A DNA stretch of 64,000 nucleotides from positions 62,001-126,000 of the forward strand of contig NZ_JAAGRN010000009.1 of NCBI RefSeq assembly GCF_010499255.1. The letters run 5' to 3'. A program made the translations under genes and the position numbers. The DNA comes from Sheuella amnicola (lineage in GTDB: Bacteria; Pseudomonadota; Gammaproteobacteria; Burkholderiales; Burkholderiaceae_B). Under the pieces are notes generated by a model. That model saw only the letters and a program-made list of their open reading frames with translations, made no database searches and was not told the DNA's origin. Shown here one piece after another: positions 1-64,000 of the stretch. Position 1 is the first letter of the stretch, and each line of letters starts with the position of its first letter.

Positions 1-1
1 T

Positions 2-445
2 ATAGGCTACGGTTTAGTTCAGGCTATCGCCCCCATGCTAGTCAGACGGAGTCAAGATGGTTTGAGCAATGAAGTTCCCGAGGCCCGAAAATGGTCTTTT
101 ATGCTCGCAATCATTCCCGCCATATTGGCGATACTCGTTCTGCTTAAAGTCAGTCATCCGGAATGGGTGGTTGTTATAGGACTTGGGCTATTCGGCTTTG
201 CTTTCGCCGTGAACTCATCTGTGCATTCGTACTTGATTCTTGCTTATGCCGGTTCTGAAAAGGCCGCCGAAGATGTTGGTTTTTATTACGCAGCCAATGC
301 TGCCGGACGATTCATGGGCACGCTACTCTCAGGCTTACTTTACCAATGGGGCGGATTGCTCTATTCGCTTGGCGGATCTGCCATGATGCTGCTTATTTGC
401 TGGGTTTTCACATTGAATCTTCCTGTTTCACGTTCGAAAGTCTGA
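2..445 (+). CDS. arsJ: MFS transporter, C-terminal part (ArsJ-like organoarsenical efflux), partial
   Basis: The reading frame is open to the left edge of the window, so the gene begins upstream and only about the last 147 residues are present. Several hydrophobic segments are visible (residues around LAIIPAILAILVLL, VVVIGLGLFGFAFAV and AMMLLICWVFTL), as expected for the last helices of a 12-helix major facilitator protein. The stretches SVHSYLILAYAGSEKAAEDV and FYYAANAAGRFMGTLLSGLL match what I recall of ArsJ, which exports 1-arseno-3-phosphoglycerate and usually sits beside a GAPDH gene; that neighbour would lie outside the window. The MFS assignment is firm, the ArsJ identity is from memory of the family. 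Confidence 0.65.
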   Translation: MGYGLVQAIAPMLVRRSQDGLSNEVPEARKWSFMLAIIPAILAILVLLKVSHPEWVVVIGLGLFGFAFAVNSSVHSYLILAYAGSEKAAEDVGFYYAANAAGRFMGTLLSGLLYQWGGLLYSLGGSAMMLLICWVFTLNLPVSRSKV

Positions 446-528
446 CAGTTTTAAGCGATTTCTTGCGGCAGGCGTGGTATACACAAGGTAGAAATATGAA
501 GACCTTGAGATACTGAGTGGATACCGCC

Positions 529-1821
529 ATGTCAACAACTCCGTCAAATCCGAACATAGTCGCTAAAGATGTTGCCCATAGCCTGAATCAAAGTTGCTAT
601 TGCAAAACTCTCAATGAATCGGAGCTTCAAAAACAAATTGAGCGTGACGTCAGCCTAAGCGGACTATTGCACGAAATTCGGACCAGCCGACCCAATCTAT
701 TTTCATCGACGGTTGTATTCATCTCCGATGAAATTGAAAAGAAAATCATTAATGCCATTGCTGCTATCGAAAGAGTAATTGCGTTACCTGCTTATCAGCA
801 AAGCGCTTTAAAAAAAGCACCTTTGATCGCCCAATCCGTATTTGGTCCGATCGGTGTATTTATGGGATTTGATTTTCATCTGGATCATGATGGTCCAAAG
901 CTAATCGAAATCAATACCAATGCAGGTGGCGCTCTGTTAAATGCAGCCCTCGCACGTGCACAAGAGTCTTGTTGCAAGGAAATGGACTTAGCCATGCGAC
1001 CTAATCCGATTCTTGCATCGCACGAGAAGAATTTTTTTGATATGTTCATGTCTGAATGGAAAAGCCAACGCGGTGAATTGCCATTACGCTCGATTGTTAT
1101 CGTTGATGACAATCCCTCAACTCAATATCTTGAACCTGAGTTCGAGCTTTTCAGGCAGATGTTTCGAAGCTACGGCGTGCGTGCCGATATCGCCGACCCA
1201 TCTGAATTATTTTGGCTAGATAATCAACTTATCTTTAAGTCCCGTACTGTAGACATGATCTACAACCGACTGACTGATTTTTATCTGGAGAACCCTGAAC
1301 ACGGCTCAATCAAGAACGCTTATCAAAGCGGATCGGTTGTCATCACCCCCGGACCCCATGCCCATGCGCTCTATGCAGACAAGCGAAACCTCATCACCTT
1401 AAGCGATGATTCCATGCTTTCATCATGGGGGGTCTCTGAAAAAGACCGCGAAATTCTTAGCCAGACCGTTCCGCGTACTGAACTCGTTACGCCAGATCAT
1501 GCAGAAACGATGTGGGCAAAACGCCGGCATCTCTTTTTTAAACCGGTCGCAGGCTTTGGTTCAAAGGCAACATACCGTGGCGACAAATTGACAAAAAAAG
1601 TCTGGGCTGAAATTCTGGAAGGGCAATTTGTCGCACAAAACATTGTTACCCCGGGTGAACGCCTGATATTGGTGAATGATGCTTTAACAGAACTGAAATT
1701 CGATATTCGCGCATATGCCTATGCAGGTAAAGTGCAACTATTCTCTGCCCGAATGTATTCAGGTCAAACAACAAATTTCAGAACATCGGGCGGAGGTTTT
1801 GCACCGGTTGTGACTATATGA
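529..1821 (+). CDS. ATP-grasp-like protein of unknown function
   Basis: 430 residues. A GTG at 517 is also in frame, but the ATG at 529 has GAGTGG 8 nt upstream and is preferred. The region near residues 125-140 (DGPKLIEINTNAGGALLNAA) looks like the metal/ATP-binding ExNxNxGG segment of ATP-grasp or glutathionylspermidine-synthase-like ligases, and the C-terminal third (FFKPVAGFGSKATYRG, then FDIRAYAYAGKVQLFSARMY) resembles an ATP-grasp nucleotide pocket. No signal peptide or membrane segment is seen. The gene stands alone between the transporter end and a small membrane-protein gene. Substrate unknown; a peptide- or amine-ligase activity is only inferred from the fold-like motifs. Confidence 0.6.
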   Translation: MSTTPSNPNIVAKDVAHSLNQSCYCKTLNESELQKQIERDVSLSGLLHEIRTSRPNLFSSTVVFISDEIEKKIINAIAAIERVIALPAYQQSALKKAPLIAQSVFGPIGVFMGFDFHLDHDGPKLIEINTNAGGALLNAALARAQESCCKEMDLAMRPNPILASHEKNFFDMFMSEWKSQRGELPLRSIVIVDDNPSTQYLEPEFELFRQMFRSYGVRADIADPSELFWLDNQLIFKSRTVDMIYNRLTDFYLENPEHGSIKNAYQSGSVVITPGPHAHALYADKRNLITLSDDSMLSSWGVSEKDREILSQTVPRTELVTPDHAETMWAKRRHLFFKPVAGFGSKATYRGDKLTKKVWAEILEGQFVAQNIVTPGERLILVNDALTELKFDIRAYAYAGKVQLFSARMYSGQTTNFRTSGGGFAPVVTI

Positions 1822-1881
1822 TGATCGTGTATTGATCATCACGACTCATCAACACTCTAGTCCAAAATAATTGAGACCTCC

Positions 1882-2532
1882 ATGTGCTTCTCTGCTACAG
1901 CGAGCTTTACAGCCAGTGCAACATTAATCGTGCTGGGCACATTGGCCGTACGCAAAGCGCAAACTCGTGCAGAGCTTCCATTCGCATTTATTCCTGTATT
2001 GTTCGGCATTCAACAGGGGCTAGAGGGAGCACTATGGGTTGGTTTGCATGATCACATGTCTACTCTGAGCATTATTCTGACCTACGCATATTCTTTCTTC
2101 TCGCATGTATTATGGCCAATATATGTACCCTTGGCTTCACTGGCAATCGAACCTGCCGGGCTTAGGCGGAAAGTCATTGCAATTATTGCCATCATCGGTA
2201 TCGCGTTGGGTATGTACCTGTTAAGCTTGCTGCTATTCTTGCCAATCACTGCACGAGTTGTAGAACACCATATTTCCTATGACTCACCATACTTCTACGC
2301 CGAACTTACGATGGCACTTTACCTGCTTGCGACCTCTGTCAGTTTGATGGTCTCAAGTCATGCTCGTGTTGCTGTATTTGGAATAATCGTTTTTCTCTCG
2401 TCGGCAATAACTTATATTTTTTATAACTTTTGGTTTATCTCGGTCTGGTGCTTTTTTTCGGCGTTGATGAGCGCGATCGTTTTATGGCAGCTTATGGCTA
2501 ATCGGGCTGACGAAGCATATTCTCGTAATTGA
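1882..2532 (+). CDS. DUF6629-type integral membrane protein
   Basis: 216 residues that begin MCFSATASF, the hallmark start of a family of small integral membrane proteins (DUF6629 as I remember it). About six hydrophobic segments are visible, and the C-terminus is short and charged. Function is unknown. The ATG is preceded by GAGACCTCC at weak Shine-Dalgarno distance. The last 35 bases overlap the 3' end of the convergent RraA-like gene, so the two transcripts must be antisense at their ends. Confidence 0.7.
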   Translation: MCFSATASFTASATLIVLGTLAVRKAQTRAELPFAFIPVLFGIQQGLEGALWVGLHDHMSTLSIILTYAYSFFSHVLWPIYVPLASLAIEPAGLRRKVIAIIAIIGIALGMYLLSLLLFLPITARVVEHHISYDSPYFYAELTMALYLLATSVSLMVSSHARVAVFGIIVFLSSAITYIFYNFWFISVWCFFSALMSAIVLWQLMANRADEAYSRN

Positions 2533-3178
2533 ATTGCCGATCGACATCCTGCATAGATTGGCCGGACTCCAAGGCTTTGATCATGGCAAGTTCCTTCGCC
2601 AAGATGTCTTCGGCCGATTGAACAACCTCAGCCAATCGCTCGATCGGTATTACAACCACACCGTTCACATCGGCAACAATCACATCCCCAGGACGAACGG
2701 GTGCATCGCCAAGCCGGACGGGCACATTCCACGATTCTTGCACGATTCTTCCGCGCGCTGTTGTTGGAACTGTTCCTCTGGCATGGACAGGGAATCCGAA
2801 TGTTTCGCAGGCGTCAACATCGCGTGCCGCACCGTCAACCACAACGCCGGATACGCCTTTCATTTTAGCGCCCATGGCAAGGATTTCCCCCCAGCAGTTA
2901 TTGTAGAGATCGCCACGATTGTCGATCACAATCACGTCTCCGGGCTCGCTGTTTGCTATCGCATCCACCCCTAGATGAGCCACTGAAGGTACGGCGCCAG
3001 CCGCTGTCATTTTGATCGTCACGGCTCGTCCCACCACTTTGGTATTACCCCATCTGGGCGTAATACCGATCACGGCCCCAAGCTTGATACCCAACCGATC
3101 AAGCGAATCGCTCAAATTGGATGTGGCCAGCGCCATCAGCCGAGAGCGGTACTCGCGATCAAATTCATTTACTTTCAT
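2498..3178 (-). CDS. RraA family protein (HMG/CHA aldolase-like)
   Basis: 226 residues from the ATG at 3178, which has AGAAGGA 8 nt upstream; a longer reading from 3271 adds an unlikely N-terminus. The sequence has the RraA/demethylmenaquinone-methyltransferase-like fold signature: NLSDSLDRLG near the start, GDVIVID and GEILAMGAKMKGVSGVVVDGAARD in the middle, and GDVIVADVNGVVVIP near the end. G-E-x-L-A followed about 20 residues later by the R-D pair is the metal/oxaloacetate-binding arrangement of class II 4-hydroxy-4-methyl-2-oxoglutarate aldolases. It lies divergent from a Bug receptor gene, so a role in catabolism of a carboxylic acid taken up by that receptor is plausible. Confidence 0.85.
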   Translation of the reverse strand: MKVNEFDREYRSRLMALATSNLSDSLDRLGIKLGAVIGITPRWGNTKVVGRAVTIKMTAAGAVPSVAHLGVDAIANSEPGDVIVIDNRGDLYNNCWGEILAMGAKMKGVSGVVVDGAARDVDACETFGFPVHARGTVPTTARGRIVQESWNVPVRLGDAPVRPGDVIVADVNGVVVIPIERLAEVVQSAEDILAKELAMIKALESGQSMQDVDRQFNYENMLRQPD

Positions 3179-3305
3179 TTCATTATTCCTTCTAATCCCC
3201 AAAACTGCATTATGTTGAATTTCGGATATTTTATATTTAAGATCGAGCTGAAATTCGGCTAAGGCAATCATTGCCTCCTAATCCATGTTTGGAGTATTCG
3301 TCAAA

Positions 3306-4289
3306 ATGTTCACGTTCCGAAATCTGGCCTCTTCCTTGATCGCCCTGGCAGCAATATCCACATCGATTCATCCGGCTCAGGCTCAAGACGCCTACCCAAG
3401 CAAATCAATACGCGTTGTCGTACCCTTTCCGGCTGGCGGTGCTACAGACATTTTGACTAGAGGCATTACCGAAAAACTGGCGATGCGGCTCAACCAACCT
3501 GTAATCGTCGAAAATAAACCGGGGGGTGGCGCCAACATCGGTGCCGCTTTTGTCGCAAAATCCCCTGCCGATGGCTATACCATGCTCATGGGGTCGGTAG
3601 GATCACACTCAATCGCCCAGACTTACCACAAGAATCCAGGGTACGATTTTCGCAAAGACCTCGCACCGGTTTCTGCGGCAGGCACACTTGGAAATGCGAT
3701 TTTTGTCGCTCCTGACTTTCCGGCTAATAACGTAGCCGATCTTGTCAAACTGGCTAAAGCTAAGCCTGGTGAGCTCACCTGCGGCTCATCCGGAACAGGT
3801 GGCCTAATTCATCTGACTTGCGAAATGTTCAAATCCCAAGCCGGAATCAATGTGTTGCATGTGCCCTATAAAGGTACGTCCCTCTTGATCCCGGACTTGC
3901 TATCGGGGCGAGTCAGTATCACCCTCGATACAATTCCACCTTATCTACAGTTACTTAAAAATGGCAAAGTCAAAGTGCTGGCTGTTACGACTAAAGATCG
4001 TTCGCCTTTATTGCCTGATGTGCCAACCATTGCCGAATCCGGCTACCCCGGCTTTGACTCCCTTGCAGTTTATGGATTCTTCGTGCCGGCAGGCACCCCC
4101 AAACCGATCATCGATAAGCTGAACAAAGAGATTAATGCTGTCTTGCTCGACCCGGAACTGAAGTCAAAACTTTTCGAGTTAGGAATTGAAATCAAAGGCA
4201 GCACGCCAGAAGCACTTCAAGCGGTTGTTGATGAACAAATCAAGAAATGGGGCAATGTGATCCGACAAGCAAATATAAAACCAGAATAA
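3306..4289 (+). CDS. Bug/TctC-family tripartite tricarboxylate transporter receptor
   Basis: 327 residues from ATG 3306 (GGAG about 12 nt upstream; an ATG at 3285 is also in frame). An N-terminal signal peptide ends near HPAQAQ. The mature part opens with YPSKSIRVVVPFPAGGATDI, the family hallmark that binds a carboxylate of the ligand, followed by VENKPGGGANIGA and the HVPYKGT motif. Family members are periplasmic receptors for organic acids, and most are orphans with no adjacent TctA/TctB membrane proteins, as here. It is divergent from the RraA-like gene, with which it may share a regulatory region. Ligand unknown. Confidence 0.9.
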   Translation: MFTFRNLASSLIALAAISTSIHPAQAQDAYPSKSIRVVVPFPAGGATDILTRGITEKLAMRLNQPVIVENKPGGGANIGAAFVAKSPADGYTMLMGSVGSHSIAQTYHKNPGYDFRKDLAPVSAAGTLGNAIFVAPDFPANNVADLVKLAKAKPGELTCGSSGTGGLIHLTCEMFKSQAGINVLHVPYKGTSLLIPDLLSGRVSITLDTIPPYLQLLKNGKVKVLAVTTKDRSPLLPDVPTIAESGYPGFDSLAVYGFFVPAGTPKPIIDKLNKEINAVLLDPELKSKLFELGIEIKGSTPEALQAVVDEQIKKWGNVIRQANIKPE

Positions 4290-4295
4290 GTCACA

Positions 4296-5429
4296 TCAAC
4301 GTGAAATGGCTCTGCCAATCACTAATCGTTGGATATCGCTTGCACCCTCGTAGATCTGGCATACCCTGACATCGCGATAAATTCGTTCAACAGGGTAATC
4401 GCTGACATATCCATATCCGCCGTGAATTTGTATCGCATCTGAACACACTTTCTCGGCGACCTCTGATGCAAACAGCTTGGCCATTGATGCTTCGGTCAGG
4501 CAGGGTTTGCCGGCATCCTTGAGCATCGCCGCTCGCCAAACTAAAAGACGAGCAGCATCAAGTTGCGTCGCCATGTCAGCCAATCGAAAATTCACAGCCT
4601 GATGCTCAATGATCGGCACCCCGAAAGTCACTCGATCTTTCGCATACGACACTGCCGCATCAAATGCGGCACGTGCCATACCCACGGACTGCGCGGCGAT
4701 TCCAATGCGCCCTGCCTCGAGATTCGACAAGGCTATTTTGTATCCATCACCCTCTTTGCCCAACATACAAGATTCAGGTACCCGGCAGTTCTCAAATACG
4801 ATCTGAGCCGTATCCGATGCCCGCTGACCCATTTTTTCCTCTAGACTTGCGACAATAAATCCAGGAGTGTTCGTTGGGACCAGAAAACATGAAATCCCTT
4901 TCTTACCCGCAGATTTATCAGTCACTGCCAGAACAATCGCAACATCGGCATTTTTTCCGGACGTAATGAATTGCTTTACTCCATTTAAAACAAAATCATC
5001 CCCATCGCGATCGGCGCGGGTTGTAATGGCCGAAGCATCCGAACCGGTCTGAGGTTCAGTCAAGCAAAAACAGCCGAGCTTCTCGCCTCTAGCGAGAGGA
5101 ATAAGCCACTCGGTCTTCTGTGCATCTGTGCCGTAAGCAAGAGTGATGCCGCAAGCGAGCGAATTTTGAACGCTAACGATCGTTGAGGTTGCACCATCAC
5201 CAGCGGCGATTTCTTCAAGGGTTAAAACCAGCGACATGTAATCCATGCCTGCACCACCCCATCGCTCCGGAACAACCATGCCCATCGCGCCAAGCTCGCC
5301 AAGCTCCCTGATTGCCTGTTCCGGATAGGTATGATTTTTATCCCAATCACGGGCAAACGGCGCCAAGCGCTCTTGTGCAAAAGCGCGCATCGAGTCGCGA
5401 ATCATCTCTTGTTCAGAAGTCAATATCAT
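4296..5429 (-). CDS. Acyl-CoA dehydrogenase
   Basis: 377 residues, the usual length for short/medium-chain acyl-CoA dehydrogenases, FAD enzymes that form the 2,3-double bond of acyl-CoA esters. Visible motifs: [14 protein letters not shown] (FAD/substrate loop, about residue 125), [12 protein letters not shown], and the C-terminal [11 protein letters not shown], where the Glu of YEG is the catalytic base in SCAD/MCAD-type enzymes. Third gene of a minus-strand run acd-thiolase-acd; the thiolase ends 23 bp upstream. About half identical by eye to the dehydrogenase at 6700, with which it probably acts on successive or related substrates. Substrate chain not determinable. Confidence 0.92.
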
Positions 5430-5452
5430 AGAGCTCTCGAATCACTATTTTG

Positions 5453-6646
5453 CTAACACATTTCAACAGCTAAAGCTGTCGCCTCGCCACCACCAATACA
5501 GAGTGACGCGACGCCGCGCTTTAATCCATACTTTTTCAGTGCTCCTAACAGAGTCACGACGATACGAGCCCCGGATGCGCCTATCGGATGCCCCAGCGCA
5601 CAGGCTCCACCATGGACATTGACCTTTTCGGAAGACAATTTCAAGTCATGCATGGCAGCCATGGCCACCACGGCGAAAGCCTCATTAATCTCATACAAAT
5701 CGACCTGATCGGTAGTCCAGCCGGTCTTTGACATAAGTTTCCTGATCGCACCTACCGGTGCAGTTGGAAACAAGGCAGGAACGTAAGCGTGGTTTGCATG
5801 CGCCACAATACGGGCAATTGGTTGCAGGCCCTTTGCACGCGCTGAAGATTCTTTCATCAAAATCAAAGCTGCGGCACCATCCGAAATTGAAGAAGAATTT
5901 GCCGCAGTTACCGAACCATCTTTTTTGAAGGCTGGTTTCAACTCGGGAATTTTATCGATGTTGACGGCAAACGGCCCCTCGTCCTTGGAGATGACGGTAT
6001 CACCCTTTCTGCCGGCAACGGTGACCGGAGCGATTTCCCATTCGAAGCTACCGTTATTGCTTGCCAGTTGCGCACGCTGTGTGGACCGTATCGCGTACTC
6101 GTCCTGAGATTCGCGGCTAAAACCATAGTTTCCTGCGCAATCCTCGGCAAATGTGCCCATTAAGCGTCCGCGATTTTCCTTGGAGTAAGCATCTTCAAGT
6201 CCATCCATGAACATATGGTCAATCAGTTGTCCATGTCCCAGTCGATAACCGGATCGAGCCTTAGGCAATAGATACGGTGCATTGGTCATCGACTCCATTC
6301 CACCGACAATGCTTGCAGGATACGACCCGGCAACCAATCCGTCGTGACCGACCATGATGGCCTTCATTCCGGAGCCGCATACTTTGCTTATCGTCGTACA
6401 GCCGGCAGCCAAAGACACATCGGCAAGCAACGCAGCCTGACGGGTGGGCGCTTGCCCCTGCCCGGCAGGCAGCACACACCCCATCAAGACTTCCTCAATC
6501 AGGTTTGTATCAATGCCTGATCTCTGAACCGCGGCACGAATTGCCACAGCCCCCAGGGCTGGGGCGCTCAGGCTTGAAAATCCGCCCTGGAAGGTTCCCA
6601 TCGGCGTTCTCGCCGCGGACACAATAACGACAGGATCTTTTGTCAT
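5453..6646 (-). CDS. Thiolase (acetyl-CoA C-acyltransferase)
   Basis: 397 residues, full length for a type II thiolase. The nucleophilic cysteine is Cys90 in KVCGSGMKA; the GGACALGHPIGASGAR motif carries the active-site His, and Cys383 in SLCIGGGEATAL is the second catalytic cysteine. It cleaves 3-ketoacyl-CoA to acetyl-CoA plus shortened acyl-CoA, or condenses two acetyl-CoA. Sandwiched between two acyl-CoA dehydrogenase genes on the same strand (gaps 23 and 53 bp), so a beta-oxidation role is likely. No enoyl-CoA hydratase or 3-hydroxyacyl-CoA dehydrogenase gene is nearby; those steps must be encoded elsewhere. Confidence 0.93.
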   Translation of the reverse strand: MTKDPVVIVSAARTPMGTFQGGFSSLSAPALGAVAIRAAVQRSGIDTNLIEEVLMGCVLPAGQGQAPTRQAALLADVSLAAGCTTISKVCGSGMKAIMVGHDGLVAGSYPASIVGGMESMTNAPYLLPKARSGYRLGHGQLIDHMFMDGLEDAYSKENRGRLMGTFAEDCAGNYGFSRESQDEYAIRSTQRAQLASNNGSFEWEIAPVTVAGRKGDTVISKDEGPFAVNIDKIPELKPAFKKDGSVTAANSSSISDGAAALILMKESSARAKGLQPIARIVAHANHAYVPALFPTAPVGAIRKLMSKTGWTTDQVDLYEINEAFAVVAMAAMHDLKLSSEKVNVHGGACALGHPIGASGARIVVTLLGALKKYGLKRGVASLCIGGGEATALAVEMC

Positions 6647-6699
6647 ATTTTAAATTCGCTTTAATTTGACTGAGAATGACGAAAATGAAATCTCATGAA

Positions 6700-7851
6700 T
6701 TAAAAATCAGTTTCCTTTAGTACGCGGGCGATCACTAACCGCTGCACTTCGCTCGTCCCTTCATAAATTTGCGTGATACGCGCATCCCGATAGTGTCGCT
6801 CTACCGGATAGTCTTCCAGATACCCATATCCGCCATATATTTGAATCGCCTTCGAACAGACCGCCTCCGCCATTTCAGAGGCGAATAATTTCGCTTGGGA
6901 CGCTTCAGAAATACAAGGCACATTGCGTTCACGCATACTTGCCGCCTGCAATATCAAAAGCCGCGCAGCATTGATCTGTGTTTGCATGTCTGCGAGAAAG
7001 CCGGCAACGCTTTGGTGCTCGATCAAGGGGACACCGAATTGAATTCGTTCCTTCGAATATCTTAAAGCCGACTCGAAAGCAGCCCGGGCGATTCCTAAAG
7101 CTTGAGCAGCAATGCCTATGCGACCGCCCTCCAGATTGGATAAAGCAATCGCCAAACCTTTTCCACGCGGTCCGAGCAAATTCGATTCGGGAATTTCACA
7201 TTGATCCAGCGTTATCGCGCATGTATCCGATCCACGAATACCCAGCTTCTTTTCGACACGATTGACGATAAAACCCGGTGTGTTTGTCGGAACCAAAAAT
7301 GCTGAGATTCCCTTTTTGCCTAGCTCAGGATCGGTCACTGCGAACACAATTGCCAACGCGGCACGTTTACCGTTACTGACAAATTGCTTGGATCCATTCA
7401 AGACCCATTTCCCGTCCTTTAAAACTGCCCGAGTTTTAAGATTATTGGCTTCGGAACCAGCTTGTGGTTCAGTCAGGCAAAAGCAACCGACGGATCTGCC
7501 ACTGGCGAGTTCGCCTAACCAAGTCTTCTTTTGCTCTTCAGAGCCGTATTTAAGGATAGGACCGCAACCAACAGAGTTATGGATACTCATCATGGCACCA
7601 ACTGCACCATCGCCGGCAGAAATCTCCTCTACCGCCAGTGCGTAGGAGACATAATCTACATTCGCGCCACCCCACTCTTCCGGCACGACCATGCCCATCA
7701 AACCCAAGTCTCCCATCTGAGCGATGACGGAGTCGTCAATCCAACCGTCCCTGTCCCAACGCTCACTGTGAGGCGTTAATTCGTTCCGGGCGAAATCCCT
7801 GGCCATATCGCGCACCATGATTTGCTCTTCGGATAATTCAAGAAAACCCAT
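6700..7851 (-). CDS. Acyl-CoA dehydrogenase
   Basis: 383 residues. Motifs parallel those of the paralogue at 4296: [27 protein letters not shown], and C-terminal [11 protein letters not shown] with the catalytic Glu. First gene of the minus-strand acd-thiolase-acd run. Its upstream region (7852-7982) separates it from the 3' end of the Crp/Fnr gene and holds one arm of an inverted repeat described separately. FAD-dependent, cytoplasmic; electrons would pass to electron-transfer flavoprotein. Substrate unknown. Confidence 0.92.
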
Positions 7852-7944
7852 TTCCAGTCCAGCTTATGTTTGTTAAATCTTTGTTAATGAGAGGTCTTTA
7901 GTCAGAACGTTTGAACTAACTTAAATCCCCAGTGCTTTGATTGC

Positions 7945-7981
7945 TGTCATTCAATAGACAATCCAAGGGGAAGTCCTAATG
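7945..7981 (+). repeat. Left arm of 37-bp inverted repeat flanking the Crp/Fnr gene
   Basis: Plus-strand sequence beginning TGTCATTCAA and ending AAGTCCTAATG. It matches the reverse complement of 8658-8693 at 31 of 37 aligned positions with one single-base gap; TGTCATTCAA, GACAA and AGGGGAAGTCCT are identical in both arms. The arm carries its own AGGGGA ribosome-binding sequence and ATG (7979-7981), facing right, but that ATG opens only a 23-codon frame. The Crp/Fnr gene stop codon lies 2 bp further on. Confidence 0.85.
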
Positions 7982-7982
7982 C

Positions 7983-8660
7983 CTACTCGCCCGCAGAGTA
8001 GAAAGTACTCAGCTTATCTAAATCCAAAACATGTATTTCGCCATAGTTGACACGAATCAGGCCACAGGCCTCTAGCACTTTCAGGGCACTGTTCACCCGC
8101 TGTCTGGACAAGCCTGCCAATTGACCAATTTCTTCCTGGGAAATTTTAAGCATCATCGTTTGCTGCGGATACCAGGAGTCGAACAAAGCGGCCAATGATC
8201 TTGCCACCCGGGCATCCACATCCAGCAATCTTTCGTTTTCCATCGCGCCAATGAATTGTCCAAGACGCTTGTTCAATTGGGAGATTAGAAAGCGATTAAA
8301 AAAAATACTGTGATCCATTAACCATAAAAAGGTACTTTTAGGCATGAGGGCAAGTTCTGAATCACGCAACGTCGACGCATCGTAGCGACGAGACTCTTCT
8401 TTGAGCAACGAGCCCTCTCCAAACCAGGATCCCGGTGCCAAGCCTAGCAGAGTTGTCGACTTTCCATTCGATGCAACGTTGTTGATCTTGACGACGCCAC
8501 TGATCACGCCAAACCAATAATCCGCGGCCTGGCCCCGGCGACATACAAACCCCTCCACAGGAATGTGTTTGACCTGGATATCGGTACGCACTTTATTTTG
8601 CTCTGCAGCATTTAATCCAATCATCCAGGGACTATTTTTTAACAAGACTTCCAGCGACAT
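7983..8660 (-). CDS. Crp/Fnr family transcriptional regulator
   Basis: 225 residues from the ATG at 8660, which has AGGGGA 7 nt upstream; an earlier in-frame ATG at 8699 lacks a good ribosome-binding site. N-terminal half is a cyclic-nucleotide-binding-like beta barrel (GSWFGEGSLLKEE near residue 85-95), followed by a long dimerisation helix and a C-terminal winged helix-turn-helix (ISQEEIGQLAGLSRQRVNSALKVLE). No cysteine cluster typical of FNR iron-sulfur sensing is apparent, so it is closer to Crp-like or fatty-acid-responsive members. Its position between the acd-thiolase genes and the acyl-CoA synthetase/ABC operon makes it the probable local regulator. Both ends are bounded by an inverted repeat. 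Confidence 0.88.
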   Translation of the reverse strand: MSLEVLLKNSPWMIGLNAAEQNKVRTDIQVKHIPVEGFVCRRGQAADYWFGVISGVVKINNVASNGKSTTLLGLAPGSWFGEGSLLKEESRRYDASTLRDSELALMPKSTFLWLMDHSIFFNRFLISQLNKRLGQFIGAMENERLLDVDARVARSLAALFDSWYPQQTMMLKISQEEIGQLAGLSRQRVNSALKVLEACGLIRVNYGEIHVLDLDKLSTFYSAGE

Positions 8661-8693
8661 CAGGACTTCCCCTAGTTTGTCGGTTGAATGACA
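8658..8693 (-). repeat. Right arm of inverted repeat; leader and start codon of the Crp/Fnr gene
   Basis: Reading on the minus strand this arm holds the leader, ribosome-binding site (AGGGGA) and ATG of the Crp/Fnr gene. Its mirror copy lies at 7945-7981. Outside the two arms the flanks are not similar. Confidence 0.85.
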
Positions 8694-8759
8694 ACTCATT
8701 AAATTTTCTCAGGATTATGCTTTGTTAAATTCAATCTTGCTACTAAGGTTATAACGAGT

Positions 8760-10709
8760 ATGGAAGCGAACACCACGTTAGAAGATGCGCTGACATTCCC
8801 AAGACTGCTGCTTCAACACGCAAAGTCGATTCCGGACCACCCTGCATATAGGGAGAAACACCTAGGGATTTGGCAAGTGACTAGCTGGAAAGAAAATCTG
8901 GAGCAGATCAAACATCTGGCGTGCGGATTGGCTTCTTTGGGCTTCAAACGTGGCATGAACTTGGCGATTATCGGAGATAACCGTCCTCAACTCTATCAAG
9001 CCATGGTGGCGACTCAGTCCCTCGGTGGTGTTCCCGTTCCTCTGTATCAAGATGCTGTAGCTGCCGAGATGATTCACGTCCTCAATGACGCAGCGATATC
9101 ATTCGCAGTCGTCGAAGATCAAGAACAAGTCGATAAGCTTCTTGAAATCAAGGATCAGATTCCGACTCTTACGACAATCATTTATGAAGATCCCAAAGGG
9201 CTAAATGATTATGTGCAAAGCTACTTGCACTCCCTAAAGCAAATTCAGCTGCTTGGAAAAGCATTTTCGGAAGAGCATCCTGAATTCTTCTTGACCGAAC
9301 TTGAAGAAGGCAAAGGATCTGACCTTTCAGTCATTCTCTATACGTCAGGAACAACCGGCAAGCCCAAGGGTGTAGCACATACGCATAACAACTTTATCCG
9401 GACCGGGAAAAACAGCTCTCAGTTTGATGGCCTTAAATACAAGGACAACATACTGGCCTATCTGCCGATGGCGTGGGTAGGAGACCATTTGTTTTCTTTC
9501 GCGCAAGCAATGGTCAATGGCCTGACGGTGAACTGCCCCGAATCAAAGGAAACCGTCATGTCCGACATGCGGGAGATTGGGCCCAGCTATTACTTCGCAC
9601 CCCCACGCATCTTTGAAAGCTTGCTGACACAGGTCACCATTCGCATGGAAGATGCTGGCGCCTTAAAGCGCAAATTATTCACGAATGCGATCGAATTTGC
9701 CAAAAAAGTCGGTGGAGATATTCTGGATGGCAAACCGGTCAGCCTAATTGATCGCCTGCATTACGGCTTTTATAACTTAACAATCTACACGCCTTTGCGC
9801 AATGCGCTTGGCATGAGCAAAATTCGCGTCGCCTACACGGCGGGTGAGGCGATCGGTCCGGACTTGTTCCGCTTTTATCGATCGATCGGGGTGAATCTGA
9901 AACAGTTTTACGGGCAAACCGAAACTTGCGCATATGTCTGCCTGCAACCCGACGGTCAAGTGAAATACGATTCTGTGGGCATAGCCGCTCCGGGGATAGA
10001 AATCAAACTTGCAGATTCGGGCGAAGTTTTGGTCAAAGGCGTCAGCGTCATGGATAGCTATTATCAAAGACCTGATGCCACCGCAGAATCCATCGATGAA
10101 CAGGGCTACTTTCACACGGGTGATGCCGGCATTCTGGATAAAGACGGTCACCTGAGAATTATTGATCGCGCAAAAGATGTTGGCAAAATGGCTAACGGCA
10201 AATTATTTGCACCGAAATACATCGAAAACAAGCTCAAATTCTTTCCGTTCATCAAAGAAGCTGTCGTATTTGGCGATGGGAAGCAATGCATCACCACCTT
10301 CATCAATATTGACTTCGAGGCAATCGCCAACTGGGCCGAACGTCGTCATATAGCCTTTGCAGGATATATCGACTTAGCATCAAAAAAAGAAGTCTACGAA
10401 ATGATTGGGGAATGCATAGACAAAGTCAATATCGACTTGGCAGACGACCCCATGCTCAGTCATGCCCAAATCGAACGCTTTCTTGTCTTGCATAAAGAGC
10501 TCGACCCGGATGATGATGAGCTAACCAGAACGAGGAAAGTACGACGCGGCTTTATTGCTGAGAAATACGCACCTTTGCTTGATGCTTTGTACTCAGGCAA
10601 ACCGGAGCAATACATAGAAACCAAAGTGAAGTTTGAAGACGGAAGAGACGGAAGCATCAGCGCGACTGTCCGAATTCAGGATACCAAAACAGCAATGGAG
10701 TTGGCATGA
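8760..10709 (+). CDS. AMP-dependent (long-chain type) acyl-CoA synthetase
   Basis: 649 residues, typical of FadD15/long-chain-type AMP-forming synthetases, which activate a carboxylic acid to acyl-AMP and then acyl-CoA. The P-loop-like motif YTSGTTGKPKGVAH is near residue 195, the A5 region is QFYGQTETCAY, and GYFHTGDAGILDKDGHLRIIDRAKD contains the A7-A8 hinge. The usual catalytic GK..SP lysine region appears as MANGKLFAPKYIENKL. First gene of a plus-strand operon: its stop overlaps the next start by 4 bp (ATGA). Probably activates the acid imported by the downstream ABC transporter. Confidence 0.92.
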   Translation: MEANTTLEDALTFPRLLLQHAKSIPDHPAYREKHLGIWQVTSWKENLEQIKHLACGLASLGFKRGMNLAIIGDNRPQLYQAMVATQSLGGVPVPLYQDAVAAEMIHVLNDAAISFAVVEDQEQVDKLLEIKDQIPTLTTIIYEDPKGLNDYVQSYLHSLKQIQLLGKAFSEEHPEFFLTELEEGKGSDLSVILYTSGTTGKPKGVAHTHNNFIRTGKNSSQFDGLKYKDNILAYLPMAWVGDHLFSFAQAMVNGLTVNCPESKETVMSDMREIGPSYYFAPPRIFESLLTQVTIRMEDAGALKRKLFTNAIEFAKKVGGDILDGKPVSLIDRLHYGFYNLTIYTPLRNALGMSKIRVAYTAGEAIGPDLFRFYRSIGVNLKQFYGQTETCAYVCLQPDGQVKYDSVGIAAPGIEIKLADSGEVLVKGVSVMDSYYQRPDATAESIDEQGYFHTGDAGILDKDGHLRIIDRAKDVGKMANGKLFAPKYIENKLKFFPFIKEAVVFGDGKQCITTFINIDFEAIANWAERRHIAFAGYIDLASKKEVYEMIGECIDKVNIDLADDPMLSHAQIERFLVLHKELDPDDDELTRTRKVRRGFIAEKYAPLLDALYSGKPEQYIETKVKFEDGRDGSISATVRIQDTKTAMELA

Positions 10710-11503
10710 GCGGGCAGATAATCGACACTCCAGACTCAACCACCGTTTTGCAACTGGAAAACATATCGCTGTCCTTCGGCGGCGTCAAAGCACTGACCAA
10801 TATCTCGTTCGATGTAAAAGAGCACGAAATCCGCTCAATTATCGGACCAAACGGCGCCGGCAAGAGCTCCATGTTGAATGTCATTAATGGTGTTTATCAC
10901 CCTCAAGCGGGCGATATCTATTTTCGCGGCGAAAAGCGCAAGCAAATGAATCCGGCACAAGCCGCGCGACAGGGCATTGCCAGAACATTTCAAAACATCG
11001 CCCTTTTCAAGGGCATGACTGTTCTGGACAACATTATGACCGGGCCCAACACGAAGATGACGAGCAGTTTCATCAGCAATGCACTTTGGATCGGCAAAGC
11101 CAGAAATGAAGAAGAGCTTAATCGTCACAAAGTAGAAGAAGTCATCGACTTTCTGGAAATCCAGCACATTCGCAAAACACCTGTCGGAAAATTACCCTAC
11201 GGTTTGCAAAAACGTGTCGAACTTGCCCGTGCGCTTGCCGCAGAACCATCGTTGCTGCTCCTGGATGAACCGATGGCCGGAATGAACGTAGAAGAAAAAC
11301 AGGATATGTGCCGCTTCATCCTGGAGGTTAATCAGCAATATGGCGTCACCATCGTCTTAATCGAACACGATATGGGTGTGGTGATGGATATCTCCGATCG
11401 TGTTGTTGTTCTTGATTACGGCAAAAAAATCGGAGACGGCCTTCCCGACGAAGTTAAAAACAATCCGGAAGTGATTAGCGCCTACCTGGGCACCAGTCAC
11501 TAG
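10706..11503 (+). CDS. Branched-chain-type ABC transporter ATP-binding protein (LivG-like)
   Basis: 265 residues. Walker A IIGPNGAGKSS (about residue 50), Walker B LLLLDEPMAGM, switch His in VLIEHDMGVVM, and a C-terminal LivG-type extension ending SAYLGTSH. The signature loop is an unusual LPYGLQKRVELARAL in place of LSYGQQRRLEIARAL. Translationally coupled to the acyl-CoA synthetase by a 4-bp overlap. With the next four genes it forms a complete high-affinity importer of the branched-chain amino acid/hydrophobic acid family; the linked ligases suggest an aromatic or fatty acid cargo. Confidence 0.93.
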   Translation: MSGQIIDTPDSTTVLQLENISLSFGGVKALTNISFDVKEHEIRSIIGPNGAGKSSMLNVINGVYHPQAGDIYFRGEKRKQMNPAQAARQGIARTFQNIALFKGMTVLDNIMTGPNTKMTSSFISNALWIGKARNEEELNRHKVEEVIDFLEIQHIRKTPVGKLPYGLQKRVELARALAAEPSLLLLDEPMAGMNVEEKQDMCRFILEVNQQYGVTIVLIEHDMGVVMDISDRVVVLDYGKKIGDGLPDEVKNNPEVISAYLGTSH

Positions 11504-11526
11504 TATCCGTAGACAAGGACACATCC

Positions 11527-12441
11527 ATGCAATTTTTCTTAGAAATCGTTATCAGCGGAATCCTCGCCGGATTGATGTATTCGTTGGTTGCGCTGGGATT
11601 CGTTCTCATCTTCAAAGCATCGGGCGTACTGAATTTCGCGCAAGGCGCGATGGTTTACGCAGCGGCATTGGCGGTTGTTGGATTCATCGACTATGGTGTG
11701 CCGATGTGGCTGGCAATCATCGCATCGTTCGTTTTCATGGTCATCATCGGAATCTGCACCGAAAAATTCGTCCTCGGAAAACTAGTGAATCAACCGCCCA
11801 TCACGCTGTTCATGGCAACGATCGGTTTGACATTTTTTATCGACGGACTGGCGCCTATCCTATTCGGCAACGATGTGCGTCCGATCGATTTAGGCATTGT
11901 CGATGAGCCGATCGAAGCCATCATGGATCTTACGGGAATAGGTATATCGAAGCTGGATTTATTTTCATCCGGAGTCATCATTCTTTTAGTGATTCTATTG
12001 GCGCTATTGTTTCAATACACAAAGATCGGTCGCGCGCTAAGGGCTGTAGCAGACGATCATCAGGCAGCCTTGTCTCTCGGTATTCCTCTAGAAAACATTT
12101 GGACAATTGTTTGGGCCATTGCCGGGTTTGTGGCACTGGTGGCCGGGTTGTTATGGGGCTCACGAAATGGCGTGCAATATGCTCTCTCTTTAACAGCACT
12201 CAAGGCTTTACCGGTTCTGATTCTTGGCGGATTCACCTCGGTTCCGGGAGCAATCGTGGGAGGCATCATTATTGGTGTTTCAGAAAAACTTGCGGAAATT
12301 TACATTCCACCAGTCCTTCAGAATGCGTTTGGCGGCAACTTCGGCGGTATCGAAGGTTGGTTCCCGTACATTTTCGCTTTGCTTTTCCTGTTGATCAGGC
12401 CCGAAGGTCTGTTCGGTGAAAAACATATTGATCGCGTTTAA
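11527..12441 (+). CDS. Branched-chain-type ABC permease (LivH-like)
   Basis: 304 residues with about eight hydrophobic segments. The start GILAGLMYSLVALGFVLIFK followed by GVLNFAQGAMV is the LivH family signature, and LKALPVLILGGFTSVPGAIVGG is the loop that contacts the ATPase. AAGGACA lies upstream of the ATG. It pairs with the LivM-like permease that starts 9 bp downstream. Confidence 0.93.
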   Translation: MQFFLEIVISGILAGLMYSLVALGFVLIFKASGVLNFAQGAMVYAAALAVVGFIDYGVPMWLAIIASFVFMVIIGICTEKFVLGKLVNQPPITLFMATIGLTFFIDGLAPILFGNDVRPIDLGIVDEPIEAIMDLTGIGISKLDLFSSGVIILLVILLALLFQYTKIGRALRAVADDHQAALSLGIPLENIWTIVWAIAGFVALVAGLLWGSRNGVQYALSLTALKALPVLILGGFTSVPGAIVGGIIIGVSEKLAEIYIPPVLQNAFGGNFGGIEGWFPYIFALLFLLIRPEGLFGEKHIDRV

Positions 12442-12450
12442 GGAATAAAC

Positions 12451-13527
12451 ATGCTTTATCGTGAAACCGGTCAATTCAAGACCACCTATCAATCAGACAG
12501 CCAAATATTTCCGATTCTCCAAGACAGGATCGGAATGGTGATACTGGTCCTGATCGCAGCGCTGGGAGTTCCTCTATTCGCCAATGAATATTGGATTAAT
12601 GCCATTCTGATTCCCTTCCTGATATTTTCGCTTGCCGCATTAGGATTGAATTTCCTGACAGGTTATGCGGGTCAACTGTCACTGGGATCAGCCGCCTTTA
12701 TGGCAGTAGGCGCATACGCCACTTATAACTTTCAACTTCGCATCGAAGGGATCCCCTTCATCCTTTCCTTCATCTTGGGAGGATTAAGTGCAGCTGCCGT
12801 CGGCATCTTGTTCGGGCTTCCATCTTTGAGAATCAAAGGGTTTTATCTTGCAGTAGCAACTCTCGCTGCACAGTTTTTCGTAGTGTGGTGTCTGACTAAA
12901 TTCCCCTGGTTCTCTAACAACAGCGCCTCCGGTGTCATTAGCGCACAAACGCTCAGTCTGTTCGGATTCGCTTTCGATACACCAATAACGAAATACCTAC
13001 TGGTTCTGTTCGTCGTGGCCGGTCTGGCATTGCTTGGAAAGAATCTGGTTCGTTCATCCACAGGCAGAGCCTGGATGGCCGTTCGCGATATGGATGTGGC
13101 CGCTGAAGTCATCGGTATTCCACTGATGAAAACAAAATTGATGGCCTTTGCAATCAGCTCTTTTTATTGCGGCATTGCCGGTGCCCTTTATGCCTACTGC
13201 TACCTTGGCACAGTGGAGCCGGACGGTTTTTCTCTGGATCTCTCATTCAAAATTCTATTCATGGTGATCATTGGAGGCGTAGGCAGCATTTTGGGTAACT
13301 TTTTAGGTGCCGCTTTCATTCTGCTGTTGCCCATATTTTTAGACATTGTTCTACCCTTGATTTCTCAATTGCTTCACTTGCCAATCGGTAGCGCAGTTGT
13401 ATCGCACATTCAGCTCATGGTATTTGGCGGATTGATTATTTTCTTTTTGATTGTTGAACCTCATGGCCTGGCCCGACTCTGGCAAATTGCCAAAGAAAAG
13501 CTCAGGTTATGGCCTTTCCCGCATTAA
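12451..13527 (+). CDS. Branched-chain-type ABC permease (LivM-like)
   Basis: 358 residues, multiple hydrophobic segments; the LivM hallmarks LGLNFLTGYAGQLSLGSAAFMAVGAY and GRAWMAVRDMDVAAEVIGI are present, with ILFMVIIGGVGSILGNFLGAAF near the C-terminus. AAGGAATAAAC precedes the ATG. Second membrane component of the importer at 10706-15746. Confidence 0.93.
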   Translation: MLYRETGQFKTTYQSDSQIFPILQDRIGMVILVLIAALGVPLFANEYWINAILIPFLIFSLAALGLNFLTGYAGQLSLGSAAFMAVGAYATYNFQLRIEGIPFILSFILGGLSAAAVGILFGLPSLRIKGFYLAVATLAAQFFVVWCLTKFPWFSNNSASGVISAQTLSLFGFAFDTPITKYLLVLFVVAGLALLGKNLVRSSTGRAWMAVRDMDVAAEVIGIPLMKTKLMAFAISSFYCGIAGALYAYCYLGTVEPDGFSLDLSFKILFMVIIGGVGSILGNFLGAAFILLLPIFLDIVLPLISQLLHLPIGSAVVSHIQLMVFGGLIIFFLIVEPHGLARLWQIAKEKLRLWPFPH

Positions 13528-13587
13528 GTCGATTTTTACGCAGAACAATTACTCACGATCGTCAAGATCCATTCAGGAGATAAAGGT

Positions 13588-14916
13588 ATGAAACGCATTA
13601 AAACCGCTGTACTGAGCTCAATGCTCGCCGCCGTGGCAACTTTCAGCAGCATGTATTCGCTTGAAGCGACTGCTCAAGATCAATTTGTGTCCCTGCCCAG
13701 CTTTCGGGTCGGACCATACGGACAAAACGGTCAATCCTTCTATGGAGGCTTCATCGACTACCTGACATATGTCAACATGAAGGAAGGTGGTGTCAATGGC
13801 GTCAAATTCACATGGGAAGAATGCGAGACAGAATATAACAATGCAAAAGGCGTCGAGTGTTACGAGCGTCTGAAAGGAAAGTCAGGCGCCTCCAAAGGTA
13901 CTGCCCTTCACGTGATGTCGACCGGCATTTCATATGCATTACTGGATAAAACACAGACGGATAAAGTGCCACTGATCATGATGGGCTATGGCCGTACAGA
14001 CGCAGTGGACGGCTCTGTGTTCCCTTACGCATTTCCTTTGGTCACCACCTACCAAATGCAGGCATCCGCAATCGTGAAGTTTCTTGCGCAAAAAAATGGC
14101 GGTTCGCTTAAAGGCAAGAAAATCGTTTTCCTTTACCATGATTCCGCCTACGGCAAAGAGCCTATCGCCGCGTTGCAGGCCGAAAGCAAGATTGATGGCT
14201 TCAAGCTTGTCGAAATTCCAGTCGCACATCCCGGTAACGAACAGGGTGCGCAGTGGCTGAAGATTCGTGAAGAAAAGCCCGACTACGTTATTTTCTGGGG
14301 CTGGGGCGTCATGAACCAGACTGCTCTGAAAGCCGCGCAGAAGGTCGGTTATCCAAGAGACAAAATCGTTGGCTCCTGGTGGGCGGGATCCGAAGAGGAT
14401 GCAGTGCCTGCTGGTCCGGCAGCCAAGGGCTACATGAGCGCAACCTGGAACGTTGCGGGCAAAACCGTACCGGTGATTGCTGATATCGAAAAAGTGGTCT
14501 ATGGCGCAGGAAAAGGAAACTTTCCCAACAACTCGAAGATTGGCACTATCCTTTACAACCGTGGTGTTTCGGCAGCTATCGTAACGGTTGAGGCTGATCG
14601 CTTGGCGCAGGAAAAATTCGGCAAGGGTAAGCCTGTGACAGGCGAACAAATGCGCTGGGCATTCGAGAACCTTGACATCACCAATGCACGTTTGAATGCC
14701 TTGGGTGCAACGGGTCTGTTGCCGGAAATCAAAACCTCATGCGAAAACCATGAAGGATCCGGAATGATCAAGATCCAGCAATGGGACGGCACGAAGTGGG
14801 TGATTATTTCGGATTGGATCGAAGGCAATAAATCCTTGATTCACCCACTGTTCAAAGCTTCCGCGCTTGAATATGCGAAAGAGAAGAACATTACGCCCGC
14901 TTGCATGAAAAACTAA
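13588..14916 (+). CDS. ABC transporter periplasmic substrate-binding protein (LivK-like)
   Basis: 442 residues with a signal peptide cleaved near LEATAQ. A strong AGGAGATAAAGG precedes the ATG. It belongs to the type I periplasmic binding family (Leu/Ile/Val-binding class), with FVSLPSFRVGPYGQNGQS at the mature N-terminus and a repeated alpha/beta layout. Two C-terminal-half cysteines (SCENHEG, TPACMKN) could form a disulfide. This subfamily accompanies acyl-CoA or phenylacetate-CoA ligase genes in many betaproteobacteria, so the ligand is more likely an aromatic or fatty acid than an amino acid. Confidence 0.9.
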   Translation: MKRIKTAVLSSMLAAVATFSSMYSLEATAQDQFVSLPSFRVGPYGQNGQSFYGGFIDYLTYVNMKEGGVNGVKFTWEECETEYNNAKGVECYERLKGKSGASKGTALHVMSTGISYALLDKTQTDKVPLIMMGYGRTDAVDGSVFPYAFPLVTTYQMQASAIVKFLAQKNGGSLKGKKIVFLYHDSAYGKEPIAALQAESKIDGFKLVEIPVAHPGNEQGAQWLKIREEKPDYVIFWGWGVMNQTALKAAQKVGYPRDKIVGSWWAGSEEDAVPAGPAAKGYMSATWNVAGKTVPVIADIEKVVYGAGKGNFPNNSKIGTILYNRGVSAAIVTVEADRLAQEKFGKGKPVTGEQMRWAFENLDITNARLNALGATGLLPEIKTSCENHEGSGMIKIQQWDGTKWVIISDWIEGNKSLIHPLFKASALEYAKEKNITPACMKN

Positions 14917-14933
14917 TCCGACCCCAGGCTGAT

Positions 14934-15746
14934 ATGACCGCCCTACTTTCCGTTAACAATATCGAAGTCATCTATGACCACGTCATTCTGGTCCTGAAGG
15001 GTGTTTCCCTCGAGGTTCCCAAGGGAAACATCGTCGCTCTTCTGGGTGCGAATGGTGCTGGAAAATCCACCACGCTCAAGGCGATTTCAAACTTATTGGG
15101 AGCGGAAAGGGGTGATGTCACAAAGGGTAGCATTCAATACAAAAATGAACGGGTGGATAAACTGTCTCCCAATCAACTTGTCACCCGGGGCGTCATCCAG
15201 GTTATGGAGGGCAGACACTGTTTTGCCCACCTATCGATTGAAGACAATCTGCTAACGGGTGCCTATACGCGCAAAATCAGCAACGCTGAGGTCAAGCGCG
15301 AACTCGAAAAAATATACGAATATTTTCCGCGACTTAAAGTGCGTAGAAAATCCCAGGCTGCCTATACCTCTGGCGGAGAACAACAAATGTGCGCCATCGG
15401 GCGAGCCATGATGGCCAAACCCGAAATGATTCTGCTAGATGAACCATCAATGGGCCTTGCTCCACAAATTGTGGAAGAGGTCTTCGAGATTGTTAAGGAT
15501 TTGAACAAGCGCGAAAACGTCAGCTTTCTGCTTGCAGAGCAAAACACCATGATCGCATTGAAATATAGCGACTATGGATACATTCTGGAAAACGGACGCG
15601 TGGTGATGGATGGGGCTGCGCAAGATCTGAGAAACAACGAAGACGTTAAAGAATTTTACCTAGGTGTGGGCGCTAATGATGAGGGAGAACGGAAGTCGTT
15701 CAAGGACGTCAAATCCTATCGTCGTCGCAAACGCTGGCTTTCGTGA
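14934..15746 (+). CDS. Branched-chain-type ABC transporter ATP-binding protein (LivF-like)
   Basis: 270 residues from ATG 14934 (MTALLSVNNIEV); an earlier ATG at 14901 would overlap the binding-protein gene and add an untypical N-terminus. Walker A LLGANGAGKST, signature YTSGGEQQMCAIGRAMM, Walker B MILLDEPSMGLAP and the switch region LLAEQN are all present. The C-terminal tail is basic (KDVKSYRRRKRW), longer than in LivF of amino acid systems. Second ATPase of the importer. Confidence 0.92.
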   Translation: MTALLSVNNIEVIYDHVILVLKGVSLEVPKGNIVALLGANGAGKSTTLKAISNLLGAERGDVTKGSIQYKNERVDKLSPNQLVTRGVIQVMEGRHCFAHLSIEDNLLTGAYTRKISNAEVKRELEKIYEYFPRLKVRRKSQAAYTSGGEQQMCAIGRAMMAKPEMILLDEPSMGLAPQIVEEVFEIVKDLNKRENVSFLLAEQNTMIALKYSDYGYILENGRVVMDGAAQDLRNNEDVKEFYLGVGANDEGERKSFKDVKSYRRRKRWLS

Positions 15747-17011
15747 AGATAGAAATGAACCTAGATCAACTTGAAATTCGTACGCACGAAGAGCGGGAAA
15801 AATCGCTTTTGCAAAAATTGGCGACTCAAGTCCAATACGCTAAAGATCATACCGAATACTTCGGTCGCATTTTCAAAAATATTGATCCAAAATCGATCAA
15901 TACCAGAGAATCTTTAGCGACACTCCCGATTACTCGAAAGTCGGAGCTGAGTGCAGAACAAAAGAAATCACCCCCGTTTGGCGGGATGAATAGCACGCCA
16001 ATACACAAGTTAAAGCGAATCTTCCAATCCCCGGGACCGATTCATGAACCGCAAGGCAATCATGTCGACGGATTTCGTTTGGCTCGGGCGCTACGCGCAG
16101 CGGGATTTCAAGCTGGCGACTTGGTGCACAACACGTTTTCTTACCACTTCACCCCCGGGGCGTGGATGCTTGAAGGCGGTGCACATGCGCTAGGTTGCTG
16201 CGTTTTCCCGGCCGGCATCGGCCAAACCGAACTTCAAGCGCAAACAATTCATCATCTCAAGCCCAATGCCTACACCGGAACGCCCTCTTTTCTAAAAATC
16301 ATCCTGGAAAAGGCAGATGAAATGGGGTTGGACTGCAGTAGCATCGTGAAGGCAGTCGTGACGGGAGAAGCCTTAACGCCCAGCATGCGTGCCTGGTTTA
16401 AGGCCCGCAACATCATTGTGACTTCCACTTATGCAACCGCCGATGTCGGCCTGATAGCCTACGAGTCGCCTAAACTTGCAAATGGCATGATCATCGATGA
16501 AGAAATCATCCTTGAAATCGTCGAACCAAACGGCACGAAACCTATGCCCATTGGTGAAGTCGGTGAAGTAGTGATTACGATTTTCGATCAAGACTACCCT
16601 CTTATTCGATTCGGAACCGGGGACCTCTCCGCCATTGATCCTGAGTCGCTTTCCACGCCATCGCCGTGCGGTCGAAACAATCTTCGTATCAAGGGCTGGC
16701 TTGGTCGTGCGGATCAAACTACTAAAATAAAAGGGATGTTCGTACATCCGGGACAAGTTCAGGAAATCATCAAGAAACATCCGGAAATCAATAAGGCGAG
16801 AGTCGTGGTGAGCGGTAACATCGGTGAAGAAACCATGACGTTACGCTGCGAACTCAAAGAAGAGATCAAACAAGATCTAAATGCCTTACAGGAAGCGATT
16901 ATTCAGTCTACCCGAGAGGTGACTAAGCTTCGCGCCAAAGTGACATTCGAAGACGTCAATTCGCTTCCGTCTGACGGCAAGCTGATCGAAGATGCAAGAA
17001 CGTATGCGTAA
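15743..17011 (+). CDS. Phenylacetate-CoA ligase-like AMP-forming ligase
   Basis: 422 residues from a GTG that overlaps the previous stop (GTGA); ATG 15755 is an alternative. The PaaK-type architecture is visible: IFQSPGPIHEPQ in place of the usual SSGTTG P-loop, GAHALGCCVFPAGIGQTE, and a C-terminal GWLGRADQTTKIKGMFVHPGQVQEII adenylate-binding domain. Members activate aryl acids to CoA thioesters. The degenerate P-loop (no SSGT) is typical of a PaaK subgroup found next to LivFGHMK clusters. It ends the plus-strand operon and is followed by a hairpin terminator. Confidence 0.85.
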   Translation: MKIEMNLDQLEIRTHEEREKSLLQKLATQVQYAKDHTEYFGRIFKNIDPKSINTRESLATLPITRKSELSAEQKKSPPFGGMNSTPIHKLKRIFQSPGPIHEPQGNHVDGFRLARALRAAGFQAGDLVHNTFSYHFTPGAWMLEGGAHALGCCVFPAGIGQTELQAQTIHHLKPNAYTGTPSFLKIILEKADEMGLDCSSIVKAVVTGEALTPSMRAWFKARNIIVTSTYATADVGLIAYESPKLANGMIIDEEIILEIVEPNGTKPMPIGEVGEVVITIFDQDYPLIRFGTGDLSAIDPESLSTPSPCGRNNLRIKGWLGRADQTTKIKGMFVHPGQVQEIIKKHPEINKARVVVSGNIGEETMTLRCELKEEIKQDLNALQEAIIQSTREVTKLRAKVTFEDVNSLPSDGKLIEDARTYA

Positions 17012-17020
17012 GAGTTCAAT

Positions 17021-17047
17021 AGCGACCGACCCTTTTGATCGGTCGCT
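17021..17047. terminator. Bidirectional hairpin terminator
   Basis: Perfect 9-bp stem AGCGACCGA / TCGGTCGCT with a short loop containing CCCTTTTGA, lying between two convergent genes. The T-rich loop and short TTTC tail give moderate support for termination of both transcripts. Confidence 0.7.
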
Positions 17048-17056
17048 TTCAAGTCA

Positions 17057-19066
17057 TCAAGACTTGAAGATGATCAATTGATCGCCCTCGTTGACATGCT
17101 CGCCTTGCGAATAGTTCACCTCCGAGACTTCGCCATCAAAAGGAGCGGTAATCGTATGCTCCATTTTCATCGCCTCTACAACCAATAATGGATCGCCCAC
17201 TTTAACCAATGCGCCCGGTTTTACATGAATGGCAATCACTTTGCCAGGCATGGGTGCCGTCAACTTACCCGTCGAGGCTTCCTCGGAATAAGACATCTCC
17301 AACGGATCCTGGTATGCCCAGACTTGATGCCTTCCTTCACGGAACAAATGCAATTCGTTCGAGTTAAGTGGATGTGAAACGATGCTCGCACTTGCGTGAA
17401 GACCGTCCAACTCCAACCTGATTTCATTGCCCAGATTGCGATAAGTAAATTTCGATTTCTGATCGCCAAGCGAAATCGTTTTGTCCTGATAGCAATAACG
17501 CAAGGAATAAACTGCTGAACCGCCATCAGTCGTAAATGAGAATTCGCGTATGCATGATTTGTTCATTCTCCAGGCATCTTGTTGTTGCCAAGGAGAATCC
17601 AATTCACGTGCAGCAGACCGGATTTTGAGCATGTCGCTTTCCAAACGTGCAGCCAATAAAAATGCCAGATCCACAATTTGCACAGTTTTTTCGGGCGTTA
17701 GCAGGGCTTTTTCGTTTTTGGCGATCAACCCAGTATCCAGATTTGCATCTATAAAGGCATCGCATCTTAATAGGCGACCCAAAAAAGCAACGTTGGTGGA
17801 TAAGCCAATGATATGGGAGTCATCCAGTGCCGACCTCATTTTGAATACCGCAGTTCTGCGATCCGCGCCCCACACGATGAGCTTGGCAATCATCGGGTCG
17901 TAAAACGGGCTGATGACATCGCCAACTCTCACTCCGGTATCGATGCGGATGCTGCCTTTTTCTTCAGCAGGCATATTCAATGCAAACAATGTTCCAGTCG
18001 AAGGAAGGAATTTCTTTTCTGGATTTTCGGCATAAATTCGGGCCTCGATTGCGTGTCCGTTCGATTGAATCTCGTTTTGCAGCAAAGGCAATGGCTCTCC
18101 GGCAGCAACTCGCAGTTGCCACTCGACTAAATCCTGGCCAGTAATCATTTCTGTCACGGGATGCTCGACTTGCAATCGTGTGTTCATTTCCATGAAATAA
18201 AACCGGCCGGCATTGCCATCCTGATCCGCCTCGACAATGAACTCGACCGTTCCGGCACCCTCATAGCCAACGGTCTTGGCCGCATTGACTGCCGCCTCGC
18301 CCATTGCTTTTTTGATTTCCGCACTAACCCGAGGAGCCGGCGCCTCTTCGATCACTTTCTGGTGTCGGCGTTGAACAGAGCAATCCCTATCAAACAAATA
18401 GATCCCGTTACCTTGCTTGTCGGCAAATATTTGTATTTCAATGTGTCTTGGTCGGCTAAGGTACTTTTCGATCAATACCTTTTGATCACCAAAACTGCTT
18501 TGTGCTTCTCTTTTACATGAGTCGAGTGCAGCCGGAAATTTTTCGCTTGACTCAACAATTCTCATCCCCTTGCCGCCACCTCCGGCGGATGCTTTCAGCA
18601 GTACCGGGTACCCGATCAGATCGGCCTGTGCATGTAAAAAACCAGCCTCCTGATTGTCTCCGTGATATCCGGGAACCAGCGGGACATCCGCACTTTCCAT
18701 CAGGGATTTAGCGGCCGACTTTGATCCCATGGCAAAAATTGCAGAAGCCGGAGGACCAATGAACACCAATCCTGCCTTTTCGCATGCTTGAGCGAAATCG
18801 GCATTTTCTGACAAGAAACCGTATCCCGGATGAATCGCCTGCGCACCTGTTTCCAGCGCGATCTTGATGATCTTATCGCCTAGCAAATAACTGTCTTTGG
18901 GTGCGGATCCGCCGACATGAACAGCTTCATCGCAAGATTGCACATGGAGCGAATTTTTATCAGCATCGGAATAGACGGCAACCGTTTTAATGCCAAGTCG
19001 GCGACAGGTTCTAGCCACCCGGCAAGCAATCTCTCCACGATTGGCGATCAGTATTTTATTGAACAC
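17057..19066 (-). CDS. liuD: Methylcrotonyl-CoA carboxylase alpha subunit (biotin carboxylase + BCCP)
   Basis: 669 residues from a GTG start (GGAGTG upstream). Order: biotin-carboxylase N-terminal domain (KILIANRGEIACRV), ATP-grasp with LLKASAGGGGKGMRIV and the EMNTRLQVEHPVTE catalytic segment, a linker, and a C-terminal biotinyl domain with EAMKMEH; biotin would be attached to Lys634. It carboxylates biotin with bicarbonate and ATP; the partner transferase is the next gene upstream. Placement in a liu cluster with isovaleryl-CoA dehydrogenase and LiuR points to 3-methylcrotonyl-CoA in leucine breakdown, although geranyl-CoA carboxylase is a close relative. Confidence 0.9.
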   Translation of the reverse strand: MFNKILIANRGEIACRVARTCRRLGIKTVAVYSDADKNSLHVQSCDEAVHVGGSAPKDSYLLGDKIIKIALETGAQAIHPGYGFLSENADFAQACEKAGLVFIGPPASAIFAMGSKSAAKSLMESADVPLVPGYHGDNQEAGFLHAQADLIGYPVLLKASAGGGGKGMRIVESSEKFPAALDSCKREAQSSFGDQKVLIEKYLSRPRHIEIQIFADKQGNGIYLFDRDCSVQRRHQKVIEEAPAPRVSAEIKKAMGEAAVNAAKTVGYEGAGTVEFIVEADQDGNAGRFYFMEMNTRLQVEHPVTEMITGQDLVEWQLRVAAGEPLPLLQNEIQSNGHAIEARIYAENPEKKFLPSTGTLFALNMPAEEKGSIRIDTGVRVGDVISPFYDPMIAKLIVWGADRRTAVFKMRSALDDSHIIGLSTNVAFLGRLLRCDAFIDANLDTGLIAKNEKALLTPEKTVQIVDLAFLLAARLESDMLKIRSAARELDSPWQQQDAWRMNKSCIREFSFTTDGGSAVYSLRYCYQDKTISLGDQKSKFTYRNLGNEIRLELDGLHASASIVSHPLNSNELHLFREGRHQVWAYQDPLEMSYSEEASTGKLTAPMPGKVIAIHVKPGALVKVGDPLLVVEAMKMEHTITAPFDGEVSEVNYSQGEHVNEGDQLIIFKS

Positions 19067-19117
19067 TTATTTTCACTCCAGAAAATACTTCAAACAAAAT
19101 ATTGTTTGGCTAGTCAA

Positions 19118-20740
19118 TTACATCCTGAACAAGCCGAATTTGGTTTCAGGTATCGGTGCATTCAAACTTGCCGAAATCGCCAAACTCAAAATTCTTCTCG
19201 TATCCTTCGGATCAATGACCCCATCATCCCAAAGTCGAGCGCTAGCGTAATAAGGATGTCCTTGTGTCTCGTACTGATTTCTGATCGGCGCCTTGAATTC
19301 AGTCTCTTCCTGCTCACTCCAGGTGCCTCCCTTGCTTTCAATTCCATCGCGGCGTATGGTTGCTAAAACACTAGCAGCTTGTTCCCCACCCATAACGGAA
19401 ATGCGCGCATTGGGCCACATCCACAACATGCGCGGGCTGTAGCCTCTTCCGCACATCCCATAATTTCCGGCGCCGAAAGAACCGCCAATAATGACTGTAA
19501 ATTTGGGCACTTGCGCAGTGGCTACCGCAGTCACCATCTTGGCGCCGTTTCTTGCGATACCTTCATTTTCATACTTGCGGCCCACCATGAAGCCTGTGAT
19601 GTTTTGCAGAAAAATGAGAGGAATCTTTCTCTGGCAGCACAGCTCGATAAAGTGGGCTCCTTTCAATGCACTTTCGGAAAATAGAATCCCGTTATTTGCG
19701 ATGATGCCAACTGGATAGCCGTCTAAATGGGCAAATCCAGTCACTAACGTAGTCCCAAAGCGTGCTTTAAATTCATCAAAGTCCGACCCGTCAACTAAGC
19801 GTGCGATCACTTCCCTGACATCGTAGGGCTTACGCGTATCGCTAGGAATCACGCCATACAACTCGTCTGGGCTGTATAGCGGTTCAACAGAAGGCAAACG
19901 GACTAAGGGTTCGGGCTTCTTGCGATTAAGCTTAGCGATCACATTGCGCGCGATTCCCAAAGCATGCGCATCATTTTGCGCAAAATGATCAGCCACGCCA
20001 GAAAGTCGGGTATGCACATCAGCGCCGCCCAAATCTTCTGCGCTCACGACTTCACCTGTCGCAGCTTTCACGAGTGGGGGCCCCGCCAGAAAGATTGTGC
20101 CTTGTTCTTTCACGATGATGCTTTCATCGCTCATCGCTGGAACATATGCACCGCCGGCAGTGCATGATCCCATGACAACGGCGATCTGAGGAATGCCTTT
20201 TGCGGACATATTTGCTTGATTGTAAAAAATCCGGCCAAAATGGTCCCTATCCGCAAAAACCTCATCTTGATTGGGCAGATTCGCCCCGCCCGAATCTACA
20301 AGATAAACGCAAGGCAAATGATTTTGATCGGCGATTTCTTGCGCACGCAGATGCTTTTTAACTGTCATCGGAAAATAAGTACCTCCCTTGACAGTCGCAT
20401 CATTACAGACAATGACACACTCTTGTCCTGCGATCGATCCTATTCCGGTAATTAATCCCGCTCCTGGTGCGGCATCTTCGCCGTTTTTCTCAGGATACAT
20501 TCCGTACGCCGCCAACTGGGAAAATTCAAGAAACGGCGTACCCGGATCAAGCAGCAACTGTACGCGATCATGCGGCAACAGCTTGGATCGATCGGTGTGT
20601 TTCTTGCGTGCAAGTTCTCCACCACCTTGCGCAATTTTTTCGATCTTGCTTCTCAGATCATCCACCAACGTCTGCATTAATTGAGTATTGGCAATGAATT
20701 CCGGACTGCGGCTATTCAATTTAGTCTCAAGTTTCGGCAT
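19118..20740 (-). CDS. liuB: Methylcrotonyl-CoA carboxylase beta subunit (carboxyltransferase)
   Basis: 540 residues, full length. Carboxyltransferase motifs: [56 protein letters not shown] in the N-domain and [19 protein letters not shown] followed by [15 protein letters not shown] in the C-domain, the last being characteristic of MCC beta. It transfers CO2 from carboxybiotin to 3-methylcrotonyl-CoA. 17 bp separates it from liuA upstream. ATG preceded by GCGAGAG. Confidence 0.92.
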
Positions 20741-20757
20741 TTCTCTCGCCTTCCTAA

Positions 20758-21939
20758 CTAAATGGTTTCCGAAAACAATTCCCGGCCGATCAACATCCGA
20801 CGAATCTCGGATGTGCCTGCACCGATTTCATACAGCTTGGCATCGCGCCACAGCCGTCCAACCGGATATTCATTCGTATAGCCATTGCCGCCAAAAATCT
20901 GGATTGCTTCACCAGCCATCCAGGTTGCTTTCTCTGCCGTGTAGAGAATGACGCCTGCTGCATCCTTGCGAACCTGACGAGCGTGTTCGCTGCCCAGCGC
21001 GTCCAACTGCCTGCCCACTGCATAACAATAGGCTCGGCACGCTTGCAAAGTGGTATACATATCGGCAACCTTGCCTTGTATCAACTGGAATTCACCGATG
21101 GACTGACCAAATTGCTTGCGGTCATGAATATAAGGGACGACCGCATCCATACAAGCCTGCATGATTCCTAGCGGGCCAGCCGCAAGCACCGCGCGCTCAT
21201 AATCCAAACCACTCATTAAAACCTTCACACCGCCATTTAACGCACCGAGGATATTTTCGGCAGGAACCTTGACGTTATCGAATAACAATTCGCCCGTATG
21301 CGACCCGCGCATGCCGAGTTTGTCCAATTTTTGCGCTACAGAAAATCCAGGCATACCCTTTTCGACGATGAACGCTGTGATTCCTCTGGCGCCGGCATCG
21401 GGCTCTGTCTTCGCATAGACCACAAGGACATCGCAGTCAGGACCGTTGGTGATCCACATTTTTGTGCCATTGAGAACATAATGGCCATCTTTATATGCGG
21501 CGCTAAGCTTCATGCTCACCACATCCGATCCGGCATTAGGCTCACTCATCGCCAATGCGCCGATATACTCGCCGGAAACCAGTTTTGGCAAATACTTTTG
21601 CTTTTGCGCAGCGGTGCCATTGCGATGAATTTGATTCACGCAAAGATTCGAATGCGCACCGTAAGATAATCCAACAGATGCAGAAGCCCGCGATATTTCT
21701 TCCATGGCGATCATGTGTGCCAGGTAGCCCATGTCGGCCCCACCGTATTGCTCGGCAACTGTTATGCCGAGCACTCCGATGTCACCCATTTTTTTCCACT
21801 GTTCCATCGGAAACTGATCGGTGCGGTCGATTTCGCCAGCAAGCGGAGCAATTTCAGCTTGAGCGTACGCGCTGACCGCATCGCGTAATGAATCGATGTT
21901 TTCGCCCAGATAAAAATTAATTCCCGGAATATTGCTCAT
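20758..21939 (-). CDS. liuA: Isovaleryl-CoA dehydrogenase
   Basis: 393 residues. In contrast to the other acyl-CoA dehydrogenases here, the C-terminal motif reads [12 protein letters not shown], and the catalytic base is expected from [14 protein letters not shown], as in isovaleryl-CoA dehydrogenases where the Glu of LD-x-ER is used. Motifs [15 protein letters not shown] and [17 protein letters not shown] fit the family. AGGAGG lies just upstream of the ATG. It converts isovaleryl-CoA to 3-methylcrotonyl-CoA, the substrate of liuBD encoded downstream. Confidence 0.92.
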
Positions 21940-21951
21940 ACATCCTCCTAT

Positions 21952-22392
21952 TCACTTATGCCCTAGATTTTTAACAACACACATAGTCATGAGCATCGTG
22001 GCGCATAACTTGCGGTTTCCATTTTTTTCTATAAACACATCACCCTGACAAACAATCAATGTACGACCTGGCTTAATCACCTTGCCGATTGCAATCAAAC
22101 GATCTCCGTCAGCCGGTGCAAGAAAGTTCATTTTGAATTCCGCCGTCAGCGCCGCATCACCCTGCGCAACCACGCTAATGGCGGCATAGCCACAAGCGGT
22201 ATCCGCCAGAGAGCCGATTGTTCCGCCGTGAAAGAATTGATGCTGTTGTGACACCGCCTCCGTAAACGGCATGGAAATGATTGTCTTCCCATATTCGACG
22301 CTATCAAGTTCAGCACCAAAGGTCCTCATCAACCCTTGTTTTGCAAAACTTGCTTCTATTTCCGCTTTTTGCGAGATGGATAACTCACTCAT
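21952..22392 (-). CDS. PaaI-family hotdog thioesterase
   Basis: 146 residues with the hotdog-fold signature HQFFHGGTIGSLADTACGYAA and EFKMNFLAPADGDRLIAIGKV. Such proteins hydrolyse acyl- or aryl-CoA esters, often to release trapped CoA. First gene of the liu operon here (12 bp before liuA), with GGAGCTTCAG in front of the ATG and the LiuR operator 35 bp upstream of the start. Probable housekeeping role in relieving CoA sequestration during leucine or branched acyl degradation. Confidence 0.88.
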   Translation of the reverse strand: MSELSISQKAEIEASFAKQGLMRTFGAELDSVEYGKTIISMPFTEAVSQQHQFFHGGTIGSLADTACGYAAISVVAQGDAALTAEFKMNFLAPADGDRLIAIGKVIKPGRTLIVCQGDVFIEKNGNRKLCATMLMTMCVVKNLGHK

Positions 22393-22426
22393 CTGAAGCT
22401 CCAGTGAATAGATGCATTCAATTTAC

Positions 22427-22442
22427 TTTACGTTAACGTAAA
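22427..22442. promoter_or_regulatory. LiuR operator (perfect palindrome)
   Basis: TTTACGTTAACGTAAA is a perfect 16-bp palindrome between the thioesterase start and the merR gene. It matches the LiuR recognition pattern as I recall it for proteobacterial branched-chain acid regulons. It is placed to repress the minus-strand liu operon. Confidence 0.8.
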
Positions 22443-22521
22443 CGTCAATTAAGTTTTTCAATAAAAATCAGTGAGTTAAAACTAAAATAAACTATGCAAA
22501 CAAGTAATACAGGAATGTAAT

Positions 22522-22947
22522 TCAGCCAGCTTTTTTATCGGCCAGCAGCTTTTTGCACTGCATCTCATGTGAAGACAACTCGTCTAGAAGAACCTTCAAA
22601 TCCTCCATTTGTTGCTCCAAAGCGTGCCGATGCTTGGCAAGTGTTTCAATAAAACGTTCAAGCTGCAGAATTGAACCGCCTGGCTTGTTATAAAGATTTA
22701 TATCAAGGATTTCTTTGATTTCAGCAAGCGAAAACCCTAAACGCTTGCCTCGCAAAATGAGTTTGAGGCGAGTCCGATCCGAGCCGGAATACATTCTGAC
22801 CTGTGAGTTTTTGCCTACCCTTTCTGGCGCGAGCAAGCCTTGATCTTCATAAAATCGGATCGCTCGATGCGTCACATCAAATTCCGTCGCGAGATCAGCA
22901 ATCGTGAATTTGGAGCTGTTTTTCTTTTTTGTGCTGTCAGCTGGCAT
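22522..22947 (-). CDS. liuR: MerR-family regulator of leucine/isovalerate catabolism
   Basis: 141 residues from ATG 22947; the longer frame to 23022 adds an improbable leader. N-terminal winged helix (FTIADLATEFDVTHRAIRFYEDQGLLAPER) followed by RLKLILRGKRLGFSLAEIKEIL and a coiled-coil dimerisation helix. No metal-binding cysteine pattern of CueR/ZntR type is visible; SHEMQCKKL near the C-terminus is typical of LiuR. It lies directly upstream of the liu operon on the same strand, with its operator in between. Confidence 0.87.
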   Translation of the reverse strand: MPADSTKKKNSSKFTIADLATEFDVTHRAIRFYEDQGLLAPERVGKNSQVRMYSGSDRTRLKLILRGKRLGFSLAEIKEILDINLYNKPGGSILQLERFIETLAKHRHALEQQMEDLKVLLDELSSHEMQCKKLLADKKAG

Positions 22948-23034
22948 AGGTAGTTTGATAGGAATAGTGAACCTTAAGATCTGCCCTGTCCTTACGAGTT
23001 TAATGCACTCGAGAGAAATCATCTGTAATTGGCT

Positions 23035-24387
23035 TCACCGCAATCGAAGCGCACTGAAAATTGTTCCGAATGCAGCGCTTCCCACACCAATCCAGAGTGC
23101 CACCTCTGCGCCCTGCTGGTTCCAGATATAAAAGCACTGGGCAACAATCGCAGCTCCAGCTGTCTGTCCCATCAGCCTTGATATCGCAATAATTCCGCTT
23201 GCCCCACCACTGCGGTGTGCCGGTGCGTTGCCCATAATCGATTTCATGTTGGGGGCCTGGAACAAGCAAAAGCCGATCCCGCAGATCACAAGACGCATCA
23301 CCATTGCAATGTGACTCGATTCACTTGATATTGTTGCAAGTGAAATCATTCCCAGACACAACAACAATAGTCCAATCGTGCATAGAACACCTGCAGACAA
23401 TTTGTCGCTTAGAGGTGTCACGACAATCGCCATGGCAATCACAGCAATCGGCCAACTTGCAAGCAAAAATCCTGTAGTCACAAGCGGAATGTTCAACGTA
23501 TTTTGCAAAAAGAAAGGCAGCGAAATCAATGCCAGGGACTGCGTCATGAAAGCACAGATCGAAGTAGCCGATGACAGCCCGATCAAGGGTATTTTCAATA
23601 GATCCAGCGCAAGCATGGGCGCGGGGTGCCCTCTTTGAACGCGCAGCAATCCGATCAGGGATAAAAGAGACACTGCGATAGCAATCAGCGTTAGCATATC
23701 CCCGAAACCATTCTTCAACGAACAGAATGCATAGACAAAACTGCCGAGGAATACTAAACAAAGTAGCGCGGCGGATTGATCGAACGCATGCTGTTTGCCA
23801 CTCAGAATCGGCAAAAATCGACGCGACAGAAAAAATGCAGTCAATCCGATCGGAACATTCAATAAGAAAAGCCAATGCCAGTTGCTTGCCAACAGTATTG
23901 CGGATGCCAGCGGTGGTCCGAGCGTAAATCCTATTGCGACAACAAGTGCATTCAGGCTTAATCCTTTACCAAGCAATTCGATGGGATAAATATGCCGGAT
24001 AAATGCGGCAGTGACACTCATGACCGCCGCCGCGCCGATTCCTTGCAGCGTACGTCCTACAACCAGCCAGGCAAAGGATTGCGCAACACCCGAGATGAGG
24101 GATGCAAATATAAAGAGTGTCAAACCACCTAGATAGATGCGACGGTAACCTAAAGCATCTCCAAGTGACGCAAACGGCAGCAACACGGCAATCATTGCGA
24201 TCTGATACGCGTTGGCGACCCAAATGATAGAGGCATCGGTTGTTTGCAGCTCCCGTGCAATTTGTGGCAGTGCAATATTACTGATCGTTGTATCAAGCGA
24301 GACGAGCACCGAGGCGCTCATAAGTGCCAGCATCGCCAAACGGGGGTATTGCGACACCTCGGAAGCACGCGAATTTTGGTTAACCAT
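23035..24387 (-). CDS. MFS drug-efflux-type transporter (DHA2/EmrB-like)
   Basis: 450 residues from ATG 24387; an upstream extension to 24522 overlaps the iclR gene. Around 13-14 hydrophobic segments. Family motifs: LDTTISNIALPQIARELQTTDASIIWVANAY (motif D1 of 14-TM drug exporters), GDALGYRRIYLGG (motif A) and a GRTLQGIGAAAVM motif. Exports hydrophobic compounds by proton antiport. It begins 10 bp after the iclR gene on the same strand, so the pair is probably one transcript and the exporter may be controlled by that IclR protein. Substrate unknown. Confidence 0.88.
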   Translation of the reverse strand: MVNQNSRASEVSQYPRLAMLALMSASVLVSLDTTISNIALPQIARELQTTDASIIWVANAYQIAMIAVLLPFASLGDALGYRRIYLGGLTLFIFASLISGVAQSFAWLVVGRTLQGIGAAAVMSVTAAFIRHIYPIELLGKGLSLNALVVAIGFTLGPPLASAILLASNWHWLFLLNVPIGLTAFFLSRRFLPILSGKQHAFDQSAALLCLVFLGSFVYAFCSLKNGFGDMLTLIAIAVSLLSLIGLLRVQRGHPAPMLALDLLKIPLIGLSSATSICAFMTQSLALISLPFFLQNTLNIPLVTTGFLLASWPIAVIAMAIVVTPLSDKLSAGVLCTIGLLLLCLGMISLATISSESSHIAMVMRLVICGIGFCLFQAPNMKSIMGNAPAHRSGGASGIIAISRLMGQTAGAAIVAQCFYIWNQQGAEVALWIGVGSAAFGTIFSALRLR

Positions 24388-24397
24388 TTCTTGAAAC

Positions 24398-25165
24398 TTA
24401 AACCGGAATAATTTGATCTGATCGCGATTTGATAAATCGCCCGAGTTCAGCGACCGTCGCACTATCAAGTTGGGCACTAAAGCCAACGGCGCTAATCGCG
24501 ACGACTGGCTCACGACGACCATTCATCACTAAAGATGAAACGGTTGTGACACCTTTGACGTGATGCCCCACATCCGTCGCGTACCCATTGTGGCGGGCCT
24601 TATCGATTTCTTTTAGATAACTTTCGAAAGTCGGAGGACTTTCCCATCGTATCGCTTGAAATTTCCGCTTCACTTCTTCACGTGTCAACTCTGAAACAGC
24701 AATAAAACAACGTCCCATCGCTGCCACATACATCGGCAATCTCTGTCCGATCGACATATGAACGCGAATTGTTGAGTCGCTATTCGCAAGGTCAAGCAGG
24801 ACGACCCTTTCATTTTGGACACGCTGCCATAGCGTTGCAGTCACTCCGAATCGATCAGCGATCTCCTGCAAATACGGTCGGACCAACTGTACGTAGGAAT
24901 TACGTTCCAATGCCCCTTTCGCCAATTCGATCAATCCGATACCGATCGAATATGCTTTTGTTGTCTCGTCGAAATTGATTAGACCTTCATGCACAAGCGT
25001 CTTGAGCAAATTGAAACAGGTGCTGGGATTAAGCTTCAAATCCTTTGCAACTTTAGTGACCCCGACCGGATCGTTTACTTGTGCCAGATATCGCAAAATA
25101 GCCAGACCACTCATTAAAGCGCCCACAGGCTTTTCAGGTAATAGACTAGTCTTTGAAGTTGACAT
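24398..25165 (-). CDS. IclR-family transcriptional regulator
   Basis: 255 residues from ATG 25165. N-terminal winged helix-turn-helix (GLAILRYLAQ, VTKVAKDLKLNPSTCFNLLKTLVHEGLI), followed by the IclR effector-binding domain (LRVHMSIGQRLPMYVAAMGRCFIA as a core). Divergent from the acyl-CoA dehydrogenase operon at 25254; the shared 88-bp intergenic region has a strong promoter and an inverted repeat, so this protein is the likely regulator of that operon and of the MFS gene behind it. Confidence 0.88.
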   Translation of the reverse strand: MSTSKTSLLPEKPVGALMSGLAILRYLAQVNDPVGVTKVAKDLKLNPSTCFNLLKTLVHEGLINFDETTKAYSIGIGLIELAKGALERNSYVQLVRPYLQEIADRFGVTATLWQRVQNERVVLLDLANSDSTIRVHMSIGQRLPMYVAAMGRCFIAVSELTREEVKRKFQAIRWESPPTFESYLKEIDKARHNGYATDVGHHVKGVTTVSSLVMNGRREPVVAISAVGFSAQLDSATVAELGRFIKSRSDQIIPV

Positions 25166-25173
25166 ATCAGTTG

Positions 25174-25202
25174 TTGACAAGCAGTACGCTCGGAAATAAT
25201 AT
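25174..25202 (+). promoter_or_regulatory. Sigma-70 promoter of the acd-hotdog-Bug operon
   Basis: TTGACA at 25174-25179 and TAATAT at 25197-25202 are separated by 17 bp, a near-consensus pair reading into the plus-strand operon starting at 25254. Transcription would start near 25209. Confidence 0.8.
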
Positions 25203-25203
25203 T

Positions 25204-25215
25204 TTCTTAGAAGAA
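25204..25215. promoter_or_regulatory. Putative IclR operator (inverted repeat at the start site)
   Basis: TTCTT-AG-AAGAA is a perfect 5-bp inverted repeat with a 2-bp spacer, centred on the expected transcription start of the plus-strand operon and between the divergent iclR and acd genes. Occupation would block transcription. The assignment to IclR is inference from position. Confidence 0.5.
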
Positions 25216-25253
25216 TATCATTCTCTATGTAGAATAACAACCAAGAGGCTGAA

Positions 25254-26402
25254 ATGTCGTTGTCTTTTGAATTTTCCAGCGAACACGTGGCCGTGCGCGA
25301 CGTGGTCAAGCGTTTATGTCAAGAAGAACTCTCCCCGCTAGTCAGACAGGCTGAAGAGTCCGAATCGTTTCCAAAGCATGTCTTCAAGCTCTGGGGTGAA
25401 CAAGGCTTGCTTGGTGTACGGTACCCGACAGATGTTGGCGGCAGTGGCATGGACAAAATTTCTGACTGTATTGTCAGGGAGGAGCTGAGTTATCTGAGTC
25501 AAGCCTTTGCCACAACATGGTCGGCTCATACACATCTCGGAATCTGGCCAATCTGGAAAATTGGAACACCCGAACAAAAAGAAAAATATTTCAAGCCTGC
25601 CCTCAAGGGAGAAAAAATTGCGGGATTCGCACTGAGCGAACCCGATGGCGGATCAAACGTGAGAGCTCTTAAGACAAGAGCCGAGCGCGTGCCGGGCGGT
25701 TGGAAAATTACCGGAAGCAAGCTTTACATCACTAATGCACCCTATGCGGACTTTTTGATGCTTGCAGCCAGAACAAAATCCGAATTCACTGCGGATGCGA
25801 TCAGCTTGTTCATCGTCGAATTGCCAAATCCGGGGTTCGACATTCATAAACTACAAAAGGAAGCGATCAAAGCATCCGAAACGGGCCTGATTCACATAGA
25901 CGAAGCTTTCGTTCCTGAGGAAGCACTACTCGGAAACATTGAGGGCACCTATCCAATCATTCTGGAGTGCCTGAGCGAAAACCGGGTAGGCGTAGCTGCC
26001 AATGCGCTAGGAATGGCACGCGCGGCATTTGACGCAGCGCATCGTTACGCAAGCGAACGAACAGTCGCAAATAAGCGTATTGGTGACTATCAAGCAATCG
26101 CACACAAACTTGCCGACATGTCTGCGCAAATTGAAGCCGTTAAATGGATGGTCTACTACGGTGCCTGGTGTGTCGATCAAGGCAAGCTGGACTCTGCAAC
26201 CGCAGCCAGAGTCAAGTTGATGGCTAGCGAAACCGCGGTTTCCGTCAGCGAGCAAGCTATCCGAATTCACGGTGGAGCCGGCATCATGCGCGAATATCCG
26301 GTCGGGCGAATCCACCGTGATTCTCTGGTCTATGTCATCGGTGAAGGCACAAGTGAAGTCCAACGCAATCTTATTGCCCGCGGGCTAGGATTCAAGCCAT
26401 GA
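25254..26402 (+). CDS. Acyl-CoA dehydrogenase
   Basis: 382 residues. Motifs: FALSEPDGGSNVRALKTRA (FAD loop), KLYITNAPYADFLMLAART, and a C-terminal [19 protein letters not shown] with the expected catalytic Glu. Its stop overlaps the next start by 4 bp (ATGA), so it leads an operon with two hotdog-fold proteins and a Bug receptor. That combination suggests breakdown of an imported acid through acyl-CoA dehydrogenation followed by hydration. Divergent from iclR. Confidence 0.92.
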   Translation: MSLSFEFSSEHVAVRDVVKRLCQEELSPLVRQAEESESFPKHVFKLWGEQGLLGVRYPTDVGGSGMDKISDCIVREELSYLSQAFATTWSAHTHLGIWPIWKIGTPEQKEKYFKPALKGEKIAGFALSEPDGGSNVRALKTRAERVPGGWKITGSKLYITNAPYADFLMLAARTKSEFTADAISLFIVELPNPGFDIHKLQKEAIKASETGLIHIDEAFVPEEALLGNIEGTYPIILECLSENRVGVAANALGMARAAFDAAHRYASERTVANKRIGDYQAIAHKLADMSAQIEAVKWMVYYGAWCVDQGKLDSATAARVKLMASETAVSVSEQAIRIHGGAGIMREYPVGRIHRDSLVYVIGEGTSEVQRNLIARGLGFKP

Positions 26403-26803
26403 AAAAACCAATCTTGTATGCAGACCTGACACCAAACACGGTAATAGGTGAACACATTGACCTATACACCAAAGAGATGTCAGATAAATGGCAATCCATA
26501 TTCAAATCTTCAATCAATGATCGTCAGGTTCATGCGTCTGAAAATGCAAGTATTGCAATCGTTCTAGCCATGCGGGCGATGTTGACGGTGGTTGCACCCA
26601 GGCCACCCGGCAACGTACATGCGAGACAGCAATTCAAAAATCACGCACTACCCAAATTAAATGAAACTATCCATAGCGTAGTGAAATGCCTGAACAAGGA
26701 AATCAAAAGAGATCGTCGCTATGTCGATTTTGAAGTGATTGGCACCAATCCTGCAGGCAATCTGATATACGAGGCTCGAATGAGTCTGATCTGGGCTGCG
26801 TAA
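26399..26803 (+). CDS. Hotdog-fold-like protein (FAS1/MaoC N-domain-like)
   Basis: 134 residues. The opening PNTVIGEHIDLYTKEMSDKWQSIF and the ending VDFEVIGTNPAGNLIYEARMSLIW resemble the N-terminal, non-catalytic hotdog half of two-domain MaoC dehydratases, in which a second domain carries the catalytic Asp-His. That second half would be the next gene, 10 bp downstream. Recognition is weak, by pattern only; function would be acyl-CoA or acyl-pantetheine binding in a heteromeric hydratase. Confidence 0.5.
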   Translation: MKKPILYADLTPNTVIGEHIDLYTKEMSDKWQSIFKSSINDRQVHASENASIAIVLAMRAMLTVVAPRPPGNVHARQQFKNHALPKLNETIHSVVKCLNKEIKRDRRYVDFEVIGTNPAGNLIYEARMSLIWAA

Positions 26804-26812
26804 GGAAACGAC

Positions 26813-27214
26813 ATGAATCAACTTCCTCAAACTCTACAGAGCGCAAACTTGGCAATCGATCAAAACGTGATTGCAGCTTATGCCGATCTGACCAATGACT
26901 TCAACCCGATTCATCTGGATCCACTGTTTGCTGCTAAAACGCCGATGGGAGGAGTCATCGCACACGGAACCATGTCTATTGGCTTGATCTGGCAAGCGCT
27001 GGAAAAAAGCCTTGGAGCCGACTTACTTTCCGATATCCGACTGGATATCCGATTTATCAAACCAGTGCGACTGGGAGACAACCTGATCGCGGGTGGAAGA
27101 CTAAAAGAGTCTACAGAGGAAAGAGAAGCACTTGCATACGAAGTCTTTGTACGAGATGAGCGCAATTCTGAAGACAAGATTATCGGAACGGCAACAATTG
27201 AAAAGTCAGCATAA
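26813..27214 (+). CDS. MaoC-like enoyl-CoA hydratase/dehydratase
   Basis: 133 residues with the R-hydratase motif: YADLTNDFNPIHLDPLFAAKTPMGGVIAHGTMS, in which the Asp of TNDFNPIH and the His form the catalytic pair. It would add water to a 2-enoyl-CoA. It is preceded by a putative non-catalytic hotdog partner, so the two could form a split double-hotdog hydratase. Co-transcribed with the acyl-CoA dehydrogenase, whose product is an enoyl-CoA. Confidence 0.88.
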   Translation: MNQLPQTLQSANLAIDQNVIAAYADLTNDFNPIHLDPLFAAKTPMGGVIAHGTMSIGLIWQALEKSLGADLLSDIRLDIRFIKPVRLGDNLIAGGRLKESTEEREALAYEVFVRDERNSEDKIIGTATIEKSA

Positions 27215-27279
27215 AAATGACTTAAACATGAACTAACCGAGCATATTCGGTTCGAATAAAAAAGACGAGGACGACAAGC

Positions 27280-28251
27280 ATGTACGAATTCCTGAAAAAA
27301 TCTGCATTGGCAATAGGGTTGGCGACCCTATGTTTTAACGCGATATCCCAAGGATTACCTTCAGACAAAACGATTCGAATCATTGTGCCGTATGTCGCGG
27401 GTGGTACATCCGATATTCTGGGGAGAATGCTCGCTCAAAACCTAAGTGATCGGCTCGGAAAAACAGTGATCGTCGAAAACAAAGCAGGTGCAGGAGGCTC
27501 AATCGGCACCGAGGCGACTGTTCGTGCTACGCCTGACGGCACGACCATTCTGTTACATAGCGGCGCGATCGCCACCGAACCTGCCCTTAAAAAATCCCTA
27601 CCCTACGATGTTGAAAAGGATCTCGTTGCGGTGACCACGGCAGTGAAAGGTCCATTTGCACTTTTAGTCAGCAATGAGACCCCCGCTCAAAATGTTAAGG
27701 AATTAATTGCCTACGCCAAGGCTAACCCTGCCAAACTGAACTTTGGCACCCCGGGGATCGGGACATCTGTACATCTGGCAAGCGAACAGTTCAAAGTCGC
27801 TGCCGGCATCGATATCAACCATATTCCCTATAAGGGCGCAAGCGCGGCCCTACAGGCTCTCTTAGGTAATGAGGTGCAGATCGTCGTCGATCCACTGGCA
27901 ACAGCCAAGCAATTGGCTCAGTCGGGCAAGGTGCGGGCCCTAGCGGTCACAACCGTTAAACGATCGGAACTCTGGCCTGAAATGTCGACCGTATCCGCAC
28001 AAGCTTTGCCTGGATTCGACAGCTCAGTCTGGTACGGACTATATGTACCGGCCAAAACTTCGCCACAGGTCGTGAAACAACTCAATGAAGCATTTGTCGA
28101 GATTTTGAAATCTCCCAAAATGGTGCAATGGCTGAGTGAAAAAGGTTTGGAACCAGTGGCGGACACCCCGGCTCAAGCTAAAAAATGGCTAACGGATGAC
28201 ATCGCCGAATGGAAAAAAGTTGTCAAGGCAGCGGATATTGAACAGCAGTGA
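27280..28251 (+). CDS. Bug/TctC-family receptor
   Basis: 323 residues, signal peptide ending near NAISQG. Mature part begins SDKTIRIIVPYVAGGTSDILGRMLA, with VENKAGAGGSIGTEA and HIPYKGASAALQAL. GAGGACGAC precedes the ATG. Last gene of the acd operon (65-bp gap with a small AACCGA/TCGGTT hairpin at 27235-27252 that may reduce transcription into it). Probably binds the acid degraded by the upstream enzymes; no membrane partners are encoded nearby. Confidence 0.9.
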   Translation: MYEFLKKSALAIGLATLCFNAISQGLPSDKTIRIIVPYVAGGTSDILGRMLAQNLSDRLGKTVIVENKAGAGGSIGTEATVRATPDGTTILLHSGAIATEPALKKSLPYDVEKDLVAVTTAVKGPFALLVSNETPAQNVKELIAYAKANPAKLNFGTPGIGTSVHLASEQFKVAAGIDINHIPYKGASAALQALLGNEVQIVVDPLATAKQLAQSGKVRALAVTTVKRSELWPEMSTVSAQALPGFDSSVWYGLYVPAKTSPQVVKQLNEAFVEILKSPKMVQWLSEKGLEPVADTPAQAKKWLTDDIAEWKKVVKAADIEQQ

Positions 28252-28306
28252 TAGCCATCGATCGGTATGACGATTATTGGCTATTTAGTCGCATTTGATT
28301 TCACAA

Positions 28307-29218
28307 CTAATTCGGTTTTTCGTTTCCGAATTTTTGTGCCTGTTCAAGTATCCATTCCCTGAATGCCTCAAGCGGGGCACTATGGCGCATATTGTTGGGA
28401 TAAACAAGATAGTAAGAATCATCTGCGGGAATGGATATTTCATGGGCCCGAACAAGCCCGTCCCTCCATGCCTGCTCGGGGACAAGAAACCCCGGGACCA
28501 AAGCTATTCCCAATCCTGATTGTGCTGCACGCACCAGCATAGAGTGCAACTCGAACCCGAAGCTTTGTACTGGTGTAGAGTTTGATGGTATCCCGGCGGC
28601 TGCAAACCATTGTTTCCATGACTCCGGCCGCGTGGTCGAATATAGAAGTGGAAACTTGAGCACATCGGCCGTTTTTTTGATGGAAGTTCCAATTAAATCA
28701 GCCCTGGCAACGAGAATCATTTCCTCTCTGAAAAGAAAATCGGATGTCGCCCTTGGCCAGATGGGTTTGCCGTGATGGATGGCCGCCTCGAAATGCTCCT
28801 CCTCAAATGAAAAGGGATTGGTTTTGACACCCATGTTCACTTTCATTTTAGGGTGTTGCTCATAAAACCCGGGCAATCGCGGAATCAACCATTCTGTCGC
28901 AAACGTGGGAAGGACGGCCAATTCAAGGCTTCCCTCTCCGCTTCCATGCGCCGCAATCGAAATCGTATTGCGTTCAAGCGTACGGAGAATATCCCGCACC
29001 TGCTCGCTGTATAGACTACCCGCCTTTGTGAGCATGACGCGCTGCTTGACTCGCACGAACAATTGAATTTGAAGACTAGACTCAAGACCGTTGATTTGAC
29101 GGGAAATCGCGCTTTCAGTCAGACACAGCTCACGCGCTGCGTGTGTAAAGCTTTCATGTCTTGCAGCAGCCTCGAAGGCAATCAGTGCGGACATCGAAGG
29201 AAGTCGTGCCAAGGGCAT
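28307..29218 (-). CDS. LysR-family regulator (GcvA-like subgroup)
   Basis: 303 residues. N-terminal winged helix: LPSMSALIAFEAAARHESFTHAARELCLTESAISRQINGLESSL, the GcvA-like pattern, followed by the effector-binding domain. Divergent from the aminotransferase operon at 29344 with 125 bp between; LysR proteins normally control such a divergent neighbour. Effector unknown. Confidence 0.9.
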   Translation of the reverse strand: MPLARLPSMSALIAFEAAARHESFTHAARELCLTESAISRQINGLESSLQIQLFVRVKQRVMLTKAGSLYSEQVRDILRTLERNTISIAAHGSGEGSLELAVLPTFATEWLIPRLPGFYEQHPKMKVNMGVKTNPFSFEEEHFEAAIHHGKPIWPRATSDFLFREEMILVARADLIGTSIKKTADVLKFPLLYSTTRPESWKQWFAAAGIPSNSTPVQSFGFELHSMLVRAAQSGLGIALVPGFLVPEQAWRDGLVRAHEISIPADDSYYLVYPNNMRHSAPLEAFREWILEQAQKFGNEKPN

Positions 29219-29343
29219 GTTGATTCCTAAAAGTCATCATGTCGTAATTTTATATCGCTTTACGCCATCTACGAGAATCGTAAAAATGAAACACCTTGAC
29301 CAAGCGGTCGCCTTACCCTATTTTGCGATGAAAGGGGATATTC

Positions 29344-30558
29344 GTGTATAGATTTTCGAACGTATTTGCCAATCCGCAGGGGTCACCCATTCGTGCGCTA
29401 TTCAAGTATCTAAGCGAACCTGGCATGATTTCATTTGCCGGCGGATACCCCAACCCGGACTTATTCGACACCGACGGCCTAAAGGAGGCTTCCGAGCGTG
29501 CCTTTGTAAATAGCCGTTCATGCCTGCAATATGGGAATACGGACGGAACACCACAATTCAAATCCGAGATCATTCGTTTGATGCATGACCGCGGAATCGA
29601 GACCAAGCCCGAAAACATTGTCGTGACAACCGGCTCTCAACAAGGTTTTGATCTGACGCTACGTGTACTGATCAATGCCGGGGATCGCATCCTGATTGAA
29701 CAACCGACATATTCATCAAACATACAAGCCGCTCGTACTTATCAGACCCGCATCGACCCCATTCCGGTCCTGGAAGACGGACTCGATATCGATGTGCTGG
29801 AAAAAATACTGAAAAACGCAAGCGAAAAAGGGGACCGCCCCAAACTACTTTATACAATTCCGACCTTTGGCAATCCTTCCGGCGTGACCATGCCGGTCGA
29901 GCACCGCTTGCGCCTACTCGAACTGGCCGTGCGCTATCAATTGATTATTGTCGAAGACGCGCCGTATAGCGATCTACGCTTTTCCGGCCCTCCCGTTCCG
30001 TCACTGGCCGCGCTTGCGCAACAAATCCCGAACGCGAGCGACTGGGTGATTCATCTTGCCAGCCTATCTAAAATCGTCGCCCCCGGAATGCGTATGGGAT
30101 GGATCATCGCCCCGAGCGAAATTGCTTCACGCTGCTCGGTCGCCAAGCAGAGCGCTGATGTAGGATGCTCGCCCTGGATGCAAGGAATTGCCGCTGAATA
30201 TCTGGCTGGCGGCCGACTTGAGGGACATATCAAGAAAATTCAGGCAGCATATGGAGAAAAATGTCGGGCGATGGCGGCCGGACTGCGCGCAGAACTCGGC
30301 GACGCAGTCTCCTTTAACGAACCGAATGGTGGTATGTTCATCTGGGCCCGATTGAACGATGGATTCAAAGCGACGGATCTTCTTGAAGAGTCGATTCCTC
30401 GTAAAGTCATGTTTGTCCCAGGCGCCGGTTTTCAGATCAGTGATCCGGACTTATCCGCATTTCGCCTTTCTTTTGCCATGCCTAATTTAGAAGAAGTAAA
30501 AGAAGGCGTGATCAGATTGGGGGATGCAATGAAATCTTTAAGGAGCAAGAAAAAATGA
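29344..30558 (+). CDS. PLP-dependent class I/II aminotransferase
   Basis: 404 residues from a GTG start with AAAGGGGAT upstream. PLP-binding Lys lies in HLASLSKIVAPGMRMGWI; YTIPTFGNPSGVTMP and EDAPYSDLRF are the usual cofactor-contact segments, and VTTGSQQGFDL the phosphate-binding region. Closest in style to 2-aminoadipate/aromatic aminotransferases (LysN/MocR-domain type) without a DNA-binding domain. Converts an amino acid to a 2-oxo acid, which the downstream ThDP enzyme could decarboxylate or ligate. Stop and next start overlap by 4 bp. Confidence 0.88.
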   Translation: MYRFSNVFANPQGSPIRALFKYLSEPGMISFAGGYPNPDLFDTDGLKEASERAFVNSRSCLQYGNTDGTPQFKSEIIRLMHDRGIETKPENIVVTTGSQQGFDLTLRVLINAGDRILIEQPTYSSNIQAARTYQTRIDPIPVLEDGLDIDVLEKILKNASEKGDRPKLLYTIPTFGNPSGVTMPVEHRLRLLELAVRYQLIIVEDAPYSDLRFSGPPVPSLAALAQQIPNASDWVIHLASLSKIVAPGMRMGWIIAPSEIASRCSVAKQSADVGCSPWMQGIAAEYLAGGRLEGHIKKIQAAYGEKCRAMAAGLRAELGDAVSFNEPNGGMFIWARLNDGFKATDLLEESIPRKVMFVPGAGFQISDPDLSAFRLSFAMPNLEEVKEGVIRLGDAMKSLRSKKK

Positions 30559-32096
30559 ATGGAGCGCAAAGTCTCGTTAAAACACTACTGGCTGCAGGTG
30601 TCGACACCTGCTTCGCCAATCCCGGCACCAGCGAAATGCACTTCGTTGCTGCATTGGATCAGATTCCTGGGATGAAATGCGTTCTAGGCCTACAAGAAAA
30701 CATTGTGACCGGGATGGCTGACGGCTATAACAGGATCGCGGGCAAACCCGCGTGCACATTACTGCACTGTGGTCCCGGTTTGGCCAATGGCATGGCAAAC
30801 ATTCACAATGCGCGACGGGCACAAAGCGCGATGATTAACGTCATCGGGGATCAGGCTACTTACCACCGCCCATTCGACGCTCCTTTGACTGCTGACACTG
30901 AAGGCATGGCGCGTACCGTATCGCACTGGGTTCAAACCAGCACAAAATCAGCTGACGTGGGTCAAGATGCGGCTAGAGCAGTTCGTGAGGCCAAGACTTT
31001 TCCGGGACGAATCGCTTCACTGATCCTGCCGGCTGACGCATCATGGAGCGAAGGAGGCGTGGTGGCAGCACCTTTGACGCCACCAGCTCCTCCTGTTGTG
31101 GACAATCACGCAGTAGATCAAGCTGCACGCATATTGCGAAACAATAAAAATGTTCTGATCTTGCTCGGCGGACAAGCTGTATTCACGCAAGCTCAAAAAC
31201 TGGCTTTGCGCGTTGCCAGTGCGACTGGGGCAAAACTGATGGCCGATTATGTCATCGGACACGTTCAACGTGGTCGTGGACGCCTCCAGTTGGAGCGCCC
31301 TCCTTACAACATGGAAGCCGCGATTAAAGCGCTTGCACCCTACGAGCACATCATTCTGGTCAATGCAAAAGAGCCCGTTGGATTCTTCGGATACCCCGGA
31401 CTGCCTTCGATCCAATATTCGTCCAGCGCGCAATTGCACACTCTCTCGCGTCAGGATCAGGATCCAATTCAAGCGCTGCAGGCTCTGGTGAAGGCTCTGA
31501 ATGCACCTGAGGTCGAAATACCGGATCCCGGCCCACGCCCTGAAGCCGCGTCCGGAAAGCCGACGCCCGAGGGACTCGCTCAGACCGTGGCGGCTCTGAT
31601 GCCGGACAATTCAATCATCTCTGATGAAAGCGTGTCATTTGGTCGCGGCTTTTATCCATTTACCCATGCATCTCCTGCGCATGACTGGTTGCATCTGGCT
31701 GGTGGAGCGATTGGTGATGGCTTACCTGTTGCCACTGGCGCTGCGATTGGCGCCGGAAAACAACGTCGCGTAATTAGCCTGCAGGCTGATGGTTCGGCCA
31801 TGTATTCGGTTCAATCATTATGGACGCAAGCTCGCGAAAAACTTCCGATCACGACCATTATCCTGAACAATAGCAAATACAACATCCTGATCGGTGAGTA
31901 TAAGAACGTCGGGGCTGTTCCCGGGGAAACGGCAATGAGCATGCTGGATCTCGGCAATCCAAATCTGAACTGGGTCAAGCTGGCCAATGGCATGGGCGTG
32001 GAAGCTGCAAGAGCAACCACTCTCGAAGAATGCGCCGAACTCATGAAAACCAGTTTCAAATCAGCATCACCCTTCTTGATTGATCTCGTGATTTAA
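30555..32096 (+). CDS. ThDP-dependent enzyme, acetolactate synthase/benzoylformate decarboxylase type
   Basis: 513 residues, shorter than biosynthetic IlvB. Three-domain ThDP architecture: N-terminal PYR domain with FANPGTSEMHFVAALD and the catalytic Glu in GLQENIVTGMADGY; C-terminal PP domain with ALQADGSAMYSVQSLWTQAREKLP and the N-rich metal site NNSKYNILIGEY. Often annotated as acetolactate synthase large subunit, but no small subunit is present. Placed directly after an aminotransferase, it may act on that enzyme's 2-oxo acid product. Confidence 0.82.
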   Translation: MNGAQSLVKTLLAAGVDTCFANPGTSEMHFVAALDQIPGMKCVLGLQENIVTGMADGYNRIAGKPACTLLHCGPGLANGMANIHNARRAQSAMINVIGDQATYHRPFDAPLTADTEGMARTVSHWVQTSTKSADVGQDAARAVREAKTFPGRIASLILPADASWSEGGVVAAPLTPPAPPVVDNHAVDQAARILRNNKNVLILLGGQAVFTQAQKLALRVASATGAKLMADYVIGHVQRGRGRLQLERPPYNMEAAIKALAPYEHIILVNAKEPVGFFGYPGLPSIQYSSSAQLHTLSRQDQDPIQALQALVKALNAPEVEIPDPGPRPEAASGKPTPEGLAQTVAALMPDNSIISDESVSFGRGFYPFTHASPAHDWLHLAGGAIGDGLPVATGAAIGAGKQRRVISLQADGSAMYSVQSLWTQAREKLPITTIILNNSKYNILIGEYKNVGAVPGETAMSMLDLGNPNLNWVKLANGMGVEAARATTLEECAELMKTSFKSASPFLIDLVI

Positions 32097-32117
32097 GGCA
32101 AATATCAAGTTCGGAGT

Positions 32118-32171
32118 ACCTGTTTACAAGCATTTTGAAGCCAAAACTGGCAACAAGCTTGTCAAACAGGT
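32118..32171. repeat. Imperfect inverted repeat between ThDP enzyme and ABC genes
   Basis: ACCTGTTTACAAGC at 32118-32131 pairs with GCTTGTCAAACAGGT at 32157-32171, with one bulged base and a 25-nt loop. It has no T tract, so it may be an mRNA processing or stability hairpin, or an operator, between the enzyme gene and the importer gene. Confidence 0.5.
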
Positions 32172-32216
32172 ATTCTACCGTCCGGTATCCATGCAAAAAA
32201 CAAATCCGGAGAAATC

Positions 32217-33044
32217 ATGAATCATCTGAAATCGATATTTCAAACGGCGCTGATGGTAGGCGGCTTGCTCCTCACCGCGCATGCGAGCGCAGATCAATTG
32301 GCAGACATGAAAGCACGCGGCACGCTTGTTTGCGGCACGTTAACCACAACCGAACCGCTTGGATTCCAGGATCCACAAACACGCCAAATCGTTGGCTTCG
32401 ATGTCGATATGTGCAACGCGATCGCCAAGCGACTCGGATTGAAGATGGAACACAAGGGATTATCGGTTGAAGCCCGTATTCCTGAACTCAGTCTTGGCCG
32501 CGTCGATCTGGTGTCCGCAGCGCTGGGCTACACGAAAGAACGCGCGCAACAGGTTGACTTCACAGCTTCGCACTACCAAGTGCCGATTCGCGTCATGGTC
32601 AAAAAAGCATCGAACATAAATAACTTTGCCCAACTCGAAGGCAAGCGTGTCAGCGCAGTGAAAAGCGCGACAACCGAAATCTTTGCTCGTCGCGGCTTAC
32701 CCAAAACAGAAATCGTTTCATTTCAGGACGGTCCCGCAGCCTTTTTGGCATTCATGCAAGGCAAAGTTGATGGATTCTCGACATCCGAAACAGCCGGCAT
32801 GCGTTACTTAGCCGAAACGCAGGGTCAGGGTGCGTACATCAACGACAGTCTTGCCTGGGAACCTACTGCTTTGGGTGTTAAGAAGAACGAACCTGCTTTG
32901 CTAGCCGCTGTTAATAACGCGCTTGAGGGCATGGAAAAAGACGGCGAAATCGATGCGATCTGGAACAAATGGTACGGCCCTAACACCAAGTTCGCATTTA
33001 AGCGCGAGAAAAAATTGACGCCAATCCAAACGTTTGCTCAGTGA
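32217..33044 (+). CDS. Polar amino acid ABC transporter substrate-binding protein
   Basis: 275 residues, signal peptide ending near AHASA. The family-3 solute-binding pattern is clear: MKARGTLVCGTLTTTEPLGFQD, GFDVDMCNAIAKRLG, VDLVSAALGYTKERAQQVDFTASHY. CCGGAGAAATC precedes the ATG. Followed within 21 bp by two permease genes; no ATPase gene is nearby. Presumably binds a polar or branched amino acid that feeds the aminotransferase upstream. Confidence 0.9.
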   Translation: MNHLKSIFQTALMVGGLLLTAHASADQLADMKARGTLVCGTLTTTEPLGFQDPQTRQIVGFDVDMCNAIAKRLGLKMEHKGLSVEARIPELSLGRVDLVSAALGYTKERAQQVDFTASHYQVPIRVMVKKASNINNFAQLEGKRVSAVKSATTEIFARRGLPKTEIVSFQDGPAAFLAFMQGKVDGFSTSETAGMRYLAETQGQGAYINDSLAWEPTALGVKKNEPALLAAVNNALEGMEKDGEIDAIWNKWYGPNTKFAFKREKKLTPIQTFAQ

Positions 33045-33064
33045 GTCGTTAAGCAATCGTTTTA

Positions 33065-33754
33065 ATGAAATCATTACTGCTTTCCAATCCTGACTACACG
33101 ACATTACTGTTGCATGGCCTGGGCCTGACAGTTCAATTGTTTTGTGTCAGTTGGATCGCAGCGATGATGCTGGCCTGCTTACTGGCCAGCTTGCGTTTAT
33201 CACCCGTACGCTGGGTTCAAATGGTCGTCGGACTGTTTGTTGCCTATCACCGCAATGTACCCGGACTTGTTCAAATATTTGTCTGGTACTTCGGCGTGCC
33301 TCAGTTGTTACCGATGCCATGGCAAGATTGGCTCAATCGACACAACGGCGAGTTTATTCTTTCGTGCATCGCACTGAGCCTTTATGCCGCAGCCTACATG
33401 TCCGAGGACATCCGTAGTGGCTTTAGGTCGATTTCGCCAGGTCAAACCCAAGCCGCCCGCGCTCTAGGTTTGTCGGGCTATCAAACCATGCTTTACGTGC
33501 TTTTGCCACAAGCATTGAGAATGACAGTCGCCCCTCTGGTCAATCAAAGCCTTTCCCTGTTTAAAGCAACCAGTCTTGCGATGACGATTGGCGTTGCGGA
33601 GTTGATGCATGCCGCCCGCCGAATAGAGAATGAAACCTATCGCACCTTCGACGCTTTTCTGATTGTCTCGATTTGTTATCTTGCCGGATCCTGGTTATTG
33701 ATGGGCATTGGCTGGTGGGTTACCCGTCGCCAAGCGATCAAGGCGGCATCATGA
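33065..33754 (+). CDS. Amino acid ABC transporter permease (HisM/GltJ-like)
   Basis: 229 residues, about five hydrophobic segments. YHRNVPGLVQIFVWYFGVP near residue 60 and SPGQTQAARALGLSGYQTMLYVLLPQALRM (the EAA loop contacting an ATPase) are family hallmarks. Pairs with the next permease through a 4-bp overlap. Confidence 0.9.
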   Translation: MKSLLLSNPDYTTLLLHGLGLTVQLFCVSWIAAMMLACLLASLRLSPVRWVQMVVGLFVAYHRNVPGLVQIFVWYFGVPQLLPMPWQDWLNRHNGEFILSCIALSLYAAAYMSEDIRSGFRSISPGQTQAARALGLSGYQTMLYVLLPQALRMTVAPLVNQSLSLFKATSLAMTIGVAELMHAARRIENETYRTFDAFLIVSICYLAGSWLLMGIGWWVTRRQAIKAAS

Positions 33755-34449
33755 TAGAGATTCTCGAACGCTACGGCTTAATACTGCTGATTGGTCAGTA
33801 CCCCCTTGGTCCGATTGGCGGGTTGACCATGACGCTGATCCTGGCCGCTTCTACGCTCATACTGACACTGCCCTTGGCGATCTTGATAGGAATCGCCAGA
33901 ACAAGTCCATTGCACTGGCTTTCAAATCTTGCAGCCATCTATGTCAATACGATTCGCGGCCTTCCCCTGTTGCTCGTAATTTTCTGGGCATATTTCGCCG
34001 TTCCCTTGCTAGCCGGCAAAGGAATTAGTCCTTTCACCACAATGCTATGTGCACTGGTCGCTTACGAAACTGCGTATCTGGGCGAAGTGGTTCGAGCAGG
34101 CATAACAGCCCTGCCGAAAGGACAAACGGAGGCGTCCAAAGCGTTAGGCCTGTCCTATTGGGCAATGATGCAAAAAGTTATCTTGCCGCAAGCGTTATTC
34201 AACATGATTCCAAGCATACTGAATCAATTCGTTGTCGTAGTTAAAAACACGTCTCTCGCCTACATCATCGGTGTCGATGAGTTAACCAACGCGGCATATC
34301 AGATCAATGGCCAGCTGCTCACCAAACCTTTTGAGGTTTATGCTTTGCTGGCAATCACATATTTCTGCGTATGCGCACTCCTGACGGCCGGAGTGGATCG
34401 GATCACGAAATCACTTCGTACTGTCGGATCCCGTCATTCGGTTGTATGA
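33751..34449 (+). CDS. Amino acid ABC transporter permease (HisQ/GltK-like)
   Basis: 232 residues from the ATG that overlaps the previous stop (ATGA); a longer in-frame start at 33673 lies inside the upstream gene. Hydrophobic segments and the EAA loop LPKGQTEASKALGLSYWAMMQKVILPQALFNM are present. Its 3' end overlaps the convergent lysR gene by 39 bp. The operon stops here without an ATP-binding subunit. Confidence 0.9.
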   Translation: MIEILERYGLILLIGQYPLGPIGGLTMTLILAASTLILTLPLAILIGIARTSPLHWLSNLAAIYVNTIRGLPLLLVIFWAYFAVPLLAGKGISPFTTMLCALVAYETAYLGEVVRAGITALPKGQTEASKALGLSYWAMMQKVILPQALFNMIPSILNQFVVVVKNTSLAYIIGVDELTNAAYQINGQLLTKPFEVYALLAITYFCVCALLTAGVDRITKSLRTVGSRHSVV

Positions 34450-35331
34450 AATCAGCATGGATGCAAACGCCTGTGCACCGGGAGTAAGCGGTGCCGCGCT
34501 ACGCTGCACCAGACATATGTCCGACTCGGGGATGCTTTGCGAAACCTCAATGGACGACAACTTATGCTCGAATCCACTTTGTTCGAGAACATATTGCGGA
34601 CCAAGAAACAGATAGTCGCTATTTGAAACAAGATTCAATGTATCCAGCAATGACTCGACCGAAACCGCAATAGTCGGTTTTTGTAATCCATTTTGAACAA
34701 ACCAATCGCCCAAACGATTCGATGGCGTTCCCTCCTGATCAAGCCTTCCGGTATTGACCCACTCGGAGCCGACCAAATCCCTGATGGATGTCTTTGCCTC
34801 TAGTCGATGCCCTTTTCTGCACAGAATTTTCGGCGAGGATCCCGTCAATCGCACGCTCGACAAATCAGTCATGTCGCTATGTCGAGTGATCAGGGTAACA
34901 ACAAAATCAAGCTTACCCTCCCGCAATGCGGACAGTAGCAAGGAAGATGGCCCGCTTGCGATATGCATGCTTAACATCGGATGCGCAACACGCAATTGAC
35001 CGACACTACTGAGCATCAGTCTGGCGAATGCTTCAGATGAAGCACCTACATTGATTTTGCCGGAAACCGCTCCCCTTAATGCAATGACGTCCTGTTCGGC
35101 CCTCGCGCACTCGCTCAAAATAATTCTGGCTCGCGCCAGTAGCGTCGTGGCATAGCTTGTCAACACGATTCCACTACTTGCTCGAACAAAAAGCGTGGTG
35201 CCGATGGTTTGCTCCAGTCGCTTTATTTGCTTGGTCAAACCACTTTGAGCCACTCCCAGCGTGCGGGCAGCCGAACGGATACTACCGTTTTCAACTACGG
35301 CAACAAAGGCTTTCAACTGATCAAGAGTCAT
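34411..35331 (-). CDS. LysR-family regulator
   Basis: 306 residues. Winged helix MTLDQLKAFVAVVENGSIRSAARTLGVAQSGLTKQIKRLEQTIG at the N-terminus, then the effector domain. Divergent from the carboxymuconolactone-decarboxylase-like gene at 35448 (116 bp between), which it probably regulates. 3' end overlaps the permease gene. Confidence 0.9.
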   Translation of the reverse strand: MTLDQLKAFVAVVENGSIRSAARTLGVAQSGLTKQIKRLEQTIGTTLFVRASSGIVLTSYATTLLARARIILSECARAEQDVIALRGAVSGKINVGASSEAFARLMLSSVGQLRVAHPMLSMHIASGPSSLLLSALREGKLDFVVTLITRHSDMTDLSSVRLTGSSPKILCRKGHRLEAKTSIRDLVGSEWVNTGRLDQEGTPSNRLGDWFVQNGLQKPTIAVSVESLLDTLNLVSNSDYLFLGPQYVLEQSGFEHKLSSIEVSQSIPESDICLVQRSAAPLTPGAQAFASMLISYNRMTGSDSTK

Positions 35332-35447
35332 AGGGTTAATACCGAGAACTTATGGCGATCATGATGGCATATGTTGCATCTTACGTCATGTACACCCTCT
35401 CAATACACTCTTTTCGATCGATACCAAATAATTAAAGGAAGTCCGAA

Positions 35448-35849
35448 ATGAGTAAAGACTTATTCAAGCGCGGCGAAGAAATCAGAAATGAAGTGCTTGG
35501 TGCAGATTATGTGAAAAATTCGACAGCTTCGACTGATGCGTTTAGCGAACCCATGCGAGCCTTCGCCATCAAAAACCTTTGGGGTGACATCTGGGATCGT
35601 CCAGGACTTGACCGTCGTTCACGTAGCTTGATCAATCTCGGAATACTGGCTGCGTCCAATCGTCCGGCGGAATTGAAAATCCATATTCGCGGTGCATTGA
35701 ACAATGGACTAACTCGAGAAGAAATCGGAGAGGCCTTTCTGCAGGCTGCTCTTTACTGCGGCATTCCGACAGGCAGTGAATGCACCCGTATCGCAAAACA
35801 GTTGTTTGCCGAAATAGATGCGGCCGCCACCAATCAGGATAAGCAGTAA
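35448..35849 (+). CDS. Carboxymuconolactone decarboxylase family protein (PcaC-like)
   Basis: 133 residues. The AhpD-like helical pattern is clear: DRRSRSLINLGILAA, ELKIHIRGALNNGLTREEIGEAFLQAALYCGIP. In PcaC enzymes the corresponding region decarboxylates gamma-carboxymuconolactone; the conserved Cys pair of AhpD peroxidases is not present as CxxC, which favours decarboxylase/lactonase over peroxidase. Leads an operon with a beta-hydroxyacid dehydrogenase and a Bug receptor, so it may act on another lactone or branched acid. AAGGAAGTCCG lies upstream. Confidence 0.85.
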   Translation: MSKDLFKRGEEIRNEVLGADYVKNSTASTDAFSEPMRAFAIKNLWGDIWDRPGLDRRSRSLINLGILAASNRPAELKIHIRGALNNGLTREEIGEAFLQAALYCGIPTGSECTRIAKQLFAEIDAAATNQDKQ

Positions 35850-35876
35850 ATATTTCGAATCAAGGTTAAGAATCAA

Positions 35877-36761
35877 ATGAATACATTGAAGACAGTCGGC
35901 GTCATCGGCCTGGGCAAAATGGGGCGGGGCATGGCCGCATCGCTCAAGCGTGCAGGTTTTCACGTAATCGGTAACGATGCCAATGGCGAGCTCGCACAAA
36001 CGGTTGCAAAAGAAGAAGGAATTCAAGTAATTAGCCAAGTGAATGCGTTACTTGCATCCTGTGATGCAATCGTTTTATCGCTCCCCACTTCCGCAATCGT
36101 TCGCTCACTTGTCGAAGGTCCATCGGGAATTGCGGCCACGGCAAAACCCGGCATATTGATCATCGACACCACAACAGCCGAACCGAACACAACGAAAGAG
36201 CTGGCGAAAACCCTAGCGGATAAAGGTCTGAGATTTATCGATGCCCCCGTCAGTGGTGGTGCACGCGGCGCGGCATCTGGTGAACTGACCATGTTTCTGG
36301 GAGGATCCGCAAGCGATATCCAATATGCCACGCCTATTCTGGCCGCATTGGGGACAAAGCGATTCCATATCGGAGGAGTTGGTGCCGGTTGCGTGGCCAA
36401 GTTGGCGAACAATATGCTAACGGGCATCAACCTGCTGGCCGCAAGCGAGGTCTTTCGCGTTGCCAAAGCGGCGGGGGTGGATACCGCAAATCTGATCGAA
36501 TCGATCAATGCTGGATCGGGACGATCAGGCGTGACGATGTACAACTATCCCAGTCGAATCCTGAATAACGCCTTTGATTCCGGGTTCACGATGCAACTCA
36601 TGCGCAAGGATATCCGTCTTGCTGTCGCGATGATGCAGGATCAAGGACTGGACCTGCCAATTATCTCGAATGCGGGCCGCACTTGGGCTGATAGTGCTGC
36701 GTTATTAGCAGATACCGAAGACTTCAATCGAATCGTTGAACTGGATGTCAATAAAAACTGA
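35877..36761 (+). CDS. NAD(P)-dependent beta-hydroxyacid dehydrogenase (3-hydroxyisobutyrate/tartronate-semialdehyde type)
   Basis: 294 residues. Rossmann motif GVIGLGKMGRGMAASLKRAGF at the N-terminus, substrate-binding FIDAPVSGGARGAASGELT, and the catalytic Lys in GAGCVAKLANNMLTG. It oxidises a beta-hydroxy acid such as 3-hydroxyisobutyrate or D-glycerate, or reduces the semialdehyde. 27 bp after the decarboxylase gene and just before a Bug receptor. Confidence 0.9.
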   Translation: MNTLKTVGVIGLGKMGRGMAASLKRAGFHVIGNDANGELAQTVAKEEGIQVISQVNALLASCDAIVLSLPTSAIVRSLVEGPSGIAATAKPGILIIDTTTAEPNTTKELAKTLADKGLRFIDAPVSGGARGAASGELTMFLGGSASDIQYATPILAALGTKRFHIGGVGAGCVAKLANNMLTGINLLAASEVFRVAKAAGVDTANLIESINAGSGRSGVTMYNYPSRILNNAFDSGFTMQLMRKDIRLAVAMMQDQGLDLPIISNAGRTWADSAALLADTEDFNRIVELDVNKN

Positions 36762-36774
36762 TCGGAGAAAGATT

Positions 36775-37749
36775 ATGAAGAACATGAAAAATTTATGTAG
36801 CGGACTGTTTATCGCCTTATCCGTACTGTTTGGTCAGTCGGCTCTTGCACAATATCCAACTAAACCAATCAGATTGGTTGTGCCTTTCGCAGCAGGAGGC
36901 ACCGTCGATACGGTTGCCAGAATCATCGCTCCCGGCCTAGGGGACAGCCTTGGTCAAACTGTCGTCATCGAATACAAAGCGGGCGCGGCCACAATTGTCG
37001 GAGCAGATTATGTTGCCAAGTCGGCTCCTGATGGATATACGCTCTTGCTGGGAACTGCCACGACGTTTTCCGTCAATCCGATTCTGTATAAAAAACTCCC
37101 TTACAACGAAGAAACAAGTTTCACCCCGATAGGTATCGTTGGTTCGACCGGATTGGTTCTGTTGGCAAATCAAAATGTGCAGGCCTCGACCTTGGCCGAG
37201 TTATTGAAATCGATTAAAGCGAAGCCAAACGATTTTTCTTACGGCTCGCACGGCAAAGGGTCGACGGTTCATTTCGCAGCCGAAATGCTTTGGTCCTCCG
37301 CGAAAGTCAATGTCGTGCATGTGCCTTATAAAGGCGGGGCACCTGCATTGACCGATTTGGCAGCCGGTCAAATCCCTCTTGGATTCGATGCGATTCCCGC
37401 TGCCGCCGCTGCAGTTAAAAATGGAAGAATCAAACCTATCGCGGTGACGACTTCCTCACGTTCGCCAATGTTCCCTGATGTGCCCACCATAGCTGAAAGC
37501 GGCTTCCCTGGATTCAAGATGGAATCGTGGTTTGCAATAGTTGGGCCAAGTGGCCTGCCATCCGATATTCAACAAAAGCTTGAAAAAGCGCTAGCTACAA
37601 CTTTGGCAAATAAAGAAACGCTGAGCAAACTTGCCACAGCGGGAATCGCGCCCGGTTTTCAACCTCCGGGCGCTTACCTGCCTTTAGTGCGTAGTGATAT
37701 TGCAAAGTTGAAACCGATTGCGGAAAAGGCCAACATGCAGCAGGATTAA
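36775..37749 (+). CDS. Bug/TctC-family receptor
   Basis: 324 residues from ATG 36775 with GGAGAAA upstream; a longer frame from 36736 overlaps the dehydrogenase gene. Signal peptide ends near SALAQ. Mature start YPTKPIRLVVPFAAGGTVDTVARI, then EYKAGAATIVGADYVAK and HVPYKGGAPALTDL. Last gene of the LysR-governed operon; the likely receptor for the compound metabolised by the two upstream enzymes. Convergent and almost touching the next gene. Confidence 0.9.
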   Translation: MKNMKNLCSGLFIALSVLFGQSALAQYPTKPIRLVVPFAAGGTVDTVARIIAPGLGDSLGQTVVIEYKAGAATIVGADYVAKSAPDGYTLLLGTATTFSVNPILYKKLPYNEETSFTPIGIVGSTGLVLLANQNVQASTLAELLKSIKAKPNDFSYGSHGKGSTVHFAAEMLWSSAKVNVVHVPYKGGAPALTDLAAGQIPLGFDAIPAAAAAVKNGRIKPIAVTTSSRSPMFPDVPTIAESGFPGFKMESWFAIVGPSGLPSDIQQKLEKALATTLANKETLSKLATAGIAPGFQPPGAYLPLVRSDIAKLKPIAEKANMQQD

Positions 37750-37755
37750 ACAGGC

Positions 37756-38808
37756 TTATTGGTCGAACCCAACTCGATCAACAAGCTTGCTTGCCAGTTG
37801 CCGATTCTTCACGATTTCGTGAATGACGCTCATGTCGGGGTGCAATGGACCAAAACTCTTCATGAGCGGATCGATCGCAACGCCCGGCTTGACCGGATAT
37901 TCATGGTTGACCTTTGCGTACATTGACTGCGCCTTGTCCGATGCGAAAAACTCCATCAGTTTGATCGCATTCGCCTGATTGGGCGATGACTTTGCCAACG
38001 AAACTCCGGTAATGTTGACAAATGTCGCGCCTGATTTTTTGAAAGTTGGGCGTACAACCGAAATCGCATCGCCCCACTTGCGGGCATCGCTACCGTCAGA
38101 TGCCGATTTCATCTGGCCTGCGTAATACGCGTTCGCAATACCAATGTCGCATATACCGCCAAGTATGTCCCTAGCGACGTCACGGTCACCGCCTGTTGCT
38201 TTTCTCGCCAGATTACTCTTGACGCCACGCAACCACTGCTCTGTTTCCGCTTCTCCGTTATGCGCAATCATGGCGGCAATCAACCCCAAGTTATATGGAT
38301 GCTGTCCGGATCGAATGCACACCTTACCCTTCCATTCCGGTTTGGCCAGGTCTTCATACTGAAAGCTTTTGATGTCCAGATTTTTATTCGCATACAAAAC
38401 ACGATCTCTCAACGAAAGCGCAAACCAGTGCCCTTTTGCTCCGCGCAAATCCACCGGAATCGACTCATCCAGCTCTTTATTGACAACGGGTTGAGTCAAC
38501 CCCTTATCCACCAACTCAAGCAGATTCCCTATGTCAACTGTCATCAGCACATCGGCGGGCGAATTGACGCCCTCCGCCTTGACGCGCTCTGCCATGCCGT
38601 CCTTAAAGAACGCAACATTCACCTTCACGCCTGTCGATTTGGAAAACTCGTCCAACAAAGGCTGAATCAGTTTTGGCTCGCGAGTCGTGTAGAGATTAAT
38701 TGAACCGGAAGTTTGCGCATTGGCAGGATGCGAACACACTCCAAGCACCGCCGAAATCAATACACCCGCCATCTTTTGACGGTGCGACGGGTTAAATCTG
38801 AGTGCCAT
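37756..38808 (-). CDS. Ferric iron ABC transporter substrate-binding protein (FbpA/FutA-like)
   Basis: 350 residues from ATG 38808; a frame to 38883 is open but lacks support. Signal peptide ends near HPANAQ. SGSINLYTTREPKLIQPLLDEFSKSTGVKVNV is the family opening, and IGIANAYYAGQMKSASD carries the tyrosines that bind Fe(III) in FutA/FbpA. No permease or ATPase gene adjoins it. A Fur box lies 20 bp upstream, which supports iron-repressed expression. Confidence 0.88.
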   Translation of the reverse strand: MALRFNPSHRQKMAGVLISAVLGVCSHPANAQTSGSINLYTTREPKLIQPLLDEFSKSTGVKVNVAFFKDGMAERVKAEGVNSPADVLMTVDIGNLLELVDKGLTQPVVNKELDESIPVDLRGAKGHWFALSLRDRVLYANKNLDIKSFQYEDLAKPEWKGKVCIRSGQHPYNLGLIAAMIAHNGEAETEQWLRGVKSNLARKATGGDRDVARDILGGICDIGIANAYYAGQMKSASDGSDARKWGDAISVVRPTFKKSGATFVNITGVSLAKSSPNQANAIKLMEFFASDKAQSMYAKVNHEYPVKPGVAIDPLMKSFGPLHPDMSVIHEIVKNRQLASKLVDRVGFDQ

Positions 38809-38827
38809 GATGATTTCCTGAATAAAT

Positions 38828-38846
38828 GGTAATGATAATGATTCGT
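38828..38846. promoter_or_regulatory. Fur box
   Basis: GGTAATGATAATGATTCGT matches the 19-bp Fur consensus GATAATGATAATCATTATC at 14 positions. It lies just upstream of the iron-binding protein gene and 61 bp before the divergent mgtC-like gene. Confidence 0.75.
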
Positions 38847-38906
38847 ATTTGATAAAGTATACATTAAACTTCGATCTGTGCAAGTGAAATCACCCATCGG
38901 ATCATC

Positions 38907-39623
38907 ATGCAAATCATCGCAAACTTGAACCTCGCCTCGGCACTCGATACTCTGATCAGCTTGTTATCTGCCTTTGTACTGGGCGGGATCATCGGTCTGG
39001 AACGTCAATACCGCCAAAGAACAGCCGGTCTGAGAACCAACGTGCTCGTGGCAGTAGGAGCAGCCATTTTCATCGACATAGGAAACCGGATCGGAGGAAA
39101 TGAAGGAATTGTCCGCGTCGTAGCCTATGTCGTTTCGGGCGTCGGGTTCCTGGGCGCGGGGGTAATCATGCGCGAAGAAGGCAATGTCCGGGGAATCAAT
39201 ACCGCCGCAACCTTGTGGGGGTCAGCCGCGGTTGGTGCCTGCGCCGGTGCCGATCTGATTGTCGAGGCGGTACTCGCCACGATATTCGTACTCGCTGCAA
39301 ATACTTTGCTGCGTCCCGTAGTTAACCGAATCAACCGGCAACCGATGGACACCGAGTCCGTCGAGGTCACCAATACCGTCTACGTCATCGCCCCACTCGC
39401 TCGGCAAAAAGAAGCCATGCAACGCCTGGCAGATGCGTTGGAACAAGCAAATTACCCGGCGCATAGCCTTGAAGTCGAGGCCTTTGGTGATGACGCCGTT
39501 CAAATTGAAGCAACCTTGTCGGCAACAGCCATTGATGGCGATCAGATAGACATGATCATTCAAAAACTGCAACAACAGGCGTGCATCAACCAGGCGTACT
39601 GGAGCCCCAGCACGACAGAGTGA
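38907..39623 (+). CDS. MgtC/SapB family membrane protein
   Basis: 238 residues. N-terminal hydrophobic domain with the MgtC signature: LGGIIGLERQYRQRTAGLRTNVLVAVGAAIF and GVGFLGAGVIMREEGNVRGINTAATLW, followed by a soluble C-terminal domain with an ACT-like look. MgtC proteins affect membrane F-ATPase activity, magnesium-limited growth and virulence in pathogens; in soil bacteria the role is less clear. Divergent from the iron-binding protein gene. Confidence 0.9.
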   Translation: MQIIANLNLASALDTLISLLSAFVLGGIIGLERQYRQRTAGLRTNVLVAVGAAIFIDIGNRIGGNEGIVRVVAYVVSGVGFLGAGVIMREEGNVRGINTAATLWGSAAVGACAGADLIVEAVLATIFVLAANTLLRPVVNRINRQPMDTESVEVTNTVYVIAPLARQKEAMQRLADALEQANYPAHSLEVEAFGDDAVQIEATLSATAIDGDQIDMIIQKLQQQACINQAYWSPSTTE

Positions 39624-39632
39624 ATGTTTTAA

Positions 39633-39674
39633 TGATGGCTGTATACTGTATATATGTACAGTATACAGCCATCA
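39633..39674. promoter_or_regulatory. SOS (LexA) box inside a 42-bp near-perfect palindrome
   Basis: CTGTATATATGTACAG at 39646-39661 fits the LexA box CTGT-N8-ACAG. It lies at the centre of a 42-bp palindrome (39633-39674) with one mismatched pair. The TATACT at 39642-39647 could be a -10 element covered by LexA. It regulates umuDC. Confidence 0.9.
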
Positions 39675-39704
39675 GCCATCTTGCCGACAAAGTCGGAGCC
39701 CACT

Positions 39705-40142
39705 TTGAGTCAAACGCCGCAAACTGTGGCGTCGGAACCGGCTGCACTCAATTTACGGCTGATGGCACATCGCATCAGCGCCGGGTTCCCCTCGCCCGCT
39801 GCCGACTACATCGAAGTCGGACTGGATCTGAACGATTACCTCGTGCGCAACAAACCCGCGACCTTTCTGTTTAACGTCAAGGGAGATTCGATGAGCGGAG
39901 CCAGCATCGAAGAAGGCGACAAAGTGATCGTGGATCGCGGATTGAATCCGAAACATAACGACATCGTGGTGGCCGTAGTCGATGGCGACTACACGTTAAA
40001 GCGCTTATATCAACATAGGGGACGCGTCGAACTTCGCGCGGAAAACCCAAACTATCCGGCCATTGAATTCAAAGACGGACGAGAACTGTTCGTATGGGGG
40101 GTGGTGATCGGCGTAGTTCGTCGCTATGCGATGCGGGGGTAA
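39705..40142 (+). CDS. umuD: UmuD-like S24 protease (translesion polymerase accessory)
   Basis: 145 residues from a TTG start that has GGAG 6 nt upstream. An ATG at 39654 is in frame but lies inside the LexA box, so it is probably not the start. The S24 self-cleavage site is Ala26-Gly27 in [11 protein letters not shown] (Cys-Gly in E. coli UmuD); the catalytic dyad is Ser62 (GDSMSGA) and Lys99 (DYTLKRLY). RecA filaments trigger cleavage to UmuD', which joins UmuC to form DNA polymerase V. Followed 2 bp later by umuC. Confidence 0.92.
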
Positions 40143-40144
40143 AG

Positions 40145-41443
40145 ATGTCGACGGCGATCAGGATTGGCGCTCAATTCGCACTGGTGGATGTCAACAACTT
40201 CTACGTCTCGTGCGAACGCGTATTCAGGCCCGAACTTGAAGGCATTCCGATTGTGGTCCTGTCGAATAATGATGGCTGTGCAGTCGCGCGCAGCAATGAA
40301 GTCAAAGCGCTTGGGGTCAAGATGGGTACGCCATGGTTCAAGATGAAAGATCTTGCCCGCAAGCACGGAATTCTGGCCTTTTCATCCAACTACGCTCTGT
40401 ACGGAGACATGAGCAACCGGGTCGTGCAAATTCTTAGGGACTTCACCCCTGACATAGAGGTCTACAGCATCGACGAGTCGTTTCTGCGCATTGAAAACGT
40501 TGCACACCTATACGGCGGCGCAATGGCGATGGGACAACAAATCCGTCAACGAATTCGGCAGTGGGCGGGATTGCCTGTATGCGTCGGCATCGCTCCGACA
40601 AAAACGCTAGCGAAGTTCGCTAATCATCTGGCTAAAAAAAATATGGAATTCAATGGCGTCTGCGATCTGCATATTATCCCCCGCCCCGATCGTCTTGCAT
40701 GGATGAGTCGGGTCGAGGTCGGCGAAGTCTGGGGCGTTGGCGCGCAGATCCGCAAACGTCTCGATGCAATCGGCATACAGACCGTGCTTGATCTGCGCAA
40801 CGCCTCGCCAAAAGAAATCCGCACCCACTTCGGTGTCGTCATGGAAAGAACATGCAATGAGTTGCGCGGGATTTCGTGCCTTTCACTCGAAGAGATGCAC
40901 CAGCCCAAACAACAGATCATGTCCTCACGCAGTTTCGGCAGACCTATTGAATGCATCGAGGAATTAAAAGAGGCTGTTGCCACATATGTAACACGCGCAA
41001 CCGAAAGTTTAAGAAGACAATGTTCGGTAGCAGCTGCTATTTACGTCTTCATACAAACAAATCGGTTTAACCGGGACAAGCAGTACAGTGCCGGCCTGAC
41101 AGTACCCACAATGGATCCGACCGACGATACGCGAACGTTGACTCGCGCGGCATTAAGCGGACTCACCCTCATCTACCGCCCAGGTTACCGATATAAAAAA
41201 GCGGGTGTGATGCTGATGTTGTTGTCAGACAAGCATACGCGTCAGTCATCCCTGTTTGACGATTCGATCGGAAATCAAAGATCGAGCGAACTGATGTCCA
41301 CAGTCGACCTGATCAACGCCGACTTCGGTCGGGGAACACTACGTTGGGGGGCTAGCGGAATCGGGACGGGATGGTCCATGCTGTCCGAAAACAGATCACC
41401 ACGCTACACCACGCGTTGGGACGAATTGCCGATCGTTGACTGA
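40145..41443 (+). CDS. umuC: UmuC, Y-family DNA polymerase V catalytic subunit
   Basis: 432 residues from ATG 40145, 2 bp after the umuD stop. Y-family motifs: [18 protein letters not shown] with the first metal-binding Asp, and [14 protein letters not shown] with the catalytic Asp-Glu pair; [22 protein letters not shown] precedes the helix-hairpin-helix thumb region ([17 protein letters not shown]). The C-terminal part matches the UmuC-specific extension. SOS-induced translesion synthesis. Confidence 0.95.
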
Positions 41444-41453
41444 AACGATCGGC
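41428..41453. terminator. Hairpin overlapping the umuC stop codon
   Basis: GCCGATCGTT at 41428-41437 and AACGATCGGC at 41444-41453 form a perfect 10-bp stem around GACTGA, which includes the umuC stop codon. There is no T tract, so it is either a weak terminator or a stability element for the umuDC mRNA. Confidence 0.55.
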
Positions 41454-41494
41454 ATGCACACTTACTTCTGCCCGGGGTACGCCCTCTTTCACCC

Positions 41495-42298
41495 TCAAAA
41501 CTTAAATGTCACACCAACTCCGGCACCAAACAAATCCAGATTGGTTGTCACGCCTTGATTCTTCTGTTTGTAGTAAAGGTTTTTAACGACGAGTTCCACA
41601 TCGCCCCAATCAAATGCGCGCCCCACCCCCAAATAAGCTTGGGTCGTGACCTGTGTGTTGCCGCCACCGCCGCCAACATCCACATAGAACGGTACAAAGT
41701 ACTCGCTATCCGAAATGCGAAAGCGTCCTTTGACGCCCACAACAGGGTCCGTCACAGTGGTGTTAATGTTTTTTCGAAGTAGCGGATATCCATCAACGTT
41801 AAAGCTCGTCGACCCATTGTTGTTTAACACTCGTGCACCAAGCAACGCATCCAGATAGACATCTTTTGAGTTGTGCAGCGTATAGCTCGCCGTCACCGTA
41901 TATATACCCAGGGACAATGATGTTTTGGAGCCTAGATCGACATAATTGCCAACGGGGTGCGATGAAGTTTTGGTGATATCGGCGTACATCAAGTCAGCCG
42001 ATAAGCCCCAATTACCCTTATGAACTTCGCCAATTAGCATCGCGCCCATATTCAGGGTCGACAATAATGAAGAGGTGTCGATATTTGCGCTGACTAACTC
42101 ATTGCCACCATGATAGACACTACCGTTGACATTCAAGGCCCAAAGATATGGCGTAATCGATCCACGCCAGTCATTTGAGACCTGAGGAATCGCGACCGGT
42201 TTCTTTATTTCATCAGCCCAGGCAGCAACTCCAACTCCTGAAGTCATTGTCACTAGACATAAGGCCAGTGCATTTTTAAAGTATCTTGCATTACGCAT
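41495..42298 (-). CDS. Outer membrane beta-barrel protein
   Basis: 267 residues from ATG 42298, which gives a clean signal peptide ending near VAAWA; an in-frame ATG at 42325 is less likely. The mature part alternates short hydrophobic/polar strands (ITPYLWALNVNGSVYH, LSADLMYADI, VELVVKNLYYKQ) and ends in aromatic VTFKF, the outer-membrane C-terminal signature. No homologue recognised with certainty; it resembles generic 8-14-strand barrels. Third gene of an amidohydrolase-OMP-OMP run on the minus strand. Confidence 0.75.
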   Translation of the reverse strand: MRNARYFKNALALCLVTMTSGVGVAAWADEIKKPVAIPQVSNDWRGSITPYLWALNVNGSVYHGGNELVSANIDTSSLLSTLNMGAMLIGEVHKGNWGLSADLMYADITKTSSHPVGNYVDLGSKTSLSLGIYTVTASYTLHNSKDVYLDALLGARVLNNNGSTSFNVDGYPLLRKNINTTVTDPVVGVKGRFRISDSEYFVPFYVDVGGGGGNTQVTTQAYLGVGRAFDWGDVELVVKNLYYKQKNQGVTTNLDLFGAGVGVTFKF

Positions 42299-42358
42299 TT
42301 GGCAATCTCGTTTTTCTTCGGTCATATCACTTGCGCTTAACGGCGCTTAAATTCCAAC

Positions 42359-43171
42359 TTATTCGGGAATGATAAAGGTGATGCTCGCCCGACCACCCCA
42401 ACCACTGGGCCCACCAGGCACACTACTCAGGTAGTAGCGTGCACCAACAGACAGGGAAACCGGTGTTTCGCCAAACTTAACCAGCTTGGAAACGGTGAAA
42501 TTCATGGGGTTCTCAGCCCGACGCGTGTCCCAATTAAATGTGGATTGAGTATTCAGGGAATACGTCCACGCATTCTGCGTAACATAACTGATAAATGGTT
42601 GGTAATACAAGTTGTTGGCAGTGCCATAACTGGCATCGCCTCCAGTGCTCCATGTGTTGTATGTCAGTAAGCCGATTGTCCAGGGTGCCTTCATCGCCAA
42701 GCCAACCGCGCTCACGCCTACACCGGTTTGGGCGGTTCCGAAATTTTTCCCGGATAAGGATGGAGTGCTCACGACTGGTCCAACACCCCAGATATATTCA
42801 CTTGCAGCGCGGGGCGAGAAAAATGTTTCCACGACCACAGACCCAACGCCCGTTCCACTAAAGCCATCCACTCCACTTAAAGCTTGAAACGGGATAACCG
42901 GTCGAAGAATGTAATTCCAGTCATTATTCAGTTTGACCGGGGCAACGGGCTGTACGATCAACGAATTGCTCGTTCCCTTTTTATCAATTCCAATATTGGC
43001 GTCATAGTTGTATTGAAAAGGGACTGATATCAAGTCCGAGACAGGATTGGTCAATTTCGAAGCAAGATCTTTCGCATCATTACCCGACGATTGTGCAAAA
43101 GAAATGCACGAAATCAAACTTAAAACTAAACCCGAAATAATGGATTTTTCTATTGTTTTGATTTTGTGCAT
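42359..43171 (-). CDS. Outer membrane transporter-like protein (MetA-pathway-of-phenol-degradation family look)
   Basis: 270 residues from ATG 43171 (AAAGGAAC upstream); signal peptide ends near ISFAQ. The family look is DLISVPFQYNYDANIG, WNYILRPVIPFQ, FSGTGVGSVVVETFFSP and IWGVGPVVSTPSLSG, as in proteins annotated as transporter or Phenol_MetA_deg, which form outer-membrane barrels. Sits between the amidohydrolase gene and another barrel gene, so it may let that enzyme's substrate into the periplasm. Confidence 0.7.
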   Translation of the reverse strand: MHKIKTIEKSIISGLVLSLISCISFAQSSGNDAKDLASKLTNPVSDLISVPFQYNYDANIGIDKKGTSNSLIVQPVAPVKLNNDWNYILRPVIPFQALSGVDGFSGTGVGSVVVETFFSPRAASEYIWGVGPVVSTPSLSGKNFGTAQTGVGVSAVGLAMKAPWTIGLLTYNTWSTGGDASYGTANNLYYQPFISYVTQNAWTYSLNTQSTFNWDTRRAENPMNFTVSKLVKFGETPVSLSVGARYYLSSVPGGPSGWGGRASITFIIPE

Positions 43172-43194
43172 CACATTGTTCCTTTTAATAATGA

Positions 43195-44907
43195 TCATTT
43201 AATCTTTTTTCCATCAATCCACGTTTCTTTCACTTGGATATCCCGAATCTCTTCAGGTTTTGTGGTTCGGGGATTCTTCGCCAACACAACAAAGTCCGCC
43301 TGCTTGCCAACCTCAAGGCTGCCCACCTTATCATCCGACATCACTTGATAAGCAGCATCGATAGTGACGGCTCGGATGGCATCATCCACTGTCACCCTTT
43401 GATCAGGACCTAACACCTTCGTGGGTGGCAACTGCCACTCTCGCGTGACGGCTTCAGAGATATAACTAAGCGGACCTACAGGTGAAACGGGCGTATCGCT
43501 GTGAAGCGTAAAGCGACCACCCGCCTTCTTGAAATCACCCGTAGGATCAATGCGATCAGCACGCTCGGATCCAATGAGGTGATTGTGGAAAGCCTCTCCC
43601 CAATAGCGAACATGATCGATCGTAAAACTTGGAATGACACCTAATTCGACAGCCTTTTTAACTTGATCCTTGTTATTGACGGTGAAGTGTTCAATCCTCA
43701 AGCGACGCTCTTGCGGTTTGGCACTACCCGAAAGCAATTTTGCGTAATTATTCAAGGTCTGATCAATTGCTTTATCTCCGTTCGAATGAATCGAAATCTG
43801 CCAGCCTTGATCAAAATATGGTTTCATCAAGCTCAGGATTTCATCATCCTTGTAGTCCAGATCGCCACTGAAAGTCGTTCCATGCGGATGAATATAAGGA
43901 GCATTCAAGGCCGCTGTCATTCCTTGCGTTGAGCCATCGGCGATGTATTTAATTCCGATAAAACGCAACCGGTCATCGCCTTCGTTAGGCTTGATACTCA
44001 AGTTACCCTTGGGTAATGCTTCCCCCCATAGATATCCACGCACTCTGACGGGCAATGCATCTGCGGCTGCCAATTTCTTGTAGATAGCGATCTCTTGATC
44101 CACTCCCAAATTGCTCCCGACACTCATTTCGGAGGCAGTTGTCACCCCTGTGGCGGCGACCTTCTTCATGGTCGACTGTATGGCACCAATCAGTTGCGCC
44201 TCGGAGGGCTGAGGCATTTTCGCCATAAATGGCAAATAAGATGTGGGTTCAATCAGTTTTCCGGTGAGATTTCCCTGCGCGTCTTTAACAAACACGCCTC
44301 CACCCACAGGATTAGGTGTCTTATTCGTGATGCCTGCCAACTCAAAAGCTTTACGATTGACATACGCGATATGGCCGGATTGATTAACCACAAAAATGGG
44401 CACTTCGGTGGATACCTTATCCAAAATATCTGCGTTTAGCTCAGCCAGGAAAGGATTGGTGCGTGACGGATCGACTCCAAACGCGGTCAACCATCCGCCA
44501 GCGGGAACGTTTTTTAAGTTGGCCTTCAACTTTTCAGTCAATGTCTCAATCGTGTCATACGGTAAGTTGAAATTGCTCAGGTTCGTCCATAACCCCTCAA
44601 ACAACGATGTCACAATGAAATGAACATGTGGCTCGACAAAACCCGGCATAAGCGTCTGGCCCTTCAGGTCGACAACTGAGGTCTTATCAGACTTCCAGTT
44701 CTTCAATACGCTATCTTTGGTTCCGACAGCGACAATTTTGCCGTTTTGCACAGCCAATGCCTGAACCTCTTCATTCTTGGCATTTACAGTCAAGACAGGG
44801 CCGCCATAAAAAATGGTGTCAGCAGTACCGCCAGAATTACTGGCGAAGCAAGACAACGAAGAAAAACAAAACACGCTAATTGCAGATAATTTGGCAAAAT
44901 TTTTCAT
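43195..44907 (-). CDS. Exported amidohydrolase (YtcJ-like)
   Basis: 570 residues with a signal peptide ending near SCFAS, so the enzyme is periplasmic or surface-exposed. Amidohydrolase family 3 landmarks: the HVHF metal-binding motif after VVDLKGQTLMPGFVEP, QISIHSNGDKAIDQTLNNY, and HSDTPVSPVGPL. Substrates of this group include formamides and N-acyl amino compounds; the actual one here is unknown. First gene of the minus-strand run with two barrel proteins, divergent from a two-component system that may control it. Confidence 0.85.
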   Translation of the reverse strand: MKNFAKLSAISVFCFSSLSCFASNSGGTADTIFYGGPVLTVNAKNEEVQALAVQNGKIVAVGTKDSVLKNWKSDKTSVVDLKGQTLMPGFVEPHVHFIVTSLFEGLWTNLSNFNLPYDTIETLTEKLKANLKNVPAGGWLTAFGVDPSRTNPFLAELNADILDKVSTEVPIFVVNQSGHIAYVNRKAFELAGITNKTPNPVGGGVFVKDAQGNLTGKLIEPTSYLPFMAKMPQPSEAQLIGAIQSTMKKVAATGVTTASEMSVGSNLGVDQEIAIYKKLAAADALPVRVRGYLWGEALPKGNLSIKPNEGDDRLRFIGIKYIADGSTQGMTAALNAPYIHPHGTTFSGDLDYKDDEILSLMKPYFDQGWQISIHSNGDKAIDQTLNNYAKLLSGSAKPQERRLRIEHFTVNNKDQVKKAVELGVIPSFTIDHVRYWGEAFHNHLIGSERADRIDPTGDFKKAGGRFTLHSDTPVSPVGPLSYISEAVTREWQLPPTKVLGPDQRVTVDDAIRAVTIDAAYQVMSDDKVGSLEVGKQADFVVLAKNPRTTKPEEIRDIQVKETWIDGKKIK

Positions 44908-45212
44908 AAAACGTCCTCCGGACTAACCGCTCGAAATAAATCAAAACTAAAACTGATAAAAATCAGATATCTTGATGTTTAAATTAATTACCAGTCCATG
45001 TGGACATCGTGCTCTTTAGCTGAAATTGATCAAAATTTGAGCCTTTGAGGCATCCGTGACATCAATCCATGAGCAATGCGTAAAGATTAAGGACTTTACC
45101 CATTTAAGACTATGTACTTGAGTACAGTAATTTCAAAACATATTGATTTAATTGAATAATTTATGAAACAAACGTTCACGCCAAAGCAATCCACAGTTTC
45201 TAAGTCAATGAA
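44908..45212. promoter_or_regulatory. Divergent intergenic region with inverted repeat
   Basis: 305 bp without a credible gene between the amidohydrolase run (minus) and the sensor kinase (plus). It holds TGTACT-TG-AGTACA at 45113-45126, a perfect 6-bp inverted repeat with a 2-bp spacer, a possible response-regulator or repressor site. The rest is AT-rich and must contain the two promoters; no clear consensus pair was found. Confidence 0.45.
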
Positions 45213-46673
45213 ATGAATTCATTTATCACGTTGGTGATTATTTATGGCCTGCTGACGATAGGGTCGGCAAGCATCCTCTATTTTTCGTTCAGGGAACGAG
45301 TCGATGCGTCAGGGAAATATTTTTTGACGTCTGAATTACTCGTTTTGCCAGTCTTGTCTCAGGTGATCGCAACGAACTGGTATCCGGAACTGGGAATGAA
45401 GTGGTACATACTTTTCGCCGGAAATGCGTTTTACATTGCTTCCGAAATAGCCATTTTTTTTAGTATTTACACGCTCACCAGAAATGTGGACTTTATCAAG
45501 TTCGGCATCTCCCTATTCATTGGTTGTGGATATTGCGCATTGATCGAATATTGCCGCTTTCACATCAACCCAATGCTACCCATCCTGCTTTCGGGGATAT
45601 CCTCCGCAAGTTTAGCCATCGCGACTTTTTATATTTGCATCACTTCAACGAATGAAGAACTGAAGTCCAATCTGTTTCTGAAATGGATTAGTTATCTGGA
45701 AATTATTTTGGTTGTTTTCGCTTTGTTTCGAATGGCGAGTTACTTCTCATCGACTCCAATTATGCCGCGACAACCGTCAACGGCGGTCGTGTTGTTGTAC
45801 ACGTTTTTTGTTTCAGTGAATGTTTTTAGATATTTTTTCTATCTATCCCTCAGAATCAGTTGGGTCAACCCCATCGCAGATCAGGCCAACCTATTAAATA
45901 AAAACCTGGTCAAAGTACTTGAGGACAAAAACAAATTATTGACTGGTCTGATCACCTCAAACAGAGCGTTAGGAATGAGCACGCTAGCCAGTTCACTGGC
46001 GCATCAGCTCAGTCAACCATTAACTGGTATTAATTTTCAAGCAGAGGCTATCAAGCGCGATTTAATAAAGATTGAAAATAATCAAAAAGCAGTATCGACT
46101 CTCGACAAGATGAGCATTGAACTTAACAAAGTTACCGATTTAGTCAAAAACCTAAGAAAGCTTTTCGAAAATCAGAACTCAGAATTTGAACCAATTAATT
46201 TGATTCAGATCAGTGAAGGGATTCTCGAAATTATCGAGCCCACTCTCAAATCCAATAAAATAAATCTTGTTAGGACGTACCACCACGACCTGGTCTGCAT
46301 GGGCGATGCAATTCAAATTCAACAGGTATTGATCAACGTATTTAACAACGCAATCGACTCTATTAAAAGCAAAGTGAATACAGACGAATCAAATTCGAAA
46401 GAGATTCGTTTTGACATATCTCAAAATAATTCTTTCGCCATCCTTTCCATCGCCGACAGCGGCAGTGGAATTGATCCTGTTTTGCTGCAAAACATGTTCG
46501 AACTGTATAAGACAACAAAAAAAGGCGGACTCGGAATAGGTTTATGGTTAAGCAAAGAAATCATGGACAAGCACCAGGGCAACATCACTGCAAAAAACAA
46601 TCCCGATGGCGGTGCAATCTTTGAAATTTGCATCCCACTCGCCCAGCGTTTCTCAGCTAAGGTGCACGAATGA
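45213..46673 (+). CDS. Membrane sensor histidine kinase
   Basis: 486 residues. The first about 220 residues contain seven hydrophobic segments, a membrane sensor region. The DHp helix has the phospho-acceptor His in SSLAHQLSQPLTGINFQAE; the HATPase domain shows IQQVLINVFNNAIDS (N box), IADSGSGIDPVLL (G1) and GLGIGLWLSKEIM (G2). Stop overlaps the response-regulator start by 4 bp. Similar in layout to FixL/TodS-type kinases with QLSQPL motifs. The divergent amidohydrolase operon is the likely target. Confidence 0.9.
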   Translation: MNSFITLVIIYGLLTIGSASILYFSFRERVDASGKYFLTSELLVLPVLSQVIATNWYPELGMKWYILFAGNAFYIASEIAIFFSIYTLTRNVDFIKFGISLFIGCGYCALIEYCRFHINPMLPILLSGISSASLAIATFYICITSTNEELKSNLFLKWISYLEIILVVFALFRMASYFSSTPIMPRQPSTAVVLLYTFFVSVNVFRYFFYLSLRISWVNPIADQANLLNKNLVKVLEDKNKLLTGLITSNRALGMSTLASSLAHQLSQPLTGINFQAEAIKRDLIKIENNQKAVSTLDKMSIELNKVTDLVKNLRKLFENQNSEFEPINLIQISEGILEIIEPTLKSNKINLVRTYHHDLVCMGDAIQIQQVLINVFNNAIDSIKSKVNTDESNSKEIRFDISQNNSFAILSIADSGSGIDPVLLQNMFELYKTTKKGGLGIGLWLSKEIMDKHQGNITAKNNPDGGAIFEICIPLAQRFSAKVHE

Positions 46674-47317
46674 TCAAATCCAGAGTCATTCTCGTCGACG
46701 ATGAAGCAGTCATACGGGACAGTCTTGGAGAGTGGTTATCCCTGGAATATGAAGTTTTATGCTTCTCATCGGGAGAGGCATTTTTAAATGCGATCAATCA
46801 ATTCGATCCCGATGACGGAATACCAACTTGTATTCTTCTCGATTATCAAATGGATGGCATGAACGGAATCGAATTGCAATCAAGTCTTCAATCTCTGAAT
46901 GTCAATTTTCCCATCATCTTCATCAGCGGTAACGCTAAAAAAGCCGACATCATTACGGCCTGGCATCATGGCGCTGTAGACTTTGTACTGAAACCCTTTA
47001 CCACCGTACAGATCACTGAAGCTCTGGAAAAACAATTCAATTTATTGAAACAGCATTTATTACAAAAACAAGTATCGAATGCATCGGAGTCAATGTCTCA
47101 ACTTCCCATCACCAAGCGCGAAGCTCAAGTTTTGGCACTACTCGGTCAGGGACATCAGCAAAGTGAAGTTTCGAAAAAACTGGGCATATCGGTACGTACA
47201 GTAAAAATGTATCGTTCCCTTCTGAAAAACAAGCTCAATCTAAACACTCTGATGGAGCTTGCCCGGTATTACGATCAGCACCGCAAGACGATCACAAAAA
47301 TAGCCGGGAAAATATAG
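46670..47317 (+). CDS. FixJ/NarL-type response regulator
   Basis: 215 residues. Receiver domain with the acidic pocket VDDEAV and phospho-acceptor Asp in CILLDYQMDGMNG, followed by FVLKPFTT with the conserved Lys. C-terminal LuxR helix-turn-helix: LPITKREAQVLALLGQGHQQSEVSKKLGISVRTVKMYRSLLKNKL. Translationally coupled to the kinase. Convergent with selB (12 bp). Confidence 0.92.
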   Translation: MIKSRVILVDDEAVIRDSLGEWLSLEYEVLCFSSGEAFLNAINQFDPDDGIPTCILLDYQMDGMNGIELQSSLQSLNVNFPIIFISGNAKKADIITAWHHGAVDFVLKPFTTVQITEALEKQFNLLKQHLLQKQVSNASESMSQLPITKREAQVLALLGQGHQQSEVSKKLGISVRTVKMYRSLLKNKLNLNTLMELARYYDQHRKTITKIAGKI

Positions 47318-47328
47318 CGAACCATCGC

Positions 47329-49239
47329 TCAAAGAAATTCTTTAATACGCTTGCCAATCCTGCGACGATCGCCAAATCGCTGCGTCACTCCAAGCTGATC
47401 AAAGAACTCTAGGTAATGAATTGCAAGCCCACGTCCAGTTCCGATGGCGTCCCTGAATTGCGCTGCATTGAAAAAACCGCCCGGCTGTTTGTTTGCCACA
47501 TCAACCAAAACTGCCGCGAGCCTTGTAAGCGTCTCTCTTAAGCAAAATCGATCAGGAGTAACTCGCCTGATGTCACCCGTTCTACTTTTACGATGAAGAA
47601 AGTCGCGTAATGGCTGTTCTTTGACCTTCAATTTTTCTGCCAGCACACCAACTAACGGAGTATTCACGCCGAATGAAAGCAATGTTTCGTGAACCAGCTT
47701 CCAAAGCATTTCGTCTTCCGGGTTTGCGGATACATCATGATCGCGAAGACTGACGACATCATTGGATAGCACCAACAACTTTCGGTTAGCCAAGTCCCGT
47801 ATCAACGCCTGAAATGCTTCAAACGGAATGCGTTTTGTAATCATTGATCTTAAAGCAGACACTCCGATACCCGGGTCTTGAGGGTAGAGTGTGTGATGCT
47901 TGCGGACTTTTTCCAGCACACTCACTTTCAAAGCATCCGATGCGGCTCGCGAGATTCCAATCGGCATGGCTTTACCCAAGACAATCGCATCCGCATCACG
48001 AATCATGCTTCCGACATTTTGTTGCAACAGATTCATTGCCCGGCAAAACGAATGTATATCCACGCCTGCTTCACTCAGATCAAGCAATCCGGAAAGAATT
48101 TTCTCAGGCGTTGATCTTTCGTAGACTTGCATCTCAGCCTCTCTGACGCCCGCCCCGCGTCTTTGTTTGAGCGCAAAGGGATTCATGACTATGCCACCAC
48201 CGATCGTACGAGTTGCCGATTGATCTCGAATAATGAATCGATCGCCATGCAATGCTGCTATTGGCTTATCGGTAATCAGCTGGACGTAGCGAGTCTGACC
48301 GGGTTCAATCTTGCCTTCGCCAGACACGACAACCCGCGCCAACACATCCGTCGTCCCCAAATGAAGATGAACACAAGACCAGTGCAACAATGAACGATCC
48401 TCTGATTCAATCACTTTAAGCCTGACATCCAAACGATTAGTCGGCGCATGCGTATTTGAATCCTGTATCCAGTTACCACGACCAGCTTCAGACACGTTCA
48501 CGCCAACCAGATTCAAAGCACATCGTTGACCGGAATAGGCAAATTCAGTCGCCACACCATGAACCTGTATGCCTCTGACCCTGACTTGGATGCCTTCGGG
48601 CGATATCATCAACTGATCATCCACACTGACTTTTCCGCTATGAACCGTACCCGTTACAACAGTTCCACTCCCAGCTATGGTAAATGCCCGATCGATGGGC
48701 ATACGAAATCCCTGAGAAATATCGTCTACGGAAGAAGATCGACCGGATAAATCAAACAGCCAATCTCGCACAGTCGAAATGCCATCGCCGGTTATGCAAT
48801 TCACCCTGAAGACAGGAGCTCCAGCGATAGATGTGGAGTGGATCATCGCAGTGATATCAGCTGATACACCCTCGACCCTGGCGGCATCCACTTTATCCAC
48901 TTTGGTAATCACGATTGCTGCACGTTCGACATTGAGCAAGTCCAGAATATGAAGATGCTCTAGGGTTTGGGGCATCAAACCATCATCGGCTGCGACGATC
49001 AATAGCGCGGCATTGATCCCGGTAACACCCGCAAGCATGTTACGCACAAATCTTTCATGTCCGGGGACATCGATAAAACTCACGCAACTATTCTGGCCAA
49101 GTTCGGCATGAGCAAAACCAAGATCAATCGTCATGCCGCGTGCGCGCTCCTCGGGCAGGCGATCCGTTTCTATTCCCGTCAGCGCCTTGATGAGGCTTGT
49201 TTTACCGTGATCTATGTGTCCTGCAGTAGCTACGATCAT
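47329..49239 (-). CDS. selB: Selenocysteine-specific translation elongation factor SelB
   Basis: 636 residues. GTPase motifs: [16 protein letters not shown] (G1), [10 protein letters not shown] (G2 region), [13 protein letters not shown] (G3) and ITKVDKVD (G4). Domains II-III follow ([14 protein letters not shown]), then a C-terminal set of winged-helix domains that binds the SECIS hairpin. It delivers Sec-tRNA to UGA codons carrying a SECIS element. No selA, selD or selC gene is seen in the window. A selenoprotein gene lies 2.2 kb away at 51450. Preceded on the same strand by a TrxR-like flavoprotein gene (53-bp gap). Confidence 0.95.
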
Positions 49240-49292
49240 CGAATGTCATGCCATGGTTTGGCATAAAAGTAGTAGTGGCAATGGTCCGGATT

Positions 49293-50204
49293 TTAGGCGG
49301 ATCTAGACTTTACATGCTTGGCCACCTGCCGAGCCTCTAGAACGGCGTCTTTCAGCCAACCACCGAATCCGGATCTAACCTGACCAATCGCCCAGAGACC
49401 GGAAATAGATGTTTCAAGTTCCGGACCGACTTTCAAATAGCCTGAAACATCACGCTCAACTTCTTTAGGGGCGATCGCACCGTTGGGTTCGAGCCCCGGC
49501 AGCGCGAACAAACCGGTTGCCTTCAATTGTGCGGATTCGCCTTGATCGTTTCGAACCGTCACACCGGTCATGCCCGTTTCATCCCCTAAAACTTCGATGA
49601 TTGAATGATTCGGATGGAGAATGATTTTTGATTCCGACGTAACGCGCGAAATATAGTCGTCGCATGCCTTCAATCCAGTGCCTGGGTATACGATATGTAC
49701 AGCGGCACATTCCTGCGCAAGCAGCAATGCATCCTGCAAGGCCCAATCACCGTTTCCTGCAACCACCACCTCTGCACCGGTAAACATTGGCGCATCGCAA
49801 TCCGCGCAATGTGACACGCCTCGACCTTCAAGCTCGGCTTCACCAGGCACACCAAGTTTTTTCAACTTCGCTCCTGTGGCGATAACAACAAAACGAGCTG
49901 TTTGAGCCCCTGAGTCGGTATCCACTTCGAATCCGCCATCCACCCGACGAACGCAACGCACTTCAGCCTGAATACTTTTTACTCCAGCCCTTTTATTGCC
50001 CATTGCAAGCATACCGGCATAGTCCATGCCGGATAGGCCGTCGGCCTCTTCGAAATGTTCAAGCTCATTCACATTGACTACAAGGCCGCCGTAGAACTCG
50101 CTTTCGAATGTCGCAACGACAAGGCCAAGTTTAGCCGCCTCGGATGCGCAAGTCAGGCCTGCAAAACCTTCTCCGATCACGATCAAATCAAACGCGGGTG
50201 TCAT
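49293..50204 (-). CDS. Thioredoxin-reductase-like FAD/NAD(P) oxidoreductase
   Basis: 303 residues from ATG 50204 (GAAGGACAAAAG upstream); longer frames to 50258 are open. The FAD GxGxxG motif is DLIVIGEGFAGLTCASEAA; the redox-active CxxC is CADC in GVSHCADCDAPMFTG, as in thioredoxin reductase; VVVAGNGDWALQDALLLAQ is the NAD(P)H motif. It would reduce a dithiol partner with NADPH. Co-directional with selB and divergent from a lysR gene. It may supply electrons to the selenoprotein near 51.7 kb, but that is only an inference from position. Confidence 0.85.
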   Translation of the reverse strand: MTPAFDLIVIGEGFAGLTCASEAAKLGLVVATFESEFYGGLVVNVNELEHFEEADGLSGMDYAGMLAMGNKRAGVKSIQAEVRCVRRVDGGFEVDTDSGAQTARFVVIATGAKLKKLGVPGEAELEGRGVSHCADCDAPMFTGAEVVVAGNGDWALQDALLLAQECAAVHIVYPGTGLKACDDYISRVTSESKIILHPNHSIIEVLGDETGMTGVTVRNDQGESAQLKATGLFALPGLEPNGAIAPKEVERDVSGYLKVGPELETSISGLWAIGQVRSGFGGWLKDAVLEARQVAKHVKSRSA

Positions 50205-50388
50205 CTTTTGTCCTTCTTCCATATCAACTTCAATCTTGCGACAGAGTAAATCTGGCAACGATTATTTACAATATTAATCTTTTACTATTTTTAATTTCAT
50301 TAATTGCATAAATACATTTAAACTGTTTTAACCGCTGCCAGTGATTTCTCTTACTTAACGCTTTTGTGCCACCAGGACCGCTTTCAAG

Positions 50389-51390
50389 ATGAAGAAAAAA
50401 TCCGCCCCCTCTCTACTCCAATCTGGAACTATTCCGGACTTGAGTTCCCGCGAACTTCAAGCAGTCTGCACTATTGCCGAATACAACAGCTTCATGGCAG
50501 CGGCATTAACCTTAAGCATCTCTCAACCGGCCCTCACCCGCATGGTGCAGCGTGTCGAAAGCGCGCTAGGGCTAGAATTATTTCGTCGATCCACAAGAAG
50601 AATCGAAACAACACCCGCAGGACAGGAATTTATCGACCTGGCGAACAGAATTCTCTCCGACCTGCGGATTTCATATGAAAACATGCGTGACATTTCCGAT
50701 GAACAACGCGGTCGTGTCATCATTTCCTCAGTGATGTCTGCAGCATATTCCCAATTGCCTCGACTAGTGGCAAGTTATCTTCTTAGTCGACCCAAAATTG
50801 AAATCCAGCTACGTGAAGGCGTGCACGGCACTGTCATGGAAGATGTACGCAGTGGCCTGGCAGATCTCGGCATCACATACCTGGACGAAGTTCCCAGAGA
50901 GTTCGCGACGATAGAACTGAGCACTGAGGGTTTTCACGTCGTCATGCCCAAGCAGCACCGCTTGGCCTGCCTGGATGAAATCCGAATCGAGGATATTGCG
51001 GATTGCACCCTCGTGTCGCTACCCAAGGAAGCCCACGCCCGAAAATTACTGGACGGTGCCGCATCTTTGGCAGGCTTCAGCCTTCACCATGCAATCACGG
51101 TGCATCAATTCGCCACAGTCATGCAATGCGTTCGGGCTGGGGTCGGCGTTTCGGTCGTACCAAGCGGAGCCGTGCCGGTGGCAGTCAGTGCGGGACTCAT
51201 CTCTCGCCCCCTAGTCAAGCCGCACTTCGAACGATCAATGGGGATTTTGACCTTAAAAGATCGTGCGCTTACGCCCAGCGCAAAAGGGTTTCTGACTCAT
51301 CTTCAATCAGATTGGCGAATCATTGAAGTCGGTTCAATGAAAGCGCCACTTAAACAGACAGGCAAAAAGCAGGTGAAACACTCAAACTGA
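50389..51390 (+). CDS. LysR-family regulator
   Basis: 333 residues. Winged helix LSSRELQAVCTIAEYNSFMAAALTLSISQPALTRMVQRVESALG after a basic leader, then a LysR effector domain (HVVMPKQHRLACLDEIRIEDI). Divergent from the TrxR-like gene and convergent with the selenoprotein gene. Of the regulators in the selenium region it is the only one, so it may control the selenoprotein operon. Confidence 0.9.
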   Translation: MKKKSAPSLLQSGTIPDLSSRELQAVCTIAEYNSFMAAALTLSISQPALTRMVQRVESALGLELFRRSTRRIETTPAGQEFIDLANRILSDLRISYENMRDISDEQRGRVIISSVMSAAYSQLPRLVASYLLSRPKIEIQLREGVHGTVMEDVRSGLADLGITYLDEVPREFATIELSTEGFHVVMPKQHRLACLDEIRIEDIADCTLVSLPKEAHARKLLDGAASLAGFSLHHAITVHQFATVMQCVRAGVGVSVVPSGAVPVAVSAGLISRPLVKPHFERSMGILTLKDRALTPSAKGFLTHLQSDWRIIEVGSMKAPLKQTGKKQVKHSN

Positions 51391-51399
51391 CTCATACAA

Positions 51400-51434
51400 A
51401 TCGACCACCGTCTTTTAAAGACAAGGTGGTCGAT
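51400..51434. terminator. Long hairpin between lysR and the selenoprotein gene
   Basis: ATCGACCACC / GGTGGTCGAT (10 bp) encloses an inner GTCTTT-T-AAAGAC stem, in all a long, nearly perfect hairpin between two convergent genes. There is no T tract on either side, so it is probably a bidirectional terminator or mRNA end protector. Confidence 0.6.
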
Positions 51435-51449
51435 AATGCCTGACAATCC

Positions 51450-51980
51450 TTACGCCTGGCGCTCAGTCAACAAAGACACAATACGCGCAGCCGCAACTAC
51501 TGCCTTCTCGCGAAGTATTTCATCGCTATTATTTGCGATGGGATGACCAATCACAGCAAAAGGATACCCTGGCAAGCCATTAAGCTCTCCCATGACCTCG
51601 GCGCTGCGCACAAATCGATCGGTCATAATGCCGACGGCGGGAATCCCCAGACGCTCGGCTTCAATGGCGTCATGCAGACTGCACGACGAACAAGACCCTC
51701 AGTCGCCGGTTGCAGCCAAAATCGCGTCCGCGCCTGAGATACTCGCAAGCATTTCCGGCGGAACGGGTTTGGTTGCATCAGGCTTGCGCACACGCAAAAA
51801 CTCACGCGCCCCGTGCTCTTTTTTCAAAATCTCGGCGATATAGTCGAACAACTTCGATGTACCGATCTTTGCGTTATCAATCATGCCGATGACGGCACCT
51901 TCCAGCGACTTCAGGGGAGGAGCAAGGCGCAACGCCTCCCCCTCAGCCGATAATCGCGGGTCCAGGACTCTAATAGTCAT
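51450..51980 (-). CDS. UGSC-family selenoprotein (Sec94 encoded by in-frame TGA)
   Basis: 176 residues when the TGA at 51699-51701 is read as selenocysteine (Sec94). Start ATG 51980 has AAAGGAG 6 nt upstream; the TAA stop is at 51450-51452. Without read-through the frame would end as a 93-residue fragment just after AILAATGD. The frame continues for 82 sense codons after the TGA, beginning U-GSCSSC, then SLHDAIEAERLGIPAVGIMTD and GLPGYPFAVIGHPI. The U-G-S-C-x-x-C centre defines the UGSC (seleno)protein family and resembles the UGTCTRC redox centre of glycine reductase GrdB, with the same downstream GIP-V and HP pattern. A SECIS-like hairpin follows the TGA and selB is 2.2 kb away. Cotranscribed with the 350-residue partner gene 19 bp upstream. 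A redox or reductive-cleavage role is inferred; the substrate is unknown. Confidence 0.88.
51669..51687 (-). promoter_or_regulatory. Bacterial SECIS element (hairpin in the coding region)
   Basis: On the minus strand GUCGUGC pairs with GCAUGAC (7 bp, one G-U pair) around the loop AGUCU. The loop GU lies 19 nt after the UGA, the same distance as in E. coli fdhF as I recall it, and the apical GCAGUCUGC closely resembles fdhF GCAGGUCUGC. This is the structure SelB recognises. Confidence 0.82.
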
Positions 51981-51999
51981 GCCTGCTCCTTTCACAACA

Positions 52000-53052
52000 T
52001 CAAACAACGGTCACCGGCATAGTCACTGCCAGTGATTTTTTACCGTACCATGGCGGTGCAATCGCACCAAAACCTCCCGCCGGACCTCCTGCAGAAATCA
52101 CAAGCAAGTCATCCGGACTACGCATCGCCTTATATATGCGCTCCTCGTCCTTCAGGCCTGCGATCGCTCCCTTGCCCACATCGCGCCACTGCTTGCGCCG
52201 CACTTCACAGCGATCAAACATATATTCGCGAATGTCCTGTTTAGTCCAACCTGCGGCATTGAAAATGTCCCGATGCTGCTTGGCAACCACCATTGCATAG
52301 TTACCCTCCCAGATTGAATATTCGAGCATATTGCTTCGAACCGCAGCTGAATATGTGTCCAGCAATTCTTTCGGATTATGCGTCCATTCGTTCATCACCT
52401 GATGCGGCGACTCGACCGACATCACAGTCACGGCAGATACACCTTCTGCGATTCCTCGCTCTTGCGCCAAGGGAATCCACTGACTTTCATCCTCATCCTC
52501 GGCAAGACAGAATGTGAATTTGCCGGGATGTCCAAGCGTTGCTCGATCAAGCTGCCCCGGAATGCCTCCTAATACATTTAATAGCATCAACCGCACGGTA
52601 CGTCCGATGCTGGCATTTGCACGGCTACCGTTGGCCAAGGCATTATGCGTCGCGTTCATGCCGATCTGCTTGCGAATCGGACCATTCACAATGATCATCG
52701 GAGCGGCACCACCCGTACTACAAGTCGATCCATGCAAACCGAATTGGGGCTCGCACATCGCTTCGACAATAGCCCTGACAACAGGCATATATTCAGGCAG
52801 ACATCCAGCCATGACTGCGGCAATTGCAACTTTCTCAGCTGTAATCCGGCGTCGACGTACCGGTTCGGTTCCAATCGTGTGCCCAGGCGGCAATCCCATG
52901 GAATCGCAAAACTGCCGGACCCTGGATTCAGTCGGCGGAACAATCGGCAGGCCATCAGTCCAACCATTACGCTGATAAAGCTCATTCACCTCGAAGGCAT
53001 CTTCGACTTCAAGAACTGTACTGGTAAGAATGGAAAGATCTGATTCGCTCAT
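52000..53052 (-). CDS. Conserved protein of unknown function, partner of the UGSC selenoprotein
   Basis: 350 residues, cytoplasmic by sequence (no signal peptide or membrane segment). Recognisable conserved stretches are NGWTDGLPIVPPTE near residue 30, GCLPEYMPVVRAIVEAMCEP, FGLHGSTCSTGGAAPMIIVNGPIRKQ, and GPAGGFGAIAPPWYG near the end. I do not recognise a named enzyme family. It ends 19 bp before the selenoprotein start, so the two are almost certainly co-translated partners. The pair could be the two subunits of a selenol-dependent enzyme. Divergent from a Bug receptor gene (272 bp between). Confidence 0.75.
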   Translation of the reverse strand: MSESDLSILTSTVLEVEDAFEVNELYQRNGWTDGLPIVPPTESRVRQFCDSMGLPPGHTIGTEPVRRRRITAEKVAIAAVMAGCLPEYMPVVRAIVEAMCEPQFGLHGSTCSTGGAAPMIIVNGPIRKQIGMNATHNALANGSRANASIGRTVRLMLLNVLGGIPGQLDRATLGHPGKFTFCLAEDEDESQWIPLAQERGIAEGVSAVTVMSVESPHQVMNEWTHNPKELLDTYSAAVRSNMLEYSIWEGNYAMVVAKQHRDIFNAAGWTKQDIREYMFDRCEVRRKQWRDVGKGAIAGLKDEERIYKAMRSPDDLLVISAGGPAGGFGAIAPPWYGKKSLAVTMPVTVV

Positions 53053-53323
53053 GGAAACCTGTCATTACGCATCGAAAGCATTGGATCGTCCAACGAAAAT
53101 CTAATTCTCAGTAAGGTTAGAGTTTCAACCCGATAGATGACAAGTCATTTCTATTTCACGCATTAATTACACATTTTGCATAAAACGGCACCCTTATTAA
53201 CTTTTATAAAATTAAATACACAGTGATTATTGCGTTTTTTGAAACCATTAAGATAAATATTTCAATGTTGTGAGCTGAGCAACCGTTCTCTATGCTGGAT
53301 AAAACAAGCCGTTGGAGACAAAA

Positions 53324-54334
53324 ATGCTCAACTCAAATAAAAAAACACGAGTACTCGATGAACGACGCCGTCATTTAATCAAGGCCGGTGGCGGTCTGAT
53401 GATTGCAGGGTTGGCAGCTCCAGGCAAATCACAAACAAACTACCCAAATAAGCCGATACGAATGGTGATTCCGTTTCCGCCGGGAGGTCCGACAGACATT
53501 GTGGGTCGCATTGTTGCCCACGGATTATCGGAGAGCTTCGGTCAAACAGTCACCATAGAAAACAAACCGGGAGCCAGCGGGATGATAGGGGCGGACATCG
53601 TCGCTAAAGCATCGCCCGACGGATACACACTACTGGTTAATGTTTCGGCACACGTAGTCAATCCGGCTCTATACAAAAATATGCCGCACGACCCGATTGC
53701 CGACTTCACTCCTATCACTAATTTGGCGTACACACCTATCCAACTGGTCGTAAGCGCAAATCTGCCCGTGTATTCGGTTGCCGATCTTATTAAGTTGATC
53801 AAATCGCAACCAGGTCGACACAACTTTGCGAGCTCAAGTCCGGGTGCCCCCGGACACTTGATGGGTGAACTGTTCAAGCAGGTAGCCAAACTGGATGTGG
53901 TTCCTGTACCTTACAAAGGCTCTGCACCTGCATTGACTGATGTCATCGGCGGACAAATCACATTCATGTTCGACTCGATGCCATCATCAATCAATCTAGT
54001 CAAAAGCGGTCGATTAAGATCCTTGGGCGTTTCATCACCCGAACGCCTGGCGATTCTTCCGGATGTACCGACGTTTGCGCAACAGAATTTTCCGACACTG
54101 AATCTTACGACCTGGTACGGAATGTGGGGACCGGCAAAGATGCCATCAGGATTAACTGAACAAGTCTATGCCGCAGTGAGCAAAGTGTTGTCGCAAGCCG
54201 ATATCCGCAAGCGAATACAAGATGCGCTTGCGCAACCTGTTGGCGACACGCCTGAACAATTTAAACAGTATTGCGCCGCCGAGTCCCAGCGCTATGCATC
54301 GATCGTGAAGGCCGCCGGAATCAAAGTAGATTAA
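53324..54334 (+). CDS. Bug/TctC-family receptor with Tat-like signal
   Basis: 336 residues from ATG 53324 with GGAG 7 nt upstream (a TTG at 53312 is in frame). The N-terminus has ERRRHLIKAGGGLMIAGLA, a twin-arginine-like signal unlike the Sec signals of the three other Bug proteins in this window. Mature part: YPNKPIRMVIPFPPGGPTDIVGRI, ENKPGASGMIGADIVAK, PVPYKGSAPALTDVIGG. Divergent from the selenoprotein operon, so it may capture that operon's substrate. Confidence 0.9.
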   Translation: MLNSNKKTRVLDERRRHLIKAGGGLMIAGLAAPGKSQTNYPNKPIRMVIPFPPGGPTDIVGRIVAHGLSESFGQTVTIENKPGASGMIGADIVAKASPDGYTLLVNVSAHVVNPALYKNMPHDPIADFTPITNLAYTPIQLVVSANLPVYSVADLIKLIKSQPGRHNFASSSPGAPGHLMGELFKQVAKLDVVPVPYKGSAPALTDVIGGQITFMFDSMPSSINLVKSGRLRSLGVSSPERLAILPDVPTFAQQNFPTLNLTTWYGMWGPAKMPSGLTEQVYAAVSKVLSQADIRKRIQDALAQPVGDTPEQFKQYCAAESQRYASIVKAAGIKVD

Positions 54335-54346
54335 ACGTCGAAAAAA

Positions 54347-54949
54347 CTAACTTTTAAATAATTTCGTCGCAGTTTCGGCAATCAGTTTGCCTTGATATCT
54401 AGCACCGCCCAACTCGATAGCACTTGGTGGTCGCTGCCCTTGCCCGCCGGCAATCGTCGTTGCACCATATGGACTGCCACCAACGATTTCATCAATCGAC
54501 ATTTGCTCCTGATAGCTATAGGGCAAGCCGACAATAACCATGCCGAAGTGCATCAGGTTTGTGATGATGGAAAACAGAGTCACCTCTTGCCCTCCATGTT
54601 GGGTCGCTGTCGATGTGAATGCGCCGCCAACTTTGCCATTGAGTGCGCCTTTGGCCCAGAGGCCTCCAGCTTGATCCAGAAACGCAGCCATTTGACTAGG
54701 CATGCGACCAAAACGCGTCGGACAGCCTACGATGATGGCATCGTAATTCACCAGGTCCTGAACCGAAGCGACTGGAGCGGATTGATCGAGTTTGAAATGA
54801 GCGGACTTGGCGATCTCCGGAGGAACAGTTTCAGGAACGCGTTTGATATCAACTGTTGCGCCAGCAGATCTGGCACCTTCGGCAACCGCCTCGGCCATCT
54901 GCTCGATATGGCCGTATGTGGAGTAATACAACACGAGAACTTTGGACAT
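54347..54949 (-). CDS. wrbA: NAD(P)H:quinone oxidoreductase, WrbA type
   Basis: 200 residues, the standard WrbA length. Flavodoxin-like FMN phosphate-binding loop [19 protein letters not shown], then [53 protein letters not shown] and a C-terminal [19 protein letters not shown], all characteristic. Two-electron reduction of quinones with NAD(P)H. GGGAGTT precedes the ATG. Confidence 0.95.
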
Positions 54950-55063
54950 TTTGAACTCCCGATGAAAAGCGAGTTAGGACATGCGGCATACTTACCACAA
55001 GTCAATCCTGTTTCAGTTGATGCTACTCCTTTGGAGTCAAAATTACACTTATTTTCGGAGCGA

Positions 55064-56218
55064 CTACTGCAATTGCCGACTCTTGCGAATGAAATCAATC
55101 AGGATACGACTGACCTGTTCCGGCTGCTCCTGCTGCACCCAGTGACCTGCGCCATCAACCAATACAGTGCCTTGATATTGAGTGCACAGTCTTTGCTCCA
55201 CCCGCTCTAATCCACCCGGAGTTTGATATACCCCCCAGTCAGACCGTCCGCCCATAAACATTGCGGGAACATCAATGGTACGTCCCGCGAAAATGGCTAA
55301 ATCCTTGTCGCCGGGGTTCTTTCGATAGCCCTGCAGTCCACCTTGGAAACCTGTCCGCGCATACTCCTGTACGTATAACTTCAACTCCCGATCAGGCAAC
55401 CACCGACAGGCAGCGATCGTTTCCGGCGTGGGCATTTCAGACTCCACCGATTCAGCCATGCCCTTATCGAGATCCATCACGTAGTAACGCGGCAGCTTTT
55501 CCCATTCGCTAGCGATCAGCGCTTTAAGTGGAAAAGGTTTATTTTGTACCCAGTCGGCACTTTTCATATGGTAGTAAGCACGCATGAAATCATGCAAACC
55601 TTGCCTGGGGTGCCAAATGTTTTCGTTCGCCGGTTCGGTCGCGTAGTAATTCATGTAGTACTTGCGGGGCGGATTGAGTCTGGCCAAGTCCTCGTTAATC
55701 GTCAAAGGTGCGACTGGTTTTGCAGGTACGTTAACTGTATTGAATGGCAACGACTCGGGCCCTCCCCTAAAGGGTGAGCTCATCATCACCACGGACTTAA
55801 AGACATCCGGTCGCGTCAATGCACACCAACCCGCAAGCGGTGAGCCTTGATCGTGTCCAATCACCGCAGCCACCTCACGATATCCCATCGCCATCACTAA
55901 CGCGAGCATGTCGTGAATCTTATTGGGCGTGCTGAAGGGCCTTAAATCATCGTGATACCGCACATCTGATCCAGAACTACGTCCATACCCCCTGACATCC
56001 GGCGCAATCACGTGATAGCCGGCCTCAGCCAAAGGCACCATGACATGACGCCAGCTGTAAGCAAGCTCGGGAAAGCCATGAATCAAAAGCAATAGAGGGC
56101 GACCGGAAGTTTCATACCCGGCTTCCAAAACATGAAACGTCGCGTCATTTACGTCGCGCACGAATGTTGATCGCACACCCTGAGGTAGAAACTCTGAGGT
56201 AATTGGCTCAAAAATCAA
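55064..56218 (-). CDS. Alpha/beta hydrolase (epoxide hydrolase-like)
   Basis: 384 residues from a TTG start with GGAGCAGG upstream. Oxyanion HGFPE motif (LLLIHGFPELAYSWRHV), nucleophile Asp in VIGHDQGSPLAGWCA (GHDQGS, the sequence typical of epoxide hydrolases and haloalkane dehalogenases), and the catalytic His in VDGAGHWVQQEQPEQV near the C-terminus. It would hydrolyse an epoxide or ester. No gene overlap; stands between wrbA and a VOC gene. Confidence 0.88.
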   Translation of the reverse strand: MIFEPITSEFLPQGVRSTFVRDVNDATFHVLEAGYETSGRPLLLLIHGFPELAYSWRHVMVPLAEAGYHVIAPDVRGYGRSSGSDVRYHDDLRPFSTPNKIHDMLALVMAMGYREVAAVIGHDQGSPLAGWCALTRPDVFKSVVMMSSPFRGGPESLPFNTVNVPAKPVAPLTINEDLARLNPPRKYYMNYYATEPANENIWHPRQGLHDFMRAYYHMKSADWVQNKPFPLKALIASEWEKLPRYYVMDLDKGMAESVESEMPTPETIAACRWLPDRELKLYVQEYARTGFQGGLQGYRKNPGDKDLAIFAGRTIDVPAMFMGGRSDWGVYQTPGGLERVEQRLCTQYQGTVLVDGAGHWVQQEQPEQVSRILIDFIRKSRQLQ

Positions 56219-56307
56219 AATACCTGCTCCTAATTAGCCTGCATGCCTGCTGTGTCGCTAATGCCAGCGAAGGTTTAAGCGCCGTGCGTGACTCGCTCGT
56301 TCGCTCG

Positions 56308-56691
56308 TTACTTGGGCTCTCTGAATATCGAACAAAGCTTGTTGCCGATAGGATCACGCAGATAGGCTAGATACATCCTTCCTGCCGGACCATCGCGCCA
56401 GCCTGGAGGATCTTCGCAAGTAGTACCGCCATTGGCAACACCAGCCGCATGAAACGCATTCACCTGATCGACTGATTTCGCAACAAAACCAATCGTGCCG
56501 CCATTTGCAGGCGTTGCCGGCTTTCCATCCAGAGGGAGCGTAAACGAAAAAGCACCCCCCGGCGTTCTGTAAAAGTACCTGGTATCACGATTGATTACAC
56601 CGGGCGCGACTCCCAGCACGCCTAGCGTTGCATCGTAAAACTTTCTGGACGCCTCTAAATCATTCGCCCCGACCATGACATGATTAAACAT
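56308..56691 (-). CDS. VOC-family (glyoxalase/dioxygenase superfamily) protein
   Basis: 127 residues from ATG 56691 with CGGAG 6-7 nt upstream; the longer frame to 56748 adds a leader without support. MFNHVMVGANDLEASRKFYDATL is the VOC opening with the first metal-ligand His, and YLAYLRDPIGNKLCSIFRE the C-terminal Glu/Asp-rich strand. Single-domain vicinal oxygen chelate protein; function not determinable. Confidence 0.85.
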   Translation of the reverse strand: MFNHVMVGANDLEASRKFYDATLGVLGVAPGVINRDTRYFYRTPGGAFSFTLPLDGKPATPANGGTIGFVAKSVDQVNAFHAAGVANGGTTCEDPPGWRDGPAGRMYLAYLRDPIGNKLCSIFREPK

Positions 56692-56894
56692 AAGATCTCC
56701 GGATAAATTGGAATTACTTGGCAATACATTATCAGTAAAATGGGGCAAGAATACAAAAAGATCGCGTAGTTAGATCGCTTAAGTTAATCACTAGCGCCCT
56801 TCATTTGTATGAATTCAGATTCTCCAAGCAGAATGCGTAACAGCAACCTGCGGATTAAAAGCGATAGGGCTGGTCACGCGTGTTCGCAGAACAA

Positions 56895-57698
56895 TCAACG
56901 AGACATACCCCGGCGGGCTAAGTAAGACAAAGAATCCACAAACACAACGAGCAAAATCATCGCGATCAAAATCGTGCTGGTCTCTCGCATATGAAACAAG
57001 CCCATGTGATAGGCCAGCATCTGGCCAAGTCCTCCGCCTCCCACCACCCCCAGGATCGCGGCGGCACGAATGTTGTTCTCCCAGCGATAAAGCGAATACG
57101 ACATGAGCTGAGGCAAAACAATTGGAAATGTGGCGTACAAAAACACCCTAAATTCTGAAACCCCTTGCGCTCTTAATGCAGCCGCAGCGTCCTCTGGGGC
57201 ATTTTCAATCGCTTCAGCAAATAGCCTGCCCAGAACGCCCGTTGTGTGTAGAGCTAATGCCAGCGTCCCGGCAAACGGACCAAGTCCCGCTGAAATTAAC
57301 AACAAAGCTGCCCATACAAGCTCTGGAATTGAACGCAGGCCGTTAAGCAACAAGCGAGTTGGCAAGCGCCAAAGGGCACGATCGCCAGAATAAGTTTTGC
57401 TTGCGGGCAGAGCCAACAGCAAGCCAAAAAACATCGCAATCACGGTCCCCAATGCTGACATCGCCAAAGTCTCAAGGCTTGCCATTAAAAGCCGCCACAA
57501 AAATGCCGACTCCATATTCGGCGAAGAAAGCTCGCCGATAAACTTCCCCATCCGGACCGCACTATCCCAGGATAACAGCCTTGAAAGTTGTAAATCCAAA
57601 CTCCAAAAACTTAGCAATGTAAGAACGACTAAAGATGCGGTCACCCAACAGACTGAACTGTTCCATCGAAGTAAATGATCGGGCCGCTCGCTGTTCAC
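56895..57698 (-). CDS. PhnE-like ABC permease
   Basis: 267 residues from a GTG that overlaps the preceding permease stop (GTGA). About six hydrophobic segments, with LRSIPELVWAALLLISAGLGPFAGTLALALHTTGVLGRLFAEAIENAP and GVVGGGGLGQMLAYHMGLF, the PhnE loop. Fourth gene of the PhnD-type importer on the minus strand. Confidence 0.92.
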   Translation of the reverse strand: MNSERPDHLLRWNSSVCWVTASLVVLTLLSFWSLDLQLSRLLSWDSAVRMGKFIGELSSPNMESAFLWRLLMASLETLAMSALGTVIAMFFGLLLALPASKTYSGDRALWRLPTRLLLNGLRSIPELVWAALLLISAGLGPFAGTLALALHTTGVLGRLFAEAIENAPEDAAAALRAQGVSEFRVFLYATFPIVLPQLMSYSLYRWENNIRAAAILGVVGGGGLGQMLAYHMGLFHMRETSTILIAMILLVVFVDSLSYLARRGMSR

Positions 57699-58528
57699 TG
57701 AATCACCTTACGAAGCCGGGAACTTAACAAATCTGCCAAACCCACAAGCAGCATAAATACGATTAGCATGGTGGAAACTTCTGCGCCATTGAACATCTTC
57801 ATGGAGTTGTCCATCTGCTGGCCCAATCCACCTGCCCCAACGAATCCTAATACCGCGGAGGAACGTATCGCACACTCCCAGCGATACACCGTATAGCTCG
57901 TTAACTCCGTTGCATTTTGGGGCAGAAGGCCATAAAAAAAAGCTTGAATCCGACTACAACCGTTGCGCATAAGCGTATGTGTCGCATGGGACTCACCGCT
58001 TTCCAAAATTTCGCTGTAAACCTTTCCCAACATGCCGGCATAGGTTAAAGCAATCGCCAACACTCCAGCTGCTGGTCCAAGGCCCACCACGCGCACGAAT
58101 ACCAAAGCCCAAATCAGCTCCGGGATGCTACGAAGGATGATCATGGCCCATCGGATCAATTGCCTAATAACAAAAGGCAACACACCCATTCGTCCGCTCA
58201 GCAATGAGACTGAGAGCATGCTAGTGCCAGCAAGCGTCATTGGGATTGCCAGAACCAATGCGAGAAACATCCCTGCCGTTGCAATCGCTACAGTACGCCA
58301 AGCCTCCTTGGCCACCATCATCAGAAACTCAGGATCAAGCTTTGGAGGAAAAAAATCACCTAGAAACTTAGCGCTCACACGAAGATTATCGGGATCAAAA
58401 AATACCCAGGGTCTGAATTCTGTTGCAACAAGTGCCGGCAACATCAGCACCAAAGCAAAACTTGTCCAAAAGACTTTGCGTGACCAAGTCGGGTCGCGAA
58501 GCGATGGCGCGAAAATGACGGTCGACAT
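57695..58528 (-). CDS. PhnE-like ABC permease
   Basis: 277 residues from ATG 58528, 2 bp after the ATPase stop (a TTG at 58540 is also in frame). Six hydrophobic segments and ILRSIPELIWALVFVRVVGLGPAAGVLAIALTYAGMLGKVYSEILE plus LGFVGAGGLGQQMDNSMK. Two non-identical permeases suggest a heterodimeric channel. Confidence 0.92.
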   Translation of the reverse strand: MSTVIFAPSLRDPTWSRKVFWTSFALVLMLPALVATEFRPWVFFDPDNLRVSAKFLGDFFPPKLDPEFLMMVAKEAWRTVAIATAGMFLALVLAIPMTLAGTSMLSVSLLSGRMGVLPFVIRQLIRWAMIILRSIPELIWALVFVRVVGLGPAAGVLAIALTYAGMLGKVYSEILESGESHATHTLMRNGCSRIQAFFYGLLPQNATELTSYTVYRWECAIRSSAVLGFVGAGGLGQQMDNSMKMFNGAEVSTMLIVFMLLVGLADLLSSRLRKVIQ

Positions 58529-58530
58529 GG

Positions 58531-59364
58531 CTAACGGCAATGTATGCGATTCGAGGAATCAGGTATCGGCGACAAGTCAATCACCGGCGCTGCAACACCC
58601 GCAAGCTCATGCTCAAACTGATGATATAGATCGGCAAGTCGCTCTTTGCTCACCTCGGCAGAAGGAAGATCAAACACCAGCCTTCCTTCGCGCAGGCCCA
58701 ACACCCGTGGGAAACGAGAAATTGCCACATCCACCTGATGCAGGGTTGTGACTAGAGTCACTCCTCGCTTTTGCGCCTGTGTGATCAAGGTGTCAATTGC
58801 CTGTCGTGACCGCTTTGGATCCAAAGCCGACAACGGCTCATCGACGAGCCAAAGCGAAGAGGGAGACATCAACGCACGACCCAAACCTACTCGCTGGCGT
58901 TCGCCCCCGGAGAGTCGATCCACGCGATCCCAAAGTTTTTCTGCAAAGTCAAACGCACTCAAAGCTTCCAAGACTTGGTCAACATTGCGTGGATAAATCA
59001 ACTGGGAAATGCTTTGAAATAATGACAGCCTTGGTAGCTGCCCGGCAAGCAATGCAGTGATGACGCGTTGTCGCGGCGGCAAGGGAGGCGTTTGGGGCGC
59101 ATAAAACAACTTGCCGCGAAGTTTTTGTAATTCGCGAGTGGATAGACCCCATGGGTCCGTCTCATTGAGTAAAAACTTGCCCGAAGTTGGCTTTAAAGCG
59201 CATGCCATCAAGGCAAGCAACGTGGTTTTGCCAGCGCCCGAGGGGCCGATCACGGCAACATGCTCGCCTGCTGAAAGTCGAAGGTTCAGTTCGCGAATGG
59301 CGCTCGGCACCCCGGGCTTTGCCCTAGGATGCCGACCCTCTACAGATTCAAGTCGGATCTTCAA
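58531..59364 (-). CDS. PhnC-like ABC transporter ATP-binding protein
   Basis: 277 residues from a TTG start just after the binding-protein stop, hence translationally coupled. Walker A VIGPSGAGKTTLLALM, signature RLSGGERQRVGLGRALM, Walker B LWLVDEPLSALDP and the switch in LVTTLHQVDVA. Member of the PhnC class that energises uptake of phosphonate-like oxyanions. The cluster is PhnD-PhnC-PhnE-PhnE. Confidence 0.92.
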   Translation of the reverse strand: MKIRLESVEGRHPRAKPGVPSAIRELNLRLSAGEHVAVIGPSGAGKTTLLALMACALKPTSGKFLLNETDPWGLSTRELQKLRGKLFYAPQTPPLPPRQRVITALLAGQLPRLSLFQSISQLIYPRNVDQVLEALSAFDFAEKLWDRVDRLSGGERQRVGLGRALMSPSSLWLVDEPLSALDPKRSRQAIDTLITQAQKRGVTLVTTLHQVDVAISRFPRVLGLREGRLVFDLPSAEVSKERLADLYHQFEHELAGVAAPVIDLSPIPDSSNRIHCR

Positions 59365-59369
59365 AACAA

Positions 59370-60230
59370 TTACTTGATAATGCCTGCGCTTCGCCCCGCG
59401 CGCTCCAAACTAGCGTAATTCTCAACCTTGGTGGGAATGTATTTTGTTGCGCGGTTCAACGTGAGAATCTCCTTGCCCTCTGGTGTGTTCATATCCAACG
59501 CAAACAAAGCAGCGGCGATCTTGTCACGCAAGGCCTGTGGCATATCGGCATGAACCGACCAGTTGTAATTGAAATAAGGCGGCGTGGTATAAAAAACATC
59601 AACCACATTCGTGTCGACTTTTTTATCATTCACAAACTTTTGCCAAACAGTCATGTCCAGGGCTGCAGCATCGACCCGACCGCTTACAACCGAGGCGATC
59701 GTTGCATCGTGCGCGCCCGAGTAAGCAGTGAGCTTGAAGTCACGCTCAGGCTCTATGCCAGCTTCAAGCAGATAAGTTCTTGGCATTAAATGCCCGGATG
59801 TGCTTGACTGTGAGCCAAAGCTCACTTGCTTGCCTTTGAGATCGGTAAGCTTTGTAATACCCGAGTTCTTTTTGGTGATGAAAACCGAACGAAACTTTGT
59901 GTCCTCTTCGCGCTGGGCGATCGGAATGACTTTGCCACCCGAGCGAATATTGGCCTGAACGAAGGTCACACCTCCAAACCAAACAAGATCCACTTGTTTA
60001 TTAACCAAAGCTTCAACGGCTGCAGGATAATCATTGACTGGCATGTACTCGACTTTAAGGCCTAATGACTTTTCCAGATAACGAACAAAAGGTCCGTATT
60101 TTCGAACCTGTTCCGTCGCTGCCTCCTCTGGAATGGCGGTCACCCGCAGTACCTGCTGAGCACTTGCCGTGCAAATAACACCAAATGTTGCAATGGCAAC
60201 AATAGCCTTCATCAAATGACGACGAATCAT
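59370..60230 (-). CDS. PhnD-type substrate-binding protein (resembles putative selenate-binding proteins)
   Basis: 286 residues from ATG 60230; longer frames to 60320 lack support. Signal peptide ends near TASAQ. Mature part: LRVTAIPEEAATEQVRKYGP, EALVNKQVDLVWFGGVTFVQA, QSSTSGHLMPRTYLLEAGIEPE, YSGAHDATIASVVSGRVDAA. The PhnD fold is certain. The wording VPVNDYPAAVEALV-like, TFVQA and AYSGAHDA resembles the family I remember as putative selenate ABC transporter periplasmic proteins. In a window with selB and a selenoprotein, selenium oxyanion uptake is plausible; phosphonate or phosphite remains possible. Confidence 0.85.
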   Translation of the reverse strand: MIRRHLMKAIVAIATFGVICTASAQQVLRVTAIPEEAATEQVRKYGPFVRYLEKSLGLKVEYMPVNDYPAAVEALVNKQVDLVWFGGVTFVQANIRSGGKVIPIAQREEDTKFRSVFITKKNSGITKLTDLKGKQVSFGSQSSTSGHLMPRTYLLEAGIEPERDFKLTAYSGAHDATIASVVSGRVDAAALDMTVWQKFVNDKKVDTNVVDVFYTTPPYFNYNWSVHADMPQALRDKIAAALFALDMNTPEGKEILTLNRATKYIPTKVENYASLERAGRSAGIIK

Positions 60231-60423
60231 GATGAGTTCAATCCTGTATGTGGAAATGAGGCCCGCACGGGGCACTGAAGACAAGCAGCGCGAGAACTGC
60301 CAGACCCATGAACATAACACAATTCAAGCACTCTGGACTAAATCGATCTTTGCAAATCAAGTAGGCGTAACTTGCTGACAATTAACACATGTCATTTAGC
60401 CAAATTCAAGGCTTGCAAAGAAA

Positions 60424-60449
60424 AAGCCCAGCTGTTGAAAGCTGGGCTT
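60424..60449 (-). terminator. Terminator of the tRNA-Asn gene
   Basis: AAGCCCAGCT / AGCTGGGCTT forms a perfect 10-bp stem with a GTTGAA loop. On the minus strand it is followed by a T run, so it is a good rho-independent terminator for the tRNA. Confidence 0.85.
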
Positions 60450-60459
60450 AATCTGAATT

Positions 60460-60535
60460 TGGCTCCCCGAGCTGGGCTCGAACCAGCGACCTGCGGATTA
60501 ACAGTCCGTCGCTCTACCGACTGAGCTATCAGGGA
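60460..60535 (-). tRNA. tRNA-Asn (GTT)
   Basis: 76 nt on the minus strand: acceptor UCCCUGA with UCGGGGA, D-arm AGCUCAGUCGGUAGAGC, anticodon arm CGGACUGUUAAUCCG, T-arm GCUGGUUCGAGCCCAGC and an encoded 3' CCA. The anticodon is GUU, which reads AAC/AAU. Divergent from the tRNA-Thr gene 114 bp away. Confidence 0.97.
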
Positions 60536-60633
60536 ATTGTCTAAATCCTAAATCTGCTTTAAGCAAATCAGAGATTTGTCGATGTGCAAGACTATAGCAC
60601 ATTCCGATAACAAGTGTCCAACTGAACCTCTGC

Positions 60634-60639
60634 TATAAT
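60634..60639 (+). promoter_or_regulatory. Extended -10 promoter of tRNA-Thr
   Basis: TATAAT at 60634-60639 preceded by TG-C forms an extended -10 (TGCTATAAT), 10 bp before the tRNA gene, as expected for a stable-RNA promoter. No clear -35 element was found. Confidence 0.65.
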
Positions 60640-60649
60640 TTTCCGCTTC

Positions 60650-60725
60650 GCCGATGTAGCTCAGTTGGTAGAGCAGCTCATTCGTAATGAGAAGGTCGAC
60701 AGTTCGATTCCGTTCATCGGCACCA
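60650..60725 (+). tRNA. tRNA-Thr (CGT)
   Basis: 76 nt: acceptor GCCGAUG with CAUCGGC, D-arm AGCUCAGUUGGUAGAGC, anticodon loop UUCGUAA, T-arm CGACAGUUCGAUUCCGUUC with an encoded CCA. The anticodon is CGU, which reads ACG. The sequence resembles E. coli thrW. Confidence 0.96.
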
Positions 60726-60736
60726 GTACCCGAAAA

Positions 60737-60765
60737 CGGGCCGCCTTAGGCGGTCCGTTTTTTTT
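60737..60765 (+). terminator. Rho-independent terminator after tRNA-Thr
   Basis: CGGGCCGCC-TTA-GGCGGTCCG hairpin (60737-60757) followed by eight T residues. It ends the tRNA-Thr transcript. The 250 bp from here to the next gene is AT-rich and contains no recognisable feature. Confidence 0.9.
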
Positions 60766-61016
60766 CGTCCCAATTTTCATCAATACTAGGACAACAATGT
60801 GCTTTGTCACTAGTGAAACAATCTTTTTGTCATATTCAGAATCAGTGATTTGTCACATAAATTTTGGTTATTTAAGAACAAATCAAACAAAGTACAAAAA
60901 AAACCGATTTTGACGTTAATCCTCTCATCTTGTGTGAATAAAATCAGTTAAATTCTGTCGAACTTCAAGATAGACATCAAATTGAAAACAAACCAACTTA
61001 TTGGAGAGCTGTTCTT

Positions 61017-62546
61017 TTGCCATCGGAACTGACCTTAAGCCTACATAAGAAGAATACTCGGCTAGTCCTGATAGCGGGGTTTGTGCTTGGCTTGATTATT
61101 ATCCTGAATGCTGTCGTATCCATATATACCCTGCGTACAAATACGATTAACGACCGCGCCAGAGAGCTGGAATCTTTGACTTTGATTCTGGCAGAGCATA
61201 CGGCACAAACGATTTTTTCAGCCAATACAGTGCTCGATAGCATCATGGATGTAGTCGAGTTGGCAAAAATCAATTCCGAAGCAGATTACAGAGAATTCGC
61301 AAGCAAAAAGGCTCAGTTCGACCTACTTGTCGATAAAACAAAATCCAACCCGATCATTGACGTGACAACCTTCGTCTCCAACACTGGCGAAGTGCTGAAT
61401 TTTTCCCGCTCGCACCCTCCTCCAAAAATTAACTTATCGGACAGAGACTATTTCGCCTTCCTCAGTAAAAACAATAGTCCCAATACTTATTACAGTATCC
61501 CTGTGCAAAACAAGGGAAACGGAAAATGGGTTTTTTATCTGGCACGACGGGTTAATGACGGCAAAGGCCAATTTCTAGGACTTATCCTTGTCGGTGTCTC
61601 TGCTGAAGTATTCTCGTCAATTTACGAACGTGTCGGGAGCAAGTTAGGATCTGGCGCATCGCTCACGTTATTTCGCGATGACTTGACGATCCTGACTCGC
61701 TGGCCCTTTGTCGACGATATGTTGGGCACAGTCAATAAATCAGGCGTAATCGAGCTATCCTCGAAAAATCCTGTATTTAGCGGCAGGGCCATTCTGACGA
61801 AAGGTCCAAGACACACTGAAGGATATGCCTCCATCGATCGAATGATTTCATTCAGAAAGCTCGATAATTATCCATTCATTACGGGCGGCAGCATCACGAA
61901 GGACTTGTATTTACGTAACTGGCTAAAGGACTCCAGAGGGGTCATCTACTCTTCCGCCTTCAGTCTTTTGATTTTGCTTATTGGCTTAGGCTTATTGCTG
62001 CGATCCTACAAAAATCACGCCAAGACTCAATACGTTGCGCACCATGATTCCCTGACAGGGCTTTCCAATCGGGTGTTACTGGCCGATCGTATCCAACACG
62101 AACTAGCTGTTGCGCGCAGAAACAAAACAAAACTTGCCTTGCTTTATCTTGATTTGGACAATTTCAAGAATATCAATGACGAGCTTGGTCACGCCATAGG
62201 TGATGACGTTTTGAAGGAAGCAGCAAACAGGATCGTCAAAAGTGTCAGGGATAGCGATACCGTCAGTCGTATCGGTGGAGACGAATTTATTGTCTTGTTA
62301 TCTAATATCGACCATGAAAACAATGCGGTGCTGGTGGCCGAAAAAATTCGAGCGGCATTGACTCAACCTATCGTTACCCATGACAATAAGACTGTAATCA
62401 CTAGCACAAGTATCGGAATAGCCATTTACCCCGATCATGGATTGACTCAAGAAGATTTACAAAAAAATGCCGACTTCGCGCTTTATCTTTCGAAAAATGA
62501 AGGTCGAAATAGCATTCATGTCTATCAGCCGACTCGACAATACTAG
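61017..62546 (+). CDS. Membrane diguanylate cyclase with extracellular sensor domain
   Basis: 509 residues from a TTG start with GGAGAG 8 nt upstream. Transmembrane segment near residues 15-37 (LVLIAGFVLGLIIILNAVV), a periplasmic Cache-like sensor domain to about residue 310 (the SDRDYFAFLS region is typical), a second hydrophobic segment (SLLILLIGLGLLL), and a C-terminal GGDEF domain with HDSLTGLSNR, KNINDELGHAIGD and RIGGDEFIVLL. It makes cyclic di-GMP in response to an extracellular signal. Upstream: 291 bp with tRNA-Thr terminator but no other feature seen. Confidence 0.93.
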   Translation: MPSELTLSLHKKNTRLVLIAGFVLGLIIILNAVVSIYTLRTNTINDRARELESLTLILAEHTAQTIFSANTVLDSIMDVVELAKINSEADYREFASKKAQFDLLVDKTKSNPIIDVTTFVSNTGEVLNFSRSHPPPKINLSDRDYFAFLSKNNSPNTYYSIPVQNKGNGKWVFYLARRVNDGKGQFLGLILVGVSAEVFSSIYERVGSKLGSGASLTLFRDDLTILTRWPFVDDMLGTVNKSGVIELSSKNPVFSGRAILTKGPRHTEGYASIDRMISFRKLDNYPFITGGSITKDLYLRNWLKDSRGVIYSSAFSLLILLIGLGLLLRSYKNHAKTQYVAHHDSLTGLSNRVLLADRIQHELAVARRNKTKLALLYLDLDNFKNINDELGHAIGDDVLKEAANRIVKSVRDSDTVSRIGGDEFIVLLSNIDHENNAVLVAEKIRAALTQPIVTHDNKTVITSTSIGIAIYPDHGLTQEDLQKNADFALYLSKNEGRNSIHVYQPTRQY

Positions 62547-62575
62547 AATCTGATTGCCTTAACCAACAATAATCC

Positions 62576-63958
62576 ATGGGCACAGTTAAAGAAGATATTG
62601 TTGAACACTGCAAAGCGATTTACGAGACAATCGCCGACGAACTTACTAGCTGGTACAACTTTACTCGCGAAACTTGGCCTCTTCTAGTATTACTGTTCAG
62701 TGCGATCGGCCTGGTAATTTGGATGGCAAAACCCGCACCTCCAAAGCATGTCTTGATGGGATCTGGATCAATTGGAGGATCTTATGAAGTCATCACGAAA
62801 AAGTATGTCGAATATTTTGCTAAAAATGGTGTCACCCTAGAACTTGTCCAGACAAGCGGTGCCGAAGAAAACATCATCCGGCTAAGAGATCCGAAAGATA
62901 AATTTCAAGCAGCACTTGTTCAGAGCGGACTCATTACGCCAGATAATAGTCATGGTTTGCAATCGCTCGGCAGCCTTGCATTCGAGCCCGTGTGGTTTTT
63001 TTATCGCGAGGATAAGTTCAGCCCGGATCATCACACGACAGATGATTTTTTTTCGCAGCCCATGTCCATCGGAGCAATCGGTAGCGGAACGCACCAACAA
63101 GCCATGCACATCCTTGCGGCGAATGGTTGGGACAAGACATCCAATTTGAAGACCATACCTAACAATGAAGGAATTGAAGCGTTATTAAGGGGAGAAATCA
63201 GTTCGATTTTTTTGGTGGATGGCTTCGAGTCCGAAAACGTGCAGCGACTCATACAACAAAATGAAGTCAAACTCGGTATTGCAGACTTCACCCGGGCAGC
63301 CGCCTACACACGATTGATGCCCTATTTTCATCAATTACAGGTTCCGCAGGGCTCCCTTAGCCTGAGGCGTAATTTTCCGGATAAAAATGTGACAGTGATT
63401 GCTCCGACGACAAATCTGGTCATTGATCCGACAATGCATCCTGCCATTCAATTATTGTTTTTACAGGCGGCGACTCAGATTAATGGGGGCCGTAACTTCT
63501 TTTCCAAATACGGTGAATTCCCCGCCTTCAAGGAATCGATCATCGAGGAAAGTCCCATTGCGCGGCGCTATTACGAAAAAGGCTCTCCCGTTTTGATGAA
63601 CTACATGCCATTCTGGCTGGCAGAGTTTATCGATCGCATGATTTTGTTGCTGCTGCCTCTTTTTGCATTCGTATATCCGATCATTAAAACAATGCCAGGC
63701 TACAGAACCAACAGGGCTCAAGGACGAATCAACGAGATTTACGGAGCTTTGAAATTCCTCGAGCAGGATATCACCTTGAACTACGATCCGATTCGAGAAC
63801 AGGAATATCGAAACAGACTTGAAGAAATCGAAGCGCGTGCATTGGCATTGCGGGTACCAAAATCACTTGTTAGCAACTACTACAGTTTGCGCAGTAGTAT
63901 TGATTTCGTGATCACCCTGCTATCCAAAAAAACCAAGCCTGAAGAACGTTTCAATTAA
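62576..63958 (+). CDS. TAXI-family TRAP transporter solute-binding protein, membrane anchored
   Basis: 460 residues. A cytoplasmic N-terminal stretch is followed by a hydrophobic segment (LLVLLFSAIGLVIWMA) that anchors it, then a TAXI-type binding domain (MGSGSIGGSYEVITKKYVEYFAKNGV, LRDPKDKFQAALVQSGL, SMSIGAIGSGTHQQAM). A second hydrophobic segment lies near residue 355 (RMILLLLPLFAFVYPIIK) with a charged C-terminal tail, so it spans the membrane twice. Unlike most TRAP receptors it is neither secreted nor next to permease genes. Follows the diguanylate cyclase after 30 bp on the same strand; a possible periplasmic input to that or another signalling protein is only speculation. Confidence 0.85.
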   Translation: MGTVKEDIVEHCKAIYETIADELTSWYNFTRETWPLLVLLFSAIGLVIWMAKPAPPKHVLMGSGSIGGSYEVITKKYVEYFAKNGVTLELVQTSGAEENIIRLRDPKDKFQAALVQSGLITPDNSHGLQSLGSLAFEPVWFFYREDKFSPDHHTTDDFFSQPMSIGAIGSGTHQQAMHILAANGWDKTSNLKTIPNNEGIEALLRGEISSIFLVDGFESENVQRLIQQNEVKLGIADFTRAAAYTRLMPYFHQLQVPQGSLSLRRNFPDKNVTVIAPTTNLVIDPTMHPAIQLLFLQAATQINGGRNFFSKYGEFPAFKESIIEESPIARRYYEKGSPVLMNYMPFWLAEFIDRMILLLLPLFAFVYPIIKTMPGYRTNRAQGRINEIYGALKFLEQDITLNYDPIREQEYRNRLEEIEARALALRVPKSLVSNYYSLRSSIDFVITLLSKKTKPEERFN

Positions 63959-63968
63959 AACGATCCAC

Positions 63969-64000
63969 ATGAACGCCACTCCAACGCACGCAAAGCAATT
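63969..64000 (+). CDS. Possible start of a downstream gene (partial)
   Basis: ATG at 63969 opens a frame (MNATPTHAKQ) that runs to the window edge. No strong ribosome-binding site is visible in front of it, and too little sequence is present to name a product. Confidence 0.25.
   Translation, partial: MNATPTHAKQ

Follow-up and report, generated by a model that had tools for sequence, protein, structure and literature searches.

A UGSC-family selenoprotein gene of Sheuella amnicola with a constant partner gene, a hairpin lacking U17 and a second, possibly dedicated SelB

UGSC was described in a 2008 marine survey as a major selenoprotein family of the GOS aquatic metagenomes (PMC2398784), and a 2026 review names it among the selenoproteins with largely uncharacterised functions (PMC13188914). 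Our searches of open-licence PubMed Central found no function for UGSC and no description of a SelB tied either to this family or to a hairpin without U17. According to the bacterial SECIS model, such an element has an apical loop of 3-9 nt with a G in its first two positions, located 16-37 nt from the UGA (PMC13188914), and mutation of U17 or G23 is stated in a review to abolish UGA reading (PMC8659212). For the selA-selB-selC operon, fdhA is given as the only selenoprotein gene in the alpha- and beta-proteobacterial genomes of PMC1794560. Additional components have been described in two systems: selB* beside a selC* tRNA-Cys gene in delta-proteobacteria, and tRNA-Sec in two complete Sec operons of Photobacterium profundum 3TCK (PMC7609411 and PMC5330540, for both).

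The DNA analyzed here (the window) is a stretch of 64,000 nucleotides from the Sheuella amnicola genome, the relevant features of which are collected in Table 1. The earlier note had proposed from the sequence alone that a minus-strand frame interrupted by TGA encodes a hidden UGSC selenoprotein, and translation of 51980-51450 (-) with TGA as U reproduced this frame: it runs from the ATG at 51980 through the TGA at 51699-51701 to a TAA, yielding 176 residues with U at position 94 and 82 sense codons thereafter. The read-through product scored above both curated cut-offs of the family (PF24696: 169.5 bits, cut-off 25; NF041046: 128.2 bits, cut-off 125), which agrees with the proposed membership, and its homologues carry Sec or Cys in the U/C-G-S-C motif. 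Searching the genome collection with the read-through protein returned 44 relatives, in 43 of which the aligned codon is TGA within the motif D-U-G-S-C-S-S-C; the sole Cys is found in L054, 28% identical to the window protein, and additional Cys-type UGSC homologues were found beyond this set. That the residues following the TGA are real protein is borne out by the family scores, by the identity of the 43 Sec relatives to the window protein (mean 62% before the TGA and 67% after it) and by pN/pS values of 0.13-0.22 in the region 3' of the TGA (five pairs). As the earlier note had anticipated, ordinary annotation misreports such genes: of the Sec relatives on plasmids, one in Acidovorax is annotated as a truncated and one in Paracoccus as a split hypothetical protein. 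The truncated annotation of some relatives also fits a reading of the TGA as a genuine stop or as an error, with the downstream frame representing noise or a pseudogene remnant, which we nonetheless regard as next to impossible in view of the recurrence of the TGA in 43 of 44 relatives, the low pN/pS after it and the Sec machinery in the genome. Of the grounds for doubt named in the earlier note, homologues ending at residue 93 are contradicted by the 43 of 44 that continue beyond it through a TGA, a base error would not be expected to recur at the same codon in 43 relatives, and selA, selC and selD are all present in the genome. The sequence firmly supports 51980-51450 (-) as the gene of a genuine UGSC-family selenoprotein, as the earlier note had stated, and the protein itself shows no departure from its known family; the partner gene, the second SelB and the type of hairpin are additions to that observation. 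Three loci (L028:3731-5368, L031:3540-5174 and L046:3684-5318) contain, in tandem to the main pair, a second UGSC gene of the C-U-G-S-C-T-P type, also with TGA, and its own partner homologue. The metagenome-assembled contigs of L018, L023, L028, L030 and L034 are titled Bordetella parapertussis, a label that looks doubtful.

Table 1. Positions in the window of the UGSC gene, its elements and its neighbors
Feature	Position	Strand	Remarks
Second SelB (UGSC type)	47329..49239	-	C-terminal winged helix reads RGLAIH where the fdh type has RK..(I/V)Q
Thioredoxin-reductase-like flavoprotein with C-A-D-C	49293..50258	-	third-best of the genome's TrxR matches
LysR-family regulator	50389..51390	+	possible regulator of the locus (putative)
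UGSC-family selenoprotein gene (predicted)	51450..51980	-	176 residues, Sec94 in G-D-U-G-S-C-S-S-C
SECIS-type hairpin	51668..51688	-	stem of 8-9 bp; spans nucleotides 14-34 (U of UGA = 1), G23-U24 in the loop, paired C17 instead of unpaired U17
In-frame TGA read as selenocysteine (predicted), residue 94	51699..51701	-	TGA in 43/44 relatives, Cys in 1
Likely ribosome-binding site (AAGGAG) of the UGSC gene	51986..51991	-	just 5' of ATG 51980, by eye
Conserved partner protein, 350 aa	52000..53052	-	directly upstream of UGSC; Cys84, Asp33, Arg151, Arg154, Glu185 and Glu187 invariant in alignment A2

The hairpin that follows the UGA conforms to the bacterial SECIS model, with a loop of 3 to 5 nt that contains G23-U24 and lies 19 nt after the UGA. 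The synonymous-conservation ratio, calculated in blocks of 8 codons with the codon usage outside codons 94-112 as expectation, has a mean of 1.56 in the block of codons 97-104 vs 0.82-1.17 in the other 21 blocks, and the codons of Ser99 (TCG) and Ser101 (AGT) are fixed in 44/44. Among 50 Sec genes the best hairpin has an energy of -12.8 +/- 1.4 kcal/mol, compared with -8.3 +/- 2.4 kcal/mol among 20 Cys homologues, with overlapping ranges (weakest Sec -8.8, strongest Cys -12.9 kcal/mol). The fold is also retained in the Sec genes of Acidovorax and Paracoccus, where the stem differs but the loop position does not. Base-pair covariation within the main UGSC hairpin is near nil (equaled by 147/500 shuffles), and the 71-nt fold is no better than that of shuffled sequences (z -0.22). 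Overall, the sequences firmly support a hairpin after UGA94 that is under synonymous constraint.

The 350-aa protein encoded directly upstream matched no Pfam or NCBIfam family, and searches with 36 of its members against family profiles gave scattered weak matches only, with no Grd or Prd family among them; for its predicted model (pLDDT 88.1) no trustworthy fold match was found. The analysis of gene neighborhood revealed a homologue of this protein on the same strand and at most 250 nt from UGSC for 62 of 69 UGSC genes (40/47 in the 44 genome-contig loci, 12/12 on plasmids and 10/10 in the Cys loci of the family). In four of the seven exceptions (L013, L049, L050, L052) the homologue is located farther away, in two (L032, L051) the UGSC gene lies near the end of a contig, and in the last one (L055) no partner homologue was found within 7 kb on either side. 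In Variovorax boronicumulans UGSC and the partner form a single annotated protein of 545 aa, and the GOS survey reported UGSC fused to a domain called 'Unknown_1' (PMC2398784). By gene order, the 350-aa protein is the constant partner of UGSC. In the haloarchaeal plasmids L062 and L064 partner homologues are found on both flanks of a Cys-type UGSC gene.

The earlier note had compared the Sec center of UGSC with that of GrdB, and this likeness proved to be real and recurrent but weak: the window protein scored 16.2 bits against TIGR01917 (glycine reductase selenoprotein B; cut-off 602.2), while in alignment A1 (34 members) matches at E up to 1 were obtained to TIGR01917 for 20 members, to NF040794 for 15 and to TIGR01918 for 10, with the Sec region aligned. 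The predicted model of UGSC (pLDDT 89.9) has an alternating alpha/beta architecture, which by the order of its elements looks Rossmann/flavodoxin-like, and the best 50 matches in each PDB search with this model include flavodoxin-, receiver- and PurE-like domains. A thioredoxin-like fold has been suggested for UGSC (PMC2398784), and together with the UxxC motif and the TrxR-like neighbor it speaks for an ordinary enzyme of the thioredoxin-fold type (thiol oxidoreductase or peroxidase), which would cleave no substrate and have no obligate partner. We find such an enzyme improbable: no thioredoxin family was matched by the UGSC protein in profile searches, the model is alpha/beta with no thioredoxin among the best 50 PDB matches per search (an absence that by itself does not exclude a thioredoxin-like fold), and the adjacency of the partner gene is at variance with an enzyme that acts alone.

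The true start of the TrxR-like gene may be an ATG 12 or 18 codons inside the listed ORF. Its product scored about 187.5-187.8 bits against TIGR01292, below the cut-off of 343.45, and the main TrxB of the genome (contig C3) scored 387.2 bits. The TrxR-like protein lacks the HRR motif of the main TrxB, so that its electron donor may be NADPH, NADH or ferredoxin. A TrxR-like gene occurs in 27 of the 49 regions read, where it often separates selB from selC; the 4 fdh-type regions among the 49 have none. On Variovorax and Arthrobacter plasmids, trxB alone or together with trxA is also found near the UGSC-partner pair. Neighbors of UGSC pairs include tripartite tricarboxylate transporter receptors. 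A near homologue of the LysR-family regulator was found only in L012 (70%). The convergent UGSC and LysR genes are separated by an inverted repeat (51401-51433) that by eye looks like a two-way terminator, and an ABC transporter set (two permeases, ATPase and binding protein; phosphonate/phosphite type by eye) is located at 56895-60320. In Arthrobacter and Natrinema a gene close to the UGSC pair (L063:2672-3460 and L057:5500-5967) is annotated as phosphosulfolactate synthase, which possibly hints at the substrate.

The selB gene that the earlier note had placed 2.2 kb from UGSC was located at 47329-49239; its product scored 397.9 bits against TIGR00475 (SelB; cut-off 242.25) and contains the SelB-wing_2 and wing_3 domains. 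The other SelB of the same genome (460.5 bits), 33% identical to the first, is encoded on contig C1 together with selA, tRNA-Sec and a formate dehydrogenase gene bearing one TGA, and the genome holds selA, selD and a single tRNA-Sec (anticodon TCA). In a family sample of 200 genomes SelB was found above the cut-off in 84, and two full-length SelBs, as read from the match listing, in three (G000, G184, G052), each of which combines Sec-FdhA with Sec-UGSC, yet has one full-length SelA. Sec-UGSC with TGA is present in seven genomes of this sample, i.e. these three and G194, G128, G027 and G047. The last three have a single SelB of the UGSC type and no FdhA at E up to 1e-200 (FdhA search of the family sample), while G194 has a piece of FdhA without the Sec site, a fragment of SelA and no tRNA-Sec among the matches listed. 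Among 40 further Sec-UGSC genomes a SelB match (E up to 1e-60) was obtained in 37, one in 35 and two in 2; G219, G220 and G222 have none at this threshold, which incompleteness may or may not explain. One of the two SelBs of G227 is fdh-linked and the other UGSC-linked, and both SelBs of G206 are UGSC-linked. UGSC clusters often carry their own selA-selB-trxR-selC, and several SelBs of Sec-UGSC genomes are encoded on contigs other than that of the UGSC gene. G052 has two tRNA-Sec genes (L163, L169), one per Sec cluster, identical at 69/96 positions.

The Sec-fdhA hairpins contain U17 and G23-U24 in all 32 cases read (27 + 5), including those of G000, G184, G052 and G227. The main UGSC hairpins, all 44 of which have a paired C17 (mean probability of being unpaired 0.002) with G23-U24, depart from the E. 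coli-type fdh SECIS with its unpaired U17, and with paralogues counted, 51 of the 54 distinct UGSC hairpins have C17. The base at position 17 is the middle one in the codon of residue +5 from Sec. FdhA has Val at this residue; in UGSC it is Ser or Pro in most cases, and Ser throughout the 44 main hairpins. Since no Ser or Pro codon has U at that base, these residues put U17 out of reach. The U17 of fdhA is likewise also fixed by the Val codon, as two Cys-type fdhA genes have T17. On the side of SelB, a tree (calculated by a quick method, with a long-branch warning) separates by one branch (SH-aLRT 97) 13 fdh-type rows, 12 of them encoded on one contig with a TGA-bearing FdhA at a distance of at most 8 kb, from 45 rows of Sec-UGSC genomes, and a careful 26-row tree gave the same split (100/100). 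The motif RK..(I/V)Q in the last winged helix is found in 13/13 fdh-type SelBs vs 1 of the 43 others readable at this site; the second SelB of the window lacks it and is placed on the opposite side of the branch from the fdh type. PDB chain 2pjp, which we take to be the E. coli SelB domain bound to SECIS RNA, reads RKLAIQ at the signature site. G206 has two UGSC-type Sec clusters, L206 with a C17 hairpin and a RTRVIQ SelB, and L214 with a RKLAIQ SelB, the lone exception above, adjoining the only UGSC gene among the 54 with an unpaired U17 (a single event, noticed post hoc). The SelB of G047 reads NRKL and thus retains the Lys despite a C17 hairpin.

A SelB dedicated to this type of hairpin would be the best account of two selB genes beside one selA. 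In its strict form, this reading holds that one bacterium maintains two mutually exclusive Sec-insertion systems, with the fdh SelB requiring an unpaired U17, the second SelB family reading the U17-less UGSC hairpins, and SelA and selenophosphate common to both, a proposition to which the sequences lend about an even chance. Many predicted bacterial SECIS elements are unlike that of E. coli (PMC13188914), and therefore the missing U17 need not require a second SelB; moreover, the SelB groups also differ by ancestry, and therefore the differences in the motif may be due to drift. Co-transfer, like drift, is a possible alternative: the second SelB might have arrived with the UGSC cassette and been kept by chance or for dosage, with both SelBs reading both hairpins. 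The frequent selA-selB-trxR-selC sets of UGSC clusters, by which co-transfer explains co-location, and the mere five two-SelB genomes seen (G000, G184, G052, G206, G227) are in line with this scenario, which we nevertheless consider rather unlikely. It has to assume that in G000, G184 and G052 the second selA was lost or never arrived while two SelBs remain; it leaves unaccounted for that two full-length SelBs (by the match listing) occur in none of the remaining 81 genomes with SelB in the family sample and that the SelB signature varies together with hairpin position 17; and in G206 the UGSC gene with unpaired U17 adjoins a SelB with the signature of 2pjp.

With a dedicated SelB as the preferred reading, we propose that UGA94 would be read as selenocysteine by means of the hairpin with G23-U24 in the apical loop and no unpaired U17, most likely by the adjoining SelB (47329-49239) and not by the fdh-linked SelB on another contig, and that the two systems would have in common SelA, selenophosphate and, in this genome, the one tRNA-Sec. 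UGSC and its 350-aa partner would form a two-subunit enzyme with a redox center composed of Sec94 and Cys97/Cys100, which the TrxR-like flavoprotein may regenerate; the links to both proteins are suggested by gene neighborhood. By analogy with GrdB/PrdB, the substrate would most likely be a small organic acid that undergoes a reductive change; this chemistry is inferred from the weak GrdB/PrdB similarity, the TrxR link and neighbors such as the tripartite tricarboxylate transporter receptors. Taken as a whole (selenoprotein, dedicated SelB, two-subunit enzyme, redox center and reductive chemistry), we regard this explanation as reasonably probable. The constant partner and the TrxR-like gene in the Sec cluster make the UGSC enzyme testable. 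If the proposal is true, a natural SelB/hairpin pair unlike that of E. coli would illustrate recoding that adapts to the protein it serves, and selenoprotein engineering could gain a SelB without a forced U at position 17.

Among known systems, the window protein belongs with the UGSC family (NF041046, PF24696), in which it shares scores over both cut-offs, the U-G-S-C center and the occurrence of Sec and Cys members; the partner, the SelB context and the alpha/beta model are new relative to what is known of this family. With GrdB and PrdB of the glycine, sarcosine and D-proline reductases it has in common the U-x-x-C-x-x-C center and weak profile matches in the Sec region, but it scores far below their cut-offs and its partner matches no Grd or Prd family; the TrxR-like neighbor recalls the thioredoxin-reductase genes beside grd operons. 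The pathway and gene set are those of the beta-proteobacterial selA-selB-selC + fdhA module, from which the UGSC clusters differ by the additional TrxR-like gene, a SelB that lacks RK..Q and a hairpin that lacks U17. The occurrence in one genome of a second selB, or of two operons with tRNA-Sec, is a feature shared with the selB*/selC* system and with P. profundum 3TCK; in those cases, however, the extra set accompanies an odd tRNA or an entire operon, whereas in the present genome it accompanies a single selenoprotein family and a single type of hairpin, with SelA in common.
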